A stretch of DNA of 64,000 bases, taken from Eggerthellaceae bacterium. Lineage in GTDB: Bacteria; Actinomycetota; Coriobacteriia; Coriobacteriales; Eggerthellaceae. Below the pieces are notes generated by a model. It was not told the DNA's origin and made no database searches. It was given only the letters and a program-made list of their open reading frames with translations. A program made the position numbers and the translations under genes. Where the stretch lies: the NCBI GenBank assembly GCA_910575165.1, contig CAJTDS010000002.1:248001-312000 (forward strand). Direction: 5' to 3'. This document shows, piece after piece, positions 1 through 64,000 of the stretch; the first letter of the stretch is position 1; each line of letters starts with the position of its first letter.

Positions 1-2042
1 ACGGCGTCTACGGCCTGTTCCCGCGCTTGTGCGCCTGCCTGGGCGCCGTGAAGACGGCCGCCTGCTACGACTACGCCGCAGGCCACGGTATCGACCGCGT
101 GCTGGGCACGGGCGACTGGCAGTACTGCAACGAGCCCAACAGCGTCATGGACTCGTCTATGGTGGTGGTGTGGGGCACGAATCCCGTGTTCACCCATCCC
201 CACAGCTGGCGCTGGATCCAGTGGGCCCGCGAGAACGGCACGAAGGTGGTCACCATCGACCCCATCAAGTCCGCCACCGCCCATCGCTCCGACGAGTACA
301 TCCGCGTGAACCCGGGCCACGACGGCTACCTGGCCCTGGCCATGGCGAACTACGTCATCAAGCACGACTTGGTGGACTGGGACTTCATCAAGGACCGCTC
401 CAACGCCGCCTTCCTGGTGCGCAAGGACACGAAGAACCACCTGGCCACCACGAACTGGCCGCCCGAGGCCGCCCAGGCCTACGGCGCCGCCGTGGAGCAG
501 CTGACCGAGCAGTACAGCCCCATGGGCCCCACCGCCGTGGCCGCAGCCGTGGCCGCCATCCCCGTGGACTACTACGTGTGGGATAACGCCACGAACAGCA
601 TCGCGCTTATAGACGAGGCCCAGGACCCGGCGCTCGAGGGCACCTTCACCACGCCCGACGGCATAGAGCTGGAGACCTCCTACTCGCTGCTGAAGAAGCA
701 GCTGGAGCAGTACACCACCGCCGAAGCGGCGCGCCTGACCGGCCTCGACGAGCAGTTCGTCGTGGACTTCACCGAGCGCTTCGCCGCTGAGGACGCGGTG
801 TCGGTCAACATCACCTACGGCTTGGACCACTACCTCAACGGCTACCAGAACACCTGGTCCATCGCCATCCTCATGGCGCTTACGGGCAACCTGGCCAAGC
901 CGGGCGCAGGATTCACCGGCGTGTTCACCACCCGCTGGTCGCCGGAGACGCTGGGGCTGTGGGTGACGCCGGAGTACAAGGTGCTCAACGCCGTGATCCC
1001 CTTCGGCATCATGCCCGAGATCGTGGCAACCCAGACGCTCAACGGCCAGCCCTTCCCCATGAAGGTGATGATCTCGCACTGTTCGAACCCCGTGAGCAAC
1101 CTGGGCGGGCAGCGGGAGTTCCTGGACCGGCTGCTGCCGAATCTGGACTACTACGTGGTCATCGACATGGAGATGACCGACTCGGCCCGCTACGCCGACA
1201 TGGTGCTGCCCGCGTCGTCCTGGTACGAGGTGGAGGACATCCGCGCCGGCTACAACAACCCCTACAGCATCTACCAGGAGAAGGCCATCGAGCCCATGTA
1301 CGAGAGCAAGTGCGACTCCGAGATTGCCGGGCTTCTGGGCCGCGCGCTGGGCTTCGAGGCGTCGTTCCCCGAAGGCGAGGACATCAACACCTGGGCGCCC
1401 ATCCTGTTCTCCAACGAGGCGTCCAAGGCCCAGAACCTGTCGCTGGAGCGCTTCCGCGAGGAGAAGGTCATCCAGACCACCGGCACGCCGGGAGAGTCGT
1501 TCATCACCGGCATGACCAAGCCGTTCACCACCGAGAAGGGCCGCGTGCGCCTGTATACCGACAAGCCCAAGCCGCGCCTGAACTACGGCCAGGACCTGTC
1601 GGCCCGCGTGGACAACGAGCATCTGGTGTACTACCGCGAACCGGAGGAGGCTGGCATCGACAACCCGCTGGCCGAGAAGTATCCGCTGGTGTATTTGCAG
1701 GAGCATTCGCGCTTCCGCGTGCACACCCAGTGGGGCGTGGTGCCGCTTCTGCGCGAGCTCGACCCCGAGCCGGTGGCCAAGGTCAACGGCCGCGATGCTG
1801 CCGAGCGCGGAGTGACCACGGGCGACATCGTGGAAGTGTACAACGACCGCGGCCATTGCGTGGTGAAGTGCCTGGTGGACGAGTCCATCGCGCCGGGCGT
1901 GCTGTCCATCCCCAAGGGCTGGCAGCGCGAGCAGTTCATCGAAGGCGGTTACCAGGAGATGTCCCAGCCGGGCATGGACCCCTATCCCTCGGCTGCGTCC
2001 TTCTACGACGCCCGCGTCAACTTCAGGAAATGGGAGGGCTAA
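1..2042 (+). CDS. Molybdopterin-dependent oxidoreductase catalytic subunit (5' truncated by window)
   Basis: This is the C-terminal 679 residues of a DMSO-reductase-family (bis-molybdopterin guanine dinucleotide) catalytic subunit; the frame is open from base 3, so the gene starts outside the window. Visible family features are the segment VVVWGTNPV followed by an HPHSWRWIQ-type helix, a VTIDPIKSATA segment typical of cofactor binding, a HYLNGYQNT region, the ADMVLPASSWYEVED motif, and a C-terminal molydopterin-dinucleotide-binding domain (HSRFRVHTQWG, then GDIVEVYNDRGH and IPKGWQREQF). The N-terminal FeS site and any Tat signal would lie upstream of the window. The next two genes encode its FeS and membrane subunits with 3- and 12-bp gaps, so this is the A subunit of an ABC-type respiratory complex. 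Related Eggerthellaceae enzymes reduce sulfoxides, N-oxides or catechols; the substrate here cannot be told. Confidence 0.93.
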   Translation, partial: GVYGLFPRLCACLGAVKTAACYDYAAGHGIDRVLGTGDWQYCNEPNSVMDSSMVVVWGTNPVFTHPHSWRWIQWARENGTKVVTIDPIKSATAHRSDEYIRVNPGHDGYLALAMANYVIKHDLVDWDFIKDRSNAAFLVRKDTKNHLATTNWPPEAAQAYGAAVEQLTEQYSPMGPTAVAAAVAAIPVDYYVWDNATNSIALIDEAQDPALEGTFTTPDGIELETSYSLLKKQLEQYTTAEAARLTGLDEQFVVDFTERFAAEDAVSVNITYGLDHYLNGYQNTWSIAILMALTGNLAKPGAGFTGVFTTRWSPETLGLWVTPEYKVLNAVIPFGIMPEIVATQTLNGQPFPMKVMISHCSNPVSNLGGQREFLDRLLPNLDYYVVIDMEMTDSARYADMVLPASSWYEVEDIRAGYNNPYSIYQEKAIEPMYESKCDSEIAGLLGRALGFEASFPEGEDINTWAPILFSNEASKAQNLSLERFREEKVIQTTGTPGESFITGMTKPFTTEKGRVRLYTDKPKPRLNYGQDLSARVDNEHLVYYREPEEAGIDNPLAEKYPLVYLQEHSRFRVHTQWGVVPLLRELDPEPVAKVNGRDAAERGVTTGDIVEVYNDRGHCVVKCLVDESIAPGVLSIPKGWQREQFIEGGYQEMSQPGMDPYPSAASFYDARVNFRKWEG

Positions 2043-2045
2043 ATC

Positions 2046-2666
2046 ATGCGCTACGGATTTGCGATAGATACGAAGCGGTGCATCGGGTGCCATACCTGCT
2101 CGGTAGCCTGCCGCATTGAGAACAACCTGCCCACGGGCGTGTGGTGGAACCGGGCCCTGACCGATGGCGGCGAGCATATGGACACGCCGGCGGGCGAGTT
2201 CCCCAACGTGTCCATGAGCTACGTGACCGTGGCCTGCCAGCACTGCGAGAACCCGGCCTGCGTGAAGGTGTGCCCGGTGGGCGCCACCTACAAGGACCCG
2301 GAGACCGGCGTGGTGCGCCAGGACTACGACAAGTGCATCGGCTGCCGCATGTGCATGGGCGCCTGCCCCTACACCGGCGTGCGCTCCTTCAACTGGGAGG
2401 AGCCGCAGCATGTGATCGACTTCCCCGTGGGAGATGCCGAGGTGCCCGAGCACCAGAAGCACGTTGTGGAGAAGTGCACCATGTGCTGGCACAGGCTGGC
2501 CAAGGGCGAGCAGCCCATGTGCGTGACCACGTGCCTGGCCCGCGCCCGCTTCTGGGGCGACCTGGACGACCCCTCCTCCGAGGTGGCGACGCTGGTGCGC
2601 GAGCGGTCCTCCAAGCAGCTGCTGGCCGAGGAGGGCACCAATCCCTCCGTCTACTACCTCGTATAG
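2046..2666 (+). CDS. DmsB/NrfC-type 4x[4Fe-4S] electron-transfer subunit
   Basis: A 206-residue four-cluster ferredoxin-like subunit that would carry electrons between the membrane anchor and the molybdoenzyme. Four cysteine groups are visible: CIGCHTCSVACR near the N-terminus, CQHCENPACVKVCP, CIGCRMCMGACP, and CTMCWHRLAKGEQPMC followed by CLA, giving 16 cysteines as expected for DmsB-like proteins. The ATG lies 3 bp after the stop of the catalytic subunit, which suggests translational coupling. There is no signal peptide; B subunits of this family are usually carried across the membrane with the Tat-signal-bearing A subunit. It is similar in length and layout to the protein encoded at 9944-10561, so the two operons are probably related by descent. 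Confidence 0.95.
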   Translation: MRYGFAIDTKRCIGCHTCSVACRIENNLPTGVWWNRALTDGGEHMDTPAGEFPNVSMSYVTVACQHCENPACVKVCPVGATYKDPETGVVRQDYDKCIGCRMCMGACPYTGVRSFNWEEPQHVIDFPVGDAEVPEHQKHVVEKCTMCWHRLAKGEQPMCVTTCLARARFWGDLDDPSSEVATLVRERSSKQLLAEEGTNPSVYYLV

Positions 2667-2678
2667 GAGGGCCGATCG

Positions 2679-3971
2679 ATGACGAATATGCAGTTTTCAG
2701 ACGTTGCGGTGTCCGACGAGATGGACTTCAGCGAAGGGGGGCGCGAGGCTGCCAGCGCTGCCGGCCGCAGCGCCGAACGCGCCAAGGAGAAGGCCCAGGC
2801 CTGGGGTGGTGCGGCCTTGAACGCCGTCATCGGCGTGTCGGGCGTGCTCACCGTGGCCGGCGTGGCGCTGTGGGGCATCCAGCTTTCCGGCGGCATGGTG
2901 CAGACCGCCATGCGCAACCTGGACTCCTGGGGCCTCTACATCACCATGTTCATGTTCTTCGTGGGCCTGTCCGCCGGCGGCCTGATCATCTCCTCGGTGC
3001 CGAAGGCCTTCGGGATCAAGGGCTTCGGCGGCATCTCGAAGGTGGCGGTGTACTCATCTATCGCCTGCACCGTGGCCGCCATCGGCTTCGTGGTGGTCGA
3101 CCTGGGCCAGCCCGTTCGGCTGTGGGAGCTGTTCGCCTATTCGAACCTGGGCTCCCCGCTCATGTGGGACATCGTGGTGCTGGGCACCTACCTTATCCTG
3201 TCCTGCGTGTACCTGTGGGCTCAGGTGCAGTCCGAGAAGGGCAAGGTGTCCGCTGCCGCCCTGCGCGTGATCAGCGTGATTGCCCTGGTGTGCGCGGTGC
3301 TGGTGCATTCCGTGACCGCGTGGATCTTCGGGCTGCAGGTGGGGCGCGAGATGTGGCATACGGCGCTTCTGGCCCCCTGGTTCGTGTCGTCAGCTCTGGT
3401 GTGCGGCACGGGGCTGGTCATGCTGGTGTGCATGGGGCTTTCCAAGGCCGGCTACCTGGAGTTCAGTCGCGAGAACCTGGTGAAGCTGGCGAAGCTTCTG
3501 GGCGCCTTCGTGTGCGTAGACCTGTACTTCTTCGGCTGCGATTTGCTGACCGAGGCCTTCCCGGCCGCCGGCGGCATGGAGGTTGTGACCATGCTGGTGT
3601 CGGGCCCGTTGGCTCCGTTCTTCTGGGTGGAGATCATCGGGTGCATCCTGTGCGCGGCGGTGTGCTTCGTGCCTTCGCTGCGCAAGCCCGGCCTGCTGGC
3701 GGTGGGCGCCGTGCTGGCCATCGCGGGCATCTTCTGCAAGCGCGTGCAGCTGCTGGTGGGCGGTTTCCAGCTGACCAACCTCGACATGCCCGGTCCGGTG
3801 ACCTCGCTTTCGGTGACCAACTGGGAATCCGGTTTCAGCGGGGCCTACAGCGGCCTGGTGTACTGGCCGACGCCTCTGGAGTTCGGCGTGGCCCTGGGCG
3901 TGGTGGCGCTGGCCGTGCTCATCTTCTGCCTGGGCGTGAAGTTCCTGCCCCTGCGTCCGAAAGAGGACTAA
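2679..3971 (+). CDS. NrfD-family membrane anchor (quinol-interacting subunit)
   Basis: A 430-residue polytopic membrane protein of the NrfD/PsrC family, which exchanges electrons with menaquinone and holds the A and B subunits at the membrane. About eight to ten hydrophobic segments follow a hydrophilic N-terminus of about 45 residues rich in Ala, Glu and Lys. Family-like features include LYITMFMFFVGLSAGGL, which resembles the conserved Gly-rich helix, and FVVVDLGQPVRLWELF. The start is supported by an AGGAGGG ribosome-binding site a few bases upstream of the ATG. It closes the three-gene respiratory operon that begins before the window. It is longer than the NrfD protein at 10640-11563 mainly because of the N-terminal and C-terminal extensions. 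Confidence 0.9.
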   Translation: MTNMQFSDVAVSDEMDFSEGGREAASAAGRSAERAKEKAQAWGGAALNAVIGVSGVLTVAGVALWGIQLSGGMVQTAMRNLDSWGLYITMFMFFVGLSAGGLIISSVPKAFGIKGFGGISKVAVYSSIACTVAAIGFVVVDLGQPVRLWELFAYSNLGSPLMWDIVVLGTYLILSCVYLWAQVQSEKGKVSAAALRVISVIALVCAVLVHSVTAWIFGLQVGREMWHTALLAPWFVSSALVCGTGLVMLVCMGLSKAGYLEFSRENLVKLAKLLGAFVCVDLYFFGCDLLTEAFPAAGGMEVVTMLVSGPLAPFFWVEIIGCILCAAVCFVPSLRKPGLLAVGAVLAIAGIFCKRVQLLVGGFQLTNLDMPGPVTSLSVTNWESGFSGAYSGLVYWPTPLEFGVALGVVALAVLIFCLGVKFLPLRPKED

Positions 3972-4006
3972 GGCCCAGCGCGGGAGTTCGATGATTGCGC
4001 GACGTT

Positions 4007-4043
4007 GCCGGTGCCGTGCCTGTACGAGGGGTGCGGCACCGGC
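4007..4043 (+). terminator. Stem-loop after the first Mo/FeS/NrfD operon
   Basis: A perfect 10-bp inverted repeat, GCCGGTGCCG (4007-4016) and CGGCACCGGC (4034-4043), with a 17-nt loop lies 36 bp after the NrfD stop. No T-run follows, so it may be a weak or Rho-dependent terminator, or an mRNA 3'-end stabiliser. It separates the NrfD gene from the small Cys/His protein gene. Confidence 0.4.
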
Positions 4044-4162
4044 TGATTAAGGTGATGGTGCGTGCGGTGCCGCCGCCTGCGGGCGGGTCGCCGGGTCGGC
4101 TGCGGGCTTGGCGGCCTTGGCAAGTTAGGTGGCTGCCTGGCATGCGGAAGAGGGGAGAGGCG

Positions 4163-4534
4163 ATGGCGAAAGGGAAGGCGGCGGGCATCGTGCTGGCGTT
4201 CGCCCTGTTCGCGGCTGTGTGCGCGGGGCTTGCGCTGGGTGCTTCGGCCCTTGTGGCCGAAGCTGGGCTGCCCCAGCCTATCGCCGTGGATTCCCCCTGC
4301 CCGGCCACCGGGTGCGCCGACGGGCGCTGCCACGACTACGAGTCCGTCCCCGAGCCCGACGGCGCAACGCTTATGACCTGCCCGGAATCCCCCTGCACGA
4401 GCGAGGAATGCCACGGGTGGGACGTGCTGGTCGATCGGTACCACAAGGCCTCCGACGCCAGCCTGAACCTGTGGGTGGTGCTGCCGGTGCTGCTGGTCAT
4501 GGGGCTGGTGGTTGTCGTGAAGCGGGTGAGGTAG
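4163..4534 (+). CDS. Small membrane-anchored Cys/His protein with two CX4CX4CH motifs (possible c-type cytochrome)
   Basis: A 123-residue protein with an N-terminal hydrophobic segment (residues 8-32), an exported loop of about 65 residues, and a C-terminal membrane helix (about 102-119) ending in positively charged residues. The loop holds two copies of a 12-residue pattern, CPATGCADGRCH (46-57) and CPESPCTSEECH (73-84). Each contains CX4CH, a heme-c attachment form known from some cytochrome c3 haems, and H94 could be a distal ligand. The start is chosen at 4163 because GGGGAGAGG precedes it; an in-frame start at 3995 would add a basic, non-conserved leader. It lies 1 bp from a DUF4405-like membrane protein, which suggests an electron-transfer pair. 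The alternatives are a Zn-binding or disulfide-rich protein; I do not recognise a named family. Confidence 0.7.
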   Translation: MAKGKAAGIVLAFALFAAVCAGLALGASALVAEAGLPQPIAVDSPCPATGCADGRCHDYESVPEPDGATLMTCPESPCTSEECHGWDVLVDRYHKASDASLNLWVVLPVLLVMGLVVVVKRVR

Positions 4535-4535
4535 C

Positions 4536-5003
4536 ATGGCTGTGACCGGTGAGAATCGCAGGTCGGGCGCCGAGGCGTCCGGACGGAAACCGCGCCTGGG
4601 AGCCTTCGTGCGCAGGCGCTGGGCCGTGGTCGTGCTGGCGGTGCTGGCGGGCGCGGCCATGCTGCCCGTGCTCACGGGGGTGCCGGCCCACGAATGGTTG
4701 GGCCTGGCGGCAACCGCGGCGCTGCTGGTCCATTGCGGGGCGCACGCCTGGCGGCTCCCCGCGCTCGCACGCCGCGGCGGGCGGCTGCGGCTGGGGGCGG
4801 CGGTCGACTGCCTGGTGTTCGCCTCCCTTGCCTTGTGCGCCGTGTCGGGCCTCATGGTGTCGGCCACGGTGCTGCCGGCGATGGGCCTCTTCTCGCCGGG
4901 CTACTTCTTCTGGGACCCGTTGCACTCCTTCTCGGCCAAGCTTTTGCTAGCGGCCCTGCTGGTCCACGCCTTTCTGCACTGGCGGGGCCTGCGGGCGAAA
5001 TAG
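4536..5003 (+). CDS. DUF4405-like four-helix membrane protein (putative b-type cytochrome)
   Basis: A 155-residue integral membrane protein with a basic N-terminus and four predicted helices. Histidines sit where DUF4405/flavinylation-associated cytochromes carry haem ligands: LLVHCGAHAW in helix 2, and DPLHSFSAK plus LLVHAFLHW at the last helix. The gene starts 1 bp after the stop of the CX4CX4CH protein, so the two are very likely co-translated. The inferred role is passing electrons between the quinone pool and an extracytoplasmic carrier. The family assignment rests on hydropathy and His spacing, not on a search, so a general four-helix membrane protein remains possible. Confidence 0.65.
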   Translation: MAVTGENRRSGAEASGRKPRLGAFVRRRWAVVVLAVLAGAAMLPVLTGVPAHEWLGLAATAALLVHCGAHAWRLPALARRGGRLRLGAAVDCLVFASLALCAVSGLMVSATVLPAMGLFSPGYFFWDPLHSFSAKLLLAALLVHAFLHWRGLRAK

Positions 5004-5066
5004 CGCCAGCGGAGCGCGGAGAGGCCGGCAGGAGACGGATTCGGTGACCTTGCCTTTCGCACTCGC

Positions 5067-5168
5067 GTGCACGAAATCCTGAACTTCAAGGGCGCTTGTT
5101 TGCACGAAATCCCAGATTTCAGGGTGCTCTAAAAGCACGAAGTCCCGAACTTTGGGACTTCGGGGCAC
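5067..5168. repeat. Three tandem copies of a ~34-nt GCACGAA(A/G)TCC element
   Basis: Three consecutive degenerate units (5067-5099, 5100-5133, 5134-5168) share the core GCACGAARTCC, then GA, TT and GGG. The third contains a perfect hairpin, GAAGTCCC-N7-GGGACTTC; the second has the shorter GAAAT-N5-ATTTC. The rest of the 437-bp gap (5004-5440) shows no convincing gene or promoter. The array could be a protein-binding or RNA element. Confidence 0.7.
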
Positions 5169-5440
5169 TGCACCTGCGCGCTGCTGAAGCATCCTTCGAC
5201 GCTGTGCAAATCGTGTACCTGTTCGGGTCCTATGCGCGCGGGAGCACGGGCAAGGCCTATTCTGGAATCGAACGGGTAACGACTGCTTTCTGTTGGCGGC
5301 CGTGGGCGCTATGCTTGACGGAGCGCCCGGGCGGCAAGGTGTCGCCCTTGGTAGCGCGCCAGGCGGCGAGCGCTTGCTTGGCGCCGCCGCGCCTCCGCTG
5401 GAGACGAGCGCTTGCGTGTAGGGCGAAGGGAAGGTGGGCC

Positions 5441-6277
5441 ATGCTTCGGAGAATCATCCGCATCGACGAGGATGCGTGCAATGGGTGCGGTTTGTGCGCC
5501 AGCGCCTGTCACGAAGGTGCGATTGCCATGGTGGACGGCAAGGCGCGTCTGACGAGGGAAGACTTCTGCGACGGCTTGGGCGACTGCCTGCCCGCGTGCC
5601 CCACGGGCGCTATCACCTTCGTCGAGCGCGACGCGCCCGCCTACGACGAGGCGGCGGTGCTGGCGGCTCAGATGGCTAAGGCTGCCGAAGAGGCTCGCGA
5701 GGACGGTCGGTTTACGGGCGGCTGCCCGGGATCGGCGCCTGCGAGCCTGCGCGAGATGCCGGCGTTCGGTGCGAGCGCTTCACCTGCGGGCTGCCCCGGT
5801 TCGGCTGCTGCGTCGCTTCGGCCCGAACCCGCTGCTGCACCTACCGTCCCCGCGCAGGCGCGCGCTTCCGCTTCCTTCGCTTCGGCTAGCAGCGCTCCCG
5901 TCCCGTCCCAGCTGGCCCAATGGCCTTGCCAGATCAAGCTGGTCCCGGTGACGGCCCCCTTCTTCCAGAATGCCAAGCTGCTCATCGCTGCCGACTGCAC
6001 GGCCTTTGCCTACGGGGCGTTCCATCGCGACTTCATGGCGGGGCGCGTGACCATCATCGGCTGCCCGAAGCTCGACAACATCGATTACAGCGAGAAGCTG
6101 GCGGCCATCATCGCCAACAACCCCATTCAGAGCGTCGAGGTGCTGCGCATGGACGTGCCGTGCTGCGGTGGCCTGGAGAACGCCGCCATCAAGGCGCTGC
6201 AGCAAAGCGGTAAGTTCATCCCCTGGTCCGTAGTGACCATCGGCCGCGACGGCACCGTGCTTGACCGCCGTCCCTAA
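5441..6277 (+). CDS. 4Fe-4S ferredoxin-domain protein with a C-terminal Cys-rich domain
   Basis: A 278-residue cytoplasmic iron-sulfur protein. The N-terminus carries a ferredoxin domain with C13-X2-C16-X2-C19-X3-C23 (CNGCGLCASACHEG) and a second set C43-X5-C49-X3-C53 (CDGLGDCLPACPTG). A low-complexity Ala/Pro/Ser linker (about 75-165) contains the element GCPGSA twice. The C-terminal domain has LIAADCTAFAYG, IIGCPKLDN and DVPCCGG, which look like further metal or cofactor sites. The ATG at 5441 follows GAAGGGAAGG; longer in-frame starts would translate the upstream repeat region and are rejected. Similar proteins in anaerobes are annotated simply as ferredoxins, and the redox partner is unknown. 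The gene runs convergently into higA with a 4-bp overlap. Confidence 0.85.
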   Translation: MLRRIIRIDEDACNGCGLCASACHEGAIAMVDGKARLTREDFCDGLGDCLPACPTGAITFVERDAPAYDEAAVLAAQMAKAAEEAREDGRFTGGCPGSAPASLREMPAFGASASPAGCPGSAAASLRPEPAAAPTVPAQARASASFASASSAPVPSQLAQWPCQIKLVPVTAPFFQNAKLLIAADCTAFAYGAFHRDFMAGRVTIIGCPKLDNIDYSEKLAAIIANNPIQSVEVLRMDVPCCGGLENAAIKALQQSGKFIPWSVVTIGRDGTVLDRRP

Positions 6278-6579
6278 AGACAAGCGGCGCAGCTCCAGGG
6301 CTTGATGTTCTCCAGATTCCTGCCGATCCTCTGCCTTGCCATTTCCAGGTCGTAGGCATCCTGTGCGCGCAGCCAGTATCCGTCGGTGAGCCCGAAGAAG
6401 CGACAGAGGCGCAGATCGGTTTCGGCGGTGATCGACCGGCGTCCCAGGACGATTTGCCCAATGCGTTGTGCGGGCATGCCAGTTTCCTTGGCGAGGCGGT
6501 ACTGCGAAATGCCCATGGGCTTCAGAAACTCCTCGTTCAGTAATTCGCCCGGCGTTACGGGCGCGAGATGCTTTGCCAT
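6274..6579 (-). CDS. higA: HigA-family antitoxin (XRE-type HTH)
   Basis: A 101-residue DNA-binding antitoxin of the HigA family. The start LAPVTPGELLNEEFLKPMGIS is the typical N-terminus, followed by the helix-turn-helix YRLAKETGMPAQRIGQIVLGRRSITAETDLRL (about 25-56). HigA neutralises HigB by binding it and represses the operon. It lies 10 bp downstream of the toxin gene, giving the toxin-first order characteristic of higBA. The C-terminal end overlaps the stop of the convergent ferredoxin-like gene by 4 bp. Confidence 0.93.
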   Translation of the reverse strand: MAKHLAPVTPGELLNEEFLKPMGISQYRLAKETGMPAQRIGQIVLGRRSITAETDLRLCRFFGLTDGYWLRAQDAYDLEMARQRIGRNLENIKPWSCAACL

Positions 6580-6589
6580 GTTCGACTCC

Positions 6590-6868
6590 CTAGTGATAGT
6601 CGACGATAGTGACGCCCGCGGGGCCGGCGCTCGTCCATTCGAAACAGATGCGGAACTGGTCGTTTATGCGAATGCTCCAGAACCCTTCCAGGTCGCCTGA
6701 GAGTTTCTCCAGGTGATTGCCGGGCGGAATGCGTAAATCTTGCAGATCGCCCGCGATCTGCAGCTGCCGTAGTTTTCGCAGGGCGACTCGCTCGAAAGAG
6801 GCGAATCGCTTCACGTGATTTCTCCCGAACAACCGCTCCGTATCCTTATCTCCGAACGATACGATCAT
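6590..6868 (-). CDS. higB: HigB-family (RelE/ParE superfamily) toxin
   Basis: A 92-residue toxin; HigB proteins cleave mRNA on the ribosome. The start [13 protein letters not shown] and the later [42 protein letters not shown] match the family closely. I place the start at 6868 because the canonical MIVSF N-terminus and an AAGGGG ribosome-binding site are there; a start nine codons upstream is open but unsupported. It is the first gene of a two-gene operon with higA and has a short palindrome just upstream that probably serves autoregulation. Confidence 0.92.
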
Positions 6869-6886
6869 AGTAACCCCTTGCGTTAT

Positions 6887-6901
6887 TAACGTCAACCGTT
6901 A
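6887..6901 (-). promoter_or_regulatory. Candidate higBA operator
   Basis: The inverted repeat TAACG-N5-CGTTA lies 19 bp upstream of the higB start, inside the likely promoter. HigA antitoxins bind short palindromes in their own promoters, so this is a plausible site, inferred from position and symmetry only. Confidence 0.45.
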
Positions 6902-6917
6902 CTAACCGCCCCATACC

Positions 6918-7030
<113 letters not shown>

Positions 7031-7243
7031 GCCGCCTGTCTGGGAGCCGAAAAGGGTTGAGATTAGGCTTCGCTTCTCGCGGAGTCGATGCAGGCCGCTA
7101 GGAACCGGAGGCGTTGGGTCAAATAGGCTGGCACGGGTCATCAAGGTGACGCGACGTCCTGACGCTGTGTCCGCAGGAGGGTATCCGACTGCGGCAAAAG
7201 TTATTCTCAAACAAGATAGCCTTGTCCTACAAAAACTATATCA

Positions 7244-7262
7244 ATCATACGATTAGTATGAT
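7244..7262. promoter_or_regulatory. Candidate operator upstream of the second molybdoenzyme operon
   Basis: A perfect inverted repeat ATCATAC-N5-GTATGAT lies 155 bp before the start of the Tat-exported molybdoenzyme and overlaps a GATAAT sequence that could be a -10 box. The arrangement suggests repression or activation by a dimeric regulator, but which one is unknown. Confidence 0.45.
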
Positions 7263-7416
7263 AATATGCCGCCCATGGAGAGGGAGAAGGTCTAGCTAGC
7301 CTTCGCATTCCTTTTTCTGCGACATGTCGTTTTGCATGACGAGAGCTACGACAGCGCCGCCCGATGGAACCGCTGGGAGAGCGGGGCGGACGGCGGACAG
7401 AGAAAGAGGAGGGACA

Positions 7417-9933
7417 ATGGCGAAAAGCGATGCGACGCGAGCCCGCAGCATCGGGCGCAGGACGTTTCTGAAGGGGACGGCCGCGACCGCCGGCTTCGCC
7501 GCCCTGGCCGCAACCGGATGCTCGTCGGGCAAAACCGACGCCCCGGCCACGACCGACGACGGTTCCGACGAGGTGAAGGCCCAGGCTGAGCCCGAGAAGA
7601 AGCCGGTCCAGGCCCCGCCCGAGGAAATCTACCAGGGTGTTTGCCGCGGCAACTGTTTCGGAGGGTGCTCGCTGGACGTGAAGGTCCGCGATGGGAAGGT
7701 GGTTGCCACCACGGCGACGAAGCTTCCCAATCCCGACTACAGCCGCATTTGCCAGCGTGGCCATTCCCATCTGCAGCGCATCTACGACCCCGATCGCCTG
7801 AAGGCACCCATCCGCCGTGTAGGCGATCGCGGTGCCGGCGAGTGGGAGCAGATCACCTGGGACGAAGCTATCGAGGAGATTACCACTAAGTGGAAGCAGT
7901 ACCAGGCCGAATCTGGTCCTGAGAGCATCGCTTTCATGGCGGGGTCGGGCAACTTCGGCGTTGCGGCGACGAACTATGCGGGCCGCTTGCGCGATGCCAT
8001 GGGCGGCACGTTGGTGCAGTTCTGCTATGACAACTGCTATTTTCACGCTGGCCTCCATGCGGAAGGTGTAGGCGAGGCGTTCCTGGGCAACGAAATTGCG
8101 GACATCGTGAATGCGAAGTACGTTTTCCTGTGGGGCACCAATCCTTCCGTGGCTCAGCCGCAGAACTGGCACTTCATCATGGATGCCAAGGAAGCAGGGG
8201 CGAAAATCATCGTTATCGACCCGAACTTTACCTTGTCTGCGTCGCGTGCGGACGTGTTCGTCCCGGTTCGTCCCGGTACGGACAATGCGCTGCTCATGGC
8301 CATGATCAACGAGATCGTTGATAACGGCTGGATTGACGCTGATTACATAAAGGCCGCCACCGTCGGCCCGTACCTGGTAAAGGCGTCCGATGGTAAGTTT
8401 TTGCGCGGTAGCGACATCGGCATCGAGCCCACTACCACCGTGAACGCCGCCGGCCAGGAGGTCCCGGTCGATCCGATTCTGGTTCGCGATGCGGACGGCA
8501 ACGTGGGTACGGTGGAGGAAATCGCCGACCCGGTAATCGAAGGCAGCTTCGAGATAGAAGGCAATGAGGTAACCTGCGCCTACACGCTGCTCGTGGAGAG
8601 CTGCAAGCCGTGGACGGTTGCCCGTGCCGCCGAACTGTGCGACATCTCCGAGGACACCATTCGCGATCTTGCGAAGATGTACGCTGAAGGCCCCTCCACC
8701 ATTTACCAGGGCTTTGGTCCCGACCACTACGTGAACGGCGAGCGCGTGTACTTCACCCAGTACGCCATGGCCGCCATCACGCATAACGTCGGCCGCCCTG
8801 GCGCCAGCTGCGGATACGACTGGACCTATGCGGGCCTTATGAAGTACGTGAAGCCCGCGCTGCTCACCCCGCAGGGCGCCGCCGCAACCCTGACCACGGT
8901 CTCCCCGGCCATGCTCGAACAGGTTAAGGCCAAGGAAGTGGAAGGCAAGCCCTTCGATCTGCGCAGTCTGTACATTTGGGTCAGCAATCCGCTGGGCAAC
9001 CAGACCGACCGCAACTCTTGGATAGAGCTGTTCAACATGCTTGATTTGGTGGTTGTGGTAGACATGCGTTTGGGCGATACCGCTCACTACGCCGACATCG
9101 TGCTGCCTTGCGTGCATTGGTTCGAGTCGATGGAAATCATGCCGCAGACGTCGCCCTATCTCATCTTGCAGGAGAAGGTCATCGACCCGCTCTACGAAAG
9201 CAAGACCGACGTGGAGATCGTCAACCTGCTCGCCAAGGGCATGGGCATCGAGGGCTTCGAGATGACGCTTGAGGATTATCTGGCGGGTACGCTGAACAAC
9301 GACCTTGCAAAAGCCGACAATATCACCTGGGATCGTTTGAAGAAGGAAAAGGTCATCGAGATTCTGTCGGGTGACCCCTTCTACATCCATGGCGAGAACG
9401 GCGTGTTCCGCACGTCTTCCACCCGTCTGAACTTGTACTACGAGTCGCCGACCCCCTACATCGTCTACGGTCAGTCCTTCGACGTGGAAAAGAACCGTCT
9501 GCCTTATTGGGAGCCGCCGACCGAGGCGTGGCCCGAAACCGTTGCCGAGTTCGAGGCAAATCCGCTGGCCGCGCGCTTCCCGCTCATCTTCACCACCGAG
9601 CGCAACAAGATGAAATGCCACACTCAGTGGGGTCACTCGCCTTGGTTGCTTGAGCTGTACAACGAGCCGGTCATCCGTATTCACCCGACCGATGCCGAGG
9701 CTCGCGGCATCAAAGAAGGCGATTACGTGCGCGCCTTCAACGATCGCGGCGAGGCCGTTTTCAAGGCCAATATCCATCCCGGTGCGCGTCCTGGCGTCGT
9801 CATCGCTCCGAAGGGATGGGAAGAGGACCAATTCAAGAAGGGGCATTACTCCAATCTGACCTCCCGTGTCTTTAATCCGTTTACACCGAACAACTGCTTC
9901 TTCGACGCTCTCATCGAGATCGAGAAGGCGTAA
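7417..9933 (+). CDS. Tat-exported molybdopterin oxidoreductase, catalytic subunit
   Basis: An 838-residue DMSO-reductase-family enzyme that would act outside the cytoplasmic membrane. The N-terminus has a Tat signal (R14-R15-TFLKG, hydrophobic stretch to about 33) and a Cys at 35 that might be lipidated, although the lipobox is poor. A [4Fe-4S] site is formed by C76, C80, C84 and C112. Molybdopterin-binding signatures include FLWGTNPS, IIVIDPNFTLSASRADVFVPVRPGTD, DIVLPCVHWFE and the C-terminal KMKCHTQWGHSPW with GVVIAPKGWEEDQF. The likely metal-ligand region is QFCYDNCYFHAG, but the ligand cannot be fixed by eye. The start at 7417 follows AGGAGGG; longer frames are unsupported. The FeS subunit gene begins 10 bp downstream. 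Sequences of this type in Eggerthellaceae include catechol and dopamine dehydroxylases, but the substrate here is not determinable. Confidence 0.95.
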   Translation: MAKSDATRARSIGRRTFLKGTAATAGFAALAATGCSSGKTDAPATTDDGSDEVKAQAEPEKKPVQAPPEEIYQGVCRGNCFGGCSLDVKVRDGKVVATTATKLPNPDYSRICQRGHSHLQRIYDPDRLKAPIRRVGDRGAGEWEQITWDEAIEEITTKWKQYQAESGPESIAFMAGSGNFGVAATNYAGRLRDAMGGTLVQFCYDNCYFHAGLHAEGVGEAFLGNEIADIVNAKYVFLWGTNPSVAQPQNWHFIMDAKEAGAKIIVIDPNFTLSASRADVFVPVRPGTDNALLMAMINEIVDNGWIDADYIKAATVGPYLVKASDGKFLRGSDIGIEPTTTVNAAGQEVPVDPILVRDADGNVGTVEEIADPVIEGSFEIEGNEVTCAYTLLVESCKPWTVARAAELCDISEDTIRDLAKMYAEGPSTIYQGFGPDHYVNGERVYFTQYAMAAITHNVGRPGASCGYDWTYAGLMKYVKPALLTPQGAAATLTTVSPAMLEQVKAKEVEGKPFDLRSLYIWVSNPLGNQTDRNSWIELFNMLDLVVVVDMRLGDTAHYADIVLPCVHWFESMEIMPQTSPYLILQEKVIDPLYESKTDVEIVNLLAKGMGIEGFEMTLEDYLAGTLNNDLAKADNITWDRLKKEKVIEILSGDPFYIHGENGVFRTSSTRLNLYYESPTPYIVYGQSFDVEKNRLPYWEPPTEAWPETVAEFEANPLAARFPLIFTTERNKMKCHTQWGHSPWLLELYNEPVIRIHPTDAEARGIKEGDYVRAFNDRGEAVFKANIHPGARPGVVIAPKGWEEDQFKKGHYSNLTSRVFNPFTPNNCFFDALIEIEKA

Positions 9934-9943
9934 GGGGGACGCT

Positions 9944-10561
9944 ATGAAATTCGGAATGGCAATTGACGTCACCCGTTGCATCGGCTGCCACACCTGTGCG
10001 GTCGCGTGCAAGATGAGCAACAACCTGCCGGAAGAGGTGTGGTGGAACAACATTCGCAGCGACGGCGGCGAGGCTCCCGACACTGCGCGCGGCGAATATC
10101 CTGGCAATTTGGAAATGAACTATTACCCTGTGAACTGCCAGCACTGCGAGAATCCTGCCTGCGTGGACGTGTGTCCGACCGGCGCCTCGTTCAAGCGTGA
10201 GGACGGCATCGTTTCCGTAGACGTGGATACCTGTATCGGCTGCGCATCGTGTATTGCCGCTTGTCCGTACAATGTGCGCGTACTCTATGACAAGGAGCCG
10301 ACATTCTCCATGGATTTTGCCGTAGGCGACTACGATGCGCCCGAACACAAGCAAGCGACGGTGGGCAAGTGCACCGGTTGCGCTAACCGCATCGATCGCG
10401 GCGAAGTACCTGCCTGCATGGACCTGTGTCCGGCGCGCGCCCGCTTCTGGGGCGACCTGGATGATCCCAACAGCGATGTTAGCAAGTTCCTGGCCGGCAA
10501 GCAGACGGTTCGGCTGCTTGAAAATGCCGGCACCGAGCCGAACGTGCACTATGTGAAGTAG
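9944..10561 (+). CDS. DmsB/NrfC-type 4x[4Fe-4S] subunit
   Basis: A 205-residue electron-transfer subunit with four cysteine groups: CIGCHTCAVACK, CQHCENPACVDVCP, CIGCASCIAACP and CTGCANRIDRGEVPAC followed by CP. The start at 9944 is supported by AAGGGGGA and by the N-terminus MKFGMAIDVTRC, which aligns with the protein at 2046-2666. An in-frame upstream ATG would overlap the catalytic subunit and lacks a ribosome-binding site. It bridges the exported molybdoenzyme and the NrfD anchor encoded next. Confidence 0.95.
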   Translation: MKFGMAIDVTRCIGCHTCAVACKMSNNLPEEVWWNNIRSDGGEAPDTARGEYPGNLEMNYYPVNCQHCENPACVDVCPTGASFKREDGIVSVDVDTCIGCASCIAACPYNVRVLYDKEPTFSMDFAVGDYDAPEHKQATVGKCTGCANRIDRGEVPACMDLCPARARFWGDLDDPNSDVSKFLAGKQTVRLLENAGTEPNVHYVK

Positions 10562-10639
10562 TACTGGTTAGGGGCTGGGGTCGCGGTCGTGCTTCGGCGC
10601 GCGGCCTTGGCCCTCGGCGCAGCGGCGGGGGAGGGTGCC

Positions 10640-11563
10640 GTGCTCTTCGACGAGCTCATCGTGTGGTATCTGTTCCTGGGCGGAGTGGGCTCAGGCACCT
10701 TCCTCATGGGTTCGGTCGCGCTGCGGGCGCTCTCCCGCGTCCAAGGCGTCGACCGGGCCGTGATCAGCCGAATCGCCCGCAAGATGGGTGCCCCGGTGCT
10801 GGTGGTGGGCCTTCTGGCCTCGGCAGCGGGAGCCACGTGCCTGCTGGGGGACCTGCCCAGCCTGGACAACGCCCATCTGCTGCTGTTCAAGCCCACGTTC
10901 TCGGCCATCTCCGTGGGAGCGCTCACGCTCGGGTGCTTCATGGCGGCCCTGGTCGTTCTGGCTTGGGCGGCGTCGCGGGGCGTGGCGGAGACTCCGCGTT
11001 TCGCCCGCGGCGCGCGCATCGTTGCCGGCATCGCCCTGGTGCTGGCCGTGGTGGTCATGGTCTACACCGGCGTGCTTCTGTGCCTGATGCCGTCGGTGCC
11101 GCTGTGGAACACGCCGCTTCTGCCCGTGCTCTTCGCTCTGTCCTCCTGCGCCACCGGCTTGGGTGCGCTCATGATCATCGCCACGGTGGTGTTCTGGGAC
11201 GAGCCCAAGTTCGCGTTCCCGCTGGCCTTCGCCGTGCGCATGGACACTTTCGTGGTGACGGCCGAGGTCGTGGTGGTGGCCCTTATGGGCGCAATGCTTT
11301 GCTTTTCTTCGTCGGAGGCCGCTTCTGCTTCCCTTGGCGAGCTGGTTTCCGGGACATACGCCCCCATGTTCTGGATCGGCTTCGTCGCGGTGGGCATGGC
11401 GGCCCCTCCTGCGTTCGGGCTGGTGTTTTCCGTCGCCCCTCCGAAAACCCTGGCGCCCTATGCTATCATCGGTGCCTGCATTCTTATAGGCGGGCTGTCG
11501 CTGAGGTACTGCATGATCGGTGCCGGCGTGCATCTTTCCGCCTTCATGTTCTCAGGTTTGTAG
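10640..11563 (+). CDS. NrfD/DmsC-family membrane anchor
   Basis: A 307-residue membrane protein with eight to nine hydrophobic helices, starting FDELIVWYLFLGGVGSGTFLMG, a recognisable NrfD N-terminus. It would oxidise menaquinol and feed electrons to the FeS and Mo subunits upstream. I prefer the GTG at 10640 because GGGGGAGGG sits about 5 nt before it; an alternative GTG at 10589 would add 17 residues without good support. It is the third gene of the operon, 78 bp after the FeS subunit. It is shorter than the NrfD protein of the first operon. Confidence 0.85.
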   Translation: MLFDELIVWYLFLGGVGSGTFLMGSVALRALSRVQGVDRAVISRIARKMGAPVLVVGLLASAAGATCLLGDLPSLDNAHLLLFKPTFSAISVGALTLGCFMAALVVLAWAASRGVAETPRFARGARIVAGIALVLAVVVMVYTGVLLCLMPSVPLWNTPLLPVLFALSSCATGLGALMIIATVVFWDEPKFAFPLAFAVRMDTFVVTAEVVVVALMGAMLCFSSSEAASASLGELVSGTYAPMFWIGFVAVGMAAPPAFGLVFSVAPPKTLAPYAIIGACILIGGLSLRYCMIGAGVHLSAFMFSGL

Positions 11564-11605
11564 CCATGGCGGCGACGTATCCGACGCGGAGAAGGGCAGT
11601 ACCAG

Positions 11606-11992
11606 GTGCAGGATGCCTTCGAGATAGACGAGAGCAGCTCCACGCCTATCTGGCTGCAGCTGAAGAACCGCATCGTGTACCTGATCGCTTCGGGCTACTA
11701 CAAGCCCGGCGACAAGCTGCCCACGGTGCGCGAGCTGGCCATCGCCCTGAAGATCAACTACAACACGGTGAACAAGGTGTACCTCAGCCTGCTGCACGAC
11801 GGCTACCTCATGTCGCGGCGGGGCAAGGGCACCTTCGTCAACGAGCTGGCGCGCCCGGCCGAGGCAGTGGAGGACTCGCCGGCCGACACCGTCATCGACA
11901 TGATGATCAACCAATGCCTGGAGTTGGGGGTCCCCCTGGATGACGTGGTGAACCAGGTCACCAGGAGGGTTGCAAGGCGTCGGGAGAGTTAG
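11606..11992 (+). CDS. GntR-family (YtrA-type) transcriptional regulator
   Basis: A 128-residue regulator with an N-terminal winged helix-turn-helix: PIWLQLKNRIVYLIASGYYKPGDKLP, then TVRELAIALKINYNTVNKVYLSLLHDGYLMSRRGKGTFV (about 14-80). The short C-terminal tail of about 45 residues places it in the YtrA subgroup, which lacks a large effector domain. The start is a GTG preceded by GAAGGG. It is 20 bp upstream of the SPFH-domain gene and the two are probably one operon, which suggests it regulates that membrane protein. It may also affect the respiratory operon just upstream, but nothing in the sequence proves this. Confidence 0.9.
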   Translation: MQDAFEIDESSSTPIWLQLKNRIVYLIASGYYKPGDKLPTVRELAIALKINYNTVNKVYLSLLHDGYLMSRRGKGTFVNELARPAEAVEDSPADTVIDMMINQCLELGVPLDDVVNQVTRRVARRRES

Positions 11993-12012
11993 CGGACGGC
12001 ACGGAGGGATTT

Positions 12013-12960
12013 ATGGCTCGGAGCAAGCGGTCAGGCGAGGCGGCAGGTGCCTCGAAGAGATTGGGCAAGGCCGACGATTTCGGCATTCAGACCACCACGA
12101 CGTCCCGGGCGGGCGCGTTTCTGTTCACGGCGGTGATGTTCCTGGTGCCGGCCGTGGCGTTTCTAGCGGTCACCTGGGAGCACGTGAGCATCTTCACCAT
12201 CGCCGGTGCCTGCGTGGTCGGCTTTCTGTGCGCCAACGCCGTGCATATCGCCTTCGAATGGGAGAAAGCGGTCATCATGCGCTTCGGGCGCTTCAACCGC
12301 CTGGCGGGGCCGGGCATCTACTTCACCATCCCCATCGTGGAGTCCGAGGCCGCCAAGGTGGACCAGCGCGTGCGCACCATCTCCTTCGAGGCCGAGGAGA
12401 CGCTGTCGTCGGATTTGGTGCCGGTGGACGTTGACACGGTGCTGTTCTGGGTGGTCATGGACGTGGAGCGCGCCTGCAAGGAGGTCCAGAATTTCGAGGC
12501 GGTCATCTCGCTGGCGGCCCAGACGGCCATGCGCGACGTCATCGGCCAGATCTGCCTGTCCGAGATTGCCATGCGCCGCACCTACCTGGACGACGAACTG
12601 AAGCGCATCATCTCCGAGAAGGTTGACGAGTGGGGTATCGCCGTGGTGTCGGTGGAGATCCGCGATATCGTGATTCCCAAGGAGCTGCAGGCCTCCATGG
12701 CCCGGCAGGCCCAGGCCGAGCGCGAGCGTGACGCGCGGCTGATCCTGGCCGAGGTGGAGCGCGACGTGTCCGAGCTGTACGTGGAAGCCGCCCAGGTGTA
12801 CGGCCAGCCCGACGCCGCACTGAAGCTGCGCACCATGAACCTGGTCTACGACAGCGTGCGGGAGAACGGGTCCATGGTGGTGGTGCCCTCTGCCTACAGC
12901 GAGGGCTTCACCGAAACCGCCGCTAACGCCGCCCAAGCCGCCCGCGACCTGGGGCGGTAG
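12013..12960 (+). CDS. SPFH/Band 7 (stomatin/slipin-like) membrane protein
   Basis: A 315-residue protein with two N-terminal membrane helices (about 33-75) and an SPFH domain beginning EWEKAVIMRFGRFNRLAGPGIYFTIPIVE. Conserved features include VDQRVRTISFEAEETLSSDLVPVDVDTVLFW and the later region WGIAVVSVEIRDIVIPKELQASMARQAQAERERDARLI, which ends in a helical coiled coil. Proteins of this family oligomerise in membrane microdomains and influence protein turnover and membrane order. A GGAGGGATTT ribosome-binding site precedes the ATG. It follows the GntR gene, and the pairing of YtrA-type regulators with membrane proteins fits membrane-stress control; this is inference. Confidence 0.9.
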   Translation: MARSKRSGEAAGASKRLGKADDFGIQTTTTSRAGAFLFTAVMFLVPAVAFLAVTWEHVSIFTIAGACVVGFLCANAVHIAFEWEKAVIMRFGRFNRLAGPGIYFTIPIVESEAAKVDQRVRTISFEAEETLSSDLVPVDVDTVLFWVVMDVERACKEVQNFEAVISLAAQTAMRDVIGQICLSEIAMRRTYLDDELKRIISEKVDEWGIAVVSVEIRDIVIPKELQASMARQAQAERERDARLILAEVERDVSELYVEAAQVYGQPDAALKLRTMNLVYDSVRENGSMVVVPSAYSEGFTETAANAAQAARDLGR

Positions 12961-13076
12961 GGGACGGCCCGCCGGGTTGCGCGCGGGCTGTTTGTAGAAT
13001 TGGCGAGATGCGTTTTAGCGGCGCCCGGTAGCGGTATGCTCGTCAGGGGACGGTCGCAATCGGGCAGGGGGCTTTC

Positions 13077-14102
13077 ATGAACACCGTGGTTTTGGGCAAG
13101 TCGGGCATCGCATCGCCGCAGAACGCTTTCGGGGCGCTGCCTATCCAGCGTTGCACCGAGGAGCAGGCGGTGGCGCTGGTGCGTCGGGCCTTCGAGGGCG
13201 GTATGACCTTCTTCGACACGGCGAGGGCCTACACCACCAGCGAGGAGCGCGTGGGCAAGGCTCTGGCCGACGTGCGTGACCAGGTGGCCATCGCCAGCAA
13301 GACCATGGCCGAGACGCCGGAGGGCTTCTGGCGCGACCTGGAGACGTCGCTTCGCACCTTGGGCACTGACTACCTGGACCTCTACCAGCTGCACTGCGTG
13401 CCCCGCTGCTACCGGCCCGGCGACGGCACCGGCATGTACGAGTGCCTGCTGGAGGCGCGCGATCGCGGGCTTATTCGCCATATCGGCATCACGGCGCACC
13501 TGATCGCGGTGGCCGAGGAAATTGCGGAAAGCGGCCTGTACGAGACGCTGCAGTTCCCCTTCAGCTACCTGGCCAGCAACCGCGAGGTCGCCCTGGTGGA
13601 AACCTGCGCCCGCAACGACGTGGGCTTCATCGCCATGAAAGGCCTGGCCGGCGGTCTCATCACCAACGCCGAAGCCGCCATGGCCTTCATGACCCGCTAC
13701 CCTAATGTGCTTCCTATCTGGGGTGTGCAGCGGGCGTGCGAGCTGGATCAGTGGCTGGCGTTCATGGGCGACACCCCGCAGGTCACACCCCGGATGGAGG
13801 CGTTCTTTGCGTCCGAGCGCACCCAGCTTGCCGGAGGTTTCTGCCGCGGCTGCGGCTACTGCGCGCCATGCACCGCGGGCATCCCCATCAGCATGGACGC
13901 GCGCATGTCGCTCATGATCCGCCGCGCGCCCTCGCAGGCATGGCTCTCGCCCGAATGGCAGGAGAAGATGGAACTGGTGGAAGAGTGCACCGAATGCGGC
14001 GTCTGCATGACCCGGTGCCCCTATCAGCTGGATATTCCCAGCCTGCTGCGCCAGAACCTGGACGACTACCGCGCCGTACTGGCAGGAAAGGTGCAGGTGT
14101 AG
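13077..14102 (+). CDS. Aldo/keto reductase with C-terminal 4Fe-4S domain
   Basis: A 341-residue NAD(P)H-dependent aldo/keto reductase fused to a ferredoxin-like tail. The reductase tetrad is visible as D47, Y52, K75 and H106 (FFDTARAY, ASKTM, YQLHC). The C-terminus has two cysteine groups, CRGCGYCAPC and CTECGVCMTRCP, as in the FeS-containing subfamily common in anaerobes. Such enzymes may couple flavin- or ferredoxin-dependent electron flow to carbonyl reduction, but the substrate is unknown. AGGGGG precedes the ATG. It is transcribed alone, 116 bp after the SPFH gene. Confidence 0.92.
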   Translation: MNTVVLGKSGIASPQNAFGALPIQRCTEEQAVALVRRAFEGGMTFFDTARAYTTSEERVGKALADVRDQVAIASKTMAETPEGFWRDLETSLRTLGTDYLDLYQLHCVPRCYRPGDGTGMYECLLEARDRGLIRHIGITAHLIAVAEEIAESGLYETLQFPFSYLASNREVALVETCARNDVGFIAMKGLAGGLITNAEAAMAFMTRYPNVLPIWGVQRACELDQWLAFMGDTPQVTPRMEAFFASERTQLAGGFCRGCGYCAPCTAGIPISMDARMSLMIRRAPSQAWLSPEWQEKMELVEECTECGVCMTRCPYQLDIPSLLRQNLDDYRAVLAGKVQV

Positions 14103-14256
14103 GGCCTGCACCGCACGCTGTTATTTTTGCCGAACGGAAATTGTGGTCTTCGTCAGCGCCTGCATGGGCTAAACTGCTTCGTTGCGCCTTCGGGTGCGAG
14201 AATGTTGGTTTCCTGAGATGATGCAAGGGAAGTGATACGGAAAGGGGTGGTTTACC

Positions 14257-15858
14257 TTGTCTGTCGACGAGCAGCCTCCCGATGGAGCAGACCTACCTCA
14301 TCGCGAGGTGCAAGCAAGCCCCCAGGGTGTCGCGGCCGTGCAATCCGGCGCACCCGATCCGTTTCCCCCGAACCCTCCCCATGGTTCCATCGCAAACCTG
14401 CGTAAGAGCAATATCAGCGCACTCGGCATTGCCTTTATGCTGTTTTGCCTTGTCTCAGCCGGTGCTTTCGGCATAGAGGAGATTATTCCCTCGGCAGGCC
14501 CCGGCCTTACCCTTATCATCTTGATCGTGCTGCCCTTCCTGTGGGCGCGCCCCATCAGCTCCCTTGTGGCCGAGGCGAACTCCATCCTGCCGCGCGAGGG
14601 CGGCATCTACGCCTGGGCTAAGGAGACCTTCGGCGAGTTCTGGGGATTTCAGGCCGGCTGGTGGACCTCCATGGACACCTACATCGCTTCCGGCGCCTAC
14701 ATTGCCATGGCCGGCGGCTACACGGCGCAGCTGCTCTCGCTGGACGATACGGGCACGTTCGTCTTCAAGCTGTTCGTCATCGCGTTCTTCACCGTCATCA
14801 ACTTGGTGGGACTCATCGAGGTGGAGCGCATCAGCACGTTCTTCTCGGTATTGATCCTCATCGTGTTCGGCATGGCGGTGGTCTTCGGCTTCATGAACTG
14901 GCAGGCCAACCCCTTCGACCCGGTGTTCGCCAATCCCGAAAACCCCATGAGCTGCCTGGTGGAGGCGCTGAGCCTGGGTATATGGATGTACTGCGGTTAC
15001 GAGTGCATCGCCGCCATGTCCGGCGAGTACGAGGATTCCCGCAACGTGGCGAAGGGCTTCCGCATCGCGCTGCCGCTGATCGCGCTGTCCTACATTCTGC
15101 CCACGCTGGCGTGCCTGGGCGCGTACCCGGAGGGCACGTGGGCCGAATGGGGCATCGAGGGCGGCTTCTCCGAGAGCGTGCTCGGCTATGGCACCATCTT
15201 CTCCATGGTGCTGGGGCATACCGGCGTGGTCATCTTCCTGATCATCGCCATCATGAGCCAGTGCACCATCTACAACACCTACCTTGCCAGCGGCTCGCGC
15301 AGCTTCTGGGTGCTTTCCGAGGACAACCTGTTCCCGCGGTTCATCCGCAAGGTGGACAAGTCCGGGCGCAGCCCCTACGTGGGCGTGCTCACCATTTCGC
15401 TGTCGTCGCTGGTGTTCTCGCAGTTCGATTTCGTGTCGATTATCGAGATGGACATCGTGTTCATCCTGGCGCGCTACATGCTGCTGGGATTCATCGTGAT
15501 GAAGCTGCGCAAGATGTACCCGGTTGCCGAGCGGTCCGCCGACATGTACGTGATCAAGGGGCGGGTGCGGCCGTGGTCGTTCGCGGTGCTGGCCTGCGGC
15601 ATCGCCACGTTCGCGCTGTGCCTGACGCCCATCGGCGACTTTCCGGCAACGGTTCTGTTCCTGGCGTCGGGCGTGGTGGCCTACGTGGTGTTCAAGCGCA
15701 TCTACGGCGGCTTGACCTGCGTCGATCCCGAAGCGCATCCTGTCGACCCCAAGACGGGCCTGGCTGTGGGCGACACCCGGCGCATCGGCCTGTTCGCGCT
15801 CGTGACGGCGGGCCTGTTCCTGCTTACCTTGGTGCTGAACCTAGCTTTCGGGCTGTAG
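14257..15858 (+). CDS. APC-superfamily amino acid permease
   Basis: A 533-residue transporter of the amino acid-polyamine-organocation superfamily with about 12 membrane helices after a polar N-terminus of about 48 residues rich in Pro. Helix 1 carries FCLVSAGAFGIEEIIPSAGPGL, and SLVAEANSILPREGGIYAWAKETFGEFWGFQAGWW is characteristic of glutamate/GABA-antiporter-like members. The start is TTG at 14257 behind GGAAAGGGG. The substrate is not determinable. It stands as a single gene, converging on the LysR gene through a shared GC-rich inverted repeat. Confidence 0.9.
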   Translation: MSVDEQPPDGADLPHREVQASPQGVAAVQSGAPDPFPPNPPHGSIANLRKSNISALGIAFMLFCLVSAGAFGIEEIIPSAGPGLTLIILIVLPFLWARPISSLVAEANSILPREGGIYAWAKETFGEFWGFQAGWWTSMDTYIASGAYIAMAGGYTAQLLSLDDTGTFVFKLFVIAFFTVINLVGLIEVERISTFFSVLILIVFGMAVVFGFMNWQANPFDPVFANPENPMSCLVEALSLGIWMYCGYECIAAMSGEYEDSRNVAKGFRIALPLIALSYILPTLACLGAYPEGTWAEWGIEGGFSESVLGYGTIFSMVLGHTGVVIFLIIAIMSQCTIYNTYLASGSRSFWVLSEDNLFPRFIRKVDKSGRSPYVGVLTISLSSLVFSQFDFVSIIEMDIVFILARYMLLGFIVMKLRKMYPVAERSADMYVIKGRVRPWSFAVLACGIATFALCLTPIGDFPATVLFLASGVVAYVVFKRIYGGLTCVDPEAHPVDPKTGLAVGDTRRIGLFALVTAGLFLLTLVLNLAFGL

Positions 15859-15859
15859 G

Positions 15860-15921
15860 GGGGCGCCGCCGGCTGCAGCGCGCGGGCGACCTTCGCCGGC
15901 TGCAGGCTCCTGCGGCGCCCC
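15860..15921. terminator. GC-rich inverted repeat between convergent genes
   Basis: GGGGCGCCGC just after the permease stop and GCGGCGCCCC about 40 bp later form a perfect 10-bp inverted repeat between the convergent permease and LysR genes. Inside, GCCGGCTGCAG occurs twice as a direct repeat. A bidirectional transcription end is likely, although there is no T-run. Confidence 0.45.
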
Positions 15922-15926
15922 GCCGG

Positions 15927-16814
15927 TCAGCCTGCGTAGTTTTCGGCTACCCAGCGCTCGGCAGTCTCTACGAAAGCTCGGGTGGCGGCGCTGGCGGAGG
16001 CGCGGGAGCGCGCGATCAGGTGGATGTCGCGGGCGGCTTCGGCCTTCGTTCTCATGGTCACCAGCGGAAACGGCGGCTCGCGCAGGATGAGGTCCGGCAG
16101 CACGGAAAAGCCCAGGTTGGCGCTGACCATGCTCATGACCGCGTAGTCGCTGTCCACGGTGAAGCGCACGTTGGGCTCTACGCCGTTGGCTTTGAACAGG
16201 GCCTCCATCTCGGATGGACGCCCGTTGCTCATGAGCTGCACGTAGGGCTGTTCGGCCAGGTCGGTGGCGGTGAAGAAGCGCTGCGTCGCCTTCGGGTTAT
16301 CCGGCGATACCACCACCAGCAGCGGGTCGCGGCGCAGCATCACGGCGTCGAAGTCGTAGCGCAGGGGCGACACGCAGAAGCCGCAGTCTGCGCCGCCGTT
16401 CCACACTGCGTCGGCCAGGGCCTGCTCGTCGTCGATGCACAGCAGCTTCAGGTCGATAAGCGGGTGCTCCTCGAAGAAGGCCTTGGCGATGGAGGGGAAC
16501 CATTGGATGGCCGTGCTGGTGAACGCCGCCACGCGCACCAGGCCACTTTCCAGGTGCTTGAGCTCGGACACGCGCGTTTCCAGCTGGCGTTCCGCCCCGC
16601 GAGCTGCCTGGATAAGCGGGTAGAGCTCGCGGCCGTCGGCGGTCAGGCGCGTGTCGCCGTAGTCGCGCACGAACAGCGGCAGGTCGAGCTCGCGTTCCAG
16701 CATGTTAATCAGGTAGCTGATGCCGGCTTGGGTGTATCCCATGCGCTCGGCGGCCTTCTTGAAGCTGTGGGTTTCGGCGACTGTGAGAAACGCCTCGTAC
16801 TTCTGGTTCGCCAT
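15927..16814 (-). CDS. LysR-family transcriptional regulator
   Basis: A 295-residue regulator with a winged helix-turn-helix near the N-terminus (YEAFLTVAETHSFKKAAERMGYTQAGISYLINMLEREL, about 6-43) and a periplasmic-binding-protein-like effector domain (about 90-290). I place the start at 16814 (MANQKYEAF), where AGAAGGA precedes it; the open frame extends 16 codons further without support. It is divergent from an EamA-type transporter gene, and LysR regulators often control the divergent neighbour. A GGAAA-N6-TTTCC dyad lies between them. Confidence 0.92.
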   Translation of the reverse strand: MANQKYEAFLTVAETHSFKKAAERMGYTQAGISYLINMLERELDLPLFVRDYGDTRLTADGRELYPLIQAARGAERQLETRVSELKHLESGLVRVAAFTSTAIQWFPSIAKAFFEEHPLIDLKLLCIDDEQALADAVWNGGADCGFCVSPLRYDFDAVMLRRDPLLVVVSPDNPKATQRFFTATDLAEQPYVQLMSNGRPSEMEALFKANGVEPNVRFTVDSDYAVMSMVSANLGFSVLPDLILREPPFPLVTMRTKAEAARDIHLIARSRASASAATRAFVETAERWVAENYAG

Positions 16815-16957
16815 AAGTGTCCTTCTGTTGGTGCCGTGGCCGGTGGGGGTCGGGGGCTCCACTGCTTGTCCTCGCTCGCTGCTTCTTCATGTTATGGCTT
16901 ATGAACTGGTATAACAAGATATTCTAAAAAAGAGATTAACAAAAACTCGTTTTACTT

Positions 16958-16973
16958 GGAAATCATGTTTTCC
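16958..16973. promoter_or_regulatory. Candidate LysR binding site between divergent genes
   Basis: The dyad GGAAA-N6-TTTCC lies in the AT-rich divergent promoter region, directly before TACAAT (16974-16979), which could be the -10 box of the EamA gene. Position and symmetry fit a LysR site. No other copy was noticed, so this is inference. Confidence 0.4.
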
Positions 16974-17071
16974 TACAATGCACCTATATCCCTTATATAG
17001 CGGAAAGAGCCTCTGGGGAGAGGGGCTGGGTTTTGTGCGCGAAGTTCGTGACGCCGCGCAGAGGAGCAGGT

Positions 17072-18004
17072 ATGACACGGTTGATGCAGTCGAATCTGAA
17101 GTGGCCATTCGTGGCCTTCATTGTGCTGGAGACGCTGATCTTCGGGTCGGGCAACGCCATCACGAAGATGGCCTACGACTCCATCACGCCCCTGTGGTGC
17201 CTGGCCATTCGCTTTGGCCTGGCCAGCGCCGTGTTCGTCCTGTTCTTCGGGCGTCGCATGGCGAGGTCGCTGCGTGGGGTGAAGGTGCGCGCGTGGCTGC
17301 CTGCCGCCGTCTGCATGGCGTTGTCTTATCTTTGCTGCAACGTGGCCCTGGATTTCACGACGGCCACCAACGTCGGTTTCCTGGTGGCGCTGCCTGTGGT
17401 GTTCGCGCCTATCCTCTCCTGTCTGGTGAACCGTACCCGCTACCCGTTGGCGTTCCTACCGTTCCAGGTGATCGTGGTGGTGGGTCTGCTGCTCCTGTGC
17501 GGTAACGGCGGCAGTCTGGTCTTCGGTATTGGCGAGCTGCTGGCGCTTGTTTCGTCGGTAGCCCTGGCCGGAGCCCTCGTGTTCGGCAAGAAAGGGCTCG
17601 CGCAGCTTGATGCCATTACCGTGGCCGGTACCCAGATTGTCATGTCCTTCGTGATGTGTCTGGGATGCGCCCTGGCCTTCGAGCCGCCCGTCGATCTGCT
17701 GGCGGTGAGCCCCAGCGCCTGGTGGACCATCGGCTTCCTGGCGCTGCTGTCCACGTGTCTCACGTTCTTCCTGCAGAACATTTCGCTCGAGAAGTTGCCT
17801 TCGACGACTGTGTCGCTGTTGCTCACGGGCGAGCCTGTGTTTACCGCCCTGTTCTCGTTCTTCCTGCTAGGGGAGACGTTGTCGATCATGGGTCTGCTGG
17901 GTGCTGCGCTCATCGTGGTTGCCGTGGTGGCTGCTACCTACGTGGAAGGCCGCGAGGACGCAAAGAGCGCTCCCGCCGCCGCGCCGGCATCCGTATCGGC
18001 CTAG
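17072..18004 (+). CDS. EamA/DMT-family transporter
   Basis: A 310-residue membrane protein with about ten helices in two repeats, as in the drug/metabolite transporter superfamily. Typical features are FGSGNAITKMAYDSITPLWCLAIRF in the first repeat and LSTCLTFFLQNISLEKLPSTTVSLLLTGEPVFTALFSFFLLGE in the second. The ATG at 17072 follows GAGGAGCAGG. Substrates of the family include amino acids and related metabolites; none can be named here. The divergent LysR regulator probably controls it. Confidence 0.92.
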   Translation: MTRLMQSNLKWPFVAFIVLETLIFGSGNAITKMAYDSITPLWCLAIRFGLASAVFVLFFGRRMARSLRGVKVRAWLPAAVCMALSYLCCNVALDFTTATNVGFLVALPVVFAPILSCLVNRTRYPLAFLPFQVIVVVGLLLLCGNGGSLVFGIGELLALVSSVALAGALVFGKKGLAQLDAITVAGTQIVMSFVMCLGCALAFEPPVDLLAVSPSAWWTIGFLALLSTCLTFFLQNISLEKLPSTTVSLLLTGEPVFTALFSFFLLGETLSIMGLLGAALIVVAVVAATYVEGREDAKSAPAAAPASVSA

Positions 18005-18095
18005 AGCGTCGGGTTGGCGCCGGTTTCGGCGTAGGGTGCCCCCTGCTATACGCTGCTATCGTTCGAAGGCCGTCGCGTTCGCGATTGGCTAGACC

Positions 18096-18155
18096 GCATG
18101 CCGGGCAGGTTCGTGCGCAAAAGCGCTCCAACCCGCCCGGCATGCGTGCTTTTTT
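18096..18155 (+). terminator. Long-stem terminator downstream of the EamA gene; copy 1 of a dispersed palindrome
   Basis: GCATGCCGGGCAGGTT (18096-18111) pairs with AACCCGCCCGGCATGC (18130-18145) with one mismatch, and six T residues follow at 18150-18155. This is a convincing intrinsic terminator for the EamA gene. The same 50-nt unit, including loop bases, recurs at 26410-26459. Confidence 0.75.
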
Positions 18156-18171
18156 CCGCCGCGACATACAC

Positions 18172-18275
18172 ATATCGAGACTAATTGTCCACGGAATTTC
18201 AAGCCTGCGAACTGGGGTTCTCTGAATATAAGCAGGTCAGAAGGCTGGTTTTCCGTGGACAAAACGTCTCGATAT
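18172..18275. repeat. Structured inverted-repeat element (~104 nt), possible RNA or MITE-like element
   Basis: Two perfect 10-bp stems nest: ATATCGAGAC (18172-18181) with GTCTCGATAT (18266-18275), and GTCCACGGAA (18187-18196) with TTCCGTGGAC (18251-18260), separated by a symmetric 5/5 internal loop. Inside, AGCCT/AGGCT encloses two adjacent hairpins (GAAC-TGGG-GTTC and TCTGA-N11-TCAGA), giving a three-way junction. All pairs are Watson-Crick, so the strand is not decided. No target duplication or transposase was seen. Confidence 0.7.
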
Positions 18276-18316
18276 GGGTAGATTTTCCCGCCTGTGCCAC
18301 TGAGACGGCGGCAGGC

Positions 18317-18652
18317 GTGCTCGTCGTTTCGCATTTCCAACAGCAAGACGAAAAGCGGGCGGAGTACGACAGGGCTGTCCATTTGTTTGAGCAGGGCGAG
18401 TATTGGCAATCTGCGGTTGCGTTCGCAGCCTTGGGGGATTTCTCCGATGCAGAAGAGCGGGCGGCTGAGGCGAATGAGCGGTATCGTGCAGACTGTTATG
18501 ATGCGGCTATGGAGGCATACGAACAGGGCGATTATCGACGGGCGATATCGAGGTTTGAGGGGCTGTTGCCTTACGCTACGGGGCAGGAGTATTCGCATCT
18601 ACAGGAGATGAGGGACAAAGCCGCCGAAGCCCTTGCTTCGTCCGAAGCTTAG
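18317..18652 (+). CDS. TPR-like helical protein, probably an N-terminally truncated remnant
   Basis: The frame encodes helical repeats resembling tetratricopeptide units, EYDRAVHLFEQGEYWQSAVAFAALGDFSDAEERAAEANERY and then YDAAMEAYEQGDYRRAISRFEGLLPY. Proteins with this pattern in related bacteria usually carry an N-terminal zinc ribbon and other domains, which are missing here. The frame runs upstream into the inverted-repeat element at 18172-18275, and no convincing start with a ribosome-binding site exists; the GTG at 18317 is only a placeholder giving 111 residues. A gene decayed by insertion of the upstream element is the simplest view, but a short functional protein is not excluded. Confidence 0.4.
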   Translation: MLVVSHFQQQDEKRAEYDRAVHLFEQGEYWQSAVAFAALGDFSDAEERAAEANERYRADCYDAAMEAYEQGDYRRAISRFEGLLPYATGQEYSHLQEMRDKAAEALASSEA

Positions 18653-18725
18653 TTATCGCCGGCGATTGCCTCGCGTGAGCTTCTTGGCCTGCTGTGCAAG
18701 CCACAGCGTTGGCCGCTTGATGATG

Positions 18726-18763
18726 AACCGCCCCGAAGCGTTCGTATGCGATTCGGGGCGGTT
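18726..18763. terminator. Perfect 12-bp stem-loop
   Basis: AACCGCCCCGAA (18726-18737) and TTCGGGGCGGTT (18752-18763) form a perfect stem with a 14-nt loop between the TPR-like remnant and the convergent flavodoxin-type reductase. It could end transcription from both sides. The rest of 18653-18874 shows nothing recognisable. Confidence 0.5.
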
Positions 18764-18874
18764 GCATTGGTGGGACTTTCGGGCTGTCGTAGGCAACTGT
18801 TCTGCGTCTGCGATCTTCTCGCTCGGATGCTAGTGGCGGATGCGTCGCATGGCGGCGTGTGGCGTGGTCGCCAT

Positions 18875-19522
18875 TTAAGCCAGCAGATCCTCGCGGACGA
18901 AGTGGGTCCAGGGCTTGTTGGGCTCCAGTTTGGGGGCGGGGATGCCGGCGGCTTTGCCTGCTTCGATGCACTTCAGCAGCCAGGCCATGTTCGTGCCCAA
19001 GGTGCGCATGGTGTACATGCCCTCGGCGTCGGCGCAGGTCTGTCCCGGCTCGCGGCCGTGGGCGACCAGCCAGTAGGTGGACGACACCAGCGGCATGCAG
19101 TTGATCTGGAAGTACTTGTCAATCTGATCGGCGGTGAGGGTGGTTCCGGCCCGGCGCGCCACGGCAATACCCGCCGCCGGCTTGAAGCGGAAGAGCGACC
19201 CTCCCGCGTAGAACATGCGGTCGAGCAGGCTTACCAGCGACCCGTTCATGCCAGCGTAGTACACCGGCGAGCCGATGATCAGGCCGTCAGCTTCGCCAGC
19301 CTTCTGGATGAGCTCGTTGCACACGTCGTCGGCGAACACGCACTTGTTGTCGCCGCGCCGGCCGCAGGTGCCGCAGGCGGTGCAGCCGTGGATGGCCTTG
19401 GCGCCGATCCAGGCGATCTCGGTCTCCACGCCGGCGTCGTTCAGCGCCCCGGCCACTTCCTCCAGCGCGCGTTGGGTGTTGCCTTTGGGCCGGGCGCTTC
19501 CGTTGATGAGCAGAACCTTCAT
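18875..19522 (-). CDS. NADPH-dependent FMN reductase / flavodoxin-fold protein
   Basis: A 215-residue flavodoxin-fold protein with the FMN phosphate-binding start MKVLLINGSARPKGNTQRAL and the motif IIGSPVYYAGMNGSLVSLLDRMFY. A Cys-rich patch, CTACGTCGRRGDNKC, is typical of the iron-sulfur flavoprotein-like group, though the classical compact FeS motif is only approximate. The start at 19522 follows GAGGAAG; an upstream extension is unsupported. It probably passes electrons to an unidentified acceptor. A related protein is encoded at 56718-57443. Confidence 0.88.
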   Translation of the reverse strand: MKVLLINGSARPKGNTQRALEEVAGALNDAGVETEIAWIGAKAIHGCTACGTCGRRGDNKCVFADDVCNELIQKAGEADGLIIGSPVYYAGMNGSLVSLLDRMFYAGGSLFRFKPAAGIAVARRAGTTLTADQIDKYFQINCMPLVSSTYWLVAHGREPGQTCADAEGMYTMRTLGTNMAWLLKCIEAGKAAGIPAPKLEPNKPWTHFVREDLLA

Positions 19523-19872
19523 GGGCTTCCTCTCGGTCTCGTCTTGATGGTCTGGGGAGATTCTATCACGGACGCTCGGAATCGCGGTATGCAACAAGGG
19601 CGGGTACGTCGGCGCACACGACCGAAGACGGAGGAAGGCAGGGGGTGACAGGGGCGGCAGGAGGTCGCATCCAGCGCCTTTTTTGGTGACGTTAGACGTG
19701 GCCTACTGTCGTTTTGCCGCCGCCTGGGCCTCTGCCTGCATCATTCTTATGCGGTCGTAAGGTTGATGGGCTTTGGAAACTCTTTCGCAACGACGCTCGG
19801 CCGCGCGCCCGCCGTTCGCGAACTTGATGCATCATGGTTGCAGCGACGGAATCGGATGCAAGGAGGTCTCTC
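19523..19872. other. Intergenic region without recognised features
   Basis: The 350-bp divergent gap between the flavodoxin-type reductase and the phasin-like gene should hold both promoters, but no convincing -35/-10 pair was found. The only clear signal is AGGAGG at its right end, the ribosome-binding site of the phasin-like gene. Confidence 0.6.
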
Positions 19873-20289
19873 ATGGCGAACGCGAACGACGGCATCAATA
19901 CCATAGCGGCGGGTTTCAAGAACGTCTTTCTGGCGGGCGTGGGGGCCATGGCGCTCACGGGCGAGAAGACCAAGGAACTGGTAGACCAGCTGGTGGCCAA
20001 GGGCGAGATCACCGTCGAGCAGGGCAAGCAGGTCACAACCGAGCTGCAGCAGAAGGCGGCCGAAGCGGCCAAAGACACGCGCGAGGACGTGCTGCGCGCC
20101 ATCATGAGCACCATGTCCCCCGAAGAGCGCGCCGACTTCGCGAAGAAGGCAACGGCCTACGCCGAGGAGACCGCCCAGGCGGTGCAGCAGGCCGCCGACG
20201 CCGCGGAGGCATCTGCGCCGGCTGCCGGCCAAGCTCAGGTGGTTGACGTGGAAGACGTTGTCGAGGAAGATACCGCCGAAACCAAGTAA
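19873..20289 (+). CDS. Phasin-like coiled-coil protein
   Basis: A 138-residue, largely helical, acidic protein. The N-terminal part, INTIAAGFKNVFLAGVGAMALTGEKTKELVDQLVAKGEITVEQGKQV, resembles phasin-like/poly(hydroxyalkanoate) granule-associated proteins, with a short amphipathic segment followed by a coiled coil. The tail is Ala- and Asp/Glu-rich. No PHA synthase is visible nearby, and many such proteins in anaerobes have no known granule role, so function is uncertain. AGGAGG lies at the correct distance from the ATG at 19873. The hydrolase gene follows after 24 bp and may be co-transcribed. Confidence 0.75.
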   Translation: MANANDGINTIAAGFKNVFLAGVGAMALTGEKTKELVDQLVAKGEITVEQGKQVTTELQQKAAEAAKDTREDVLRAIMSTMSPEERADFAKKATAYAEETAQAVQQAADAAEASAPAAGQAQVVDVEDVVEEDTAETK

Positions 20290-20313
20290 TTCCCTAGCGA
20301 AGGAGGGCCGCCC

Positions 20314-21078
20314 GTGTTCGTGCTGCTGCATGGGTTCGCCCAAACGCCCGCTACCTGGAAGCCCGTGGCCGACAAGCTGCGGGCTTCAGGCTATTCGGTG
20401 GAAGCCCCCAACCTGTACTCCCAGCTGCCCGAATGCGGCACACTTGACGGCCTGTGCGACTGGGTTGCGCAGCTGGTGGCGTCTTGTGCGCAAAATGCTT
20501 CGGTGGTGCTGGCGGGCTATTCCATGGGCGGGCGCGTGGCGGCGCAGACGCTCGTGCTCCATCCCGACCTGCCCGTAGCGGCCGTGGTGCTGGAAAGCGC
20601 GGGATTTGGGCCGCAAGACGATGCCGGGCGCGCGGCCTTGGCGGCTCGTAGCGCCCAGTGGGCGGAACGTTTGCGCCACGAGGGCGTAGAGCCGTTCATG
20701 GACTGGTGGGAGACACTGCCGCTGTTCGCCACACAGCAGTCGCTGCCGCCACAGGTTCGCCGGGCCGTAAGGCGCGAGCGTACGAGCTTCGATGCGGAAG
20801 CGCTGGCCCGAAGTTTGGAAGGCTGGGGCCAGCAGCACCAGTCGCTGCAGTCGGAGACGTTGGCGGCGCTGGGGCGTGCGCGGGACATGGGTGTTTCGCT
20901 GACCTACGTGGCAGGGTCGCTCGATAGGAAGTACTGCGCCCTGGCCGACCGCGCACGCGATGCGGGACTGTCGACGATCGCGGTCTCCGGCGCGGGGCAC
21001 AACGCGCACCTGGAAAAGCCCGACCGGTTCGCGGAACTGCTCGTGCAGGTGGCGAATGAGGCCGAAGTTCGGGCTTGA
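20314..21078 (+). CDS. Alpha/beta hydrolase (MenH-like)
   Basis: A 254-residue alpha/beta hydrolase. The start FVLLHGFAQTPATWKPVADKL, the nucleophile elbow GYSMGGR (Ser70), and the C-terminal GAGHNAHLEKPDRFAELL (catalytic His near 229) are visible. GYSMGGR and the overall length are reminiscent of MenH, the menaquinone-pathway SHCHC synthase, which would fit a menaquinone-respiring organism, but no other men gene is nearby so I do not assign it. Start GTG with AGGAGGGCC upstream. Confidence 0.85.
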   Translation: MFVLLHGFAQTPATWKPVADKLRASGYSVEAPNLYSQLPECGTLDGLCDWVAQLVASCAQNASVVLAGYSMGGRVAAQTLVLHPDLPVAAVVLESAGFGPQDDAGRAALAARSAQWAERLRHEGVEPFMDWWETLPLFATQQSLPPQVRRAVRRERTSFDAEALARSLEGWGQQHQSLQSETLAALGRARDMGVSLTYVAGSLDRKYCALADRARDAGLSTIAVSGAGHNAHLEKPDRFAELLVQVANEAEVRA

Positions 21079-21139
21079 TGGTCGGAAGACGGGCAGGGCG
21101 GCGTTCAGGAGTCGCGCTTTTCCCGAGATCGCTGAAGGC

Positions 21140-24100
21140 TTAAGCCCCCAGCCACGCCCCTGAGCCCGAGAACCGGTTCCACGCGCCGTCAACCCAGCGG
21201 CTGCCTGTAGCCATGGCGCCCGACGACTCCATCCAGTACCACGTGCCGCCCAGGTTCAGCCAACCCGTGACCATGGCGCCGCTGCCGGGGCGCAGGTAGT
21301 ACCAGGCGCCTCCCACGGACGCCCATCCCTCGGCCATGGCGCCCCCGGCCTTCAGGTAGTACCAGGTGCCACCCACCTGCTGCCACCCTTCGGCCATAGC
21401 GCCGCTACCGGGCTTGAGGTAGTACCAGGCGCCTCCCACGGACGCCCATCCCTCGGCCATGGCGCCGCTGCCGGGCCGCAGGTAGTACCACGTGCCGCCC
21501 ACCTGCTGCCACCCTTCGGCCATGGCGCCGCTCGCTTTCAGATAGTACCACGTGCCGTTCACCTTCTGCCAGCCGGTGAGCATGCCGCCGTTGCGGTCGA
21601 ACAGGTACCACGTGCCGCTGATGCGCTCCCAGCCACCCTTGGCCAGGCTGCCGTCGCTGTGGCGATACTGCCAAACGCCCGAGGTCAACGACCAGCCGTA
21701 TTTGACTGCCGGGGTGGTGGGAGCGGGCAGCTTGGCCACGGCCCGCGTCTCCTTGGCCCCGCAGCGCGAACAGGTCCGTGCGTCCTGACCTTGCGCCTGA
21801 ACGGTCGGCTCTTTCACGCGCACCCAGGCGCCGAAGCCGTGTCCAAGCGCCGCCAGGGTTCGCGTTTCGCTAGCGCCGCAGGTGCTGCAGGTGCGCTTCT
21901 GCTGCCCGGCTGCGGTGCAGGCGGCGTCCTTCGTCGTGGACCAGGCGCCCCATCGGTGCGTATGGGTCGCATCCGCGTAAGTAGCGGTGAAGGCGAAGGT
22001 GCCACCGCTCTTCCCTGTAGCGACGTTGCTCTTGTTCGTGTAGGTCACTTTCAGCGCGACGCTTTTCCGCACACCGCCCAGCGTGGCTGTCCATGAGCGT
22101 TGTCCCAGCTCGTAGGCGATCAGGTTGCCCAGGATGCTCTTGGTGGCGCCGTCGTAGGCGCTCAGCCAGCCTGCGTGGTTCTGAATCTTCTCCTCGATAG
22201 AGAACGATGCAGCGCCTTTGGCCAGGTGCTCGTTGATCTCGGCTTCGAATTCGTCTGCGAAGGGGTCGATGGCGCCGGTGCGGATGAAGTAGTTATCGTC
22301 AAGCGATGTGGACTCGTAACCAGCCACCGGCTGGGTGTGCCCGGGATGGGCCAGGGCCATCAGCTCGTCGGTAAGGCCGAAGTGGATGTGGCGCAGGTCC
22401 ACCGGCATTCCTGTGATGTTCTCGTCGTCCCAGGTGACGTCCACTTGGTACCATTTTCCATCCAGCCTCACGGCGGTCCATACGTGGTTGTCGGCCACCG
22501 AGGCGATGCGGCCGGTCTCTATGCCCACCGCCTTCAGCAGGTTGCAGTAGGCGGCATGGTAGCTTTCGCAATTGCCCAGACCGCGGGCCAGAACCCCTTC
22601 GGCGTTGACGAACCGCAGGTCGTACTCGGCATTGTCGATGAGGTAGTCGTGCAGCCACAGCGCCCGATCGAAATCGGTGGCGTTCGCCCCCAGGCTGGCG
22701 TTGCATTGGGCGGCGATGGCGGCGCAGCGGTTCGCGACCGAAGGCGCTTCGGCGCTGTTCAGCGTTAAGACAAGGTTGGACGAGGCCGTTTTCACCGGAC
22801 GGTCGCCGTACAGGTTGTCCTGCAACGTGATGCGCAGCCGATACGTTCCCGATACTGTGAACTCGAAGGGGAAAGAGCCTGCGTCCTGCATGGTATAGGC
22901 GTTGTTGAAGGTGGCGTTCGTGGGATCCACCAGGTTGGGGTAGTCGGACAGGCCGTCCGTAAGCATGGGTGACTGGAACGAGTACAGGTAGTCGCCTTTG
23001 CCGCCCCAGCCCTGGGCGAAGAAATCGGTGTCTTCGCCGGCTTTAAGGGCGTCGTACTTCACCACCAGCGCCAGATCTCCCGCGGTGCTGCTCTTCACGA
23101 AATCGCACAGCCTGTTGCCCTGCGGGGCGTAGCGTTTCCACTGGTAGTCGTCCAGGTTGCGGTTGCTGTCGGTGAAGGAGGAATCCCAGCCGTAGGTGGT
23201 GGCGCTGTCGGTCCAGCCGCTGTGGGGGTGGTAGCCGGCAGCGGGCGAAGCGAACCAGGTGCCGCTTTTCAGGAAGTAGCTGTAGTCCGGATTTCCGGCG
23301 GCGCCCGGGTCGTCGTTGTCGTCCCAGGTGGCATCCACGTGATACCACGATCCGTCCAGATTGACGGCGTTCCATGCATGGTTTTCGGAGGCAACCAGCA
23401 AAGGGGTGTTCTCCACTCCCGCCTGGTCTAGCAGGTAGGCCAGGGCGAACATGTACGACTGGCACACGCCCAAACCGTCCACCATGCACCCGTAGGCGGT
23501 GAACGACGGGTAGGAGGCCTTCGCCGCATCGCTGTCCTCGGCTTCCGGGTCGTTCGGGTCGGCGTCGGGCGCCACGGCGCCGCGGTTGTAGGTGGCGTGG
23601 TTGCACAGCCAGTCGTGCAGGGCGTACACCTTCGACTCGTCGGTCATGGAGTCGTCCACGCAGGCCAGCGCCCGCTGAACGTTCAGGTCGAAGTCGGCCT
23701 GCATCTGGGCCAAGGTGTCAGCATCGGTGGTGATGTAGGAGGGCAGGAGCGCCACGATCTGCGTGCGGTCGGCGCTCAGCGCCGCGTTTAGGTAGGTGCG
23801 CACGTTGAAGAGGCCAGGGCGGTCCAGCATGTGGTCGATGTAGCTGCGGAACAGCGCGTTGAACTGCTCGTTGGTGGCGGGCAGCGCCCCCAGGGAGGTG
23901 ACGTCGATGGCTGGGGCCGCGCTTTCCCAGCCGGCATCCAGGAGGGCGCCCAGCGCGGTCGATTCGGCAGTGATGCCCAGCGAGAAGGCGCTTGCCGGCT
24001 CGTCTGGGCTGTCGCCGCCGTCAAGGCTGCTTGCGGCCGCGTCGGGCGAGATGCTTACGGTGTAGCCGTCTTCGGGGAACAGCGGGTCGAACCCCACGAG

Positions 24101-24352
24101 GACGGTCGACGTTTCGTCAGCCCCCAGGGATTGCGCAGCTTGAAGCGCCTCTTCGGCCGTCGCGAAACCGCCGGCGGATGCTGCGGATGTCGCGGGTGCC
24201 GCAGATGCGTCGTCGGCCGCCTGGTTCGCCGCCAGCGGCTCAAGTCCTGATGGCGCGGCATCGGTTGCGAAAGCGGGAAGCGGGCAGAGGGTGGCGGCTA
24301 GGGCCGCGGCCAGGAGGGCGGAGAGCGCCCGAGTGCCGGTTATCTTCTGCAT
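21140..24352 (-). CDS. Large secreted surface protein: two transglutaminase-like domains and cell-wall-binding repeats
   Basis: A 1070-residue exported protein. It begins with a signal peptide (RALSALLAAALAATLCPLPAFA). Two transglutaminase-like cores follow: GVCQSYMF (Cys about 297) with ENHAWNAV and VDATWDD, then GNCESYHAAY (Cys about 594) with DNHVWTAV and VDVTWDD, so both Cys-His-Asp triads look intact. Two short Cys-paired segments (RTCSTCGASETR and RTCSRCGAKETR) come next, then about nine cell-wall-binding repeats of the GWQxVGGTWYYLxxxGAMAEG type to the C-terminus (about 887-1070). The repeats presumably anchor it non-covalently to the envelope. Transglutaminase-fold enzymes can be proteases or cross-linkers; the substrate is unknown. 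Confidence 0.92.
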   Translation of the reverse strand: MQKITGTRALSALLAAALAATLCPLPAFATDAAPSGLEPLAANQAADDASAAPATSAASAGGFATAEEALQAAQSLGADETSTVLVGFDPLFPEDGYTVSISPDAAASSLDGGDSPDEPASAFSLGITAESTALGALLDAGWESAAPAIDVTSLGALPATNEQFNALFRSYIDHMLDRPGLFNVRTYLNAALSADRTQIVALLPSYITTDADTLAQMQADFDLNVQRALACVDDSMTDESKVYALHDWLCNHATYNRGAVAPDADPNDPEAEDSDAAKASYPSFTAYGCMVDGLGVCQSYMFALAYLLDQAGVENTPLLVASENHAWNAVNLDGSWYHVDATWDDNDDPGAAGNPDYSYFLKSGTWFASPAAGYHPHSGWTDSATTYGWDSSFTDSNRNLDDYQWKRYAPQGNRLCDFVKSSTAGDLALVVKYDALKAGEDTDFFAQGWGGKGDYLYSFQSPMLTDGLSDYPNLVDPTNATFNNAYTMQDAGSFPFEFTVSGTYRLRITLQDNLYGDRPVKTASSNLVLTLNSAEAPSVANRCAAIAAQCNASLGANATDFDRALWLHDYLIDNAEYDLRFVNAEGVLARGLGNCESYHAAYCNLLKAVGIETGRIASVADNHVWTAVRLDGKWYQVDVTWDDENITGMPVDLRHIHFGLTDELMALAHPGHTQPVAGYESTSLDDNYFIRTGAIDPFADEFEAEINEHLAKGAASFSIEEKIQNHAGWLSAYDGATKSILGNLIAYELGQRSWTATLGGVRKSVALKVTYTNKSNVATGKSGGTFAFTATYADATHTHRWGAWSTTKDAACTAAGQQKRTCSTCGASETRTLAALGHGFGAWVRVKEPTVQAQGQDARTCSRCGAKETRAVAKLPAPTTPAVKYGWSLTSGVWQYRHSDGSLAKGGWERISGTWYLFDRNGGMLTGWQKVNGTWYYLKASGAMAEGWQQVGGTWYYLRPGSGAMAEGWASVGGAWYYLKPGSGAMAEGWQQVGGTWYYLKAGGAMAEGWASVGGAWYYLRPGSGAMVTGWLNLGGTWYWMESSGAMATGSRWVDGAWNRFSGSGAWLGA
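21200..21600. repeat. In-gene tandem repeats encoding cell-wall-binding units
   Basis: Units of about 60-66 bp, each containing GGTAGTACCA and GCCATGGCGCC-like cores, repeat within the 3' end of the surface-protein gene. They encode the WYYL-containing repeats. High DNA identity between neighbouring units allows copy number to change by recombination. Confidence 0.8.
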
Positions 24353-24493
24353 GGAAGCCCTTTCTGCAGGTCAGCTTCGTGCGATACGCGGATGCGCCGC
24401 GTGCGCAACCCGATGTCGGCGCAAGCGACGCATCCGTCTGGCGAAGCGCTTATTCTAGCGGAAAAGGCAGCTTTTTTCTACGGTCGGCCCAAG

Positions 24494-26116
24494 CTACTTC
24501 GCGAACTTGGAGTAGTCGTAGCCGCCGTGGGCTCCGTGGCGCTGGTGCGCCTTGCCCGGCCCCTCGGTTCCGTGCTCGGCGGCGCCTGCGGCCTTCTTCT
24601 TGGCTGCTTTGCGCAGGCGCTGCTCGGCGTTGCGCGCGTTGCGGGACCGCTCGTCGTCGGCGCCGTGCTTGTTGCGGCCGCCGTCGCGTTTCGGCCCGCT
24701 GCCTCCGCGACCGCCCCGAGCCTCGTCGCGCCCGCCAAAACTGCCCTTCGCCTTGCGACCTTTGCCCTCGCCGAAGGCTTTTGCCCGCCGTTCGGCGCGG
24801 TTGCCCTGTCCCGGCCTGGCTCCGCGCTCGCCGCGCTCCTCCATGCCGCGACGTGCCTGGCCCTTCGCGCCCTTGAGGCCCTTCGACCCCTTCGGGCCCT
24901 TGCGTACCGGCCGCTCGCTCATGCCCGCCGCGCCCTTCGCGCCGCGCCCCTTGCCCTTGCCGCCCTTCTTCTCCAGGTCGGCCATGTCGGTGGGGTAGTT
25001 CTCCAGCTCGGTGAAGTCCACTTCCTTCTGGATGAGCTTCTCGATGGCCTTCAGCGTCTTGGCCGACTCACGGGTGACGAAGGAAATGGCGAAGCCCTCC
25101 TCGCCGGCGCGTCCGGTGCGGCCGATGCGGTGCACGTAGTCCTCGGCCATGTCGGGCAGGTCGAAGTTCACCACGTAGTCCACTTCGGGCACGTCGATGC
25201 CGCGGGCCAGCACGTCGGTGGCCACCAGGATGTCCGCCTTGCCGCGCCGGAACGCCTCAAGGGCGCGCCGCCGCTGGGCCTGGGACTTGTCGGAGTGGAT
25301 GGATTCCGCCTGGTAGCCAGCCTTCTTCAGGGCCTCGGCGCAGTCTTCCGTGCGGCCCTTCGTGCGAGCGAACACGATGACGCGCTCGTGGCCCTTTTCT
25401 GCCAGCACCGCTTCCAGCAGCTCCTGTTTCTTGTGATTGGGGATGGGCAGCGCGTACTGGGCCACGGTCGCGGCGGTCTCGCCGTTGCGGGCGATCTCCA
25501 CCATGGCCGGGTTAGAAAGCAGCGTGCCCAGGTTCTTCTGAATGGACTCGTCGATGGTGGCCGAGAACAGCAGGGTTTGGCGCTCTTTCGGCGTAGCTTC
25601 TACAATGGTGGTGACGTCCGGCAGAAAGCCCATGTCAAGCATGCGGTCGGCTTCGTCGAGCACCAGCACCTGGATCTCCGACAGGTCCACCACGCCGCGG
25701 GCCATGAGGTCCTTCAGGCGCCCGGGGGTGGCGATGAGCACGTCGGTGCCGCGGCGCAGCTCTTGGATCTGGGGGCTGTAGGAGCTGCCGCCGTAGACCG
25801 TGGTGACGAAGTGGCCGGTCTTGCGCGATACCTGCATGGCCGTGCGCGAGATCTGCATGGCCAGCTCGCGGGTGGGGCTCACCACCAGCACGCGCGGCGC
25901 TCGCTTCCCGCGCTTGACCTTGGGAAGCTTGCCCAGCACCGGCAGCAGGAAGGCGGCGGTCTTACCGGTGCCCGTGCTGGCGGCGGCGATGACGTCGCGC
26001 CCTTCCAGCACCAGCGGGATGGATTGCTCCTGCACGGGGGTGGGCTCCAGGTAGCCCAGCTTGTCGACGGCTGCCAGAGCGCTTTCGGGCAGTCCGAGTT
26101 CGTTGAACGTGGTCAT
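24494..26116 (-). CDS. DEAD-box ATP-dependent RNA helicase (RhlE-like)
   Basis: A 540-residue RNA helicase. All core motifs are visible: the Q-motif region (TPVQEQSIPLVLEGRD), Walker A ASTGTGKT, PTRELAMQ, TPGRL, DEAD in VLDEADRMLDMGF, SAT in LFSAT, and ATDVLARGIDVP and HRIGRTGRAG in the second domain, ending near residue 375. The C-terminal tail of about 165 residues is very basic and rich in Gly, Lys and Arg (GKGKGRGAKGAAG and similar), which would bind RNA non-specifically. Proteins of this type remodel RNA in ribosome assembly or at low temperature. The gene is monocistronic. Confidence 0.95.
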   Translation of the reverse strand: MTTFNELGLPESALAAVDKLGYLEPTPVQEQSIPLVLEGRDVIAAASTGTGKTAAFLLPVLGKLPKVKRGKRAPRVLVVSPTRELAMQISRTAMQVSRKTGHFVTTVYGGSSYSPQIQELRRGTDVLIATPGRLKDLMARGVVDLSEIQVLVLDEADRMLDMGFLPDVTTIVEATPKERQTLLFSATIDESIQKNLGTLLSNPAMVEIARNGETAATVAQYALPIPNHKKQELLEAVLAEKGHERVIVFARTKGRTEDCAEALKKAGYQAESIHSDKSQAQRRRALEAFRRGKADILVATDVLARGIDVPEVDYVVNFDLPDMAEDYVHRIGRTGRAGEEGFAISFVTRESAKTLKAIEKLIQKEVDFTELENYPTDMADLEKKGGKGKGRGAKGAAGMSERPVRKGPKGSKGLKGAKGQARRGMEERGERGARPGQGNRAERRAKAFGEGKGRKAKGSFGGRDEARGGRGGSGPKRDGGRNKHGADDERSRNARNAEQRLRKAAKKKAAGAAEHGTEGPGKAHQRHGAHGGYDYSKFAK

Positions 26117-26320
26117 GGTTTTCCTTCTGTAGGGCTAGGGCGACGGCGTTGCGGTCGGTTACAGCGGGCGCCTTCGCGAAAAGCGAATGAACGTGAACAA
26201 GTTATTATGCCCCGTTTCGGTGACCGATTGGGTCGGGATGCCGGAACCGCGCAGAACAAGCATGTTAGGCGGCTCAACCGCGTAGGGCGGTGCGTCTGCC
26301 CCCCCCAATCGCCAAGAGCA

Positions 26321-26400
26321 GCGCCCCTTCCCCTAACCGCATGGGGCCGTGCCCCTTCCCCAATCGCATGGGGCCGCGTTCCTTCCCCAACCGCGCGGTT
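26321..26400. repeat. Degenerate tandem repeat, ~27-28 bp unit, about three copies
   Basis: Units read approximately GCGCCCCTTCCCCTAACCGC followed by ATGGGGCC; the third diverges to GCGTTCCTTCCCC with AACCGC. A possible fourth, more degraded unit precedes at about 26291. Function unknown. Confidence 0.6.
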
Positions 26401-26403
26401 CGG

Positions 26404-26465
26404 AATCGTGCATAGCGGGCAGGTTCGCGCGAAAAAGCGTACCAACCTGCTCGGTATGCACGATT
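26404..26465. repeat. Long palindrome, copy 2 of a dispersed 50-nt element
   Basis: AATCGTGCAT at the left pairs with ATGCACGATT at the right, extending inward through GCGGGCAGGTT and AACCTGCTCGG with two non-Watson-Crick positions. The core 26410-26459 matches 18096-18145 at about 40 of 50 positions, including the AAAAGCG loop. Here no T-run follows on either strand, so terminator function is less clear than for copy 1. Confidence 0.7.
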
Positions 26466-26532
26466 CCGGGCGCTCGTGTGCCCGGGGCGTCCGTGGCTCC
26501 GGGGACGGGCGGGAGTCGGCGCCTGCCCTGCG

Positions 26533-27447
26533 CTAAATCTCGTCGATGTTGTAGGGCGTGGTCTGGTAGACGTAGTAGTTCAGCCAGTTGGTGTAGAGCA
26601 GCTGGGCGTGGCTGCGCCAGTTGGCCACGGGCTGGCGGGTGGGGTCGTCGTCGGGGAAGTAGTGGGCGGGCACGGCCGGATTCAGGCCGCGGGCCAGGTC
26701 GCGCTCGTATTCGCCGGCCAGCGTCGCGCGGTCGTACTCGGGGTGGCCGAACACGAAGAAGTGCTTCGAGTCGCGCGACTTCGCGATGTAGACCCCGGCC
26801 TCTTCCGAGACGGCGATCAATTCCAGGTCCGGGTGGGCCTCGATGTCGCAGGCCAGCACCTCGGTGTAGCGGGAATGCGGCGCCCAGAACGCGTCGTCGA
26901 ACCCGCGCACCAGCGGGGAAGTGCGCTTCACCACCTCGTGCCGAAACACGCCCGACAGCTTCTGCGGCAGCTCGTGCTTGCTCACGCCGTAATGGTAGTA
27001 GATGCCGGCCTGCGCGCCCCAGCAGATGTGCAGCGTGGAGTGGACGTTCGTGCGCGACCACTCCATGATCTCGGCCAGCTCGTTCCAGTAGTCCACCGAC
27101 TCGAAGTCGAGCAGCTCCACGGGCGCGCCGGTGATGATGAGCCCGTCGAAGCGCCGGCTGCGCACCTCTTCGAAGGTGGTGTAGAAGGTCTCGAGGTGCT
27201 CGGCGGCCACGTTCTTCGCGTCGTGGCTGATGGTTTGCAGGAGCTCAACCTCTACCTGCAGCGGCGTGTTCGAGAGCTTCCGCAAGAGCTGCGTCTCGGT
27301 GGTGATCTTGGTGGGCATGAGGTTCAAGATGAGCAGCCGCAGCGGACGGATGTCCTGGTGGATGGCGCGCATCTCCGTCATGACGAAGATGTTCTCGGCC
27401 TCAAGCTCGGCGGTGGCGGGCAGCTGGTTGGGGATGCGGATGGGCAC
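26533..27447 (-). CDS. metA: Homoserine O-acyltransferase (MetA family), predicted acetyl-CoA specific
   Basis: A 304-residue MetA-family enzyme that activates homoserine for methionine synthesis. The catalytic cysteine is C142 (ICWGAQAG), within a typical class I glutamine-amidotransferase-like fold; SHDAKNV and [10 protein letters not shown] are conserved. Residue 111, in TGAPVE, is glutamate. In characterised MetA proteins Glu at this site goes with acetyl-CoA use and Gly with succinyl-CoA use, so acetylation is predicted despite the usual succinyltransferase name. It lies 29 bp downstream of the O-acetylhomoserine sulfhydrylase gene, which would use its product. Confidence 0.93.
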
Positions 27448-27476
27448 GGGTTCTCCTTACGGCAGGCGGCGCGGGG

Positions 27477-28769
27477 CTAGATGGCGGCCAGGGCTTGGTC
27501 CAGGTCGGCGATGATGTCCCGGGCGTTCTCGATGCCGCAGGACAGGCGCACCAGGTCGGCCCCGATGCCCGCGGCTGCCAGCTCGTCGTCGGTCATCTGC
27601 CTGTGGGTGGACGCCGCCGGATGCAGCACGCAGGTGCGCGCGTCGGCCACATGGGTGGCGATCTGGGCCAGCTGCAGCTTCGCCATGAACGCCTCGGCCG
27701 CCGCGCGACCCCCGGCCACGCCGAAGCTCACCACGCCGCAGCTGCCGTCGGGCAGGTACTCCTGGGCCAGCGCGAACTCCGCGTCGCCGGGCAGCGAGGG
27801 GTGCCGCACCCAGGCAACCTTCGGGTGCTCGGACAGGAACTGCGCCACGGCCAGGCCGTTTTCCGCGTGACGGGCCATGCGCAGGTGCAGGCTCTCAAGC
27901 CCCAGGTTCACAAGGAAGGCATTCTGCGGTGACTGGATGGAACCCAGATCGCGCATGATCTGGGCCGTCGCCTTGGTGATGTAGGCGCCTTCCTTGCCGA
28001 AGCGCTCCACGTAGTTCACGCCGTGGTAGGTGGCATCGGGGGTGGTGAGCCCCGGGAACTTGTCGGCGTGGGCTGCCCAGTCGAAGCGGCCCGAATCCAC
28101 GATGGCGCCGCCCACGGATGCGCCGTGGCCGTCCATGTACTTGGTGGTGGAGTGGGTGACGATGTCGGCGCCGAACTCGATGGGGCGGCACAGCACCGGC
28201 GTGGGGAACGTGTTGTCCACGATGAGCGGAACCCCGTGGCCGTGGGCAGCATCGGCGAACTTCCGGATGTCGAGCACCGCTAGCGCCGGGTTGGCGATGG
28301 TCTCGCCGAAGACGCATTTCGTGTTGGGCTGGAAGGCAGCGTCCAGCTGCTCGCGGGTGCAGTGCGGGTCGACGAAGGTGACGGCGATGCCCATGCGGCG
28401 AAGGGTGTGGGCCAGCAGGTTGAAGGTGCCGCCGTAGATGGCCGAGCTTGCCACCACGTGGTCTCCGCAGCCGGCGATGTTGAACACCGCGAAGAAGTTC
28501 GCCGCCTGGCCGGAGCTGGTGAGCATGGCCGCGGTGCCTCCTTCGAGCGCGGCGATCTTGGCGGCCACGGCGTCGTTGGTGGGATTCTGCAGCCGCGTGT
28601 AGAAGTAGCCGGACTCCTCTAGGTCGAACAGGCGGCCCATGTGCTCGGACGAATCGTACTTCCAGGTGGTGTTCTGGTAGATGGGCACCTGGCGCGGGTC
28701 TCCGTCGCCGGGGCGCCATCCGCCTTGGACGCACGTGGTGTCGATGGTGCTGCACTGAAGCTCGGCCAT
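27477..28769 (-). CDS. metY: O-acetylhomoserine sulfhydrylase (MetY-type PLP enzyme)
   Basis: A 430-residue PLP-dependent enzyme of the Cys/Met metabolism family that makes homocysteine from O-acetylhomoserine and sulfide. Visible features are YTRLQNPTNDAVAAKIAALEGG, SSGQAANFFAVFNI, the loop VDNTFPTPVLCRP, the PLP lysine in THSTTKYMDGHGAS, and the C-terminal TCVLHPAASTHRQM with LVRLSCGIEN. The start at 28769 (MAELQ) is at a GAAAGGCG site; longer open frame upstream is unsupported. Followed by metA in the same operon. Together they give direct sulfhydrylation without cystathionine. Confidence 0.95.
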   Translation of the reverse strand: MAELQCSTIDTTCVQGGWRPGDGDPRQVPIYQNTTWKYDSSEHMGRLFDLEESGYFYTRLQNPTNDAVAAKIAALEGGTAAMLTSSGQAANFFAVFNIAGCGDHVVASSAIYGGTFNLLAHTLRRMGIAVTFVDPHCTREQLDAAFQPNTKCVFGETIANPALAVLDIRKFADAAHGHGVPLIVDNTFPTPVLCRPIEFGADIVTHSTTKYMDGHGASVGGAIVDSGRFDWAAHADKFPGLTTPDATYHGVNYVERFGKEGAYITKATAQIMRDLGSIQSPQNAFLVNLGLESLHLRMARHAENGLAVAQFLSEHPKVAWVRHPSLPGDAEFALAQEYLPDGSCGVVSFGVAGGRAAAEAFMAKLQLAQIATHVADARTCVLHPAASTHRQMTDDELAAAGIGADLVRLSCGIENARDIIADLDQALAAI

Positions 28770-28857
28770 GGGGCACGCCTTTCTGTTTCGCCTTGTCATG
28801 CTGCTTGCAGGCCGGCGGCTGCCGAATCCGGAGGCTGGCTCCTGCAAACGTCCGCCT

Positions 28858-28863
28858 ATTATA
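28858..28863 (-). promoter_or_regulatory. Probable -10 box of the metY-metA operon
   Basis: TATAAT reads leftward at 28863-28858, about 90 bp before the metY start, giving a leader of roughly 80 nt. The -35 region is weak. No SAM-riboswitch consensus was recognised in the leader, although TTGCAGG and CCTGCAA can pair across it. Confidence 0.5.
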
Positions 28864-29009
28864 GCGGCAATGGTGGCGGAGGCAGCGCTGCCCGCGAGAA
28901 TCCCGACGCGTTGCAGCCGCACCGCACGTCGCGCCCCACCTGTGCCAGAAGTCGGCTGTCCGAATGCTTGGGCGCGGGCATCCGTTTGTGAACATATGGG
29001 GGCGTTTGG

Positions 29010-29037
29010 TTGACAGCCACCCGCAGACTACTACAAT
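29010..29037 (+). promoter_or_regulatory. Strong sigma70-type promoter for htpG
   Basis: TTGACA (29010-29015) and TACAAT (29032-29037) are separated by 16 bp, which predicts a transcript start around 29044, at the left edge of a CIRCE element. This is the clearest promoter in the window. Confidence 0.85.
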
Positions 29038-29043
29038 CACGGA

Positions 29044-29070
29044 TTAGCACTCTCAAGGCGAGACTGCTAA
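29044..29070 (+). promoter_or_regulatory. CIRCE element (HrcA operator)
   Basis: TTAGCACTC-N9-GACTGCTAA matches the CIRCE consensus TTAGCACTC-N9-GAGTGCTAA at 17 of 18 arm positions. It starts at the predicted transcript start of the promoter at 29010-29037, so HrcA binding would block initiation or clearance. The next gene rightward is htpG, 230 bp away. The 29071-29300 leader is GC-rich with no convincing frame. Confidence 0.9.
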
Positions 29071-29300
29071 TCCGTGCGCTCTGCACCGTGCGCTCCGCCG
29101 ACCCCTGCGCGTAAGGCCGTGCTGATGACGTGCTGCGGACCGCCAGGGTTGCGCTGTTGCCTGCGGCGATTGGTGGCGTGACGCTGCGACCTGCGGCGAG
29201 GCTCGACGTGGCCCGTCGCAGCTTGCGGGGCGGCACGCAAGGAGCGCCCGAGCGGCAGCGTCTCGCCGAAGCGTCACCGAGCGAAAGGACAGAAGCGCCC

Positions 29301-31244
29301 ATGAAGAAGTTCAAAACCGAGAGCAAGAAGTTGCTCGACCTCATGATCAACTCCATCTACACCAACCGCGAGATCTTCCTGCGCGAGCTCATCTCCAACG
29401 CGTCGGACGCGGTGGACAAGCTGTACTTCGCCAGCCTCACCGACAAGGACATCCAGCTCAATCGCGCCGATTTGCGCATCGTGGTGTCCTCGGACCAGGA
29501 CAGCCGCACGGTCACCGTCTCCGACAACGGCATCGGCATGACCAAAGAGCAGCTTGACCTGAACCTGGGCACCATCGCCCATTCCGACTCGCTGGCCTTC
29601 AAGTCCGACAACTCCGAGGCCCAGGGCGGCGATGTGGACATCATCGGCCAGTTCGGCGTAGGCTTCTACTCCGCGTTCATGGTGGCGAGCAAGGTGCGCG
29701 TAGTCTCCCGCGCCTACGGGCACGACGAGGCCTGGGCCTGGGAGAGCAACGGCGTCGACGGCTACACCATCACGGCCGCCGAGCGCAGCGAGCACGGCAC
29801 CGACGTTATCCTCACGCTGAAGGACAACACCGACGAGGAGAGCTACGACGAGTTCGCCACGGAATACGGCCTGCGCAACCTCATCAAACGCTACAGCAAC
29901 TACGTGCGCTATCCGGTCATGATGGAGGTCACCAAGACCCGCGAGGTGGCCCGTCCCGCCGGCGACGCCGAAGCCGCCGAGGGCGACGCGGTGGAGCTGC
30001 AGCCGGAGTACGAGACCTACACCGAGCTCGACACCATCAACTCCATGATCCCCATCTGGAAGCGCCGCGGAACCGACGTGTCGCAGGAGGAGTACAACGA
30101 GTTCTACAAGTCCGACTTCCACGACTTCTCCGACCCGGCCTGCACCTTCACCGTGCACGCGGAAGGCGCGCTGTCCTACGACGCGCTGCTGTTCATCCCC
30201 AGCCGCGCCCCCTACGACCTGTACAGCAAGGACTACAAGAAGGGCCTGGCCCTGTACAGCTCGAACGTGCTGATCATGGAGAAGTGCGAGGAACTGCTGC
30301 CCGACTACTATAACTTCGTGCGCGGCGTGGTGGATTCCCAGGACCTGACGCTGAACATTTCCCGCGAGACGCTGCAGCACAACAGCCAGCTGCGCGCCAT
30401 CGCCCGTCGCATCGAGAAGAAGGTGACCGCCGAGCTGAAGAAGATGCTGGAAAACGACCGCGAGGAGTACGAGCGCTTCTTCGACAACTTCGGGCGGGGG
30501 CTGGAGTTCGGCATCTACAACAGCTACGGCATGCTGAAGGGCGAGCTGGCCGATTTGCTCATGTTCTACTCGGCCAAGCAGGAGAAGCTGGTGACCTTCG
30601 CCGAGTACGTTGAGGCGGCGCCGGCTGATCCGAAGGTCATCTACTATGCTTGCGGCGACAGCGTGGAGCGGTTGCGGAAGCTGCCCGTGGTGCAAAGCGT
30701 GCTGTCCCGCGGCTACGACGTGCTGCTGTGCACCAAGGACGTGGACGAGTTCTGCTTCCAGGCCATGATGACCTACGGCGAGGGCGACGATGCCCGCGAG
30801 CTGAAGAACGTGGCATCGGGGGACTTGGCCCTGGCCAGCGAAGACGAGAAGGCTGCGGCGGCCGAGACGGCCAAGGCCCACGAGAGTCTGTTCGCCGCCA
30901 TGAAGGACGATCTGGGCGGGGAAGTGGAGCGCGTGACCGTGAGCGCCCGCCTGACCCAAACCGACGAGGCGCCCGCCTGCATCACCGCCGAGGGGCCGCT
31001 GTCGCTGGAGATGGAGCGTATCATGGCGCAGATGCCCGATGCGTCTGGCATGAGAAGCCAGCGCGTGCTGGAGCTCAACGCGGCGCATCCGGTGTTCGCC
31101 AAGCTGGCCGCCGCCCAGGAGGCGGGCGATGCCGACAAGGTGCGTCTGTACGCCGAACTGCTGTACAACCAGGCATTGCTCATCGAGGGCATGCCCATCG
31201 ACGACCCGGTGGCCTTCGCCAACGCCGTGACGCAGCTGATGTAG
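29301..31244 (+). CDS. htpG: HtpG (Hsp90-family chaperone)
   Basis: A 647-residue ATP-dependent Hsp90 homologue. The N-terminal ATPase domain has REIFLRELISNASDAVDKLY, DNGIGMT, and QFGVGFYSAFMVA (about 1-215). The middle domain shows IPIWKR (here PIWKRRGTDV) and LPDYYNFVRGVVDSQDLTLNISRETLQ with HNSQLRAI. The C-terminal dimerisation domain ends normally. The start at 29301 (MKKFKTESKKLLDLM) is preceded by GAAAGGAC; open frame upstream to 29130 would add 57 residues unlike the family. A CIRCE operator and strong promoter 230-290 bp upstream imply heat-shock control by HrcA. Confidence 0.97.
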   Translation: MKKFKTESKKLLDLMINSIYTNREIFLRELISNASDAVDKLYFASLTDKDIQLNRADLRIVVSSDQDSRTVTVSDNGIGMTKEQLDLNLGTIAHSDSLAFKSDNSEAQGGDVDIIGQFGVGFYSAFMVASKVRVVSRAYGHDEAWAWESNGVDGYTITAAERSEHGTDVILTLKDNTDEESYDEFATEYGLRNLIKRYSNYVRYPVMMEVTKTREVARPAGDAEAAEGDAVELQPEYETYTELDTINSMIPIWKRRGTDVSQEEYNEFYKSDFHDFSDPACTFTVHAEGALSYDALLFIPSRAPYDLYSKDYKKGLALYSSNVLIMEKCEELLPDYYNFVRGVVDSQDLTLNISRETLQHNSQLRAIARRIEKKVTAELKKMLENDREEYERFFDNFGRGLEFGIYNSYGMLKGELADLLMFYSAKQEKLVTFAEYVEAAPADPKVIYYACGDSVERLRKLPVVQSVLSRGYDVLLCTKDVDEFCFQAMMTYGEGDDARELKNVASGDLALASEDEKAAAAETAKAHESLFAAMKDDLGGEVERVTVSARLTQTDEAPACITAEGPLSLEMERIMAQMPDASGMRSQRVLELNAAHPVFAKLAAAQEAGDADKVRLYAELLYNQALLIEGMPIDDPVAFANAVTQLM

Positions 31245-31249
31245 CAGTG

Positions 31250-31283
31250 CGCCGGCCGCCGCGGCAGACGGCGCGGGCCGGCG
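31250..31283 (+). terminator. GC-rich stem-loop after htpG
   Basis: CGCCGGCC (31250-31257) and GGCCGGCG (31276-31283) form a perfect 8-bp stem just after the htpG stop. There is no following T-run; a modest terminator or 3'-end structure. Confidence 0.4.
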
Positions 31284-31289
31284 GGAAAC

Positions 31290-31414
31290 AGCGCACAACC
31301 GTCAACTTGTGCTAAAGCTTCTGACCTGGTGTTATGCAATAAAATACCAGGTCAGAGCTGTGTGTGGGGCATGCACGACATGCCGGTTGTGCAGCGCACA
31401 ACCGTCTACTTGCG
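31290..31414. repeat. Composite inverted/direct repeat element between htpG and the nitrilase gene
   Basis: Two 22-nt direct repeats beginning AGCGCACAACCGTC (31290-31311 and 31393-31414; two differences) flank a hairpin with a perfect 10-bp stem, CTGACCTGGT (31321-31330) with ACCAGGTCAG (31346-31355), extended by AGCT/AGCT, and a second hairpin GGCATG-N5-CATGCC (31368-31384). CGGTTGTGC (31384-31392) can pair with GCACAACCG on either side, so two folds exclude each other. A TATAAT at 31457-31462, the likely nitrilase-gene -10, lies downstream of it. Confidence 0.7.
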
Positions 31415-31456
31415 TCAATCCTCGTGCGCCGCCTGCGGGTACGGCGGCCGTTCCGC

Positions 31457-31462
31457 TATAAT
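31457..31462 (+). promoter_or_regulatory. Probable -10 box of the nitrilase-family gene
   Basis: A perfect TATAAT lies 73 bp before the start of the nitrilase-family gene; the -35 region is poor. It would give a leader of about 65 nt containing AAGGAGAAGG near its end. Confidence 0.5.
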
Positions 31463-31534
31463 GCTTCGGGAAGTGGGCATGCTGGCCGGGCGACGTCGCC
31501 AAGGCGGGCCTGCCTTAAGGAGAAGGGAACTACT

Positions 31535-32368
31535 ATGGCCGAACTCGGTAAAGTGAAATTGGCGCTGGTGCAGTTCGGCGGCGAGCTGTGCGAGTCGGTG
31601 GAGCCCATCGAGCGCAACGTGGCCCATGCTTGCGAGCTTATCGCCGAGGCAGGGGCGAAGGGCGCCGATTTGGTGGTGTTCCCCGAGCTGTTCAACACTG
31701 GCTACCAGCTCAACGTCATCGGCCCGCACATCAACGAGCTGACCGAGCCCGAAGACGGACCGTCGGTCACGGCGCTGCGCAAGGCGGCGGCGGAAGCGGG
31801 CGTGTACGTGGTGGCGGGCATCGCGCTGTTCCATGGGCTTACGGGCGTGCCGTTCAACAGCAGCGTGGTCATCGACCGCCAGGGCAACCTCATCGCCACC
31901 TACGACAAGCAGCACCTGTGGGCGCTCGAACGCTTCTATTTCCGCGGCGGCGACGACTCGCTGGTGTTCCAGACCGACTTCGGCAAGGTCGGCGTCATGA
32001 TCTGCTACGACATGGGCTTCCCGGAGGTGGCGCGCACGCTCACTCTTCGCGGCGCCGATCTCATCGTGTGCCCGAGCGCCTGGTGCGCCGAGGACATGGA
32101 CGTGTGGCACATCAACGCGCCGTGCCGTGCGCTGGAGAACTCGGTGTTTTTGGCCGCCGTGAACCGCTACGGCGAGGAGCAGGGGCTCGTGATGCCGGGC
32201 CATACGCTGGTGTGCAACCCCCGCGGCGGCATCATCGACGAGCTGCAGGAGCCCGGCGAGGCCATCCTGTATGCCGAAATCGACCTGGGCGAAGTGGAGA
32301 GGAACCGCGTGACCAGCCCCTACCTGCGCGACCGTCGTCCCGAGCTCTACGAGGACGTGCTGCTGTAG
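31535..32368 (+). CDS. Carbon-nitrogen hydrolase (nitrilase superfamily)
   Basis: A 277-residue nitrilase-fold amidase. The catalytic triad is visible as Glu in VVFPELFNTGY, Lys in TYDKQHLW, and Cys in GVMICYDMGFPE. Length and the absence of extra domains fit a stand-alone aliphatic amidase, omega-amidase or N-carbamoyl hydrolase; the substrate cannot be told. Start at 31535 with TAAGGAGAAGG upstream. It converges on the membrane LuxR gene, with 4 bp between the stops. Confidence 0.93.
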   Translation: MAELGKVKLALVQFGGELCESVEPIERNVAHACELIAEAGAKGADLVVFPELFNTGYQLNVIGPHINELTEPEDGPSVTALRKAAAEAGVYVVAGIALFHGLTGVPFNSSVVIDRQGNLIATYDKQHLWALERFYFRGGDDSLVFQTDFGKVGVMICYDMGFPEVARTLTLRGADLIVCPSAWCAEDMDVWHINAPCRALENSVFLAAVNRYGEEQGLVMPGHTLVCNPRGGIIDELQEPGEAILYAEIDLGEVERNRVTSPYLRDRRPELYEDVLL

Positions 32369-32372
32369 GCCC

Positions 32373-33800
32373 CTAGCCTTCCAGCAGCTCCTTCAGCTCG
32401 CGCCGGTTTGCCACGCCGCATTTCTCGTAGATGTGGCTCATGTGGGCCTTCAGGGTGCCCTCGGCTATGAACAGCTCGGCCATGATGGCGGGGCCGTTTC
32501 TGCCCTGGGCCACCAGTGCCACGATCTCGGTTTCGCGCGGGGTGAGGCGGGCGCGGCTTGCCAGGGCTTCCACCATCTCGTCGCGGCGTTCCTCCTCGGG
32601 TGTCCTCTCCACCAGGCCGCCCACGTCCAAGATGCGCACGCCCCATTTGCTGGCCAGCTCGCGCTCGGACAGCAAGATGAGCGTGGCCACCAGCATCATG
32701 ACCGCCACCAGCACCGCGATGACTATGTCCTGGGCCCCCGAGGTGAGTCCCACCGAATCCAGGGCGTTGGAGGCGCCTTTGCCCATGACGACGAAGATCT
32801 GCTCGGCGTTCTTGATGCCCGAGAACACGACGATGGTAACCCCCAGCCGCTTCGAGATGTCGTAGAACAGCAGCGCTACCAGCAGGCTCGTGAGGGAGTA
32901 GCTCATGGCGATGAGATAGCTGGAGACAACGTTGCCGAAGACCCCCTCGGCGGGGATGAGCAGAAAGCCGCAGATGATAAGCACAAGTGGCGACCGGTAC
33001 AGCGTGCCTATGTTGAACCGGTTCGAGAAGAAGTAGGCGCTCAGGAACAGGACGCCCATCATGATGGCGGTGGATGCGCCCGTATGCTGCCCGGCGCCCG
33101 CCACCAGCTGGCTTTGCCGCAGCCCGTAGACGAAGGAGTACAGCGCCATCAGCACGAAGATTTTCCAAGGGTAGGTGAACTTCGAACAGGGGCGCGCAAG
33201 CTTGTCCTGGTCGGGAAGGCCTGCGTAGGCCCGCGCGACGGCGATGCGGGCGGCTATCGGAAGCAGCAGAACCGCGACCAGCATCCGCGGCTCGTCCAAG
33301 CCCGACAGAAAGAAGGTGAGCGCCGCGGCGGCCAGCTGGGACAGCGTGGAGAACAGAAAGATGCGCAGCAGCGGCAGCGACGCTATGACCTCGGCTGCCA
33401 GCAGCAGAAACAACGCGAATCCGAAGCCGCCCAAAGCCGACCCTGCCACGGCCAGGGGCGTGGAGGAGCCCAGGCCGAAGACGTGCGCCGCCACGAAGCA
33501 CAGCGAGCTGCCCGCGAACCCCGCGAAGGATAGGTTGCGAAACCGCGCGGTGCCGTTGAGCGGTACGAACCGCCGCGCTGCCAGGGCCACGATGAGCGCC
33601 GTGAGGCAGAAGGCGTAGTCGAACACGTTGTGGAAGTCGATCATGCTGGCGGGCGATTCGTAGGGCCCGGCCACCGGTGCGGCCACGGTGAGCGCCACCC
33701 AGCAGCGGGCGCAGCCCATGGCCAGGAAGGGCAGGACGCCGTGCAGCCGCGCGATGCGCTCGTCGCGGCCGGCACGCATGCTGTTCGGTAGTTTCCCCAT
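32373..33800 (-). CDS. Membrane-bound LuxR-type regulator (polytopic sensor domain plus C-terminal HTH)
   Basis: A 475-residue regulator. The first ~400 residues form roughly ten to twelve hydrophobic helices in an MFS-like layout with no recognised ligand motif. The C-terminus is a LuxR/NarL helix-turn-helix, LTPRETEIVALVAQGRNGPAIMAELFIAEGTLKAHMSHIYEKCGV, near residues 415-465. Such membrane LuxR proteins are abundant in Coriobacteriia and are often adjacent to respiratory reductases, consistent with sensing of an external or membrane signal. It lies beside a Tat-exported FAD reductase (33921-35549), its likely target. The start at 33800 has no strong ribosome-binding site; an in-frame ATG at 33779 is an alternative. 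Confidence 0.9.
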   Translation of the reverse strand: MGKLPNSMRAGRDERIARLHGVLPFLAMGCARCWVALTVAAPVAGPYESPASMIDFHNVFDYAFCLTALIVALAARRFVPLNGTARFRNLSFAGFAGSSLCFVAAHVFGLGSSTPLAVAGSALGGFGFALFLLLAAEVIASLPLLRIFLFSTLSQLAAAALTFFLSGLDEPRMLVAVLLLPIAARIAVARAYAGLPDQDKLARPCSKFTYPWKIFVLMALYSFVYGLRQSQLVAGAGQHTGASTAIMMGVLFLSAYFFSNRFNIGTLYRSPLVLIICGFLLIPAEGVFGNVVSSYLIAMSYSLTSLLVALLFYDISKRLGVTIVVFSGIKNAEQIFVVMGKGASNALDSVGLTSGAQDIVIAVLVAVMMLVATLILLSERELASKWGVRILDVGGLVERTPEEERRDEMVEALASRARLTPRETEIVALVAQGRNGPAIMAELFIAEGTLKAHMSHIYEKCGVANRRELKELLEG

Positions 33801-33821
33801 AAGGTGCAGTATAGCAGGCGA

Positions 33822-33861
33822 AAGCCCCGTTCGGCAGCTTGGCCGGACAGGGCTTTCGCAA
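33822..33861. terminator. Inverted repeat between the FAD reductase and the LuxR gene
   Basis: GCGAAAGCCC and GGGCTTTCGC, with further pairing of GTTCGG-type inner bases, form a long stem downstream of the leftward FAD-reductase gene and upstream of the LuxR start. It probably separates the two transcription units, since no T-run is needed for a Rho-assisted end; assignment is tentative. Confidence 0.45.
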
Positions 33862-33920
33862 AGGCGCCGAGGGTCGGGAGGGGCGAGCCCTCGGCCGTGC
33901 GGGGTCGTTCGCAGCGAAGC

Positions 33921-35549
33921 CTAGAGGCTGGCCACCAACTTGCCGGCGTAGTAGCCGCCGGTGATGGCGCGGCCGATGGACAGGCCCTCGATGTCCATGG
34001 GGTAGTCCACGCCGCCGAAGAACTGGCCGGAGGCGTTGCCCACCGCGTACAGGCCCTTGATGGGCTGGAACTCGGCGTTGAGGCACTGGTGGTTCTTGTC
34101 CACCACCAGGCCGCCCAGGATGGCGGGCAGCATGTTGGCGCCGCGGGGGATGGCGTAGTAGGGGCCGCCCTCGATGGGCACCAGGTACTTCGCGGCCTTG
34201 CCGAAGTCGTCGTCGGCTCCCTTGGCGCACAGCTCGTTGTAGCGCTCCACCGTGGCCTTCAGCGTGGCGGCGTCAACGCTCACGCCGGCCCACTTCGACT
34301 CCTGGCCGTAGGCGTTGATGGCGTCGGCCAGCTCCTCCAGGGTATCGGCCTGAATCCAGCGTTCGGGGTTTACCGGGGTGGGGCCGTTGAACATGGAGAT
34401 GTCGTAGGGGGATTCGGCCTTCCAGTCCTCGTAGAAGTCCTGCCAGTTGGCAGGCGCCAGCATGAAGAACTTGGCCAGGCTGGGATCGGAGAAGCCGCCC
34501 TCGGCCAGGTTCTTGCGCACGAAGTTGTTCAGGTAGCCCTGGCGGCAGCAGGTCTCGTCCATGAAGCGCTCGCCCTGCTGGGTGATGAACAAGAAGGGCA
34601 TCTCCAGGCGGGTGGGGGCCGGCTCGCCATGGATCATCTTGGTGTGGGTGTGCGGGGTCATGATGGCGCCTGCGTTCATGCCGGCCACCATGCCGGTGCC
34701 GTCGCGGAAGTCGGTGGCCAGGCGGAAGCCCTTGCAGTCGGGGGCGTAGTAGTCCAGCATCTCGGCGTTGCTGGAGTAGTCGCCCGTGGCCAGGATGACG
34801 CCCTTCGAGGCGGTGAACAGGTGGTACTCGTCTCCGCTCTTGCAGATGACGCCGGTGACGGAGCCGTCCTCGGCCGTCTGCAGCTGCACGCAGGGCATCA
34901 GGTAGAAGAACTCGGCGCCGTCGGCTTCCAGCTGCTCGGCGATGGCCACCACCGAGGCGTTGTGCCCTTCGGTGTGGAAGTAGGTGTTGGCGTGCAGGTA
35001 GATGTCGTAGCCGTTGTAGGGCAGCACCGCATCGTGGTACTTGGCCTCCACGCCGCCCTTGGCCGCGGTCTCGGCCCACCAGGCGATGGCCTCCTGGGAG
35101 TTGCGCGCCCAGATCTCCACCAGGTCGCGGTCGGAGCGGTAGTCGCTCTTCCAGTTGATGAAGCTGATGCAGGCCTGGATGGCTGCCTCGCTGGTCTTGT
35201 CCAGGTCGATGCAGGCGGCCATGTTGCCGGTGGACTGGGCGGCAGCGGCGTTTTGCACGCAGGCCACGCGGGCCCCGGCGGCAAGGGCGCTGTGCACCGC
35301 CGACACGCCCGACTCGCCCGCGCCTACTACTACCACCTCGTAATCGTGGGTCTCGGCGAATTCGGTGATGGGCTCGGGGGCTACCAGAAACGACGGGCCG
35401 CTCACGGCGGTAGCGGCGCTGGCCTGCGTCTCCTCGCTGCGCACGGCAGGCTGGCCGCATCCGGCCAGGGCGCTGGTGGCGGCCACGGATGCGGCAGCGA
35501 TGCCGCCCAGCTTGAACAGGTCGCGGCGGCTGAAGTTTGCGTTGCTCAT
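33921..35549 (-). CDS. Tat-exported FAD-binding reductase (fumarate reductase/flavocytochrome c-like)
   Basis: A 542-residue exported flavoprotein. The Tat motif is SRRDLFKLGG (R8-R9) with a hydrophobic stretch and a Cys at the end of LAGCGQ, possibly lipidated. The FAD site is EVVVVGAGESGVSAVHSALAAGA, and the C-terminal GLYAVGNASGQFFGGVDYP matches the family. No FMN-binding domain is present, so electrons must come from a separate carrier. Family members reduce fumarate, urocanate, methacrylate and many xenobiotic or dietary C=C bonds; the acceptor is unknown. Likely regulated by the adjacent membrane LuxR protein. It reads away from the second flavoprotein gene across a 628-bp gap. Confidence 0.93.
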   Translation of the reverse strand: MSNANFSRRDLFKLGGIAAASVAATSALAGCGQPAVRSEETQASAATAVSGPSFLVAPEPITEFAETHDYEVVVVGAGESGVSAVHSALAAGARVACVQNAAAAQSTGNMAACIDLDKTSEAAIQACISFINWKSDYRSDRDLVEIWARNSQEAIAWWAETAAKGGVEAKYHDAVLPYNGYDIYLHANTYFHTEGHNASVVAIAEQLEADGAEFFYLMPCVQLQTAEDGSVTGVICKSGDEYHLFTASKGVILATGDYSSNAEMLDYYAPDCKGFRLATDFRDGTGMVAGMNAGAIMTPHTHTKMIHGEPAPTRLEMPFLFITQQGERFMDETCCRQGYLNNFVRKNLAEGGFSDPSLAKFFMLAPANWQDFYEDWKAESPYDISMFNGPTPVNPERWIQADTLEELADAINAYGQESKWAGVSVDAATLKATVERYNELCAKGADDDFGKAAKYLVPIEGGPYYAIPRGANMLPAILGGLVVDKNHQCLNAEFQPIKGLYAVGNASGQFFGGVDYPMDIEGLSIGRAITGGYYAGKLVASL

Positions 35550-35595
35550 AGGTGTCTCCCTCTCTTTTCCGGGGCGCCTGCGGGCGCTTCCCGTC

Positions 35596-35690
35596 TCCCG
35601 GATGCCCGTATCGGCATCCCCTTCCCAACTCCCGGACGCCCGTCGGTGCCTTCCAGGTTCCCGGCACCTGCTTCGGCGTCCTTCCCGAGC
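35596..35690. repeat. Three degenerate ~30-34-nt units
   Basis: Units starting CTCCCGGATGCCCGT, CTCCCGGACGCCCGT and TTCCCGGCACCTGC each continue with a CGG and a CTTCC, spaced about 30-34 bp. They lie just upstream of the leftward FAD-reductase start and may be transcribed leader or protein-binding sequence. Confidence 0.45.
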
Positions 35691-35771
35691 GCCCTCTTCC
35701 AGCGCGGCGCTTCAGTGGCGACCACTATGGACCGCTGCCGCAGCGGGTGCATCGGACGATGGGAAAGATTG

Positions 35772-35804
35772 GGATTATTCTTGTAATCCTTCCTGTAATC
35801 CTTC
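35772..35804. promoter_or_regulatory. Candidate operator: GGATTA/TAATCC cluster
   Basis: GGATTA-N6-TAATCC (35772-35789) is a perfect inverted repeat, and the 12-mers TTGTAATCCTTC (35781-35792) and CTGTAATCCTTC (35793-35804) form a direct repeat. A dimeric regulator could bind here to control both divergent reductases. The nearby membrane LuxR protein is the natural candidate, by inference. Confidence 0.45.
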
Positions 35805-36177
35805 GCGATGAGCTGGTGAAACGTTCTTCGGCGCCGCTTGGCTCCAAAGATTGGGACGTGGTGAGGGATCGGCTTGGCCGCCGTTCGCCTGATGCGTCGG
35901 CGCTTGAGCAACGAACCGGTGTTGGCGCTGGAACGGGCCGAAGGAAAGGTTCCCGTATGCTTGCGCGCTGGCAACGGTTGGGTGGAAGCGGCTTACGGAT
36001 GAGCGGCCTTGGCGCTCAGCGTTCTAGCATGGAGTCATCGAAAGGCAGAAGAGGGCGCGACACCTTCGACCGACCGCTTGTCGGTACGGCCGGCTGGTGT
36101 CCCGCGCGGGCGCGCGTACCGGTCCTGTCCCATGCGAAGCCTGTCTGCACGGTACCGGTGACCTAAGGAGGGTCGTC

Positions 36178-38025
36178 ATGAAGGGCTTATCTCGTAGGCA
36201 GTTCCTGGCTGGCGGAGCGATGGCGGCGTTGGGCGGAACCATGGCGTTGGCCGGGTGCGCTCCGCAAGCCCACGGGGAGTCGCAGTCAAGCGGTCAGCAG
36301 AGCTCGGCGGGGACGGAAGGTGCTGCCGGTACGGCAACGGCCATAGGCACGGGCATGGGCAAGCACGGCAACTTCGACGTGGAAGTGTCCGTGACCGACG
36401 GCGCCATCGACCGCATCACGGTGCTGGATTCGCTGGAGACGCCGGGCTTGGGCGACGTGGCTATGGAGAAGATGACCAAGGCCATCATCGACGGGCAGAC
36501 GCTCAACGTCGACACGGTCAGCGGCGCCACGCTGTCGTCCATGGCGTTCATGAACGCCGTTTCGAGCGCGCTCGACACCCTGGGCGAAGACTCCGACGAA
36601 TGGAAGGATCGCGCCTACCAGGTGTGGGAGTCCGACGTGGTGATCCCCACCACCGCCGACGTGGTGGTGGTAGGCGCTGGCGGCGCCGGGTTCGCGGCGG
36701 CAATCACGGCGGCCAACGAGGGCAAGAGCGTGGTGCTCATGGACAAGATGGGCGTCTTCGGCGGCGACACGGCGCTCTCCGGCGGCGAGATGGCAGTGCC
36801 CGGCAACTGGATCCAGGTGACCCAGGGCGTCGAGGATACCCCGGACAAGCTGGTGGAGGACATGCTGGTGGGCGGCGACAACAAGGGCGATCCGGAGCTG
36901 GTGGCCATCATCGCCAACGGCGCGCTTGATTCCGCGAACTGGCTGACCTACGAGGGCGGCATCTCCTGGAAGCACGACCTCATGCAGTTCGGCGGCCATA
37001 AGACCAAGCGCTCCATCATCCCCATTACTCACTCCGGCTCCGAAATGACCACGAAGCTCACGAACCGTGCGGAAGGCATCGACAACCTGGTCCTGGTGGG
37101 CGATACCAAGGCAACGGAGCTTCTGACCAACTCCGACGGTGCCGTGACGGGCGTGAAGTACCAGAGCACCGTGACCGGCGAAGAAGGACAGATCGACTGC
37201 AAGGCCGTGGTGCTGACCACCGGCGGCTTCGGCTCCAACGTGGAGATGCGCGTGCAGTACAACCCCGAGATGGACGAGGGCATCCTGTCCACCGACTCCG
37301 TGGCCGCCCAAGGCGACGGCCTGGTCATGGCCCAGAACATCGGCGCAGACCTCATCGACATGGAGTACATCCAGACCTACCCGGTGTGCGACCCCGAAAC
37401 CGGCGCGCTGCTGTACGTGGGCGACGTGCGCCTGGAAAACTACGGCATCCTGGTGAACGAGGAGGGCGACCGCTTCGTTGAGGAGCTGGGACGCCGCGAC
37501 GTCATCTCTAACGCCATCAAGAGCCAAACCGACGGCGTGGCCTACCTGCTGTTCGATCAGAAGGCCGCCGACAACACCGGCCTGCTGGAGACCCACGCCG
37601 ACGAGTACGAGAACAGCGAGGCCCGCGGCGTGATCGTGAAGGGCGACACCATCGAGGAAGTGGCGAAGGCCCAGGGCGTCGATCCCGCCGAGCTGCAGGC
37701 CACCGTGGAGCAGTGGAACGGCTACTGCGCCGAGGGAAGCGACCCCGATTTCAGCTACAGTGGTACCGAGATGAACACCATCGAGGAAGGCCCCTTCTAC
37801 CTGATGGCCTGCAAGCCTGCCGTGCACTACACCATGGGCGGCCTGCACATCACCCCCGAAGCCGAGGTGCTTACCGTGGACGAGGAGGTCATCCCGGGCC
37901 TGTACGCCGCCGGCGAGGTGGCGGGCCACAAGATGGGCACGAACCGCCTGGGCTCCTGCTCGATGACCGACATCTACACCTTCGGTCGCATCGCCGGCAA
38001 GAACGCCAGCGACTACGCAGCGTAA
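36178..38025 (+). CDS. Tat-exported FMN/FAD flavoprotein reductase (urocanate/fumarate reductase-like)
   Basis: A 615-residue exported reductase. It starts with a Tat motif (LSRRQFLAGG, R6-R7) and a Cys at 27 (LAGCAPQ). An FMN-binding domain (about 55-135) carries DTVSGATLSS, where T118 would bear the covalently attached FMN placed by an ApbE-type transferase. A flavocytochrome c-type FAD domain follows from about 160 (DVVVVGAGGAGFAAAITAANEG) to the C-terminus (GLYAAGEVAGHKMGTNRLG). This FMN-plus-FAD arrangement can receive electrons without a haem domain. Acceptors of the family include urocanate, acrylate and fumarate; the one here is unknown. AAGGAGGG precedes the ATG at 36178. Confidence 0.95.
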   Translation: MKGLSRRQFLAGGAMAALGGTMALAGCAPQAHGESQSSGQQSSAGTEGAAGTATAIGTGMGKHGNFDVEVSVTDGAIDRITVLDSLETPGLGDVAMEKMTKAIIDGQTLNVDTVSGATLSSMAFMNAVSSALDTLGEDSDEWKDRAYQVWESDVVIPTTADVVVVGAGGAGFAAAITAANEGKSVVLMDKMGVFGGDTALSGGEMAVPGNWIQVTQGVEDTPDKLVEDMLVGGDNKGDPELVAIIANGALDSANWLTYEGGISWKHDLMQFGGHKTKRSIIPITHSGSEMTTKLTNRAEGIDNLVLVGDTKATELLTNSDGAVTGVKYQSTVTGEEGQIDCKAVVLTTGGFGSNVEMRVQYNPEMDEGILSTDSVAAQGDGLVMAQNIGADLIDMEYIQTYPVCDPETGALLYVGDVRLENYGILVNEEGDRFVEELGRRDVISNAIKSQTDGVAYLLFDQKAADNTGLLETHADEYENSEARGVIVKGDTIEEVAKAQGVDPAELQATVEQWNGYCAEGSDPDFSYSGTEMNTIEEGPFYLMACKPAVHYTMGGLHITPEAEVLTVDEEVIPGLYAAGEVAGHKMGTNRLGSCSMTDIYTFGRIAGKNASDYAA

Positions 38026-38092
38026 GGGCAACCTGGGGATTGTGGTCGGCTTGCCGGATAGGCTGGCCGCACGCTGCAGTTCCTATGAAGCG

Positions 38093-38125
38093 AGGGCCCG
38101 AGCCTTGCGACGAGGCTCGGGCCCT
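38093..38125 (+). terminator. Terminator of the FMN/FAD reductase gene
   Basis: AGGGCCCGAGCC (38093-38104) and GGCTCGGGCCCT (38114-38125) make a perfect 12-bp stem with a 9-nt loop, followed by TTCGCGTTTCGG. It is the strongest hairpin after this gene. The remaining gap to 38241 holds the ZIP-transporter ribosome-binding site and no clear promoter. Confidence 0.75.
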
Positions 38126-38241
38126 TTCGCGTTTCGGAGCGATTCGATGACGGTTGGGGGGTGCTGGTTCGGGGTGCCGCATAATCTGGCATAGTGAAGC
38201 TGCTATGCAGCATGCGGCAAATCGCTTGAAGGAGGTTTCTC

Positions 38242-39036
38242 GTGGAAGGTTCTGTGCTCGTCGGCGTGGCGGTGGCGCTGCTGGTGCCCTTTGCGGGCAA
38301 CACCTTGGGTGCGGCGCTGGTGTTTTTGCTGCGCCGGGGAATGTCCGAGCGCCTGTCGAAGGCGCTTGCGGGGTTCGCGGCGGGCGTTATGATGGCGGCG
38401 AGCGTATGGAGCCTCATCATTCCCGCGCTCGAGGCCTCCGAGGGCCTGCCCGTGCCCGGCTGGCTGCCTGCGGCTGCGGGCTTTCTGGCCGGCATGTTGC
38501 TGCTTCTGGCCGTCGATCACTTCACGCCGCATCTGCACGCGGGTGCAACCGAACCCGAAGGCCCGACCTCGGCGCTGAAGAAGTCCACCATGATGCTGTT
38601 CGCCCTGGCCATCCACAACCTGCCCGAGGGCATGGCCGTGGGCGTGGTGCTGGCGGGCTTTCTGGCGGGCGACCCCATGATATCGCTGGCGTCGGTGGTG
38701 GCGCTGTCCATCGGCATCGCCATCCAGAACGTGCCGGAGGGCGCTATCGTATCGCTGCCGCTGGTGGGCAACGGCCTGTCGCGGCCGCGCGCCTTCGCGG
38801 CGGGCACGCTGTGCGGTGCGGTGGAGCCGGCAGGCGCGCTGCTCATGGTGGCGATCACGGGCTTGGCAACCCCCATCCTGCCCTACGTGCTGGCCTTCGC
38901 GGCCGGCGCCATGATGTACGTGGTGGTAGAGGAGCTCATTCCCCAAACCCAGCAGGGGCGCCATACCAATATCGGCACCATAGGCGTTGCCGCAGGCTTC
39001 GTGCTCATGATGGTGCTCGACGTAGCCCTGGGCTAG
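38242..39036 (+). CDS. ZIP-family metal transporter
   Basis: A 264-residue membrane protein with about eight helices. Characteristic metal-site motifs HNLPEG (helix IV) and NVPEG (helix V) are present, and the loop after helix III carries His residues (HFTPHLHAG). ZIP proteins bring zinc and other divalent metals into the cytoplasm. Start GTG at 38242 behind GAAGGAGG. It is a single gene. Confidence 0.93.
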   Translation: MEGSVLVGVAVALLVPFAGNTLGAALVFLLRRGMSERLSKALAGFAAGVMMAASVWSLIIPALEASEGLPVPGWLPAAAGFLAGMLLLLAVDHFTPHLHAGATEPEGPTSALKKSTMMLFALAIHNLPEGMAVGVVLAGFLAGDPMISLASVVALSIGIAIQNVPEGAIVSLPLVGNGLSRPRAFAAGTLCGAVEPAGALLMVAITGLATPILPYVLAFAAGAMMYVVVEELIPQTQQGRHTNIGTIGVAAGFVLMMVLDVALG

Positions 39037-39174
39037 CGCAGGGGCAGGGCGGATGCGGGCGGCCGGTAGCTGCGACTGCAATCGAGTGCAGCTTGCGCCC
39101 GCTTGCCCGTTGGGTGCCGAGCCGTTGGCGAATCGTTGGGTGGGGAATTATTCTCGAAGGACTATCATAAGGGC

Positions 39175-40965
39175 ATGAGCCAAACAGACGACATCCTCAA
39201 AGAATCCCACGCCCAGGTGTCCGCCTGGCGCGTGTGGTCGCGTTTCATTAGCTACTACGGCCCCTACAAGGGGCTTTTCTTCGGCGACTTGCTGGCGGCT
39301 ACGGTGCTGGCTCTCATCGACTTGGCGTTTCCGCAGTTCTTGAACTTCTTCACCAAGGAGTTCTTCCTGGAAAGCCCCTCTGTCATCCTGTCCAGCTTGG
39401 GGCTTATCGCCCTTATGTTCGTGGCGCTGTACCTGCTGCGCACGGGCTGCCAGTTCTTCATCACCTACCAAGGGCATGTCATGGGAGCCTACATGGAGGC
39501 CGACATGCGCCGCGACCTGTTCCGCCAGTACCAGCGGCTCTCGTTCAGCTACTACGACCGCCACAACACCGGCGCCATGATGTCGAAGGTGACCTCCGAC
39601 TTGTTCGACATCTCCGAGCTTGCCCATCACGGCCCGGAGAACCTGTTCATCTGCACGCTTAAGATCGTGGGCTCGTTCGTGCTGTTGTTCGCCATCAACG
39701 TGCCGCTTACCGCCATCATGCTGCTGGCCACGGTGGTCATGGCGGCGGCGTCGTTCTATCTGAACTACCGCCGGCGCACGGTGTTCCGCGAGAACCGCGA
39801 GCGCATGGCTGGCATCAATGCCACGGTGCAGGACTCCCTGGGCGGCATCCGCGTGGTGAAATCGTTCGGCGGCGAAGCGGCCGAGGAGGAGAAGTTCCGC
39901 GTTGCCAACGAGGCGTTCTTGGACACCAAGAAGCGTTCCTACCGGTTCATGGGGGCCTTCCACGGCATGAGCTCGCTGTTCATGGGCATGCTGTACACGG
40001 TCACCATCGTGGGCGGCGGCTACTTCGTGGCCCGGGGAACGCTGCAGGTGAACGACCTGGCCATCTACGCCCTCTACATCGGCATCTTCTTCGCGCCGTT
40101 GGAGCAGCTCATCAACTTCACCGAGACGCTGCAGAAGGGCTACGCGGGATTTCGCCGGTTCATGGAGGTGCTGGAGGAGCATCCCGACGTGTCCAACGGG
40201 CCCGGGGCCGCCCCCTTGGCGGCGGCCGATCCGGGCGAGCGCGGGCACGTGGAATACCGCGACGTGGTGTTCTCCTACGGCGAGGAGCCGGTGCTGCGCG
40301 GGCTTTCGCTGGACGTTCCGGCGGGCACCACCGTGGCCTTGGTGGGCCCCTCCGGCGGCGGCAAGACCACCACGTGCTCGCTTCTGCCGCGCTTCTACGA
40401 CGTGGACGGGGGAGCGGTGCTCATCGACGGCGTGGACGTGCGCGACGTGACCGTGGAATCGTTGCGGGAGGCCATCGGCATCGTGCAGCAGGACGTGTAC
40501 CTGTTCGGTGGCACGGTGCGCGACAACATCGCCTACGGGCGGGCAGGCGCCACCCAGGCCCAGATCGAGGAGGCAGCCCGCAAGGCCAACGCCTACGACT
40601 TCATCATGGCGCTGCCGAACGGCTTCGACACGCTGGTGGGCGAGCGCGGCGCGCGGCTTTCCGGCGGTCAGAAGCAGCGCATCGCCATCGCCCGCGTGTT
40701 CCTGCGAAACCCCAGCATCCTCATTCTGGACGAGGCCACGAGCGCCCTCGACAACGAGAGCGAGCAGGCTATCCAGCGGTCCCTGGCCGACCTGTCCCGC
40801 GGGCGCACCACGCTCATCATCGCTCATCGCCTGTCCACCATCCGCGGGGCCCAGCTCATAGCCGTGGTCGAGGACGGGCGCGTGGTGGAGCAGGGCACCC
40901 ACGACCAGCTGCTGGCCCGAAACGGCACCTACGCCCGCTACTACCGCATGCAGTTCGGGGAATAG
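39175..40965 (+). CDS. ABC transporter, fused permease/ATPase (exporter type)
   Basis: A 596-residue half-transporter with six membrane helices (about 20-315) and an ATPase domain (about 345-596). Visible motifs are Walker A GPSGGGKTT, the Q-loop GIVQQDVYLFGG, signature LSGGQKQR, Walker B ILILDEATSALD, and the H-loop IIAHRLST. It probably works as a homodimer; a partner half is not adjacent. The substrate is unknown; lipids or drugs are usual for this class. The ATG at 39175 has only a weak AAGGG. The sfsA gene follows 10 bp downstream. Confidence 0.95.
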   Translation: MSQTDDILKESHAQVSAWRVWSRFISYYGPYKGLFFGDLLAATVLALIDLAFPQFLNFFTKEFFLESPSVILSSLGLIALMFVALYLLRTGCQFFITYQGHVMGAYMEADMRRDLFRQYQRLSFSYYDRHNTGAMMSKVTSDLFDISELAHHGPENLFICTLKIVGSFVLLFAINVPLTAIMLLATVVMAAASFYLNYRRRTVFRENRERMAGINATVQDSLGGIRVVKSFGGEAAEEEKFRVANEAFLDTKKRSYRFMGAFHGMSSLFMGMLYTVTIVGGGYFVARGTLQVNDLAIYALYIGIFFAPLEQLINFTETLQKGYAGFRRFMEVLEEHPDVSNGPGAAPLAAADPGERGHVEYRDVVFSYGEEPVLRGLSLDVPAGTTVALVGPSGGGKTTTCSLLPRFYDVDGGAVLIDGVDVRDVTVESLREAIGIVQQDVYLFGGTVRDNIAYGRAGATQAQIEEAARKANAYDFIMALPNGFDTLVGERGARLSGGQKQRIAIARVFLRNPSILILDEATSALDNESEQAIQRSLADLSRGRTTLIIAHRLSTIRGAQLIAVVEDGRVVEQGTHDQLLARNGTYARYYRMQFGE

Positions 40966-40975
40966 GCGGCGTGCG

Positions 40976-41743
40976 ATGGGCGGAAAGGGCGACGTTGGCG
41001 ACGGGGCCTTCCTGGCGTTTGCCGAACCTCTGCGCGAGGGTGTGATCTTGGCGCGGCCGAACCGCTTCATTATGGACGTGGACTTCGGCGACGCAGATCC
41101 GGTGCGCTGCCACTGCCCGGCGGTCTCGCGCATCGGCGGCCTCGACCTGGCGGGCCGGCCGTGCCTGGTCTCCGACAGCCGCAACCCGAAGCGCAAGATG
41201 CCGCTGACCGTGGAGGCATTCTCGCTGCAGCGCCCGGGCGAGCGCGACAAGCGCTGGATCGGCATCAACCAGAACGCCTCGAACCGCTACGTCGAGCATT
41301 TCCTGCGCGCGGGCGCCTTCCGATCTATGCTGGGGCCCGTGTCCCAGGTGCGCCGCGAAGTGCCCCTGGGCGGCTCGCGGCTGGACTTCCTGGTGAACGA
41401 CGACGCATATCTTGAGGTCAAGACGCCGCTCGTGCAGATCCAGACCGAGGTGCCCGCCTACGTGCCGCGTCTGCCCGAGGTTCCGTTCAATTCGACGGAG
41501 CGGGCCATGCGCCACCTGCGGGAGCTGGCGGCCTCCCTGGCCGACCATGAGCGGGCCGTCATCCTCTACTGCCTGTACTACGACAACTTCGGCTTTCGCT
41601 ACTACCACGGCACCACCTACGACGAGGTGCTGGCCACGGTGGAAGCGTGCCGGGCTGCCGGCGTGGAGCTGTGGCAGGCCGACTTCGAGGTCTGCCCGCA
41701 GGGCGTGGCACTCAAGCGCTGCTACGAGCTCGAACGGTGGTGA
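40976..41743 (+). CDS. sfsA: SfsA-family protein (putative DNA-binding nuclease-like)
   Basis: A 255-residue SfsA-family protein. The N-terminal OB-like part includes ILARPNRFIMDVDF and HCPAVSRIGGLDL (replacing the usual CHCPNTG context), and the C-terminal nuclease-like domain has SRLDFLVNDDAYLEVKT, which contains the D-x-E-V-K metal-binding core. E. coli SfsA was named from sugar fermentation stimulation; its fold suggests a DNA-associated nuclease. The distance to the ABC-exporter gene suggests co-transcription without clear functional link. Confidence 0.88.
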   Translation: MGGKGDVGDGAFLAFAEPLREGVILARPNRFIMDVDFGDADPVRCHCPAVSRIGGLDLAGRPCLVSDSRNPKRKMPLTVEAFSLQRPGERDKRWIGINQNASNRYVEHFLRAGAFRSMLGPVSQVRREVPLGGSRLDFLVNDDAYLEVKTPLVQIQTEVPAYVPRLPEVPFNSTERAMRHLRELAASLADHERAVILYCLYYDNFGFRYYHGTTYDEVLATVEACRAAGVELWQADFEVCPQGVALKRCYELERW

Positions 41744-41896
41744 GGGGCGGGGCGGCTTCTGCGGCGGTGCAGTCTTCGCGGTTTGCTGGATAAGTGGTGG
41801 CGCGCTCGTGGAGGGACGGGCAACGGCGCCTGGCGGTGCTATGGTGTGGTTGTTGTGCCAGCGCGATTGCGATCGCCCGTCCCGAAACGAAGGCCC

Positions 41897-42331
41897 ATGC
41901 TCAAGGTTCGCTCGAAGTACCTGCTGCTCATTGCCGGCGCCGTGTGGTTGCTGGCCGGGCTTTCGGTAACCCGCCTGGGCGTGCTGGCCATCATGGGCGG
42001 TGTCAACCCGTGGTTCTATGCGGGTATCCCCGTGGTCTTCGTGCTGTTCGGAGCCATGTTCTTCAAGCTGGTGGAGAAGCATTCGGCCCGTATCCACGGC
42101 TACGGGGACGAGCGCATGCACGTGCTGAAGTTCTTCGACGTGAAGGGCTACATCGTTATGGCCGTCATGATGGGCGGCGGTATCGCCCTGCGCAGCTTCG
42201 GCATCGTGCCCAGCTGGTTCGTTGCCTTCTTCTACACGGGGCTGGGCCTGGCGCTGGCCTCGGCCGGCATCGGCTTCTTCTGCCAGTTCTTCCTGCGGCA
42301 CCGCACGGGGCACCCCCGCGCCAGCGTTTAA
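41897..42331 (+). CDS. Small membrane protein of unknown function (four helices)
   Basis: A 144-residue hydrophobic protein with four predicted membrane helices (about 8-28, 34-56, 78-95, 101-130) and a short charged tail. The segment EKHSARIHGYGDERMHVLKFFDVKGYI between helices 2 and 3 is polar with three histidines. I do not recognise the family. Start at 41897 after GAAGG; the upstream open frame has no support. It stands 153 bp after sfsA. Confidence 0.75.
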   Translation: MLKVRSKYLLLIAGAVWLLAGLSVTRLGVLAIMGGVNPWFYAGIPVVFVLFGAMFFKLVEKHSARIHGYGDERMHVLKFFDVKGYIVMAVMMGGGIALRSFGIVPSWFVAFFYTGLGLALASAGIGFFCQFFLRHRTGHPRASV

Positions 42332-42530
42332 CGGCCCGGTTTGTCGGGTCGATGCGCCTGCCCGCTGTCCTCCATGGACGCTGCGTCAAGGAATTGTCAG
42401 TTTTGCGGGGTTTTCTGGACAGCCCCGACGGCGAGTTCCACAATCGAGCCTATCCAAGTCGATAGCAGCGCGCCCTCCTTGCAGGATGCTCGGGGGCTGG
42501 TGCGTTGCCGTGAAAGGATCTGATCGCAGG

Positions 42531-42884
42531 ATGTTCGTTGCGGAGTTGCTGGAAGCGGGAATGCTCGTGTGTTTCGGGCTGTCGTGGCCTATGAACGCCT
42601 GGAAAGCCTACAAGGCGGGGACGGCCCAGGGGTCCAGTTGGCAGTTCCTGGCGCTTATCTGCGCGGGGTACGCGTGCGGCATAGCGGCGAAGCTGACGCT
42701 GGGAACGCTGAACTGGGTTCTTGCCGTCTACCTGCTGAACTGCGTGTTCCTGGCGGCCAACTGGGCGGTGTACTTCCGAAACCGCCGGCTGGACGCCCTG
42801 CGCGAGGTACCCGAAGGCACGCACGCAGCGCAGGACGCGCGCTCCTGCGCGCTTTCGGCCTCTGCCTCCCGTCCTGCAGCTTAG
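42531..42884 (+). CDS. Small PQ-loop/SWEET-like membrane protein
   Basis: A 117-residue membrane protein of three helices. The first segment, GLSWPMNAWKAYKAGTAQGSSWQFL, resembles a PQ-loop repeat (a Pro followed by a basic loop and a Ser/Gly turn), as in SemiSWEET-like or lipid-associated small transporters. The tail after about residue 85 is polar and Ala-rich. The ATG at 42531 is chosen because the hydrophobic domain starts there; a weak CGCAGG precedes it. The preceding 42332-42530 gap shows no recognised element. Confidence 0.7.
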   Translation: MFVAELLEAGMLVCFGLSWPMNAWKAYKAGTAQGSSWQFLALICAGYACGIAAKLTLGTLNWVLAVYLLNCVFLAANWAVYFRNRRLDALREVPEGTHAAQDARSCALSASASRPAA

Positions 42885-42941
42885 CCGTCCGATCTTGCGA
42901 GCCGCCCGTCCCGGCGCCCCAAGCCCTCGCGGGCTTCTGTC

Positions 42942-43517
42942 CTACTCGATGGCGGCTAGCACCTGGAAGGCGTGGGCTGCGGGGGTGGGGGAGCTCTTGT
43001 CGTCCTCGTTCACGCTGCGCACGAGCATGCGGTAGTCGCCCTCTTCCTCGGGAATCCAGTCGAAGGTCCACCAGACCCAGCGGACGGCGTCGGTGCCCTC
43101 GGTAGACTGGCGGGTCCAGTGCTCGCCGCCGTCCAGCGAGAACTCCACGGCTATGATGCGCTTGTCGTAATCGTCGGCCCATCCTTCGAAGCGCATGGTC
43201 TGGCCTACGTAGCCTACGTACTCGGCCTTGCACGATACGTTTGGACGGTTCGTGAAGTCGTGCCCGTCGTCGACGAAGTCGGGCAGCGCCGGGGGCTCGT
43301 CCTCTTCGGTGAAGTCGATGGCGACGATGTCGCGGATGAAGTACTTGGCGGGAAACCCCGGAATCCACAGCTGGTTCGAGCATCCCATGACGTCCATGAT
43401 GTTCTCGCTGTTGATCTTGTCGGCGACGATGGCGCCGCGTTCGATCAGGAAGTCCAACGGAAAGGCAACCTTCATGCCGTCGGATGCGGTGAACGTAACG
43501 GTGTTGCAGTTTGCCAT
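42942..43517 (-). CDS. Partial sulfite-oxidase-like protein (C-terminal Mo-domain segment plus Mo-co dimerisation domain)
   Basis: A 191-residue protein matching the C-terminal half of sulfite-oxidase-family molybdoenzymes. The first part (DGMKVAFPLDFLIERGAIVADKINS, then LWIPGFPAKYFIRDIVAIDF) resembles the end of the molybdopterin domain. The rest (AEYVGYVGQTMRFEGWADDYDKRIIAVEFSLDGGEHW, then WIPEEEGDYRMLVRSV) is the Ig-like Mo-co dimerisation domain. The Mo-ligand cysteine and most of the cofactor site are absent, so it is not expected to be a complete enzyme. It has its own start behind GAGGGGGG and an intact frame, so it is not simply a broken gene. A 93-residue version of the Ig-like part is at 58542-58823. 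Confidence 0.8.
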   Translation of the reverse strand: MANCNTVTFTASDGMKVAFPLDFLIERGAIVADKINSENIMDVMGCSNQLWIPGFPAKYFIRDIVAIDFTEEDEPPALPDFVDDGHDFTNRPNVSCKAEYVGYVGQTMRFEGWADDYDKRIIAVEFSLDGGEHWTRQSTEGTDAVRWVWWTFDWIPEEEGDYRMLVRSVNEDDKSSPTPAAHAFQVLAAIE

Positions 43518-43661
43518 GGTCCCCCCTCTAGGACTATGAGCGGGCCGGGACAACCAACGCCTTGGCGCCTCGGTCTTCGCAATCATTCATGGTTGCGAAT
43601 AATACCACAGCTTACCCCAGGGCAAGCTCGTAGAGCGAAAGCTCCCCGTAATCGGTGAAGG

Positions 43662-44486
43662 CTATGGCTGGGATTGCGTGCCTTTGAGCGTTTCCAGCTG
43701 TTGTTGGAGGTGGTCGTAATGGAAGCGTTCCTCTTCGGTCCAGGGGCCGAAGAGGATTGACCGCAGTGCTTCCGAAGCGCTCTCGGGCGCTTTCGCGCTG
43801 CGCTTCTTTCGCGTGGGCGTCGACTGGTCATCGTCGCCTTCGCTCGCCCACAGGCACGTGCCGGCTCGGCTGTACAGGCGGATGCCTGTGAACGACCCAG
43901 AGTGCTCGAGCTCGTCTAAGTTGCTGGCGATATCCTGAACGATCCTGGCATGGTGGGCTGGGTCGGTGGCTCGGGGCGTGGTGCCGGCAACGCGCATCTG
44001 CTCGTAGCGTATCTGGCAGCTTATGAGCGAGATTTCCGGCTTCACGGCCATGAGCGCCAGCGATACGTCGTAGCCGCGCGATCTCAGCAGGTCGGCGGTC
44101 TTTAGGGGAACGGTGCTCGTGCGCAGAGTGCCTTCGATGACCAGGTTGTAGCCCATTCGCGAAAACGTATCGATCAGCCCTTCGACAAGCTTACCGGACC
44201 AGGCTGCCGTGTAGGAAACCCAGTCGTCCCCGTAGGCCTCTTTGAGCGCCTCGAATCGAGGGTGCTTTGAGCGGTACTCGTCGCCGTTGATGACGATGGT
44301 GTTGTTCCCGAGCCTTTTTTCGCATACGCGATGGAGGGTCGTTTTCCCCGCTCCGCTCTGTCCGCCGAGCAGGATGGCCTGTGGACGATCGGGGCGCCTG
44401 AGACTCGTGGGGGTAAGCAGGCGCCGAATGATGGTGGCGCGTTCTTGCTCGAGCTCTAAGGGCGTGAAGCTTCCATCGATGTTCAT
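43662..44486 (-). CDS. Zeta-type toxin (AAA-like UDP-sugar kinase)
   Basis: A 274-residue zeta/PezT-family toxin, which in characterised members phosphorylates UDP-N-acetylglucosamine precursors and blocks wall synthesis. Walker A is GGQSGAGKTT (41-50), followed by INGDEYRSKHP, the sugar-binding region WSGKLVEGLIDTFSRMGYNLVIEGTLRT, and a C-terminal extension with QIRYEQMRVAGTTPRATD. The C-terminal ~45 residues are variable. It lies 1 bp after the antitoxin stop. Confidence 0.92.
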   Translation of the reverse strand: MNIDGSFTPLELEQERATIIRRLLTPTSLRRPDRPQAILLGGQSGAGKTTLHRVCEKRLGNNTIVINGDEYRSKHPRFEALKEAYGDDWVSYTAAWSGKLVEGLIDTFSRMGYNLVIEGTLRTSTVPLKTADLLRSRGYDVSLALMAVKPEISLISCQIRYEQMRVAGTTPRATDPAHHARIVQDIASNLDELEHSGSFTGIRLYSRAGTCLWASEGDDDQSTPTRKKRSAKAPESASEALRSILFGPWTEEERFHYDHLQQQLETLKGTQSQP

Positions 44487-44487
44487 G

Positions 44488-45063
44488 CTAAGCTGCCTTG
44501 GACAGGAGTGTACGGGAGGCGTGCCTGATCACTTCGAGCTTGTCGTCTATGCAGTCCAAAGCGTGATGGTTCGAGTTCTCTTCGTATACGATGGTTGGTT
44601 TGAAGATGGCGATTTGCGTGGCGAGGTCATCAAGGATGAGTGCCGCCGTTCTGTCGTTCGCATCATTGGCTTTTCGGATTAGCCTGTCGAGGTCTGCCAT
44701 GATTTCCGCTGCCTTCTCGTTCAGGATTTCCTGGCGCAGGGTGATCTCGTAAATCTGATTGATGTCGAGGCTCATCTCGTCCTCCTCCTTGGTGATGGTG
44801 CAGAGCGCATATACCAGCTGTTCCGACTTCTCCTTCTGCCGCGGCGGGAGCTCGCTTCCGTCCCGTTCCAGGCAGTCGCGCATGAACTGCGGGTTCTCGG
44901 CGGCTCGTATGAGGTTGGCCATGGCTTTCGTAGGGGGGTCGCCGGCCTCGTAGCGAGCCATGGTTGCGGTTCCGATGCCCAGCACTTGGGCGAAGGCCTT
45001 CTGCGAAAGCCCGTACTTCGACCTAATCTCGCGGATTCTCTGAGCAGTTACGACGTCCTTCAC
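44488..45063 (-). CDS. XRE-type antitoxin of the zeta toxin
   Basis: A 191-residue protein with an N-terminal helix-turn-helix, AQRIREIRSKYGLSQKAFAQVLGIGTATMARYEAG (about 6-40), and a helical C-terminal half expected to bind the toxin. The order antitoxin-toxin with overlapping ends and a DNA-binding N-terminus resembles PezA-PezT. The upstream region has palindromes likely used for autorepression. Confidence 0.88.
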   Translation of the reverse strand: MKDVVTAQRIREIRSKYGLSQKAFAQVLGIGTATMARYEAGDPPTKAMANLIRAAENPQFMRDCLERDGSELPPRQKEKSEQLVYALCTITKEEDEMSLDINQIYEITLRQEILNEKAAEIMADLDRLIRKANDANDRTAALILDDLATQIAIFKPTIVYEENSNHHALDCIDDKLEVIRHASRTLLSKAA

Positions 45064-45094
45064 AGCGTCCTCCTTTCATAGGTTGCCGTAATAG

Positions 45095-45127
45095 TATAGA
45101 AAGATTATTCTATAATCAATAGATTAT
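45095..45127 (-). promoter_or_regulatory. Candidate autoregulatory operator of the toxin-antitoxin operon
   Basis: Two overlapping perfect inverted repeats, TATAGAA-N6-TTCTATA (45095-45114) and ATAATC-N4-GATTAT (45112-45127), lie 31 bp upstream of the antitoxin start in an AT-rich patch that would hold its promoter. XRE antitoxins bind such sites. Confidence 0.55.
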
Positions 45128-45173
45128 TATAGGTATTAATAGATAGTGTTTTGAGGGGCAGAAATGCCTATCC

Positions 45174-45207
45174 AACAAAAAGCCCGCCTGAAAAACAGGC
45201 GGGCTTT
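45174..45207 (-). terminator. Intrinsic terminator of the NCS1 permease gene
   Basis: AAAGCCCGCCTG (45179-45190) and CAGGCGGGCTTT (45196-45207) form a perfect 12-bp stem with a 5-nt loop. Read leftward the stem is followed by a T-run, so it ends transcription of the permease gene, 26 bp after its stop, before the divergently placed toxin-antitoxin promoter region. Confidence 0.85.
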
Positions 45208-45232
45208 GAATGCCTACGAGAATCGGCGAAGC

Positions 45233-46612
45233 TTACAAAACCTCGTCGGTCTCCTTGAACCTGAGGACGTCAACGCCCTTAATCTTGGCGCCGATGACCA
45301 TGATGACCCAGTACAGGACGCCTGCGCAAATGAGCGAGTTCAGTCCGGGGATGCCCCAGCCGATGGCGCTGGTGCCGTAGCCCACGGCGAAGCCTGCTAG
45401 CCAGCAGACGAGGGCGATGGGGTTCCAGTTCTCCACGCGGCGAGGCAGCACGCCCTCGGCGCGGGTTTCGTCCAGGATGGCGCGGCTGCGGCGCAGGACG
45501 AAGTAGTCGATCACCATGATGCCGGCAATCGGCGGAACGAACACGCCCAGCAGCGACAGAAACTCGGTGAAGTAGTTGATGATGCCCAGCACCGACAGGA
45601 TCGTGCCGACGATGCCGAGAATCCACACCAGCATGTCTCGGTTGGCTGCTTTGTTGAACAGGGCGTTAATGGCGGTGGCCAGGCCGAGGCTCGACGAGTA
45701 GAGGTTCATGTCGTTGAGCTTGACGGTGGAGGCGACCACGATGATGACGCCCAGGATGCCCGACGTCGCGTACATGATGGTCACGATGTCGTCGCTGCCG
45801 ATAGCGTGCGCCATGATGACGGCGAGGAGGTTCATTCCCAGCTCGCCGACAAACGTGCCGATGAGGGTCATCCAGAACACCTGGGTGCCGTTCTTCAGGA
45901 AGCGGGCGTAGTCGGGGGTGCAGATAGCTCCCGCGATGAAGCCGCCGGCCACCATGGTGGTGGCAGCGCCCAGCGACAGCGCCGGTCCCGGAGGTGCCGT
46001 CGTCAGCAGCTCGCCGATGGAGTGGTCCTGCAGCACGATGGCGGCCGACCAGACAACGGCGATGATGAACAGCGGCACGAAGATGGTGGCAAAGTTCGCG
46101 ATGGCCTTGATGCCGAAGACCACAAGCACGGTGATGGCGATGCCGGTGATGATAGCCCAGATGGGATACTCCAGGTCGCCCAGGAAGTCCGTGAGCGGAA
46201 TCATCGTGGCCATGCCTTCGCCGAACACGCAGTTCTGCACGCCGAACCACCCCACCATGGAAATGGCGACGATGGCACCGAAGACGGCCGAGCCTCCCTT
46301 GCCCAAGCCGCACCAGCGGGTGAGCAAGCTGGTCGAAAGGCCCTCGTGCGCAGCGGCGGCACCGAGTGCCCAGCTGACCACCTGCAGCAGCACGGAGCCG
46401 AGCATCGTGGCCAGGAACGCGTCGAAGAACGTCATGCCGAAGCCGAGCGCCGCTCCTAGCACCAGCTGCGATACGCAGCAGATTGCGCCGATCCTGATGA
46501 AGAGAATCCGCCAGAAGGGCTGTTTCGCTTCAGCAGGAACGCGTGATAGGGTGTAGTCGATGTCCTTGACTTCCTCGGCCTGCGCCTGCTCGATCTGCTT
46601 CTCTGTTGCCAT
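45233..46612 (-). CDS. NCS1-family permease (cytosine/purine/hydantoin type)
   Basis: A 459-residue transporter with about 12 helices, resembling CodB-like NCS1 symporters for nucleobases and related compounds. Visible features are VGWFGVQNCVFGEGMATM in helix 3, FGIKAIANFATIFVPLF, and TPDYARFLKNG, a conserved NCS1 loop. The start at 46612 lies behind AGGAGAGC; the open frame extends 12 codons upstream. No deaminase gene is adjacent, so the substrate is unassigned. Confidence 0.92.
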   Translation of the reverse strand: MATEKQIEQAQAEEVKDIDYTLSRVPAEAKQPFWRILFIRIGAICCVSQLVLGAALGFGMTFFDAFLATMLGSVLLQVVSWALGAAAAHEGLSTSLLTRWCGLGKGGSAVFGAIVAISMVGWFGVQNCVFGEGMATMIPLTDFLGDLEYPIWAIITGIAITVLVVFGIKAIANFATIFVPLFIIAVVWSAAIVLQDHSIGELLTTAPPGPALSLGAATTMVAGGFIAGAICTPDYARFLKNGTQVFWMTLIGTFVGELGMNLLAVIMAHAIGSDDIVTIMYATSGILGVIIVVASTVKLNDMNLYSSSLGLATAINALFNKAANRDMLVWILGIVGTILSVLGIINYFTEFLSLLGVFVPPIAGIMVIDYFVLRRSRAILDETRAEGVLPRRVENWNPIALVCWLAGFAVGYGTSAIGWGIPGLNSLICAGVLYWVIMVIGAKIKGVDVLRFKETDEVL

Positions 46613-46925
46613 GGCTCTCCTCCTTTCCAACCCGCGCCTTCCCAGCACGGGGAATAGAGTGGGGCGACCGATGCGTAGCCACCGCTATTGGATAGATTCG
46701 GGGGATTATACCGTTTGCTGAGTCGTTAACCGTGTGATGTCTCGAAAGTTCACGGGCCAGAAACGAATATTGGCCCCGAAGGGTGTGCAAATTTACGTGA
46801 ATGGCGTCAAGCCGGCCGCCTGGGGAAGGGGATTTCGTATACTGAAACGAAGCAGAGTCGTTTTCCATCGCGCTCGCATCCCGGGGCCGCTCCGGCTGGC
46901 GAAGCGTTCGGACAGGAGGGCAATC
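46613..46925. other. 313-bp divergent intergenic region
   Basis: Separates the leftward permease and rightward murT-gatD genes. A GTATACT-like -10 lies near 46838 and an AT-rich patch near 46708-46712, but no strong -35/-10 pair was found. GACAGGAGGG at 46911-46920 is the ribosome-binding site of the fusion gene. Confidence 0.55.
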
Positions 46926-49196
46926 ATGGGCATCCGTCACGGGGCCGCCAAGGCTGCGGGAGCCGTTTCCACCTGGGGGCTGAAGCACGTGTTCCACCGG
47001 CCGGCGGCCAACTTCCCCGGCAAGGTCGGCCTGTATGCCGACCCGCAGCTCATCGCTCACGAGCGGGGGAAGCTCTCACGTGGCAGCATCGTGGTGGTGG
47101 GCACCAACGGCAAGACCACGGTGACCAACCTTCTGGCCGATACGCTTGAGCAGGCCGGATGTACGGTGGTGTGCAACCGCACCGGGGCGAACCTGGACTC
47201 GGGCATCGCAACGGCGCTGCTGCACGCGGGCCGGGCCGACTGGGGCGTGTTTGAGAGCGACGAGCTGTGGTTGGCGAAGTCGCTGCCCCAGCTGCAGGCG
47301 CGCTACGTGGTGCTGCTGAACCTGTTCCGTGACCAGCTGGACCGCTGCGGCGAGATCGATCGCATCCAGGATGCCATCGTGGGGGCCTTGGGGCGCTCCC
47401 CCGAAAGCGTGCTCGTCTACAACGCTGACGACCCCTTGTGCGCCGCCATCGCCGATCGGGCGCCCAACCGCTGCGTGTCCTTCGGTGTGGCCCGCTCCAT
47501 GGGGCTTGCCCAGAACAGCGTGTCCGACGCCACCATGTGCCAGCGCTGCTCCACCATGTTCCGCTACGAGTTTCGCCAGTACGGGCAGCTGGGGGAGTAC
47601 GTGTGCCCGAACTGCGGGTTCTCCCGCCCGCCGCTGGACTATGCCGCCGTCGACGTTGCTCTCGGCGCCGTAGGGCTGTCGTTTTCCGTGGAAGAGCGCG
47701 GGGATGGCGCTTCTTCGGCCGGCGTGGCCGCTGAGCCCCTTTCGGCGCCGTTTTCCGGGGCCTACATGGTGTACAACCTGCTGGCCGTGGCCGTCGCGGC
47801 CCACCTTGCGGGCGCTTCGGCGGCCGATGTGCAGCGTGCCGTCGACGCCTTCGATCCGAAGAACGGTCGCTTGCAGGAGTTTACCGTGGGGGGGCGCCGG
47901 GTGCTGCTGAACCTGGCGAAGAACCCCACGGGCTTCAACCAGAACCTCAAGATCGTGGCGGGAGACCCGAACCCAAAGGTGGTGGGGCTGTTCATCAACG
48001 ATAAGGAAGCCGACGGGCACGACGTGTCGTGGCTGTGGGACATCGACTTCGAGGAGCTGGCCCACAGCGGCAGCCTGAGCGTGTTCGCCGGAGGGCTGCG
48101 CGGCCGCGACATGCAGGTGCGCTTGAAGTACGCGGACATCCCCTCGCGGGTGGTGGAAACCCCCGAGTCCATGCTAGAGGCCCTGGCAGCCTTTCCGACC
48201 TCGGTGAACGCGTACTTGATCGCGAACTACACGGCGCTTCCCGCCTGCAAGGCGGCTTTGGAGCGGGCGCAGGAAGAAGCAGGTGCCAAGGGTGCCGAGG
48301 TCGGGCGTGCCGGCGCTTCGGCGTTCCCGGACGGCGCGATGGGCCCGTGCTCGACGGAGCCGAGCGGGCATGCGGGCGAAACCGCGTCCGATGGCGGCGA
48401 AACGCATCCCGGCGAGGTGCCGCCCTCCGATGCGTTGCCGCTGGTCATCTTCCACATGCTTCCCGATCTGCTGAACCTCTACGGCGACGGGGGCAACGTG
48501 CGTATCCTGGAGCGACGGCTTGCCTGGCGCGGCATCCCCGTGGAGGTGCGTCGCATCATGCACGGCGATCCTGCGTCCTTCGACGAGGCCGACCTGGTGG
48601 TGATGGGGGGCAGCCCCGACCGCGAGCAGGAGCTGGCCAGTGCCGACGTGCGCGCCATGGCCGACGATCTGCGGAGCTACGTGGAGGCCGGCGGCCCGCT
48701 TCTGGCCATCTGCGGCAGCTACCAGATGCTGGGCCACGAATGGCTGCTGGACGGCCAGCAGGTGCCGGGCCTGGGCATTCTGGATGCGAGCACCCGCCGT
48801 CCCGGCACGTCCGCCGACCGTCTCACCAACAACATAGCCTTAAGCGTGCCCGGCATCGACGAGCCGGTAATCGGCTACGAGAACCATGCCGGCCGTACGT
48901 ACCTGGGCGAGGGCGTGCGCCCGTTCGGCTCGGTGATAGGCAGCGTGGGCTGCGGCAACAGCGAGCAGTCCAAATCCGACGGCGTCCGTTACAAAAACGT
49001 GGTCGGCACCTACCTGCACGGCCCGCTGCTGGCGAAGAATCCCCAGGTGGCAGATGATTTGCTGAAGCTGGCGCTGGAGCGTCACGCCCGCCGGACGGGC
49101 TGCGATCTGGACACGCTCGCCCCCTTGGACGATTCCCAGGAGCTTGATGCCAACCGCGCGCTGGCTCAGCGCTTGGGCGTCAAGGGGCAGCGATGA
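46926..49196 (+). CDS. murT/gatD: Single-chain lipid II isoglutaminyl synthase: MurT-GatD fusion
   Basis: A 756-residue fusion of the two subunits that amidate the D-Glu of lipid II to D-isoglutamine. The MurT part (about 1-450) has the Mur-ligase P-loop VVVGTNGKTTVTN (about 56), the four-Cys zinc ribbon CQRCSTMFRYEF with YVCPNCG (about 205-231), and a C-terminal DUF1727-like region (LNLAKNPTGFNQNL). A Gly/Ala/Pro/Glu-rich linker follows (about 450-504). The GatD part (505-756) has the glutamine-amidotransferase nucleophile ICGSYQMLG (Cys about 596) and the His in YLHGPLLA (about 698). In well-studied Gram-positives these are two genes of one operon. rsmI starts within its stop codon (ATGA overlap). 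Confidence 0.93.
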   Translation: MGIRHGAAKAAGAVSTWGLKHVFHRPAANFPGKVGLYADPQLIAHERGKLSRGSIVVVGTNGKTTVTNLLADTLEQAGCTVVCNRTGANLDSGIATALLHAGRADWGVFESDELWLAKSLPQLQARYVVLLNLFRDQLDRCGEIDRIQDAIVGALGRSPESVLVYNADDPLCAAIADRAPNRCVSFGVARSMGLAQNSVSDATMCQRCSTMFRYEFRQYGQLGEYVCPNCGFSRPPLDYAAVDVALGAVGLSFSVEERGDGASSAGVAAEPLSAPFSGAYMVYNLLAVAVAAHLAGASAADVQRAVDAFDPKNGRLQEFTVGGRRVLLNLAKNPTGFNQNLKIVAGDPNPKVVGLFINDKEADGHDVSWLWDIDFEELAHSGSLSVFAGGLRGRDMQVRLKYADIPSRVVETPESMLEALAAFPTSVNAYLIANYTALPACKAALERAQEEAGAKGAEVGRAGASAFPDGAMGPCSTEPSGHAGETASDGGETHPGEVPPSDALPLVIFHMLPDLLNLYGDGGNVRILERRLAWRGIPVEVRRIMHGDPASFDEADLVVMGGSPDREQELASADVRAMADDLRSYVEAGGPLLAICGSYQMLGHEWLLDGQQVPGLGILDASTRRPGTSADRLTNNIALSVPGIDEPVIGYENHAGRTYLGEGVRPFGSVIGSVGCGNSEQSKSDGVRYKNVVGTYLHGPLLAKNPQVADDLLKLALERHARRTGCDLDTLAPLDDSQELDANRALAQRLGVKGQR

Positions 49197-50128
49197 GCGG
49201 CAGCGCGCAAGGGGCCACGAACGCGGTGCCGGATGACGGGACGGGCGCCGGCCGCCTGGTGGTGTGCCCCACGCCCTTGGGAAACCTGGGGGACATGACC
49301 GCGCGATCCCGCGATGCCCTGGCAGCGGCCGACGTGGTATGCGCCGAGGATACCCGCGTGACCGGTAAACTGCTTGCGGCCCTGGGCATCAAGAACAAGC
49401 TCGAGCGGCTGGACGAAGCCACCATGCGCCAGCGGGCGGAGGGCCTGGTGGAGCGCATGGCGTCCGGCCAGGTGGTGGCTTACTGCTCCGATGCGGGCAT
49501 GCCCGGCGTGTCCGACCCCGGCATGCACCTGGTCAGGCTGGCGCGGGCCGCGGGCGTGGCCGTAGAGGTGCTGCCCGGCCCCACCGCCGCCGCCACGGCC
49601 TACGTGGCCAGCGGCACCGAGTTCGCCCGGTTCTTCTTCGGCGGCTTCTTTCCCCGCAAGCGCGGTGAGCAGCAGGCGCTGCTGGACAGCGTGGCATCGC
49701 TTGACGCGGCACTTATCTTCTACGAGAGTCCGAACCGCCTGGTGGAGGCCCTGGCCGTGCTGGCCGAGCGCTTCCCTTGCCGGGAGGCCTGCGTATGCCG
49801 TGAGCTCACGAAGGTCCACGAGGAAGTGGTCCGCGACACGCTGCCCCGGCTAGCAGCCCTGTTCGCCGAGCGAGCGCGCGCGTTTGAGACGGGCGAGCCG
49901 GGGGCTGCGGGCATCAAGGGCGAGATAGTGCTGGTGGTAGACGGCCCTAGCGAGTGCGAGGCTCAGGCGGCAAAGGAGCGTTCCCTGGCCAGCGCCGAAG
50001 ACCGTGTCCGGCAGCTGCTCGCCCAAGGCGTGCGATCCAAAGACGCCGCCCGGCAGCTGTCCCAAGAATTCGGCATCCCCAAAAACGACGCCTACCAGCT
50101 GGTTCTGGAGGCCGGGCGAAACAATTAG
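49193..50128 (+). CDS. rsmI: 16S rRNA (cytidine1402-2'-O)-methyltransferase
   Basis: A 311-residue tetrapyrrole-methylase-fold enzyme that 2'-O-methylates C1402 of 16S rRNA using S-adenosylmethionine. Family signatures are VVCPTPLGNLGDMTARSRDAL, CAEDTRVTGKLLAALGI, YCSDAGMPGVSDPG, and VLPGPTAAATAYVASG; FFGGFFPRKRGEQQ is also conserved. The C-terminal helical extension (about 270-311) resembles a winged-helix tail. Its ATG overlaps the murT-gatD stop, so the two are translationally coupled. Confidence 0.95.
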   Translation: MSGSAQGATNAVPDDGTGAGRLVVCPTPLGNLGDMTARSRDALAAADVVCAEDTRVTGKLLAALGIKNKLERLDEATMRQRAEGLVERMASGQVVAYCSDAGMPGVSDPGMHLVRLARAAGVAVEVLPGPTAAATAYVASGTEFARFFFGGFFPRKRGEQQALLDSVASLDAALIFYESPNRLVEALAVLAERFPCREACVCRELTKVHEEVVRDTLPRLAALFAERARAFETGEPGAAGIKGEIVLVVDGPSECEAQAAKERSLASAEDRVRQLLAQGVRSKDAARQLSQEFGIPKNDAYQLVLEAGRNN

Positions 50129-50224
50129 TCCATCGCAGCGCATTGGCTCTCTCGCCTAGCGCTGATGCAGGTGGACGGTGAATTCCTATGCCAAACTGTT
50201 ACATTCGGGCCTTGTGAACACAGG

Positions 50225-50237
50225 TAGAATGAAACGG
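50225..50237 (+). promoter_or_regulatory. Possible leaderless promoter of the YgjP-like gene
   Basis: TAGAAT (50225-50230) ends 6 nt before the GTG at 50237, so the transcript may start at or very near the start codon. No ribosome-binding site is visible and the -35 region is weak. Confidence 0.35.
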
Positions 50238-50869
50238 TGCGCAATCCGTCGCACCAAGCCGCGGCCGGTGTCCGCGAGAAAGCGGGGCACAGGGTGGGCA
50301 AAACGCGAAAAGCCCCACGGGCCGCAGTGGAGGAGTTCGAGGTCGTCGGCATTCCCGTGCGCTTGACTCGCAAGCGCGTTCGGCGGCTCAACCTGCGCAT
50401 TTCCCGAGACGGCACCTACGTTGAGATGTCCGCGCCCCCCCGCATAGGCCTCGCGCAGATCGAAGGGTTCGTCCTCGACAAGCAATCCTGGATCCGCGCC
50501 CATATGGCCGAGGCCGTCTCGTCACCTGCCGGCCAGGCCGAGCATGCAACGGCTCAGGAGGTTTCCGAGTGGAAGACTGCGGTTTCGACCGTGGTGCCGC
50601 CGCTGATCAAGGAGTGGGAACCCATCATCGGCGTGAAGGCCGGATCGGTGGTCTACCGCAACATGAAGAGCAAGTGGGGCAGCTGCCAGCCCACCACGGG
50701 ACGTATCTGCATCAACACGCGCCTTGCCCTCTACCCGCCCGAATGCCTGGAGTACGTGGTGGTGCACGAGCTGTGCCATCTGCGGGAGGCGAACCACGGG
50801 CCGGCGTTCCACGGGCTTTTGGACGCCTACATGCCCGATTGGAAGAGTCGCCGCGCGAAGCTGCGCTGA
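50237..50869 (+). CDS. YgjP-type metallopeptidase domain protein (DUF45)
   Basis: A 210-residue protein with the zinc-metallopeptidase signature HELCHLREANHGPAFH near the C-terminus (about 175-190), preceded by YRNMKSKWGSCQPTTGRICINTRLALYPPECLEYVVV, the hallmark of the YgjP/WLM-like family. These are usually small and of unclear function. Start GTG at 50237 with a -10-like box just upstream; an alternative GTG at 50294 has a slightly better ribosome-binding site. Confidence 0.85.
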   Translation: MRNPSHQAAAGVREKAGHRVGKTRKAPRAAVEEFEVVGIPVRLTRKRVRRLNLRISRDGTYVEMSAPPRIGLAQIEGFVLDKQSWIRAHMAEAVSSPAGQAEHATAQEVSEWKTAVSTVVPPLIKEWEPIIGVKAGSVVYRNMKSKWGSCQPTTGRICINTRLALYPPECLEYVVVHELCHLREANHGPAFHGLLDAYMPDWKSRRAKLR

Positions 50870-50903
50870 GCTTTGCGGGCGCTGCGTTGCGCCGGGGCGG
50901 CCG

Positions 50904-52226
50904 CTAGATCAAGGCCATGGCGGCGCTTGTGCGGTTGTACCACTCCTGCCAGTTGGGCGGGCAGTACTTCTGGGCGCCCGCTTCGGTGATGGTGTAGCCG
51001 TAGCCCGCGGCCAAGCCGGCCACATGGGCGCGGATGGCCTCGTCCCAGCTGCCCCAGCTGGCCGAACCCCAACCCCAGGCGTTGTAGGGGAGGAAGCACG
51101 CCGCGCCGCGGGAGCTTTCCGTATTGGCGATAGCGGGGGAGAAGCGCGGGTCAACGCCGTAGTCCCAAGCCGCCTCTGCGAAGATGGTGCCGGTGCCGGC
51201 CATGGGGGAGCCGGCCATGAACGCGTCGATGCGCGGGGCCCAGGTGCTTACGAAGGCTTCCTTGTCTGTGCTCCAGTCGGCGCCGTCGCTGCCCGGCCCG
51301 CCCACGGTGTCGTCGGGGGTCTCCTCGGACGGTCCCGTGCTGTCCACGGGCGCATCGGGGATTTCCGCGTCGGAGCCGTTGCCCTCCTCGGTCTCGTCGG
51401 CCGGTTCGTTGCTGCCCTCTTCCTGGGCTTTGCGGTCGGCCTCCTCCTGAGCGACGCGTTCCGCCTCGGCTGCGGCCCGGCGCTCGGCTTCCAGGCATGC
51501 GGCTTCTGCGGCTGCCTGGCGCTCGGCCTCCTCCTGGGCGCGACGCTGGGCCTCCTGGCGGGCTGCCTGGGCTGCGGCTAGCGTCTCCTGGGCGCTAGCC
51601 TGCTCGACCAGCGCGTCGGCGCGGTCCTGGGCTAGCTGGGCCTGGGTGTCGTCAAGCTGCTGCTTCATCTCGCGCAGCTTCGCCACGGTGTCCAGATGAC
51701 GCTGCTGTATATGGGTGACGTACTGGAAGTTCACGATGAAGTCGGCGAAGTTGTCGGCGTTGAGCAGCAGCTCTATGAGGCTGGTGGATTGGTACTGCAT
51801 CTTATACAGTTCGCGCACCGCGTCGGCGCTGCGCTGCAGCTGGGTGGGAATCTGGTTGTACAGGGTGGACAGCTGCTCCTCGTTCTCGGCGATGCGCGCT
51901 TCGATTTCGGAAACCCGGGCGTTTGCCTCGTTCAGCGCGGCTCCGGTGGCCTCTATCTGGGCGGTGAGCTCGTCCATCTCGTCAGTGAGGGCGGCGGTGG
52001 GGTCGCTTCCCAGCGAGCTGGTTTCCTGAACACTGTCGTCGGCAAACGCCGCCAGGGGGAACGCCGAAGCAGCTACGAGCGCGAAGGAGAGCAGAAAGGA
52101 GAACAGAACTGCGCCTGCTTTCGCCGAGGCGCCGCCTTGGCGAGGGGACGAACCGGCCGCGAAAAGGCCGCGGCGTGCGGTATGGGTCCTGCAGTTCAGC
52201 AATCGCTCATCCTTGTTCGGGAACAT
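50904..52226 (-). CDS. Secreted coiled-coil protein with a C-terminal muralytic-type domain
   Basis: A 440-residue exported protein. After a basic N-terminus and signal region (AGAVLFSFLLSFALVAASAFPLAAFA), a PcsB-like coiled coil spans about 75-255 and becomes an Ala/Glu/Arg-rich helix (AAQAARQEAQRRAQEEAERQ). A Pro/Asp/Glu-rich linker (about 255-320) leads to a lysozyme-like domain with DPRFSPAIANTESSRG (likely catalytic Glu in NTES) and AWGWGSASWGSWDEAIRAH. It would act at the cell wall, perhaps in division. A paralogue is encoded next (52342-53760). Confidence 0.88.
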   Translation of the reverse strand: MFPNKDERLLNCRTHTARRGLFAAGSSPRQGGASAKAGAVLFSFLLSFALVAASAFPLAAFADDSVQETSSLGSDPTAALTDEMDELTAQIEATGAALNEANARVSEIEARIAENEEQLSTLYNQIPTQLQRSADAVRELYKMQYQSTSLIELLLNADNFADFIVNFQYVTHIQQRHLDTVAKLREMKQQLDDTQAQLAQDRADALVEQASAQETLAAAQAARQEAQRRAQEEAERQAAAEAACLEAERRAAAEAERVAQEEADRKAQEEGSNEPADETEEGNGSDAEIPDAPVDSTGPSEETPDDTVGGPGSDGADWSTDKEAFVSTWAPRIDAFMAGSPMAGTGTIFAEAAWDYGVDPRFSPAIANTESSRGAACFLPYNAWGWGSASWGSWDEAIRAHVAGLAAGYGYTITEAGAQKYCPPNWQEWYNRTSAAMALI

Positions 52227-52239
52227 GACGAACGTTCAT

Positions 52240-52245
52240 TATACG
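52240..52245 (-). promoter_or_regulatory. Probable -10 box of the 50904-52226 gene
   Basis: TATAAT reads leftward about 11 nt before the ATG at 52226, so the predicted leader is only a few nucleotides long. No ribosome-binding site is visible, pointing to leaderless or near-leaderless translation. Confidence 0.45.
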
Positions 52246-52341
52246 AACAGCGCTTGTTTCGGCGAAGGCAATCCACGAAAGCAACCAGAATGCGTTGCCA
52301 GGCCGCTCGGCGGCGAATCCGCGATAGGCGCCGGCACCGGC

Positions 52342-53760
52342 CTATGCGTCTTCCGTGTCGCCTCCTTCTTCCTCGACCCAGATCTTCTCCATCTGCTCGC
52401 AGGTGTTGCGGTACCACTTGATCCAGTTGGGCGGGCAGTACTTGCGGGCCAGGTAGGGGGTGATGGTGTAGCCGTAGCCTTTCGAGAGCCCCTTCACGTG
52501 GGCGTCGATGGCCTCCTCCCAGCTGTCCCAGTCGTTCTGCCCCCAGCCCCAGGCGTTGTGGTTGCGGAAGCAGTAGCGGCCCTTGGAGCTCTCCGTGTTG
52601 GAGATGGCGGGCGACCAGCGCGGGTCCACGCCGTAGTTCCAGGCGGCGGTGGCGAAGGCTTTGCCCTGTCCTGCCAGGGGGGAGCCTTCCAGGTAGGCGT
52701 CGATGCGCTCGGTCCAGGTTTCGATGAAGGCGTCGCGGCCCACGGACCAGTCGGCTCCGTCGCGGCCCACCACCTCGAAGGTGCCCGAGGGCTCGGGGGT
52801 GGGGTCGTCGTCGCGGGCCTGGCGGCTGGCGCGCTCGTCGATCTCCTCCTGTTCCTTGCGGGCGGCCTCAGCAGCCTCCTCGTCGTCGCCTTCCATGATG
52901 CGCTTGCGCTCCTCGGCCTCCTCGGCGGCTTTCCTGTCCGCCTCTTCGGCCAGCTCGGTGACCTCTTCGCACACCTTTTCGGCCTTCTCGTAGGCGTCGT
53001 CCTGCATCTTGCGCCGGGCTTCCTGGGCCTCCTCCAGCGCTTCTTCGGCCTCCTCGCGGGTCTTCTGCGCCGCGGCCTGCACGTCGTAGGCGGTCAGCTG
53101 CTCGTCCGCAAGCGCCGCCTGGTCCGCCTCCAAGCTCTCGCGGATGCGCTGGGCCTGCTGCTGCAGGTCTACCAGGCGGTCGATCTCGGCCTGGTTGTGG
53201 TCCTGGATGTTCTGCAGGTACTGCAGGTTCAAAAGCAGGCTGCCCAGGTTCTCGGCGTTCAGGATGAGGTCGATGACGCCCTGGCCGTCCTGCTGCATCT
53301 TGTACAGGGTGCGCACGGCTTCGGCGCAGCGTTGCCGCTGCACGGGGATGCGCTCTTCAAGGCGCGCCAGTTCCTGCTGGTTGGCGTCGATGCGCTCCTG
53401 CAGGCTGTCGATGCGCGCCTCCACGTCGGCTATGCGCACGCCGGCGTCGCTTACGGCCCCCTCGGCGCGCTCGAAGGCGTCCCAGGTCTGCTCGATGGCT
53501 ATGGTGAGCGGGTCGGCGTCCTCGGGGGCGCTGGTGTCGGGGTTGCTGCCGGTATGGGGGGCGTCGGGGTCGTTCGGGTCGGTCAGGACCGTGGCGCTGT
53601 CGCCCGAGGCGCTGTCGGCTTCCGCGGCGAGCGCCCGCTCGGCCAGCAGGGACGCGCCCGACGCAGAGCACAAGAGCAGGGCGGCCAGGGCGAAGGTAGC
53701 GGTTCGGCTTGCGCGGTGCAAGGCCGATTGCTCGTTCTGGAAAGCGTTTTCGCTGCTCAT
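52342..53760 (-). CDS. Secreted coiled-coil protein with a C-terminal muralytic-type domain (paralogue)
   Basis: A 472-residue paralogue of the preceding protein with the same architecture: signal peptide (TFALAALLLCSASGASLLAERALA), long coiled coil (about 85-320, including RIADVEARIDSLQERIDANQQ and Glu/Ala/Arg-rich helices), Asp/Glu-rich linker, and the C-terminal domain with DPRWSPAISNTESSKG and AWGWGQNDWDSWEEAIDAH. The start at 53760 follows CAGAGGGGAGG. It is 115 bp upstream of its paralogue; the gap holds a TATAAT for the downstream gene. Confidence 0.9.
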   Translation of the reverse strand: MSSENAFQNEQSALHRASRTATFALAALLLCSASGASLLAERALAAEADSASGDSATVLTDPNDPDAPHTGSNPDTSAPEDADPLTIAIEQTWDAFERAEGAVSDAGVRIADVEARIDSLQERIDANQQELARLEERIPVQRQRCAEAVRTLYKMQQDGQGVIDLILNAENLGSLLLNLQYLQNIQDHNQAEIDRLVDLQQQAQRIRESLEADQAALADEQLTAYDVQAAAQKTREEAEEALEEAQEARRKMQDDAYEKAEKVCEEVTELAEEADRKAAEEAEERKRIMEGDDEEAAEAARKEQEEIDERASRQARDDDPTPEPSGTFEVVGRDGADWSVGRDAFIETWTERIDAYLEGSPLAGQGKAFATAAWNYGVDPRWSPAISNTESSKGRYCFRNHNAWGWGQNDWDSWEEAIDAHVKGLSKGYGYTITPYLARKYCPPNWIKWYRNTCEQMEKIWVEEEGGDTEDA

Positions 53761-54023
53761 GCTCCTCCCCTCTGCTGTTCCGTTCGCCGCATTCGGAAAG
53801 TGCGACCCGACCTTTCCTCCCGAAAGCCCGTAGCCGGCCTTTCGGCTCTCTCGCCGCCAGGCGGGCTGGAAGAAGCGCATTATACGCTGCCGAAAGGAAA
53901 AACGCACGGCCGCCACACAAATCCTTGCTCGGGCACATCGAGGCTCGTGATAGAATCAACGATTACCGTTTTCAAGGCGGCCCCGTGTCATCGGCGGGGT
54001 GCGCCCGACACAAGGAGATGCCC

Positions 54024-55613
54024 ATGACCAAGGGAACCTATTCGTTCACCACTCCTATTTATTATGTTAACGCGGCCCCTCACTTGGGGACGGCCTACAC
54101 CACCGTCGCCGCCGACACCGTGGCCCGCTACCAGCGCATGAACGGCTACGATGTGGCCTTCGTCACCGGTATGGACGAGCACGGGCAGAAGGTGGCCGAC
54201 ACCGCCGCCTCCAAGGGCATGTCCCCCCAGGCCTGGTGCGATTCCATGGAGCCGGCCTTCCGCGAGGCGTGGGACATGCTGGGCATCACCTACACCGACT
54301 TCGTACGCACCACCGAGCCGCGTCATGCCCGCACCGTTCAGAAGTTCTGGGGCGACTTGCACGACCGCGGCTACTGCTACAAGGACTCCTACGAGGGCTG
54401 GTACTGCGTCCACGAGGAAACCTACTACGCCGAAAGCGACCTGGAGAAGAACGAGGAGGGCCAGCTCGTCTGCCCCGACTGCAAGCGCCCCGTGCAGCGC
54501 ATGTCCTCGGGCGAGGAGAACTGGTTCTTCCGCCTGTCCGACTTCCAGCAGCCGCTGCTTGACTTCTACGCGTCGCACCCCGACTTCATCCGTCCCGAAA
54601 CGCGCCGCAACGAGATCGTGGCCTTCGTGGAAGGCGGCCTGAAGGACCTGTCCATCTCCCGCTCCACCTTCGACTGGGGCGTGCCGTTGCCCTTCGACGA
54701 GGGGCACGTGGCCTATGTGTGGGCCGACGCGCTGCTGGCCTACCTCACCGGCATCGGCTACGGCGACGACGAGAAGCGCGCCGGCGAGTTCGAAGCCCGC
54801 TGGCCCATGCAGTACCACTTCGTGGGCAAGGACATCACCCGCTTCCACTGTGTCATCTGGCCCGCCATGCTCATGGCCGCGGGGCTGCCTGTGACGCACA
54901 CCGTGTTCGGCCACGGCTTCTTGCTGACCAAGGGCGAGAAGATGTCGAAGTCCAAGGGCAACGGCGTCATGCCCGCCGACCTGGTTGAGGTCTTCGGCGT
55001 GGACGCCTACCGCTACTACTTCATGACCGACGTGCAGTTCGGCCAGGACGGCAACATCTCCATGGAGCGCATGGTGCAGGTATACAACGCCGATTTGGCG
55101 AACACCTGGGGAAACCTGGTCAGCCGCGTGTTCAACATGACGAAGAAGTACTTCGACGGACGCGTGCCCGAAGCCCTCGTGAACGTGCCCGGCATGGACA
55201 ATCCGCTGGCCGCGGTGGCCGCCGAGCTGTACGGCACCTACGACGAGTGCATGGCCCAGGTGGACTTCACCGGGGCCGCGGCGGCGGTGCAGAAGCTGGC
55301 CGAGGCCGCGAACCTCTACGTCGAGCAGGCGGCGCCGTGGACGTTGGCGAAGGACCCGGCCAAGGCCGACCAACTGGCCTTCGTCATGTACAACCTGCTG
55401 GAGTCCATCCGCATCATCGCGCTGTATATGGCGCCCTTCATGCCCAACACCTCCGCCGAGGTGTGCCGTCGCCTGGGGCTGGCCGACCCTGCGCTGGTGG
55501 AGGACGTCCAGGCGGCAACGGTGTGGGGCCAGCTGCCCGCCGGTAACGCCGTGGAGGTAGGGGACCCGCTGTTCCCGCGCCTCGATACCGATGCCATCAG
55601 CCTAGAGGAGTAG
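54024..55613 (+). CDS. metG: Methionyl-tRNA synthetase
   Basis: A 529-residue class I aminoacyl-tRNA synthetase. The HIGH-like motif is PHLGT (H20-T23), the connective peptide has a C-X2-C pair (QLVCPDCKRPV), and KMSKSKGN is intact. The anticodon-binding helical domain follows (about 385-529); the extra C-terminal tRNA-binding domain of longer MetRS is absent. Of two in-frame ATGs, 54024 has AAGGAG at the usual distance. It begins a tight run of genes reaching 59650. Confidence 0.97.
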   Translation: MTKGTYSFTTPIYYVNAAPHLGTAYTTVAADTVARYQRMNGYDVAFVTGMDEHGQKVADTAASKGMSPQAWCDSMEPAFREAWDMLGITYTDFVRTTEPRHARTVQKFWGDLHDRGYCYKDSYEGWYCVHEETYYAESDLEKNEEGQLVCPDCKRPVQRMSSGEENWFFRLSDFQQPLLDFYASHPDFIRPETRRNEIVAFVEGGLKDLSISRSTFDWGVPLPFDEGHVAYVWADALLAYLTGIGYGDDEKRAGEFEARWPMQYHFVGKDITRFHCVIWPAMLMAAGLPVTHTVFGHGFLLTKGEKMSKSKGNGVMPADLVEVFGVDAYRYYFMTDVQFGQDGNISMERMVQVYNADLANTWGNLVSRVFNMTKKYFDGRVPEALVNVPGMDNPLAAVAAELYGTYDECMAQVDFTGAAAAVQKLAEAANLYVEQAAPWTLAKDPAKADQLAFVMYNLLESIRIIALYMAPFMPNTSAEVCRRLGLADPALVEDVQAATVWGQLPAGNAVEVGDPLFPRLDTDAISLEE

Positions 55614-55620
55614 GCCTTTC

Positions 55621-56721
55621 GTGGAGACAGCAGACGTGCAGGGCGCAGCGAACGACGAGCCGGCCGAGCCGGTCTTCGGCGACGGGCTCTTCCGCCAGAA
55701 GCGCAAGAAGGGGAAGTACCGCGTGGTGCCGCCGCCGATTCCGGCGCTGGAAGCGCCCGTGGCCGACACCCATGCCCATGTGCAGATGCTCGCCGATCCG
55801 GCGGCCGAGCTGGCCCGGTGCGCCGTGCACGGGGTGGGCTTCGTCGCCTGCGTGGTCGATCCGTCCGAAGATGGCGACGATCGGGGCTATGGCGAGCTTG
55901 CCGGTTGGCGTGAAGGGGCAACGGCGCGGGCCGGGGCCTATGCCGATGGGGTGCGCGGGCGGATGGCGGGGGAGCGCGAGACGACCGAGGGGGGTTCGGA
56001 GCGCGATGAGGCTGCGGTTTCGGCCGTGCCGGCATGCGACCTTCTGGGGCTGCGGGTGCCCGACGTGCGCTTCATCGTGGGCGTACACCCCCATAACGCG
56101 AAGGACTACGAGGGCGCCAGCGGCCGCTTGCGGGAGCTTCTGGCCGATCCGCGGACGGCGGCGCTCGGCGAAATCGGCCTCGACTACCACTACGACCTGT
56201 CCCCCCGCGACGTTCAGCGCCAGGTGTTCCGCGACCAGATTAGGCTTGCCAAAGAGGCGGGGCTGCCCATAGCGCTGCATGTGCGCGAGGCTCACGACGA
56301 CGCCTTCGCCATCCTGGGCGAGGAAGGGTTCCCGGCCGCGGGCACCCTGCTGCACTGCTTCAACCTGGACGAGGTCGAGGTGGCCCGCTGGGTGGAGGCC
56401 GGCTGCTTCGTTGCCTTCGGAGGCCCGCTTACCTTCAAGGCGGCCGACGATGTGCGCCGCGCCGCCGCCCGCGTTCCGCGAAACCGCCTGCTTACGGAAA
56501 CCGACTCTCCCTACATGACGCCGGAGCCCATGCGCGGGATGCCCTGCGGACCGGCTCATACCGTCTTTACCGCAGCCTGCTTGGCGGAGGTGCTGGGATG
56601 CACTGCCGGTGCGCAGCGGCAGCAGCTGCTCGAGCAGCTTATGGCCAATGCGCGCGGGCTGCTTGACCGGGCGCCCACCGCATGGCAGCTCGCCTATGGA
56701 AAAGGGGATGATACCCGATGA
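55621..56721 (+). CDS. TatD-family metal-dependent hydrolase
   Basis: A 366-residue TatD-type hydrolase, a family of 3'-exonucleases/deoxyribonucleases with two-metal active sites. Metal ligands are visible in DTHAHVQ (about 52), GVHPHNAKDYEG, EIGLDYHYDLSP, HVREAHDDA, LLHCFNLDE, and ETDSPYMTPEP. About 60 low-complexity residues (including DGDDRGYGELAGWREGATARAGAYADG) separate the first two motifs, and the family is normally about 260 residues. GTG start 8 bp after metG. The downstream gene overlaps its stop by 4 bp. Confidence 0.92.
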   Translation: METADVQGAANDEPAEPVFGDGLFRQKRKKGKYRVVPPPIPALEAPVADTHAHVQMLADPAAELARCAVHGVGFVACVVDPSEDGDDRGYGELAGWREGATARAGAYADGVRGRMAGERETTEGGSERDEAAVSAVPACDLLGLRVPDVRFIVGVHPHNAKDYEGASGRLRELLADPRTAALGEIGLDYHYDLSPRDVQRQVFRDQIRLAKEAGLPIALHVREAHDDAFAILGEEGFPAAGTLLHCFNLDEVEVARWVEAGCFVAFGGPLTFKAADDVRRAAARVPRNRLLTETDSPYMTPEPMRGMPCGPAHTVFTAACLAEVLGCTAGAQRQQLLEQLMANARGLLDRAPTAWQLAYGKGDDTR

Positions 56722-57443
56722 AACGCCTGGTGATCTGCGGTTCCCCCCGTGCGGCGGGACGAAGCCGCGCCCTGGCCGAGGCCGTGGGCGAAACCTATGC
56801 CCGTGCCGGCGACGCGGTGAACCACGTGAACCTCTCCGACGTGCGCATCGCCCCCTGCACCGGCTGCGAGCGGTGCGCCGTTTCCGAGCGCACCCCCGGC
56901 ATCGACGATCTGTACTGCATCATCGCCGACGACATGATGACGGTGCGCGAACTCATGAACGCAAGCGACGAGCTGACCGTGGTGTGCCCGGTGTACTTCT
57001 CCGGGGCGCCTTCCCAGTTCAAGGCTTTTCTCGATCGTTTGCAGCCGTACTACTACAGCTCGAAGTGGCGTGCTGCGAAGAAGCGGCCGGCCCACCTGTT
57101 CGTGGTGGGGGAGGGCGGCGACCCGCACGGCTTCGCTCCGCTGGTGGGGGAGGTGCGCTCGGCGCTGTCCGTGGCGGGATTTCGGCTTGATGCCGTCCAT
57201 GATTGGGTGGGCCGCGTTGAGGCCGACGGGGCGCTTGCGGGGTCCGACCGATTGCGCGAGCAGCCCGAAGCGCTTTTAGCGGAAGGGTCCGCGCCGGCAA
57301 GCGACTACCTGTTCATCGAACCCGACGGCATCCGCCCGGCTGGCGCGTTCTCGGCCTGCAAGGCGTCGCATACGCAAGCTGCCGCCTGCGTGTCGGTGCG
57401 CCCCTTGGACGATGCGGCGGCGCAGGAGGCGGACTGTGGGTAA
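56718..57443 (+). CDS. NAD(P)H-dependent FMN reductase / flavodoxin-fold protein
   Basis: A 241-residue flavodoxin-fold protein: KRLVICGSPRAAGRSRALAEAVGETY at the N-terminus, a Cys-containing patch CTGCERCAVSERTPGIDDLYC, and CPVYFSGAPSQFKAFLDRLQPYYY at the FMN isoalloxazine side. The last ~55 residues are extra and variable. The ATG overlaps the TatD stop and the rsmA GTG overlaps its end by 8 bp, so all three are co-translated. Its electron acceptor is unknown. Confidence 0.9.
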   Translation: MKRLVICGSPRAAGRSRALAEAVGETYARAGDAVNHVNLSDVRIAPCTGCERCAVSERTPGIDDLYCIIADDMMTVRELMNASDELTVVCPVYFSGAPSQFKAFLDRLQPYYYSSKWRAAKKRPAHLFVVGEGGDPHGFAPLVGEVRSALSVAGFRLDAVHDWVGRVEADGALAGSDRLREQPEALLAEGSAPASDYLFIEPDGIRPAGAFSACKASHTQAAACVSVRPLDDAAAQEADCG

Positions 57444-58545
57444 GGCGTCCCCCTACGCAAGCCTTTCGGCCACGCGGGCCGTGCTGGACGCCCATGGGCT
57501 GCAGGCGAAGTACTCGCTTGGGCAGAACTTCCTGGTCAACGACGACATCGTGCGCAAGTCGCTGGAGCTTGCCGAGGTGAGCCCCGGCGATGCGGTGCTG
57601 GAGGTGGGCCCCGGCATCGGCACGCTCACCTGCGCGCTTCTGGGTGCGGGCGCCCAGGTAGCGGCGGTGGAGCGCGACGCCGATCTGCCTCCCGTGCTGG
57701 CCGAGACGACTGCGCCGTGGGCCGAACGCTTCGCCTTGGTGCGCAAGGATGCCCTCGACCTTTCTGCAGGCGACCTAGCGCAAGCCTTCGGTTCGCTCGG
57801 CGTTGCGTCCGGTCTCGGCGAGGGCGGTGCGGCGCCTTCGCGTTTTGGGGCGGCGGGGACCGAGCTGACGGCGCCCGCGGCCGAACTCCTTCCCGGCTTC
57901 AAGCTGGTTGCCAACCTCCCCTACGCCGTGGCCGCCACCCTGGTGCTCGACTACTTCCAGCGCTTTCCCGCCATGACCTCGGCTACGGTCATGGTGCAGC
58001 GCGAGGTTGCCGACCGGATGATGGCGCACCCCGGCACCAAGGCCTACGGCGCGTACACGGTGAAGCTGGGCTTCTTCGCCCGTCCGGCGGGTCGTTTCCC
58101 CGTGGGGCCTGCGAACTTCTTCCCGCAGCCGCGGGTGGAAAGCGCCGTGATCAGGCTCGACCGAGTTGCGGCTCTCGGCGACGCGTGCGCGTCCGACCCT
58201 CGCGCGGGCGCCCGTACCGACGATGCGCCCGACTCCCTCGCCGCTTCGGCCGCCGACCTGTCTGCCGCCTGCCTCATGGCCGACGCCGCCTTCGCCAGCC
58301 GCCGCAAGACGCTGGCGAATTCCTGCAAGCAGTTCTTCTCGGGCCGGGGGGCGGCAGGGGCGCGCATGGCCGAGCGGCTCCCGGAGCTTTTCGCCGCGGC
58401 CGGCATCGATCCGAAGCGCCGGGGCGAGACCCTCGACCGCGCGGAGTTCATGCGCCTGGCCTGCGCTTGGCGGTCCATGTCGGACGCCGCCCGCGGATGC
58501 AAGGACGAGCTGTCGATCGAGAGCGAGGAGGGGCCGGCCGTATGA
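57436..58545 (+). CDS. rsmA: 16S rRNA dimethyladenosine transferase
   Basis: A 369-residue KsgA/RsmA enzyme that dimethylates A1518 and A1519 of 16S rRNA. Visible features are KYSLGQNFLVNDDIVRKSLE, the SAM-binding VLEVGPGIGTLT, the AdoMet-acid segment VAAVERDADL, and the catalytic motif VANLPYAVAATL (NLPY). Two insertions make it longer than the usual 260-290 residues: an Ala/Gly-rich stretch before FKLVANLPY (about 113-150) and an Asp/Ala-rich stretch near 250-285. Start GTG at 57436 behind CAGGAGG. Confidence 0.94.
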   Translation: MGKASPYASLSATRAVLDAHGLQAKYSLGQNFLVNDDIVRKSLELAEVSPGDAVLEVGPGIGTLTCALLGAGAQVAAVERDADLPPVLAETTAPWAERFALVRKDALDLSAGDLAQAFGSLGVASGLGEGGAAPSRFGAAGTELTAPAAELLPGFKLVANLPYAVAATLVLDYFQRFPAMTSATVMVQREVADRMMAHPGTKAYGAYTVKLGFFARPAGRFPVGPANFFPQPRVESAVIRLDRVAALGDACASDPRAGARTDDAPDSLAASAADLSAACLMADAAFASRRKTLANSCKQFFSGRGAAGARMAERLPELFAAAGIDPKRRGETLDRAEFMRLACAWRSMSDAARGCKDELSIESEEGPAV

Positions 58546-58823
58546 ATTCGGGAAACGTCCACCATGTCGGCCAGCCTATAGTGTTCGAGGGTTACCTCGA
58601 CGATTTCGACAACGGCGTGGCGGCGGTGCAGTTCAGCTTGGACGACGGGGTGTCCTGGACCGACTACGACACCTCCAATGCCGTGGCGGAAGCGGGCTTG
58701 AGCTGGCGGTTCGTCTACACCCCCGAGGAAGCGGGCTGCTATCTGCTCAAGGTGCGCGCGAAGAGCCGCTCCGGGGCGGTGTCCCCGTTGGTCTCCGGCT
58801 TCGCCTTCGAGGTGCTTCCATGA
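58542..58823 (+). CDS. Stand-alone Mo-co dimerisation-like (Ig-fold) domain protein
   Basis: A 93-residue protein consisting of one Ig-like domain. QPIVFEGYLDDFDNGVAAVQFSLDDGVSWTDYD and FVYTPEEAGCYLLKVRAKSRSG closely match the C-terminal domain of the protein at 42942-43517 and of sulfite-oxidase-family enzymes, but there is no catalytic domain. It overlaps the rsmA stop (ATGA) and the following phosphatase start overlaps its stop in the same manner, so it is translated as part of the run. Function unknown. Confidence 0.85.
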   Translation: MNSGNVHHVGQPIVFEGYLDDFDNGVAAVQFSLDDGVSWTDYDTSNAVAEAGLSWRFVYTPEEAGCYLLKVRAKSRSGAVSPLVSGFAFEVLP

Positions 58824-59650
58824 CGGGCGGTTCCGACTGCGTGCGCTCCCGGCGCTGCGATTCGCTCCCGGGCCGCGAGCCGCCTGCGACATCCGCCGGC
58901 TGCTTCTCCGCCGCCGCACCCGAGACGTTCGGCTCCTTCGGGCTTCGCGCGGTGGGGGGCGGTCCGCTTGAGGGGGCTCGCCTGTTCCGCTCGCGCCAGC
59001 TTGCCGGCATGACGGCGGCCGAAGCCGACGGGCTCGCTCACGGCCTGGGCGTTCGCGCTATCTACGACATCCGCGGCCAGCGCGAGGTGCTGGCCGCCCC
59101 CGAGCCCTACGTCGTGGGAACCAAGACCATCCAGCTGACCCCCGAGGAGGGGCAGCGTCCGAAGTCGGCGAGCCAGCGCCTGGTGGCCGGCGTGATCGGC
59201 GAGTACGGCGCTCCCGAGGAGCGCATGCGGGCGAACTACCGCCGCTACGTGCAGGAGTATCCCCTTATGGGCACCGCTCTGCGCTCCATCGCGGCCGAGG
59301 GGGTGCCGGCGCTCATCCATTGCGTGAACGGCAAGGACCGAACCGGCGTGCTGAGCGCGCTCATCATGGTGGTCGGGGGCGCGCACCCCGACGACATCAT
59401 GGCCGACTACCTGGCTACGAACCAGGTGAACGCAGCTCAGATAGCCGAGGAGGCCGAGCGCTTGGGAGAGGGCATGACGTCCTACGAGCGCGCCATCCTC
59501 CTGTCGTTTCTGGAAGCGCGCCCCAGCTACCTGGCCGCGTTCTTCGACGAGGTCGCCCGCCTCTACGGCTCCCTGGAGCGCTACCTGGTCGAGGGGGTGC
59601 GCATCACCGCTCCCCAGCTCGCGCAGCTGCAAGAGCTCTACGGGAGATAG
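58820..59650 (+). CDS. Dual-specificity / tyrosine phosphatase family protein
   Basis: A 276-residue phosphatase. The P-loop HCVNGKDRTG carries the catalytic Cys and Arg; upstream YDIRGQREV and the FRSRQLAGMTAAEAD start resemble the Y_phosphatase3 (LipA-like/Siw14) group. The first ~30 residues are low-complexity. The substrate could be phospho-Tyr or a phosphoinositide; unresolved. ATG at 58820 overlaps the upstream stop. Confidence 0.88.
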   Translation: MTGGSDCVRSRRCDSLPGREPPATSAGCFSAAAPETFGSFGLRAVGGGPLEGARLFRSRQLAGMTAAEADGLAHGLGVRAIYDIRGQREVLAAPEPYVVGTKTIQLTPEEGQRPKSASQRLVAGVIGEYGAPEERMRANYRRYVQEYPLMGTALRSIAAEGVPALIHCVNGKDRTGVLSALIMVVGGAHPDDIMADYLATNQVNAAQIAEEAERLGEGMTSYERAILLSFLEARPSYLAAFFDEVARLYGSLERYLVEGVRITAPQLAQLQELYGR

Positions 59651-59668
59651 CCACAGAAAGGAAGCACC

Positions 59669-60130
59669 ATGCATCGCATCCTGTTCGTCTGCCACGGCAA
59701 CATCTGCCGTTCCCCCATGGCGGAGTTCGTTATGAAGGATTTGACGGCCAAGCGCGGGCTGGCCGGGGATTTCGCCATCGAATCGGCGGCGTGCCGACGC
59801 GACGAGCTGGGAAACCCCGTTCATCGCGGCACCCGGCAACGGCTGGCCCGGGAGGGCATCTCCTGCGCGGGCAAAACGGCCCGGCTGCTGCGCGCGGACG
59901 ACTACGACGCCTTCGACGTCATTGCGGCCATGGACGAGGAGAACATGCGCGACATGGCCAGGCTCTTCAGCGGTGATTCGCAGGGGAAGGTGCGCAAGCT
60001 GATGTCGTTTGCGGGAAGCTCGCGCGATGTGGCCGATCCTTGGTACACGGGCGATTTCGACGCTACTTTCGACGACGTGCTTGCCGGCTGCACGGCGTTG
60101 CTCGACATGCTCGAACCTGTGCGGAAATGA
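59669..60130 (+). CDS. Low-molecular-weight protein tyrosine phosphatase
   Basis: A 153-residue LMW-PTP. The active-site loop is VCHGNICRS (C8, R14) at the N-terminus and the general acid is Asp in VADPWYTGDFDATFDDVL. Proteins of this family act on phosphotyrosine or in the arsenate reductase pathway; the length and DPWY motif fit a PTP. It follows the Y_phosphatase3-like gene after 18 bp with AAAGGAAGC upstream and may belong to the same run. Confidence 0.92.
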   Translation: MHRILFVCHGNICRSPMAEFVMKDLTAKRGLAGDFAIESAACRRDELGNPVHRGTRQRLAREGISCAGKTARLLRADDYDAFDVIAAMDEENMRDMARLFSGDSQGKVRKLMSFAGSSRDVADPWYTGDFDATFDDVLAGCTALLDMLEPVRK

Positions 60131-60151
60131 CGAGCGGCTCTGCTGCTGCGC

Positions 60152-60165
60152 TACAATCTGGTGTA
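60152..60165 (+). promoter_or_regulatory. Probable leaderless promoter of the MFS gene
   Basis: TACAAT (60152-60157) is 7 nt before the ATG at 60165, which places the predicted transcript start at the start codon. A weak TGACGA -35 sits 18 bp upstream. No ribosome-binding site is visible. Confidence 0.45.
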
Positions 60166-61583
60166 TGAGCAACGATCGAAAACCAAACGACCGGGCGCAT
60201 GGGGGCGCGTCCGCTGACAAACCGCGCGCCGCCAAGGCGCCTTCGGCCGTGTACATGCTGTTCGCCATTGTGGTGCTGGGCTCTGCGCTGGGCAATCTGT
60301 CCCAGACGGCCGTGAACGCTATGATGGCCGACATCATGGTCGGCTTCGGCGCCGGAGTGGAGGTGGGGCAGTGGCTTACCACCAGCTACATGCTGGTGCT
60401 GGGCGTCACGGTGCCGGCTTCCACGTACCTGCAGCGCCGCTTCTGCGTGCGGGTGCAGGTGCTTCTGGCCTTCGGGCTGTTCATCGCGGGAACGGCGCTC
60501 AGCCTGGTTGCGCAGGGCTTCGCGATGCTTCTGGCCGGGCGCATCCTGCAGGCGGTGGCGGCGGGCATTCTGCTGCCGGTCATGCAGACCGTGGCCATGA
60601 CGGGCTTCGGTCCGGGCAAGCAGGCCACGGCCATGGGCATCGCCGGGGTGGCTTTGGGTTTCGCGCCGAACATCGGGCCCACCATCGGCGGCGCCATGAG
60701 CTTCGCCTGGGGTTGGCGCAGCTTCTTCGCGCTCATGCTGGCGTTGCTGGCGGCACTGGCGCTGTGGACGCTGGTCGCCGTGCGCCGGCAGCCCTCGCCC
60801 GATTCCTCGGCTCGCCTCGACGCGGTTTCCCTGACGCAGTCGACGCTTGGTTTCGGCGGCGTGTTGCTGGGCTTCTCCAACGCCAGCAGCCTGGGGCTGG
60901 CGAGCGCGCTTGTGTGGGGGCCGATGCTGCTGGGCGTGCTGTTCCTGGTGCTGTTCGTTCGCCGCCAGCGGCGCGTGGCCGACCCGCTGGTGTCCATGGG
61001 TATTTTCCAGTGTCCACAGTTCACCTGGGGATTTATCGCCCAGTGCCTGCTGACGGCGTCGTTCATGGGCATTACGCTGCTGGTTCCGCTGTACGTGCAG
61101 AACCTTTGCGGCGGCACGGCGCTCGACGCCGGCGTGGTGCTGCTGCCGGGCACCGTGGCCGCATTGGTGCTGAACCCCCTTGCCGGCGTGCTGACCGACC
61201 GCGCGGGCATCCGCCCGGTAGCCCTTGCAGGAGGCGTCTTGCTGTCGGCAGGAGCCGTGTCCATGGTGTTTCTTTCCGCCGACACGCCGCTCTGGCTTTC
61301 CATGGTGCTGCAGGGCGTTCGCGCCTGCGGGGTCTCCACCCTTATCGGCCCGCTGACGGCGTGGTCTTTGGCGAAGCTGCCGCGCCCGCTGGTTGCCGAC
61401 GGCTCGGCGTTCTCCATCGCGGCCCGCCAGGCCACCGCATCGTTCGGCACCAGCGTCATGGTGCTGTTCGTGTCGGCGGCGGCGGTGGCGGTGGTAGGGG
61501 CGGCCGCTTATGCCCTGGCCTTCGGCTTTTCGGCGGTGATGGCCCTGGCGCTGCTGGTCTGCATCGTGGCGAAAGTGCGCTGA
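60165..61583 (+). CDS. MFS transporter, DHA2-like drug exporter
   Basis: A 472-residue major-facilitator protein with about 14 helices. GQWLTTSYMLVLGVTVPASTYL and the following VAAGILLPVMQTVAM and ALGFAPNIGPTIGGA (motif C-like) match the DHA2 class of proton-driven exporters. The N-terminus (about 1-28) is polar. Substrate unknown. Possibly translated from a leaderless mRNA. Confidence 0.93.
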   Translation: MSNDRKPNDRAHGGASADKPRAAKAPSAVYMLFAIVVLGSALGNLSQTAVNAMMADIMVGFGAGVEVGQWLTTSYMLVLGVTVPASTYLQRRFCVRVQVLLAFGLFIAGTALSLVAQGFAMLLAGRILQAVAAGILLPVMQTVAMTGFGPGKQATAMGIAGVALGFAPNIGPTIGGAMSFAWGWRSFFALMLALLAALALWTLVAVRRQPSPDSSARLDAVSLTQSTLGFGGVLLGFSNASSLGLASALVWGPMLLGVLFLVLFVRRQRRVADPLVSMGIFQCPQFTWGFIAQCLLTASFMGITLLVPLYVQNLCGGTALDAGVVLLPGTVAALVLNPLAGVLTDRAGIRPVALAGGVLLSAGAVSMVFLSADTPLWLSMVLQGVRACGVSTLIGPLTAWSLAKLPRPLVADGSAFSIAARQATASFGTSVMVLFVSAAAVAVVGAAAYALAFGFSAVMALALLVCIVAKVR

Positions 61584-61668
61584 GCCGCGTCGTCGTTGGC
61601 CATCGCGTATAATCCGTACTCCAGGGCTGCCGACGGGGCTGCCATCTCTCTTAACGAAGGGTGCGTAC

Positions 61669-63552
61669 ATGGCGTTTGTGCTGGGATGCGAGAAGCTTTC
61701 CGTGGAATTCCCCACGAAGCAGGTGCTCGCCGAGGTGTCGCTGGGCGTCAACGATGGCGACCGCATCGGCATCGTGGGCCGCAACGGCGACGGTAAGTCC
61801 ACGTTGCTGTCCGCCCTGGCTGGGGTGTTGGAGCCCACGGGCGGCCGCGTGCTGCGCAAAGGCGGCACCACGGTGGGGTTGCTGGGGCAAAGCGACGGCC
61901 TGCGCGACGACGACTCGGTGGGGCGCGCCATCGTGGGCGATGCGCCCGAGTACGAATGGGCCGGCAGCGCCCGCATCCGCGATATCCTGGACGGCCTGGT
62001 CTCCGACATCCCCTGGGACGCGCCGGTGGGCACGCTTTCCGGAGGCCAGCGCCGCCGCGTGGACCTGGCGCGGCTTTTGGTGGGGGAGTGGGACGTGCTG
62101 GCGCTGGACGAGCCGACGAACCACCTGGACGTGCGCGCCATCACCTGGCTGGCGAACCACCTGAAAGGCCGCTGGCGTGCGGGCCAGGGCGTGCTGCTGG
62201 TGGTCACCCACGACCGGTGGTTCCTCGACGAGGTGTGCACCGGCATGTGGGAGGTGCACGACGGGCGCGTCGAACCCTTCGAAGGCGGCTTCTCGGCCTA
62301 CATCCTGCAGCGGGTGGAGCGCGACCGGCTGGCCGCCCTGGCCGAGCAGAAACGCCAGAACGCCGTGCGCCGCGAGCTGGCGTGGCTCTCGCGCGGGGCG
62401 CGGGCGCGGTCGACGAAACCGAAGTTCCACGTGAAGGCGGCCCAGGCGCTCATCGCCGACGTGCCGCCCCTGCGAAACGAGCTGGAGCTCAAGCGCATGG
62501 CCATGGCGCGTCTGGGCAAGCAGGTGGTCGACCTGGAATTCGTGACCGTGCGCTTCCCGCCCCGCGGCGAGGGCGCGCCGGCCAAGACGGTGCTCGACGG
62601 CGTGGAATGGATCATAGGGCCGGGCGACCGCTACGGCATCGTCGGCGACAACGGTGCGGGCAAGACCACGCTGCTGAAGGTGATCGAAGGGGCACTGGCT
62701 CCCACCGCCGGGCGCGTGAAGATCGGCAAGACGGTGCGCTTCGCGGTGCTCTCGCAGCATCTGGACAGCCTCTCGCAGTTCGGCGACGACCGCGTGCGCC
62801 AGGTCATCGGCCGCTACAGCCGGCGCGTTATGTTGGACGGCAAGGAGCAGACGCCCGCGCAGTTGCTGGAGCGCCTGGGCTTTTCCAAGGCCGACCTCAA
62901 CGAACCGGTGTGCGATTTGTCCGGCGGGCAGAAGCGGCGGCTCGCGCTCATGCTCATCCTGCTGGACGAGCCCAACGTGCTGGTGCTCGACGAGCCCGGC
63001 AACGACCTGGACACCGACATGTTGGCGGCGGTGGAGGACCTGCTCGACGCCTGGCCCGGCACGCTTCTGCTGGTGACCCACGACCGCTACCTCATGGAAC
63101 GGGTGACCGACCATCAGTTCGCGCTGGTGAACGGCAAGATCGTGCACCTTCCCGGCGGCGTGCAGGACTATCTGGACATGACGGCCGAGCCGGGCGCGGC
63201 GCAGGCGGGCGCAGGCGTCAAGGGAGCGCCGGCGGCTTCGAAGGCCGCGCGGTCGGCGACGGGCGCCGCGGCTGCCGGCTCCCAGGCGGCAGGCGATGGC
63301 GCTGGCGGCGACGGCGAGACGAAGCTCTCTGGCGGCGAGATCCGCGCGCTGCGCAAGGCCATGCAGTCTGCGGAGCGCAAGATGGAGACCCTGCGCGGGA
63401 AGATTGAGGCGACGCAGCAGGCCATGCTGTCGGTCGACCCCACGGACTTTCAGGCCCTAGGCGCCAAGCAGGCCGAAATCGACGAGCTGCAGGAAAAGCT
63501 CGAAGAGCTGGAGGCGGAATGGCTGGAAGCCGCCGAGGCCCTGGGGGAGTAG
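61669..63552 (+). CDS. ABC-F family ATPase
   Basis: A 627-residue soluble ABC protein with two ATPase domains and no membrane segment. Walker A is GRNGDGKS in domain 1 and GDNGAGKTT in domain 2; signatures are LSGGQRRRVDLARL and LSGGQKRRLALML; Walker B has ALDEPTNHLD and VLDEPGNDLD. A charged linker joins the domains, an Ala/Gly-rich stretch follows domain 2, and the C-terminus is a coiled coil (SAERKMETLRGKIEATQ onward). ABC-F proteins act on the ribosome, some giving antibiotic resistance; no resistance can be inferred here. Confidence 0.95.
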   Translation: MAFVLGCEKLSVEFPTKQVLAEVSLGVNDGDRIGIVGRNGDGKSTLLSALAGVLEPTGGRVLRKGGTTVGLLGQSDGLRDDDSVGRAIVGDAPEYEWAGSARIRDILDGLVSDIPWDAPVGTLSGGQRRRVDLARLLVGEWDVLALDEPTNHLDVRAITWLANHLKGRWRAGQGVLLVVTHDRWFLDEVCTGMWEVHDGRVEPFEGGFSAYILQRVERDRLAALAEQKRQNAVRRELAWLSRGARARSTKPKFHVKAAQALIADVPPLRNELELKRMAMARLGKQVVDLEFVTVRFPPRGEGAPAKTVLDGVEWIIGPGDRYGIVGDNGAGKTTLLKVIEGALAPTAGRVKIGKTVRFAVLSQHLDSLSQFGDDRVRQVIGRYSRRVMLDGKEQTPAQLLERLGFSKADLNEPVCDLSGGQKRRLALMLILLDEPNVLVLDEPGNDLDTDMLAAVEDLLDAWPGTLLLVTHDRYLMERVTDHQFALVNGKIVHLPGGVQDYLDMTAEPGAAQAGAGVKGAPAASKAARSATGAAAAGSQAAGDGAGGDGETKLSGGEIRALRKAMQSAERKMETLRGKIEATQQAMLSVDPTDFQALGAKQAEIDELQEKLEELEAEWLEAAEALGE

Positions 63553-63594
63553 CGTTTCGGCGAGAAGCTGGCGTGACGCCTGAAAACGTTGCAA

Positions 63595-63701
63595 AGGGCG
63601 GACAGGGCGAGGGCGCTGAGCGATTCCGCAGCGGTGAAGCGCTTCGGTCAAGGCAACCGCACGAGCGAGGACAAGCGAAGCGCCCCCGCCCCGTCCGCCC
63701 T
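63595..63701. repeat. Long inverted repeat (~107 nt) downstream of the aldehyde dehydrogenase gene
   Basis: Arms of 23 nt (63595-63617 and 63679-63701) pair with two A-C mismatches on the + strand that become G-U pairs on the - strand, so the leftward transcript would pair fully. The 61-nt interior contains the palindrome GAAGCGCTTC. It lies 24 bp after the leftward ALDH stop and may be its terminator or a structured RNA. Confidence 0.65.
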
Positions 63702-63725
63702 CTGCGGGCTGTAGGCCGAAAAAGC

Positions 63726-64000
63726 CTAGCGCATGAGCAGGTGGATGACTTTGTTCTTCCAGCTTGCCGGCGGCATGTTGCGCACAGGTACGTCGCACCA
63801 GGTAGGCCTCGCAAGCGTCGACTTCATGTGGGTGAAGCAGTCGAATCCCGCCTTGCCGTGGTAGGCGCCCATGCCGGAGTTGCCCAGACCTCCGAAGCCC
63901 ATGTGGTTGTTCGCCAGGTGCACCACGGTGTCGTTCACGCAGCCGCCGCCGAAGGGCAGCTCCTGAATGACCCGCTGCTGCACTTCCCGGCTCTCGCTGA
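63726..64000 (-). CDS. Aldehyde dehydrogenase, C-terminal fragment (5' end outside window)
   Basis: The last ~91 residues of an NAD(P)-dependent aldehyde dehydrogenase; the frame is open to the window edge. LPFGGGCVNDTVVHLANNHMGFGGLGNSGMGAYHGKAGFDCFTHMKS is the conserved C-terminal region of class 3-like (YwdH/AldH-type) enzymes. The catalytic Cys and Glu lie outside the window. Confidence 0.93.
   Translation of the reverse strand, partial: SESREVQQRVIQELPFGGGCVNDTVVHLANNHMGFGGLGNSGMGAYHGKAGFDCFTHMKSTLARPTWCDVPVRNMPPASWKNKVIHLLMR

Follow-up and report, generated by a model that had tools for sequence, protein, structure and literature searches.

A fused murT-gatD gene, predicted to encode a single-chain lipid II isoglutaminyl synthase, is the normal state in its family of Coriobacteriia

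The window analyzed here is a 64,000-nucleotide stretch from an Eggerthellaceae bacterium (GCA_910575165.1, contig CAJTDS010000002.1, positions 248,001 to 312,000). Within it, positions 46926 to 49196 of the forward strand form a single uninterrupted open reading frame of 756 codons, with an ATG start and no internal stops, that encodes a MurT half followed by a GatD half. The features of this gene and of its downstream neighbor are as follows.

46914 to 46919, +: Shine-Dalgarno sequence AGGAGG, 6 nt 5' of the ATG (direct reading)
46926 to 49196, +: fused murT-gatD gene, 756 amino acids; predicted single-chain lipid II isoglutaminyl synthase
47094 to 47501, +: Mur ligase middle domain, residues 57 to 192 (Pfam PF08245 Mur_ligase_M, 48.4 bits)
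Residues 59 to 65, +, inside the Mur ligase middle domain: P-loop GTNGKTT, with K63 present in 64/64 canonical fused rows
47538 to 47615, +: zinc ribbon Cys205/208/227/230, conserved (alignment to S. aureus and S. pneumoniae MurT)
47913 to 48239, +: MurT C-terminal domain, residues 330 to 438 (Pfam PF08353 MurT_C, formerly DUF1727, 105.3 bits)
48021 to 48023, +: Asp366, equivalent of S. aureus MurT D349 and third member of the intersubunit triad (alignment; numbering from PMC6113224)
48270 to 48440, +: linker, residues 449 to 505 (57 amino acids), disordered and poorly conserved in length (AlphaFold pLDDT; relatives)
48447 to 49040, +: GatD class I glutamine amidotransferase domain, residues 508 to 705 (Pfam PF07685 GATase_3, 127.9 bits; PDB GatD chains, Z 28 to 31)
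48711 to 48713, +: catalytic Cys596, S. aureus GatD C94 (alignment)
49017 to 49019, +: catalytic His698, S. aureus GatD H189 (alignment)
49193 to 50128, +: rsmI, 16S rRNA 2'-O-methyltransferase family (Pfam TP_methylase and RsmI_C); a neighbor, outside the system

The stop codon of murT-gatD overlaps the start of rsmI as ATGA (49193 to 49196), and an earlier note on this DNA had read this as coupling of the two genes. The overlap itself is confirmed, but at the other loci inspected the gene is not followed by rsmI, and no RsmI homologue was found beside murT-gatD at any other locus with enough flank. Functional coupling was therefore rejected, and the overlap is best taken as a local accident of gene order without a functional message. 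Farther downstream on the reverse strand, 50904 to 52226 and 52342 to 53916 are adjoining paralogues that read as secreted, signal-peptide-bearing, coiled-coil, glucosaminidase-like proteins.

The earlier note had proposed from the letters alone that both halves are complete, and the domain and PDB matches bore this out. Mur_ligase_M, MurT_C, and GATase_3 all scored above their Pfam curated cutoffs in the 756-amino-acid protein, and in a search of PDB sequences residues 27 to 449 matched MurT chains and residues 504 to 750 matched GatD chains. The NCBIfam equivalogs for MurT (NF045635 and NF052464, 220.8 and 203.9 bits against cutoffs of 800 and 800) and GatD (NF045636 and NF052463, 156.1 and 178.8 bits against cutoffs of 400 and 450) were the best-matching families, though their narrow cutoffs were not reached. 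The reference system is the MurT/GatD of S. aureus, S. pneumoniae, and S. pyogenes (PDB 6GS2/6H5E/7Q8E, 6FQB, and 9SQ9/9SQJ). Aligned with the S. aureus and S. pneumoniae proteins, as the earlier note had suggested, the window protein has the P-loop lysine, all four zinc ribbon cysteines, Asp366, Cys596, and His698. The equivalents of the last three were found in 64/64, 61/64, and 63/64 canonical fused rows, respectively, and each in 80/80 canonical split rows. In S. aureus, the MurT D349N mutant is inactive (PMC6113224).

Next, we considered the predicted structure. AlphaFold2, run on ten fused relatives, gave a pLDDT of 84 and a pTM of 0.83, and pLDDT values below 50 were limited to linker residues 456 to 500 and two short loops. 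In Foldseek, MurT chains from 6H5E and 9SQ9 ranked at the top, together with GatD chain 5N9M. VIA-align gave Z scores of about 30 (28 to 31) for the MurT half and for the GatD half; these scores are silent on docking. The pTM suggests that the two halves are held in a fixed mutual arrangement, and from it we infer that they may dock as in the crystal complexes.

The window protein thus resembles the S. aureus, S. pneumoniae, and S. pyogenes MurT/GatD in its domains, murT-then-gatD order, P-loop, Cys4 ribbon, Cys/His pair, MurT aspartate, and fold. It differs in that those enzymes consist of two polypeptides, as the earlier note had rightly stated for Staphylococcus and Streptococcus, whereas in the window protein a linker of about 57 amino acids joins both halves in a single chain. 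Could such a homologue act on an acceptor other than the D-Glu of lipid II? Identity to the characterised enzymes is only about 27 to 38%, and related MurT-type proteins with altered active sites occur in Coriobacteriia. Against this, every active-site residue checked agrees with the characterised enzymes, and the fused protein groups in the tree with ordinary actinobacterial murT-gatD operons, so we consider a different acceptor very improbable.

Because the murT and gatD genes of split relatives often overlap by a few nucleotides in another frame, a small indel from assembly or sequencing could mimic a fusion, as the earlier note had cautioned. However, the same continuous frame, with linkers of varying length, is present in 48 genomes from 29 genera of the window's family, complete genomes included, and 78 of the 80 named loci from GTDB genomes are fused. 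The two split loci are both labeled Slackia (L267, S. isoflavoniconvertens, and L270). The nearest relatives (G012, 70% identical; G268, with a linker of 110 residues; and G276, with a linker of 44) share this frame, as do all the other genomes of the genus that we examined. A frameshift artifact is thus ruled out by many independent genomes and retains next to no probability; the fusion is confirmed as real, neither chance nor an assembly slip. No second murT or gatD was found in the bacterium's own genome, where PF08353 has one match; with a single murT-gatD copy, separate subunits are not encoded there.

The accessible part of Figueiredo et al. (2012; PMC3267633) already mentions "merged" murT/gatD open reading frames in Actinobacteria, with three cases of fused frames in the legend to Fig. 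S1. These have the same architecture in an actinobacterium, as a bioinformatic observation, and that part of the paper gives no species names for them and carries neither a characterization nor an evolutionary analysis. In the accessible part of a 2018 distribution survey (PMC6085368), murT/gatD is described only as an operon. The literature that we searched, including that on Eggerthella and Collinsella, yielded no characterised natural MurT-GatD fusion and no biochemistry on any fused form. As far as these sources go, the phenomenon is known since 2012 and uncharacterised, and the window gene is a further case; the possibility of a prior report, also raised in the earlier note, thus held for the observation itself and not for a characterised enzyme. 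What is new here is that the fusion is the family norm, that it is recurrent, and that independent initiation of GatD has been lost.

The linker lies where the earlier note had placed it. It is rich in Ala, Gly, Glu, Ser, and Pro, as are the linkers of fused relatives (about 29 to 110 residues). Linker length changes very fast between close relatives: L148 (G276) and L149 (G268) have near-identical halves, with end branches of about 0.01, and linkers of 44 and 110 residues. A disordered and variable linker of this kind looks like a protease target, and a TTG codon in frame at about residue 504 might act as a weak start. The fused chain might therefore be only a precursor from which linker proteolysis or internal initiation frees GatD, with a heterodimer as the working enzyme. 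On the side of proteolysis, no conserved motif, including a protease motif, was visible in the aligned linkers. On the side of initiation, a start with a Shine-Dalgarno sequence just before the GatD core was present in 65/81 split genes but in 9/107 fused genes, which is below the control value of 17% for random positions inside the MurT domains of fused genes. Such starts are thus depleted, which implies that independent GatD initiation has been lost; dual products via an internal start are disfavored, and fused genes are unlikely to yield a separate GatD by translation. We regard the precursor reading as unlikely overall, and the linker as a probable tether.

Taken together, these results make it highly probable that the gene product is a lipid II isoglutaminyl synthase made as a single chain, in which the GatD glutaminase supplies ammonia to MurT and the linker is a tether. 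For the reaction and its substrate, for the passage of ammonia, and for the linker as a tether, we infer the following. The C-terminal GatD module would hydrolyze L-glutamine by means of Cys596 and His698, with Asp366 of the MurT module completing the glutaminase site. The ammonia would then cross an intramolecular interface to the N-terminal MurT module, which would use ATP to convert the alpha-carboxyl of D-Glu2 in the lipid-linked peptidoglycan precursor into an acyl phosphate and then into D-isoglutamine. The linker of about 57 residues would be only a tether that fixes a 1:1 stoichiometry, and the catalytic interface would be the same as in the two-subunit enzyme.

The single-chain synthase has a parallel among glutamine amidotransferases. 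Yeast HIS7 naturally unites in one chain the counterparts of the bacterial subunits HisH and HisF. Like the window protein, it joins a class I glutaminase to an ammonia-using synthase, and the corresponding subunits are separate in bacteria. Unlike the window protein, it has an unrelated synthase half and carries its glutaminase at the N terminus. Structures of this imidazole glycerol phosphate synthase (PDB 1JVN and 1OX4 to 1OX6) were matched in a structure comparison. The earlier note had also expected a covalent enzyme to ease ammonia channelling, for which we found no support beyond plausibility. The two-subunit MurT/GatD is already a stable bi-enzyme complex (PMC3266927), and an ammonia channel has been proposed for it in the accessible part of PMC6085368. 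The likely effect of the fusion is therefore to fix stoichiometry rather than to create channelling.

A survey of Coriobacteriia, another suggestion of the earlier note, revealed that fused and split forms alternate across the class. Judged by matches to named contigs, the window's family (f1) takes in Eggerthella, Gordonibacter, Adlercreutzia, Paraeggerthella, Enteroscipio, Senegalimassilia, and others, and the 48 fused genomes stand beside 5 split genomes from 2 genera. Thus, the fusion is the normal state in this family and not peculiar to one genome. Ten sampled genomes of the family had no MurT_C match (G004, G039, G122, G134, G167, G189, G222, G258, G264, and G284); this suggests repeated loss of MurT/GatD in the family, with some of the ten cases possibly being assembly gaps. 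Beyond f1, the class has fusions in f3 (genera g44, g46, and g54), in f2 genus g42, in two genomes of f2 genus g58, and in f5. About 20 further genera of f2 have the split form, in which the murT stop and the gatD start lie close together or overlap, as is usual. Outside Coriobacteriia, our check covered Actinomycetota, at the listed matches whose frame could hold both halves: in the 396-genome phylum sample, no fusion was found among listed matches with an open frame of at least 690 amino acids, all of which were fetched and all of which were split.

To place these changes on a phylogeny, we used a 153-row tree, which requires at least six switches between fused and split, and a careful 48-row tree, which requires at least four. 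An AU test rejected a single clade formed by the main f1 fused clade and the f3 plus g42 fused clade (P = 0.0035), and with it a single fused clade by simple descent. Parsimony gives these changes no direction, and the trees would fit either a minimum of three fusions, plus one fission, or a single old fusion and several later fissions. In genus g16, fission is likely because its two genomes (G155 and G654) are split yet nested among fused relatives (support 97/97), the MurT of one of them keeps a linker-like tail, and both have their own GatD starts. The fullest scenario for Coriobacteriia, to which we give about even weight, would comprise at least three independent fusions (in the main Eggerthellaceae clade, in f3 plus g42, and in the two g58 genomes), at least one re-splitting (in g16), and a further fusion in a divergent, glutaminase-dead paralogue.

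That paralogue is a MurT/GatD-like pair found in some f3 and f2 genomes without a canonical pair, on a branch of length 1.64 with full support. It is fused at L185:454-2706, L187:319-2811, and L182:394-2712 and split at L177, L178, L179, L186, L188, and L190. Its MurT half keeps the P-loop and zinc ribbon and has Tyr or Phe in place of the S. aureus D349 equivalent; its GatD half has lost both the catalytic Cys and the catalytic His and is still predicted to fold like GatD (pLDDT, 87.6; top matches, 5N9M and 6H5E). According to the accessible part of PMC6085368, free ammonia replaces glutamine in S. aureus only with GatD present. By analogy with this requirement, a dead GatD could conceivably serve as a scaffold, and the divergent pair may be a ligase that depends on ammonia or uses another amine, its GatD half being a pseudo-glutaminase. 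Separately, three fused proteins of canonical type in the window's family, L144 (a second copy in G218), L140 (G257), and L142 (G267), have Asp or Gly in place of the GatD Cys; G218 also has an intact fused MurT-GatD.

The fused MurT-GatD is a variant of a known enzyme and no new kind of system. As a single gene, it is a handy reagent for structural, kinetic, and inhibitor work on lipid II amidation, which has been put forward as an antibacterial target. Muramyl dipeptide, sensed by the host via NOD2, contains D-isoglutamine, and the enzyme therefore has a bearing on the way gut Coriobacteriia are perceived. The recurrent switching between fused and split forms offers natural pairs for testing covalent coupling against ammonia transfer. 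If the scenario of repeated fusion and re-splitting is true, Coriobacteriia would serve as a natural experiment for asking if covalent coupling makes a difference to ammonia transfer in lipid II amidation.
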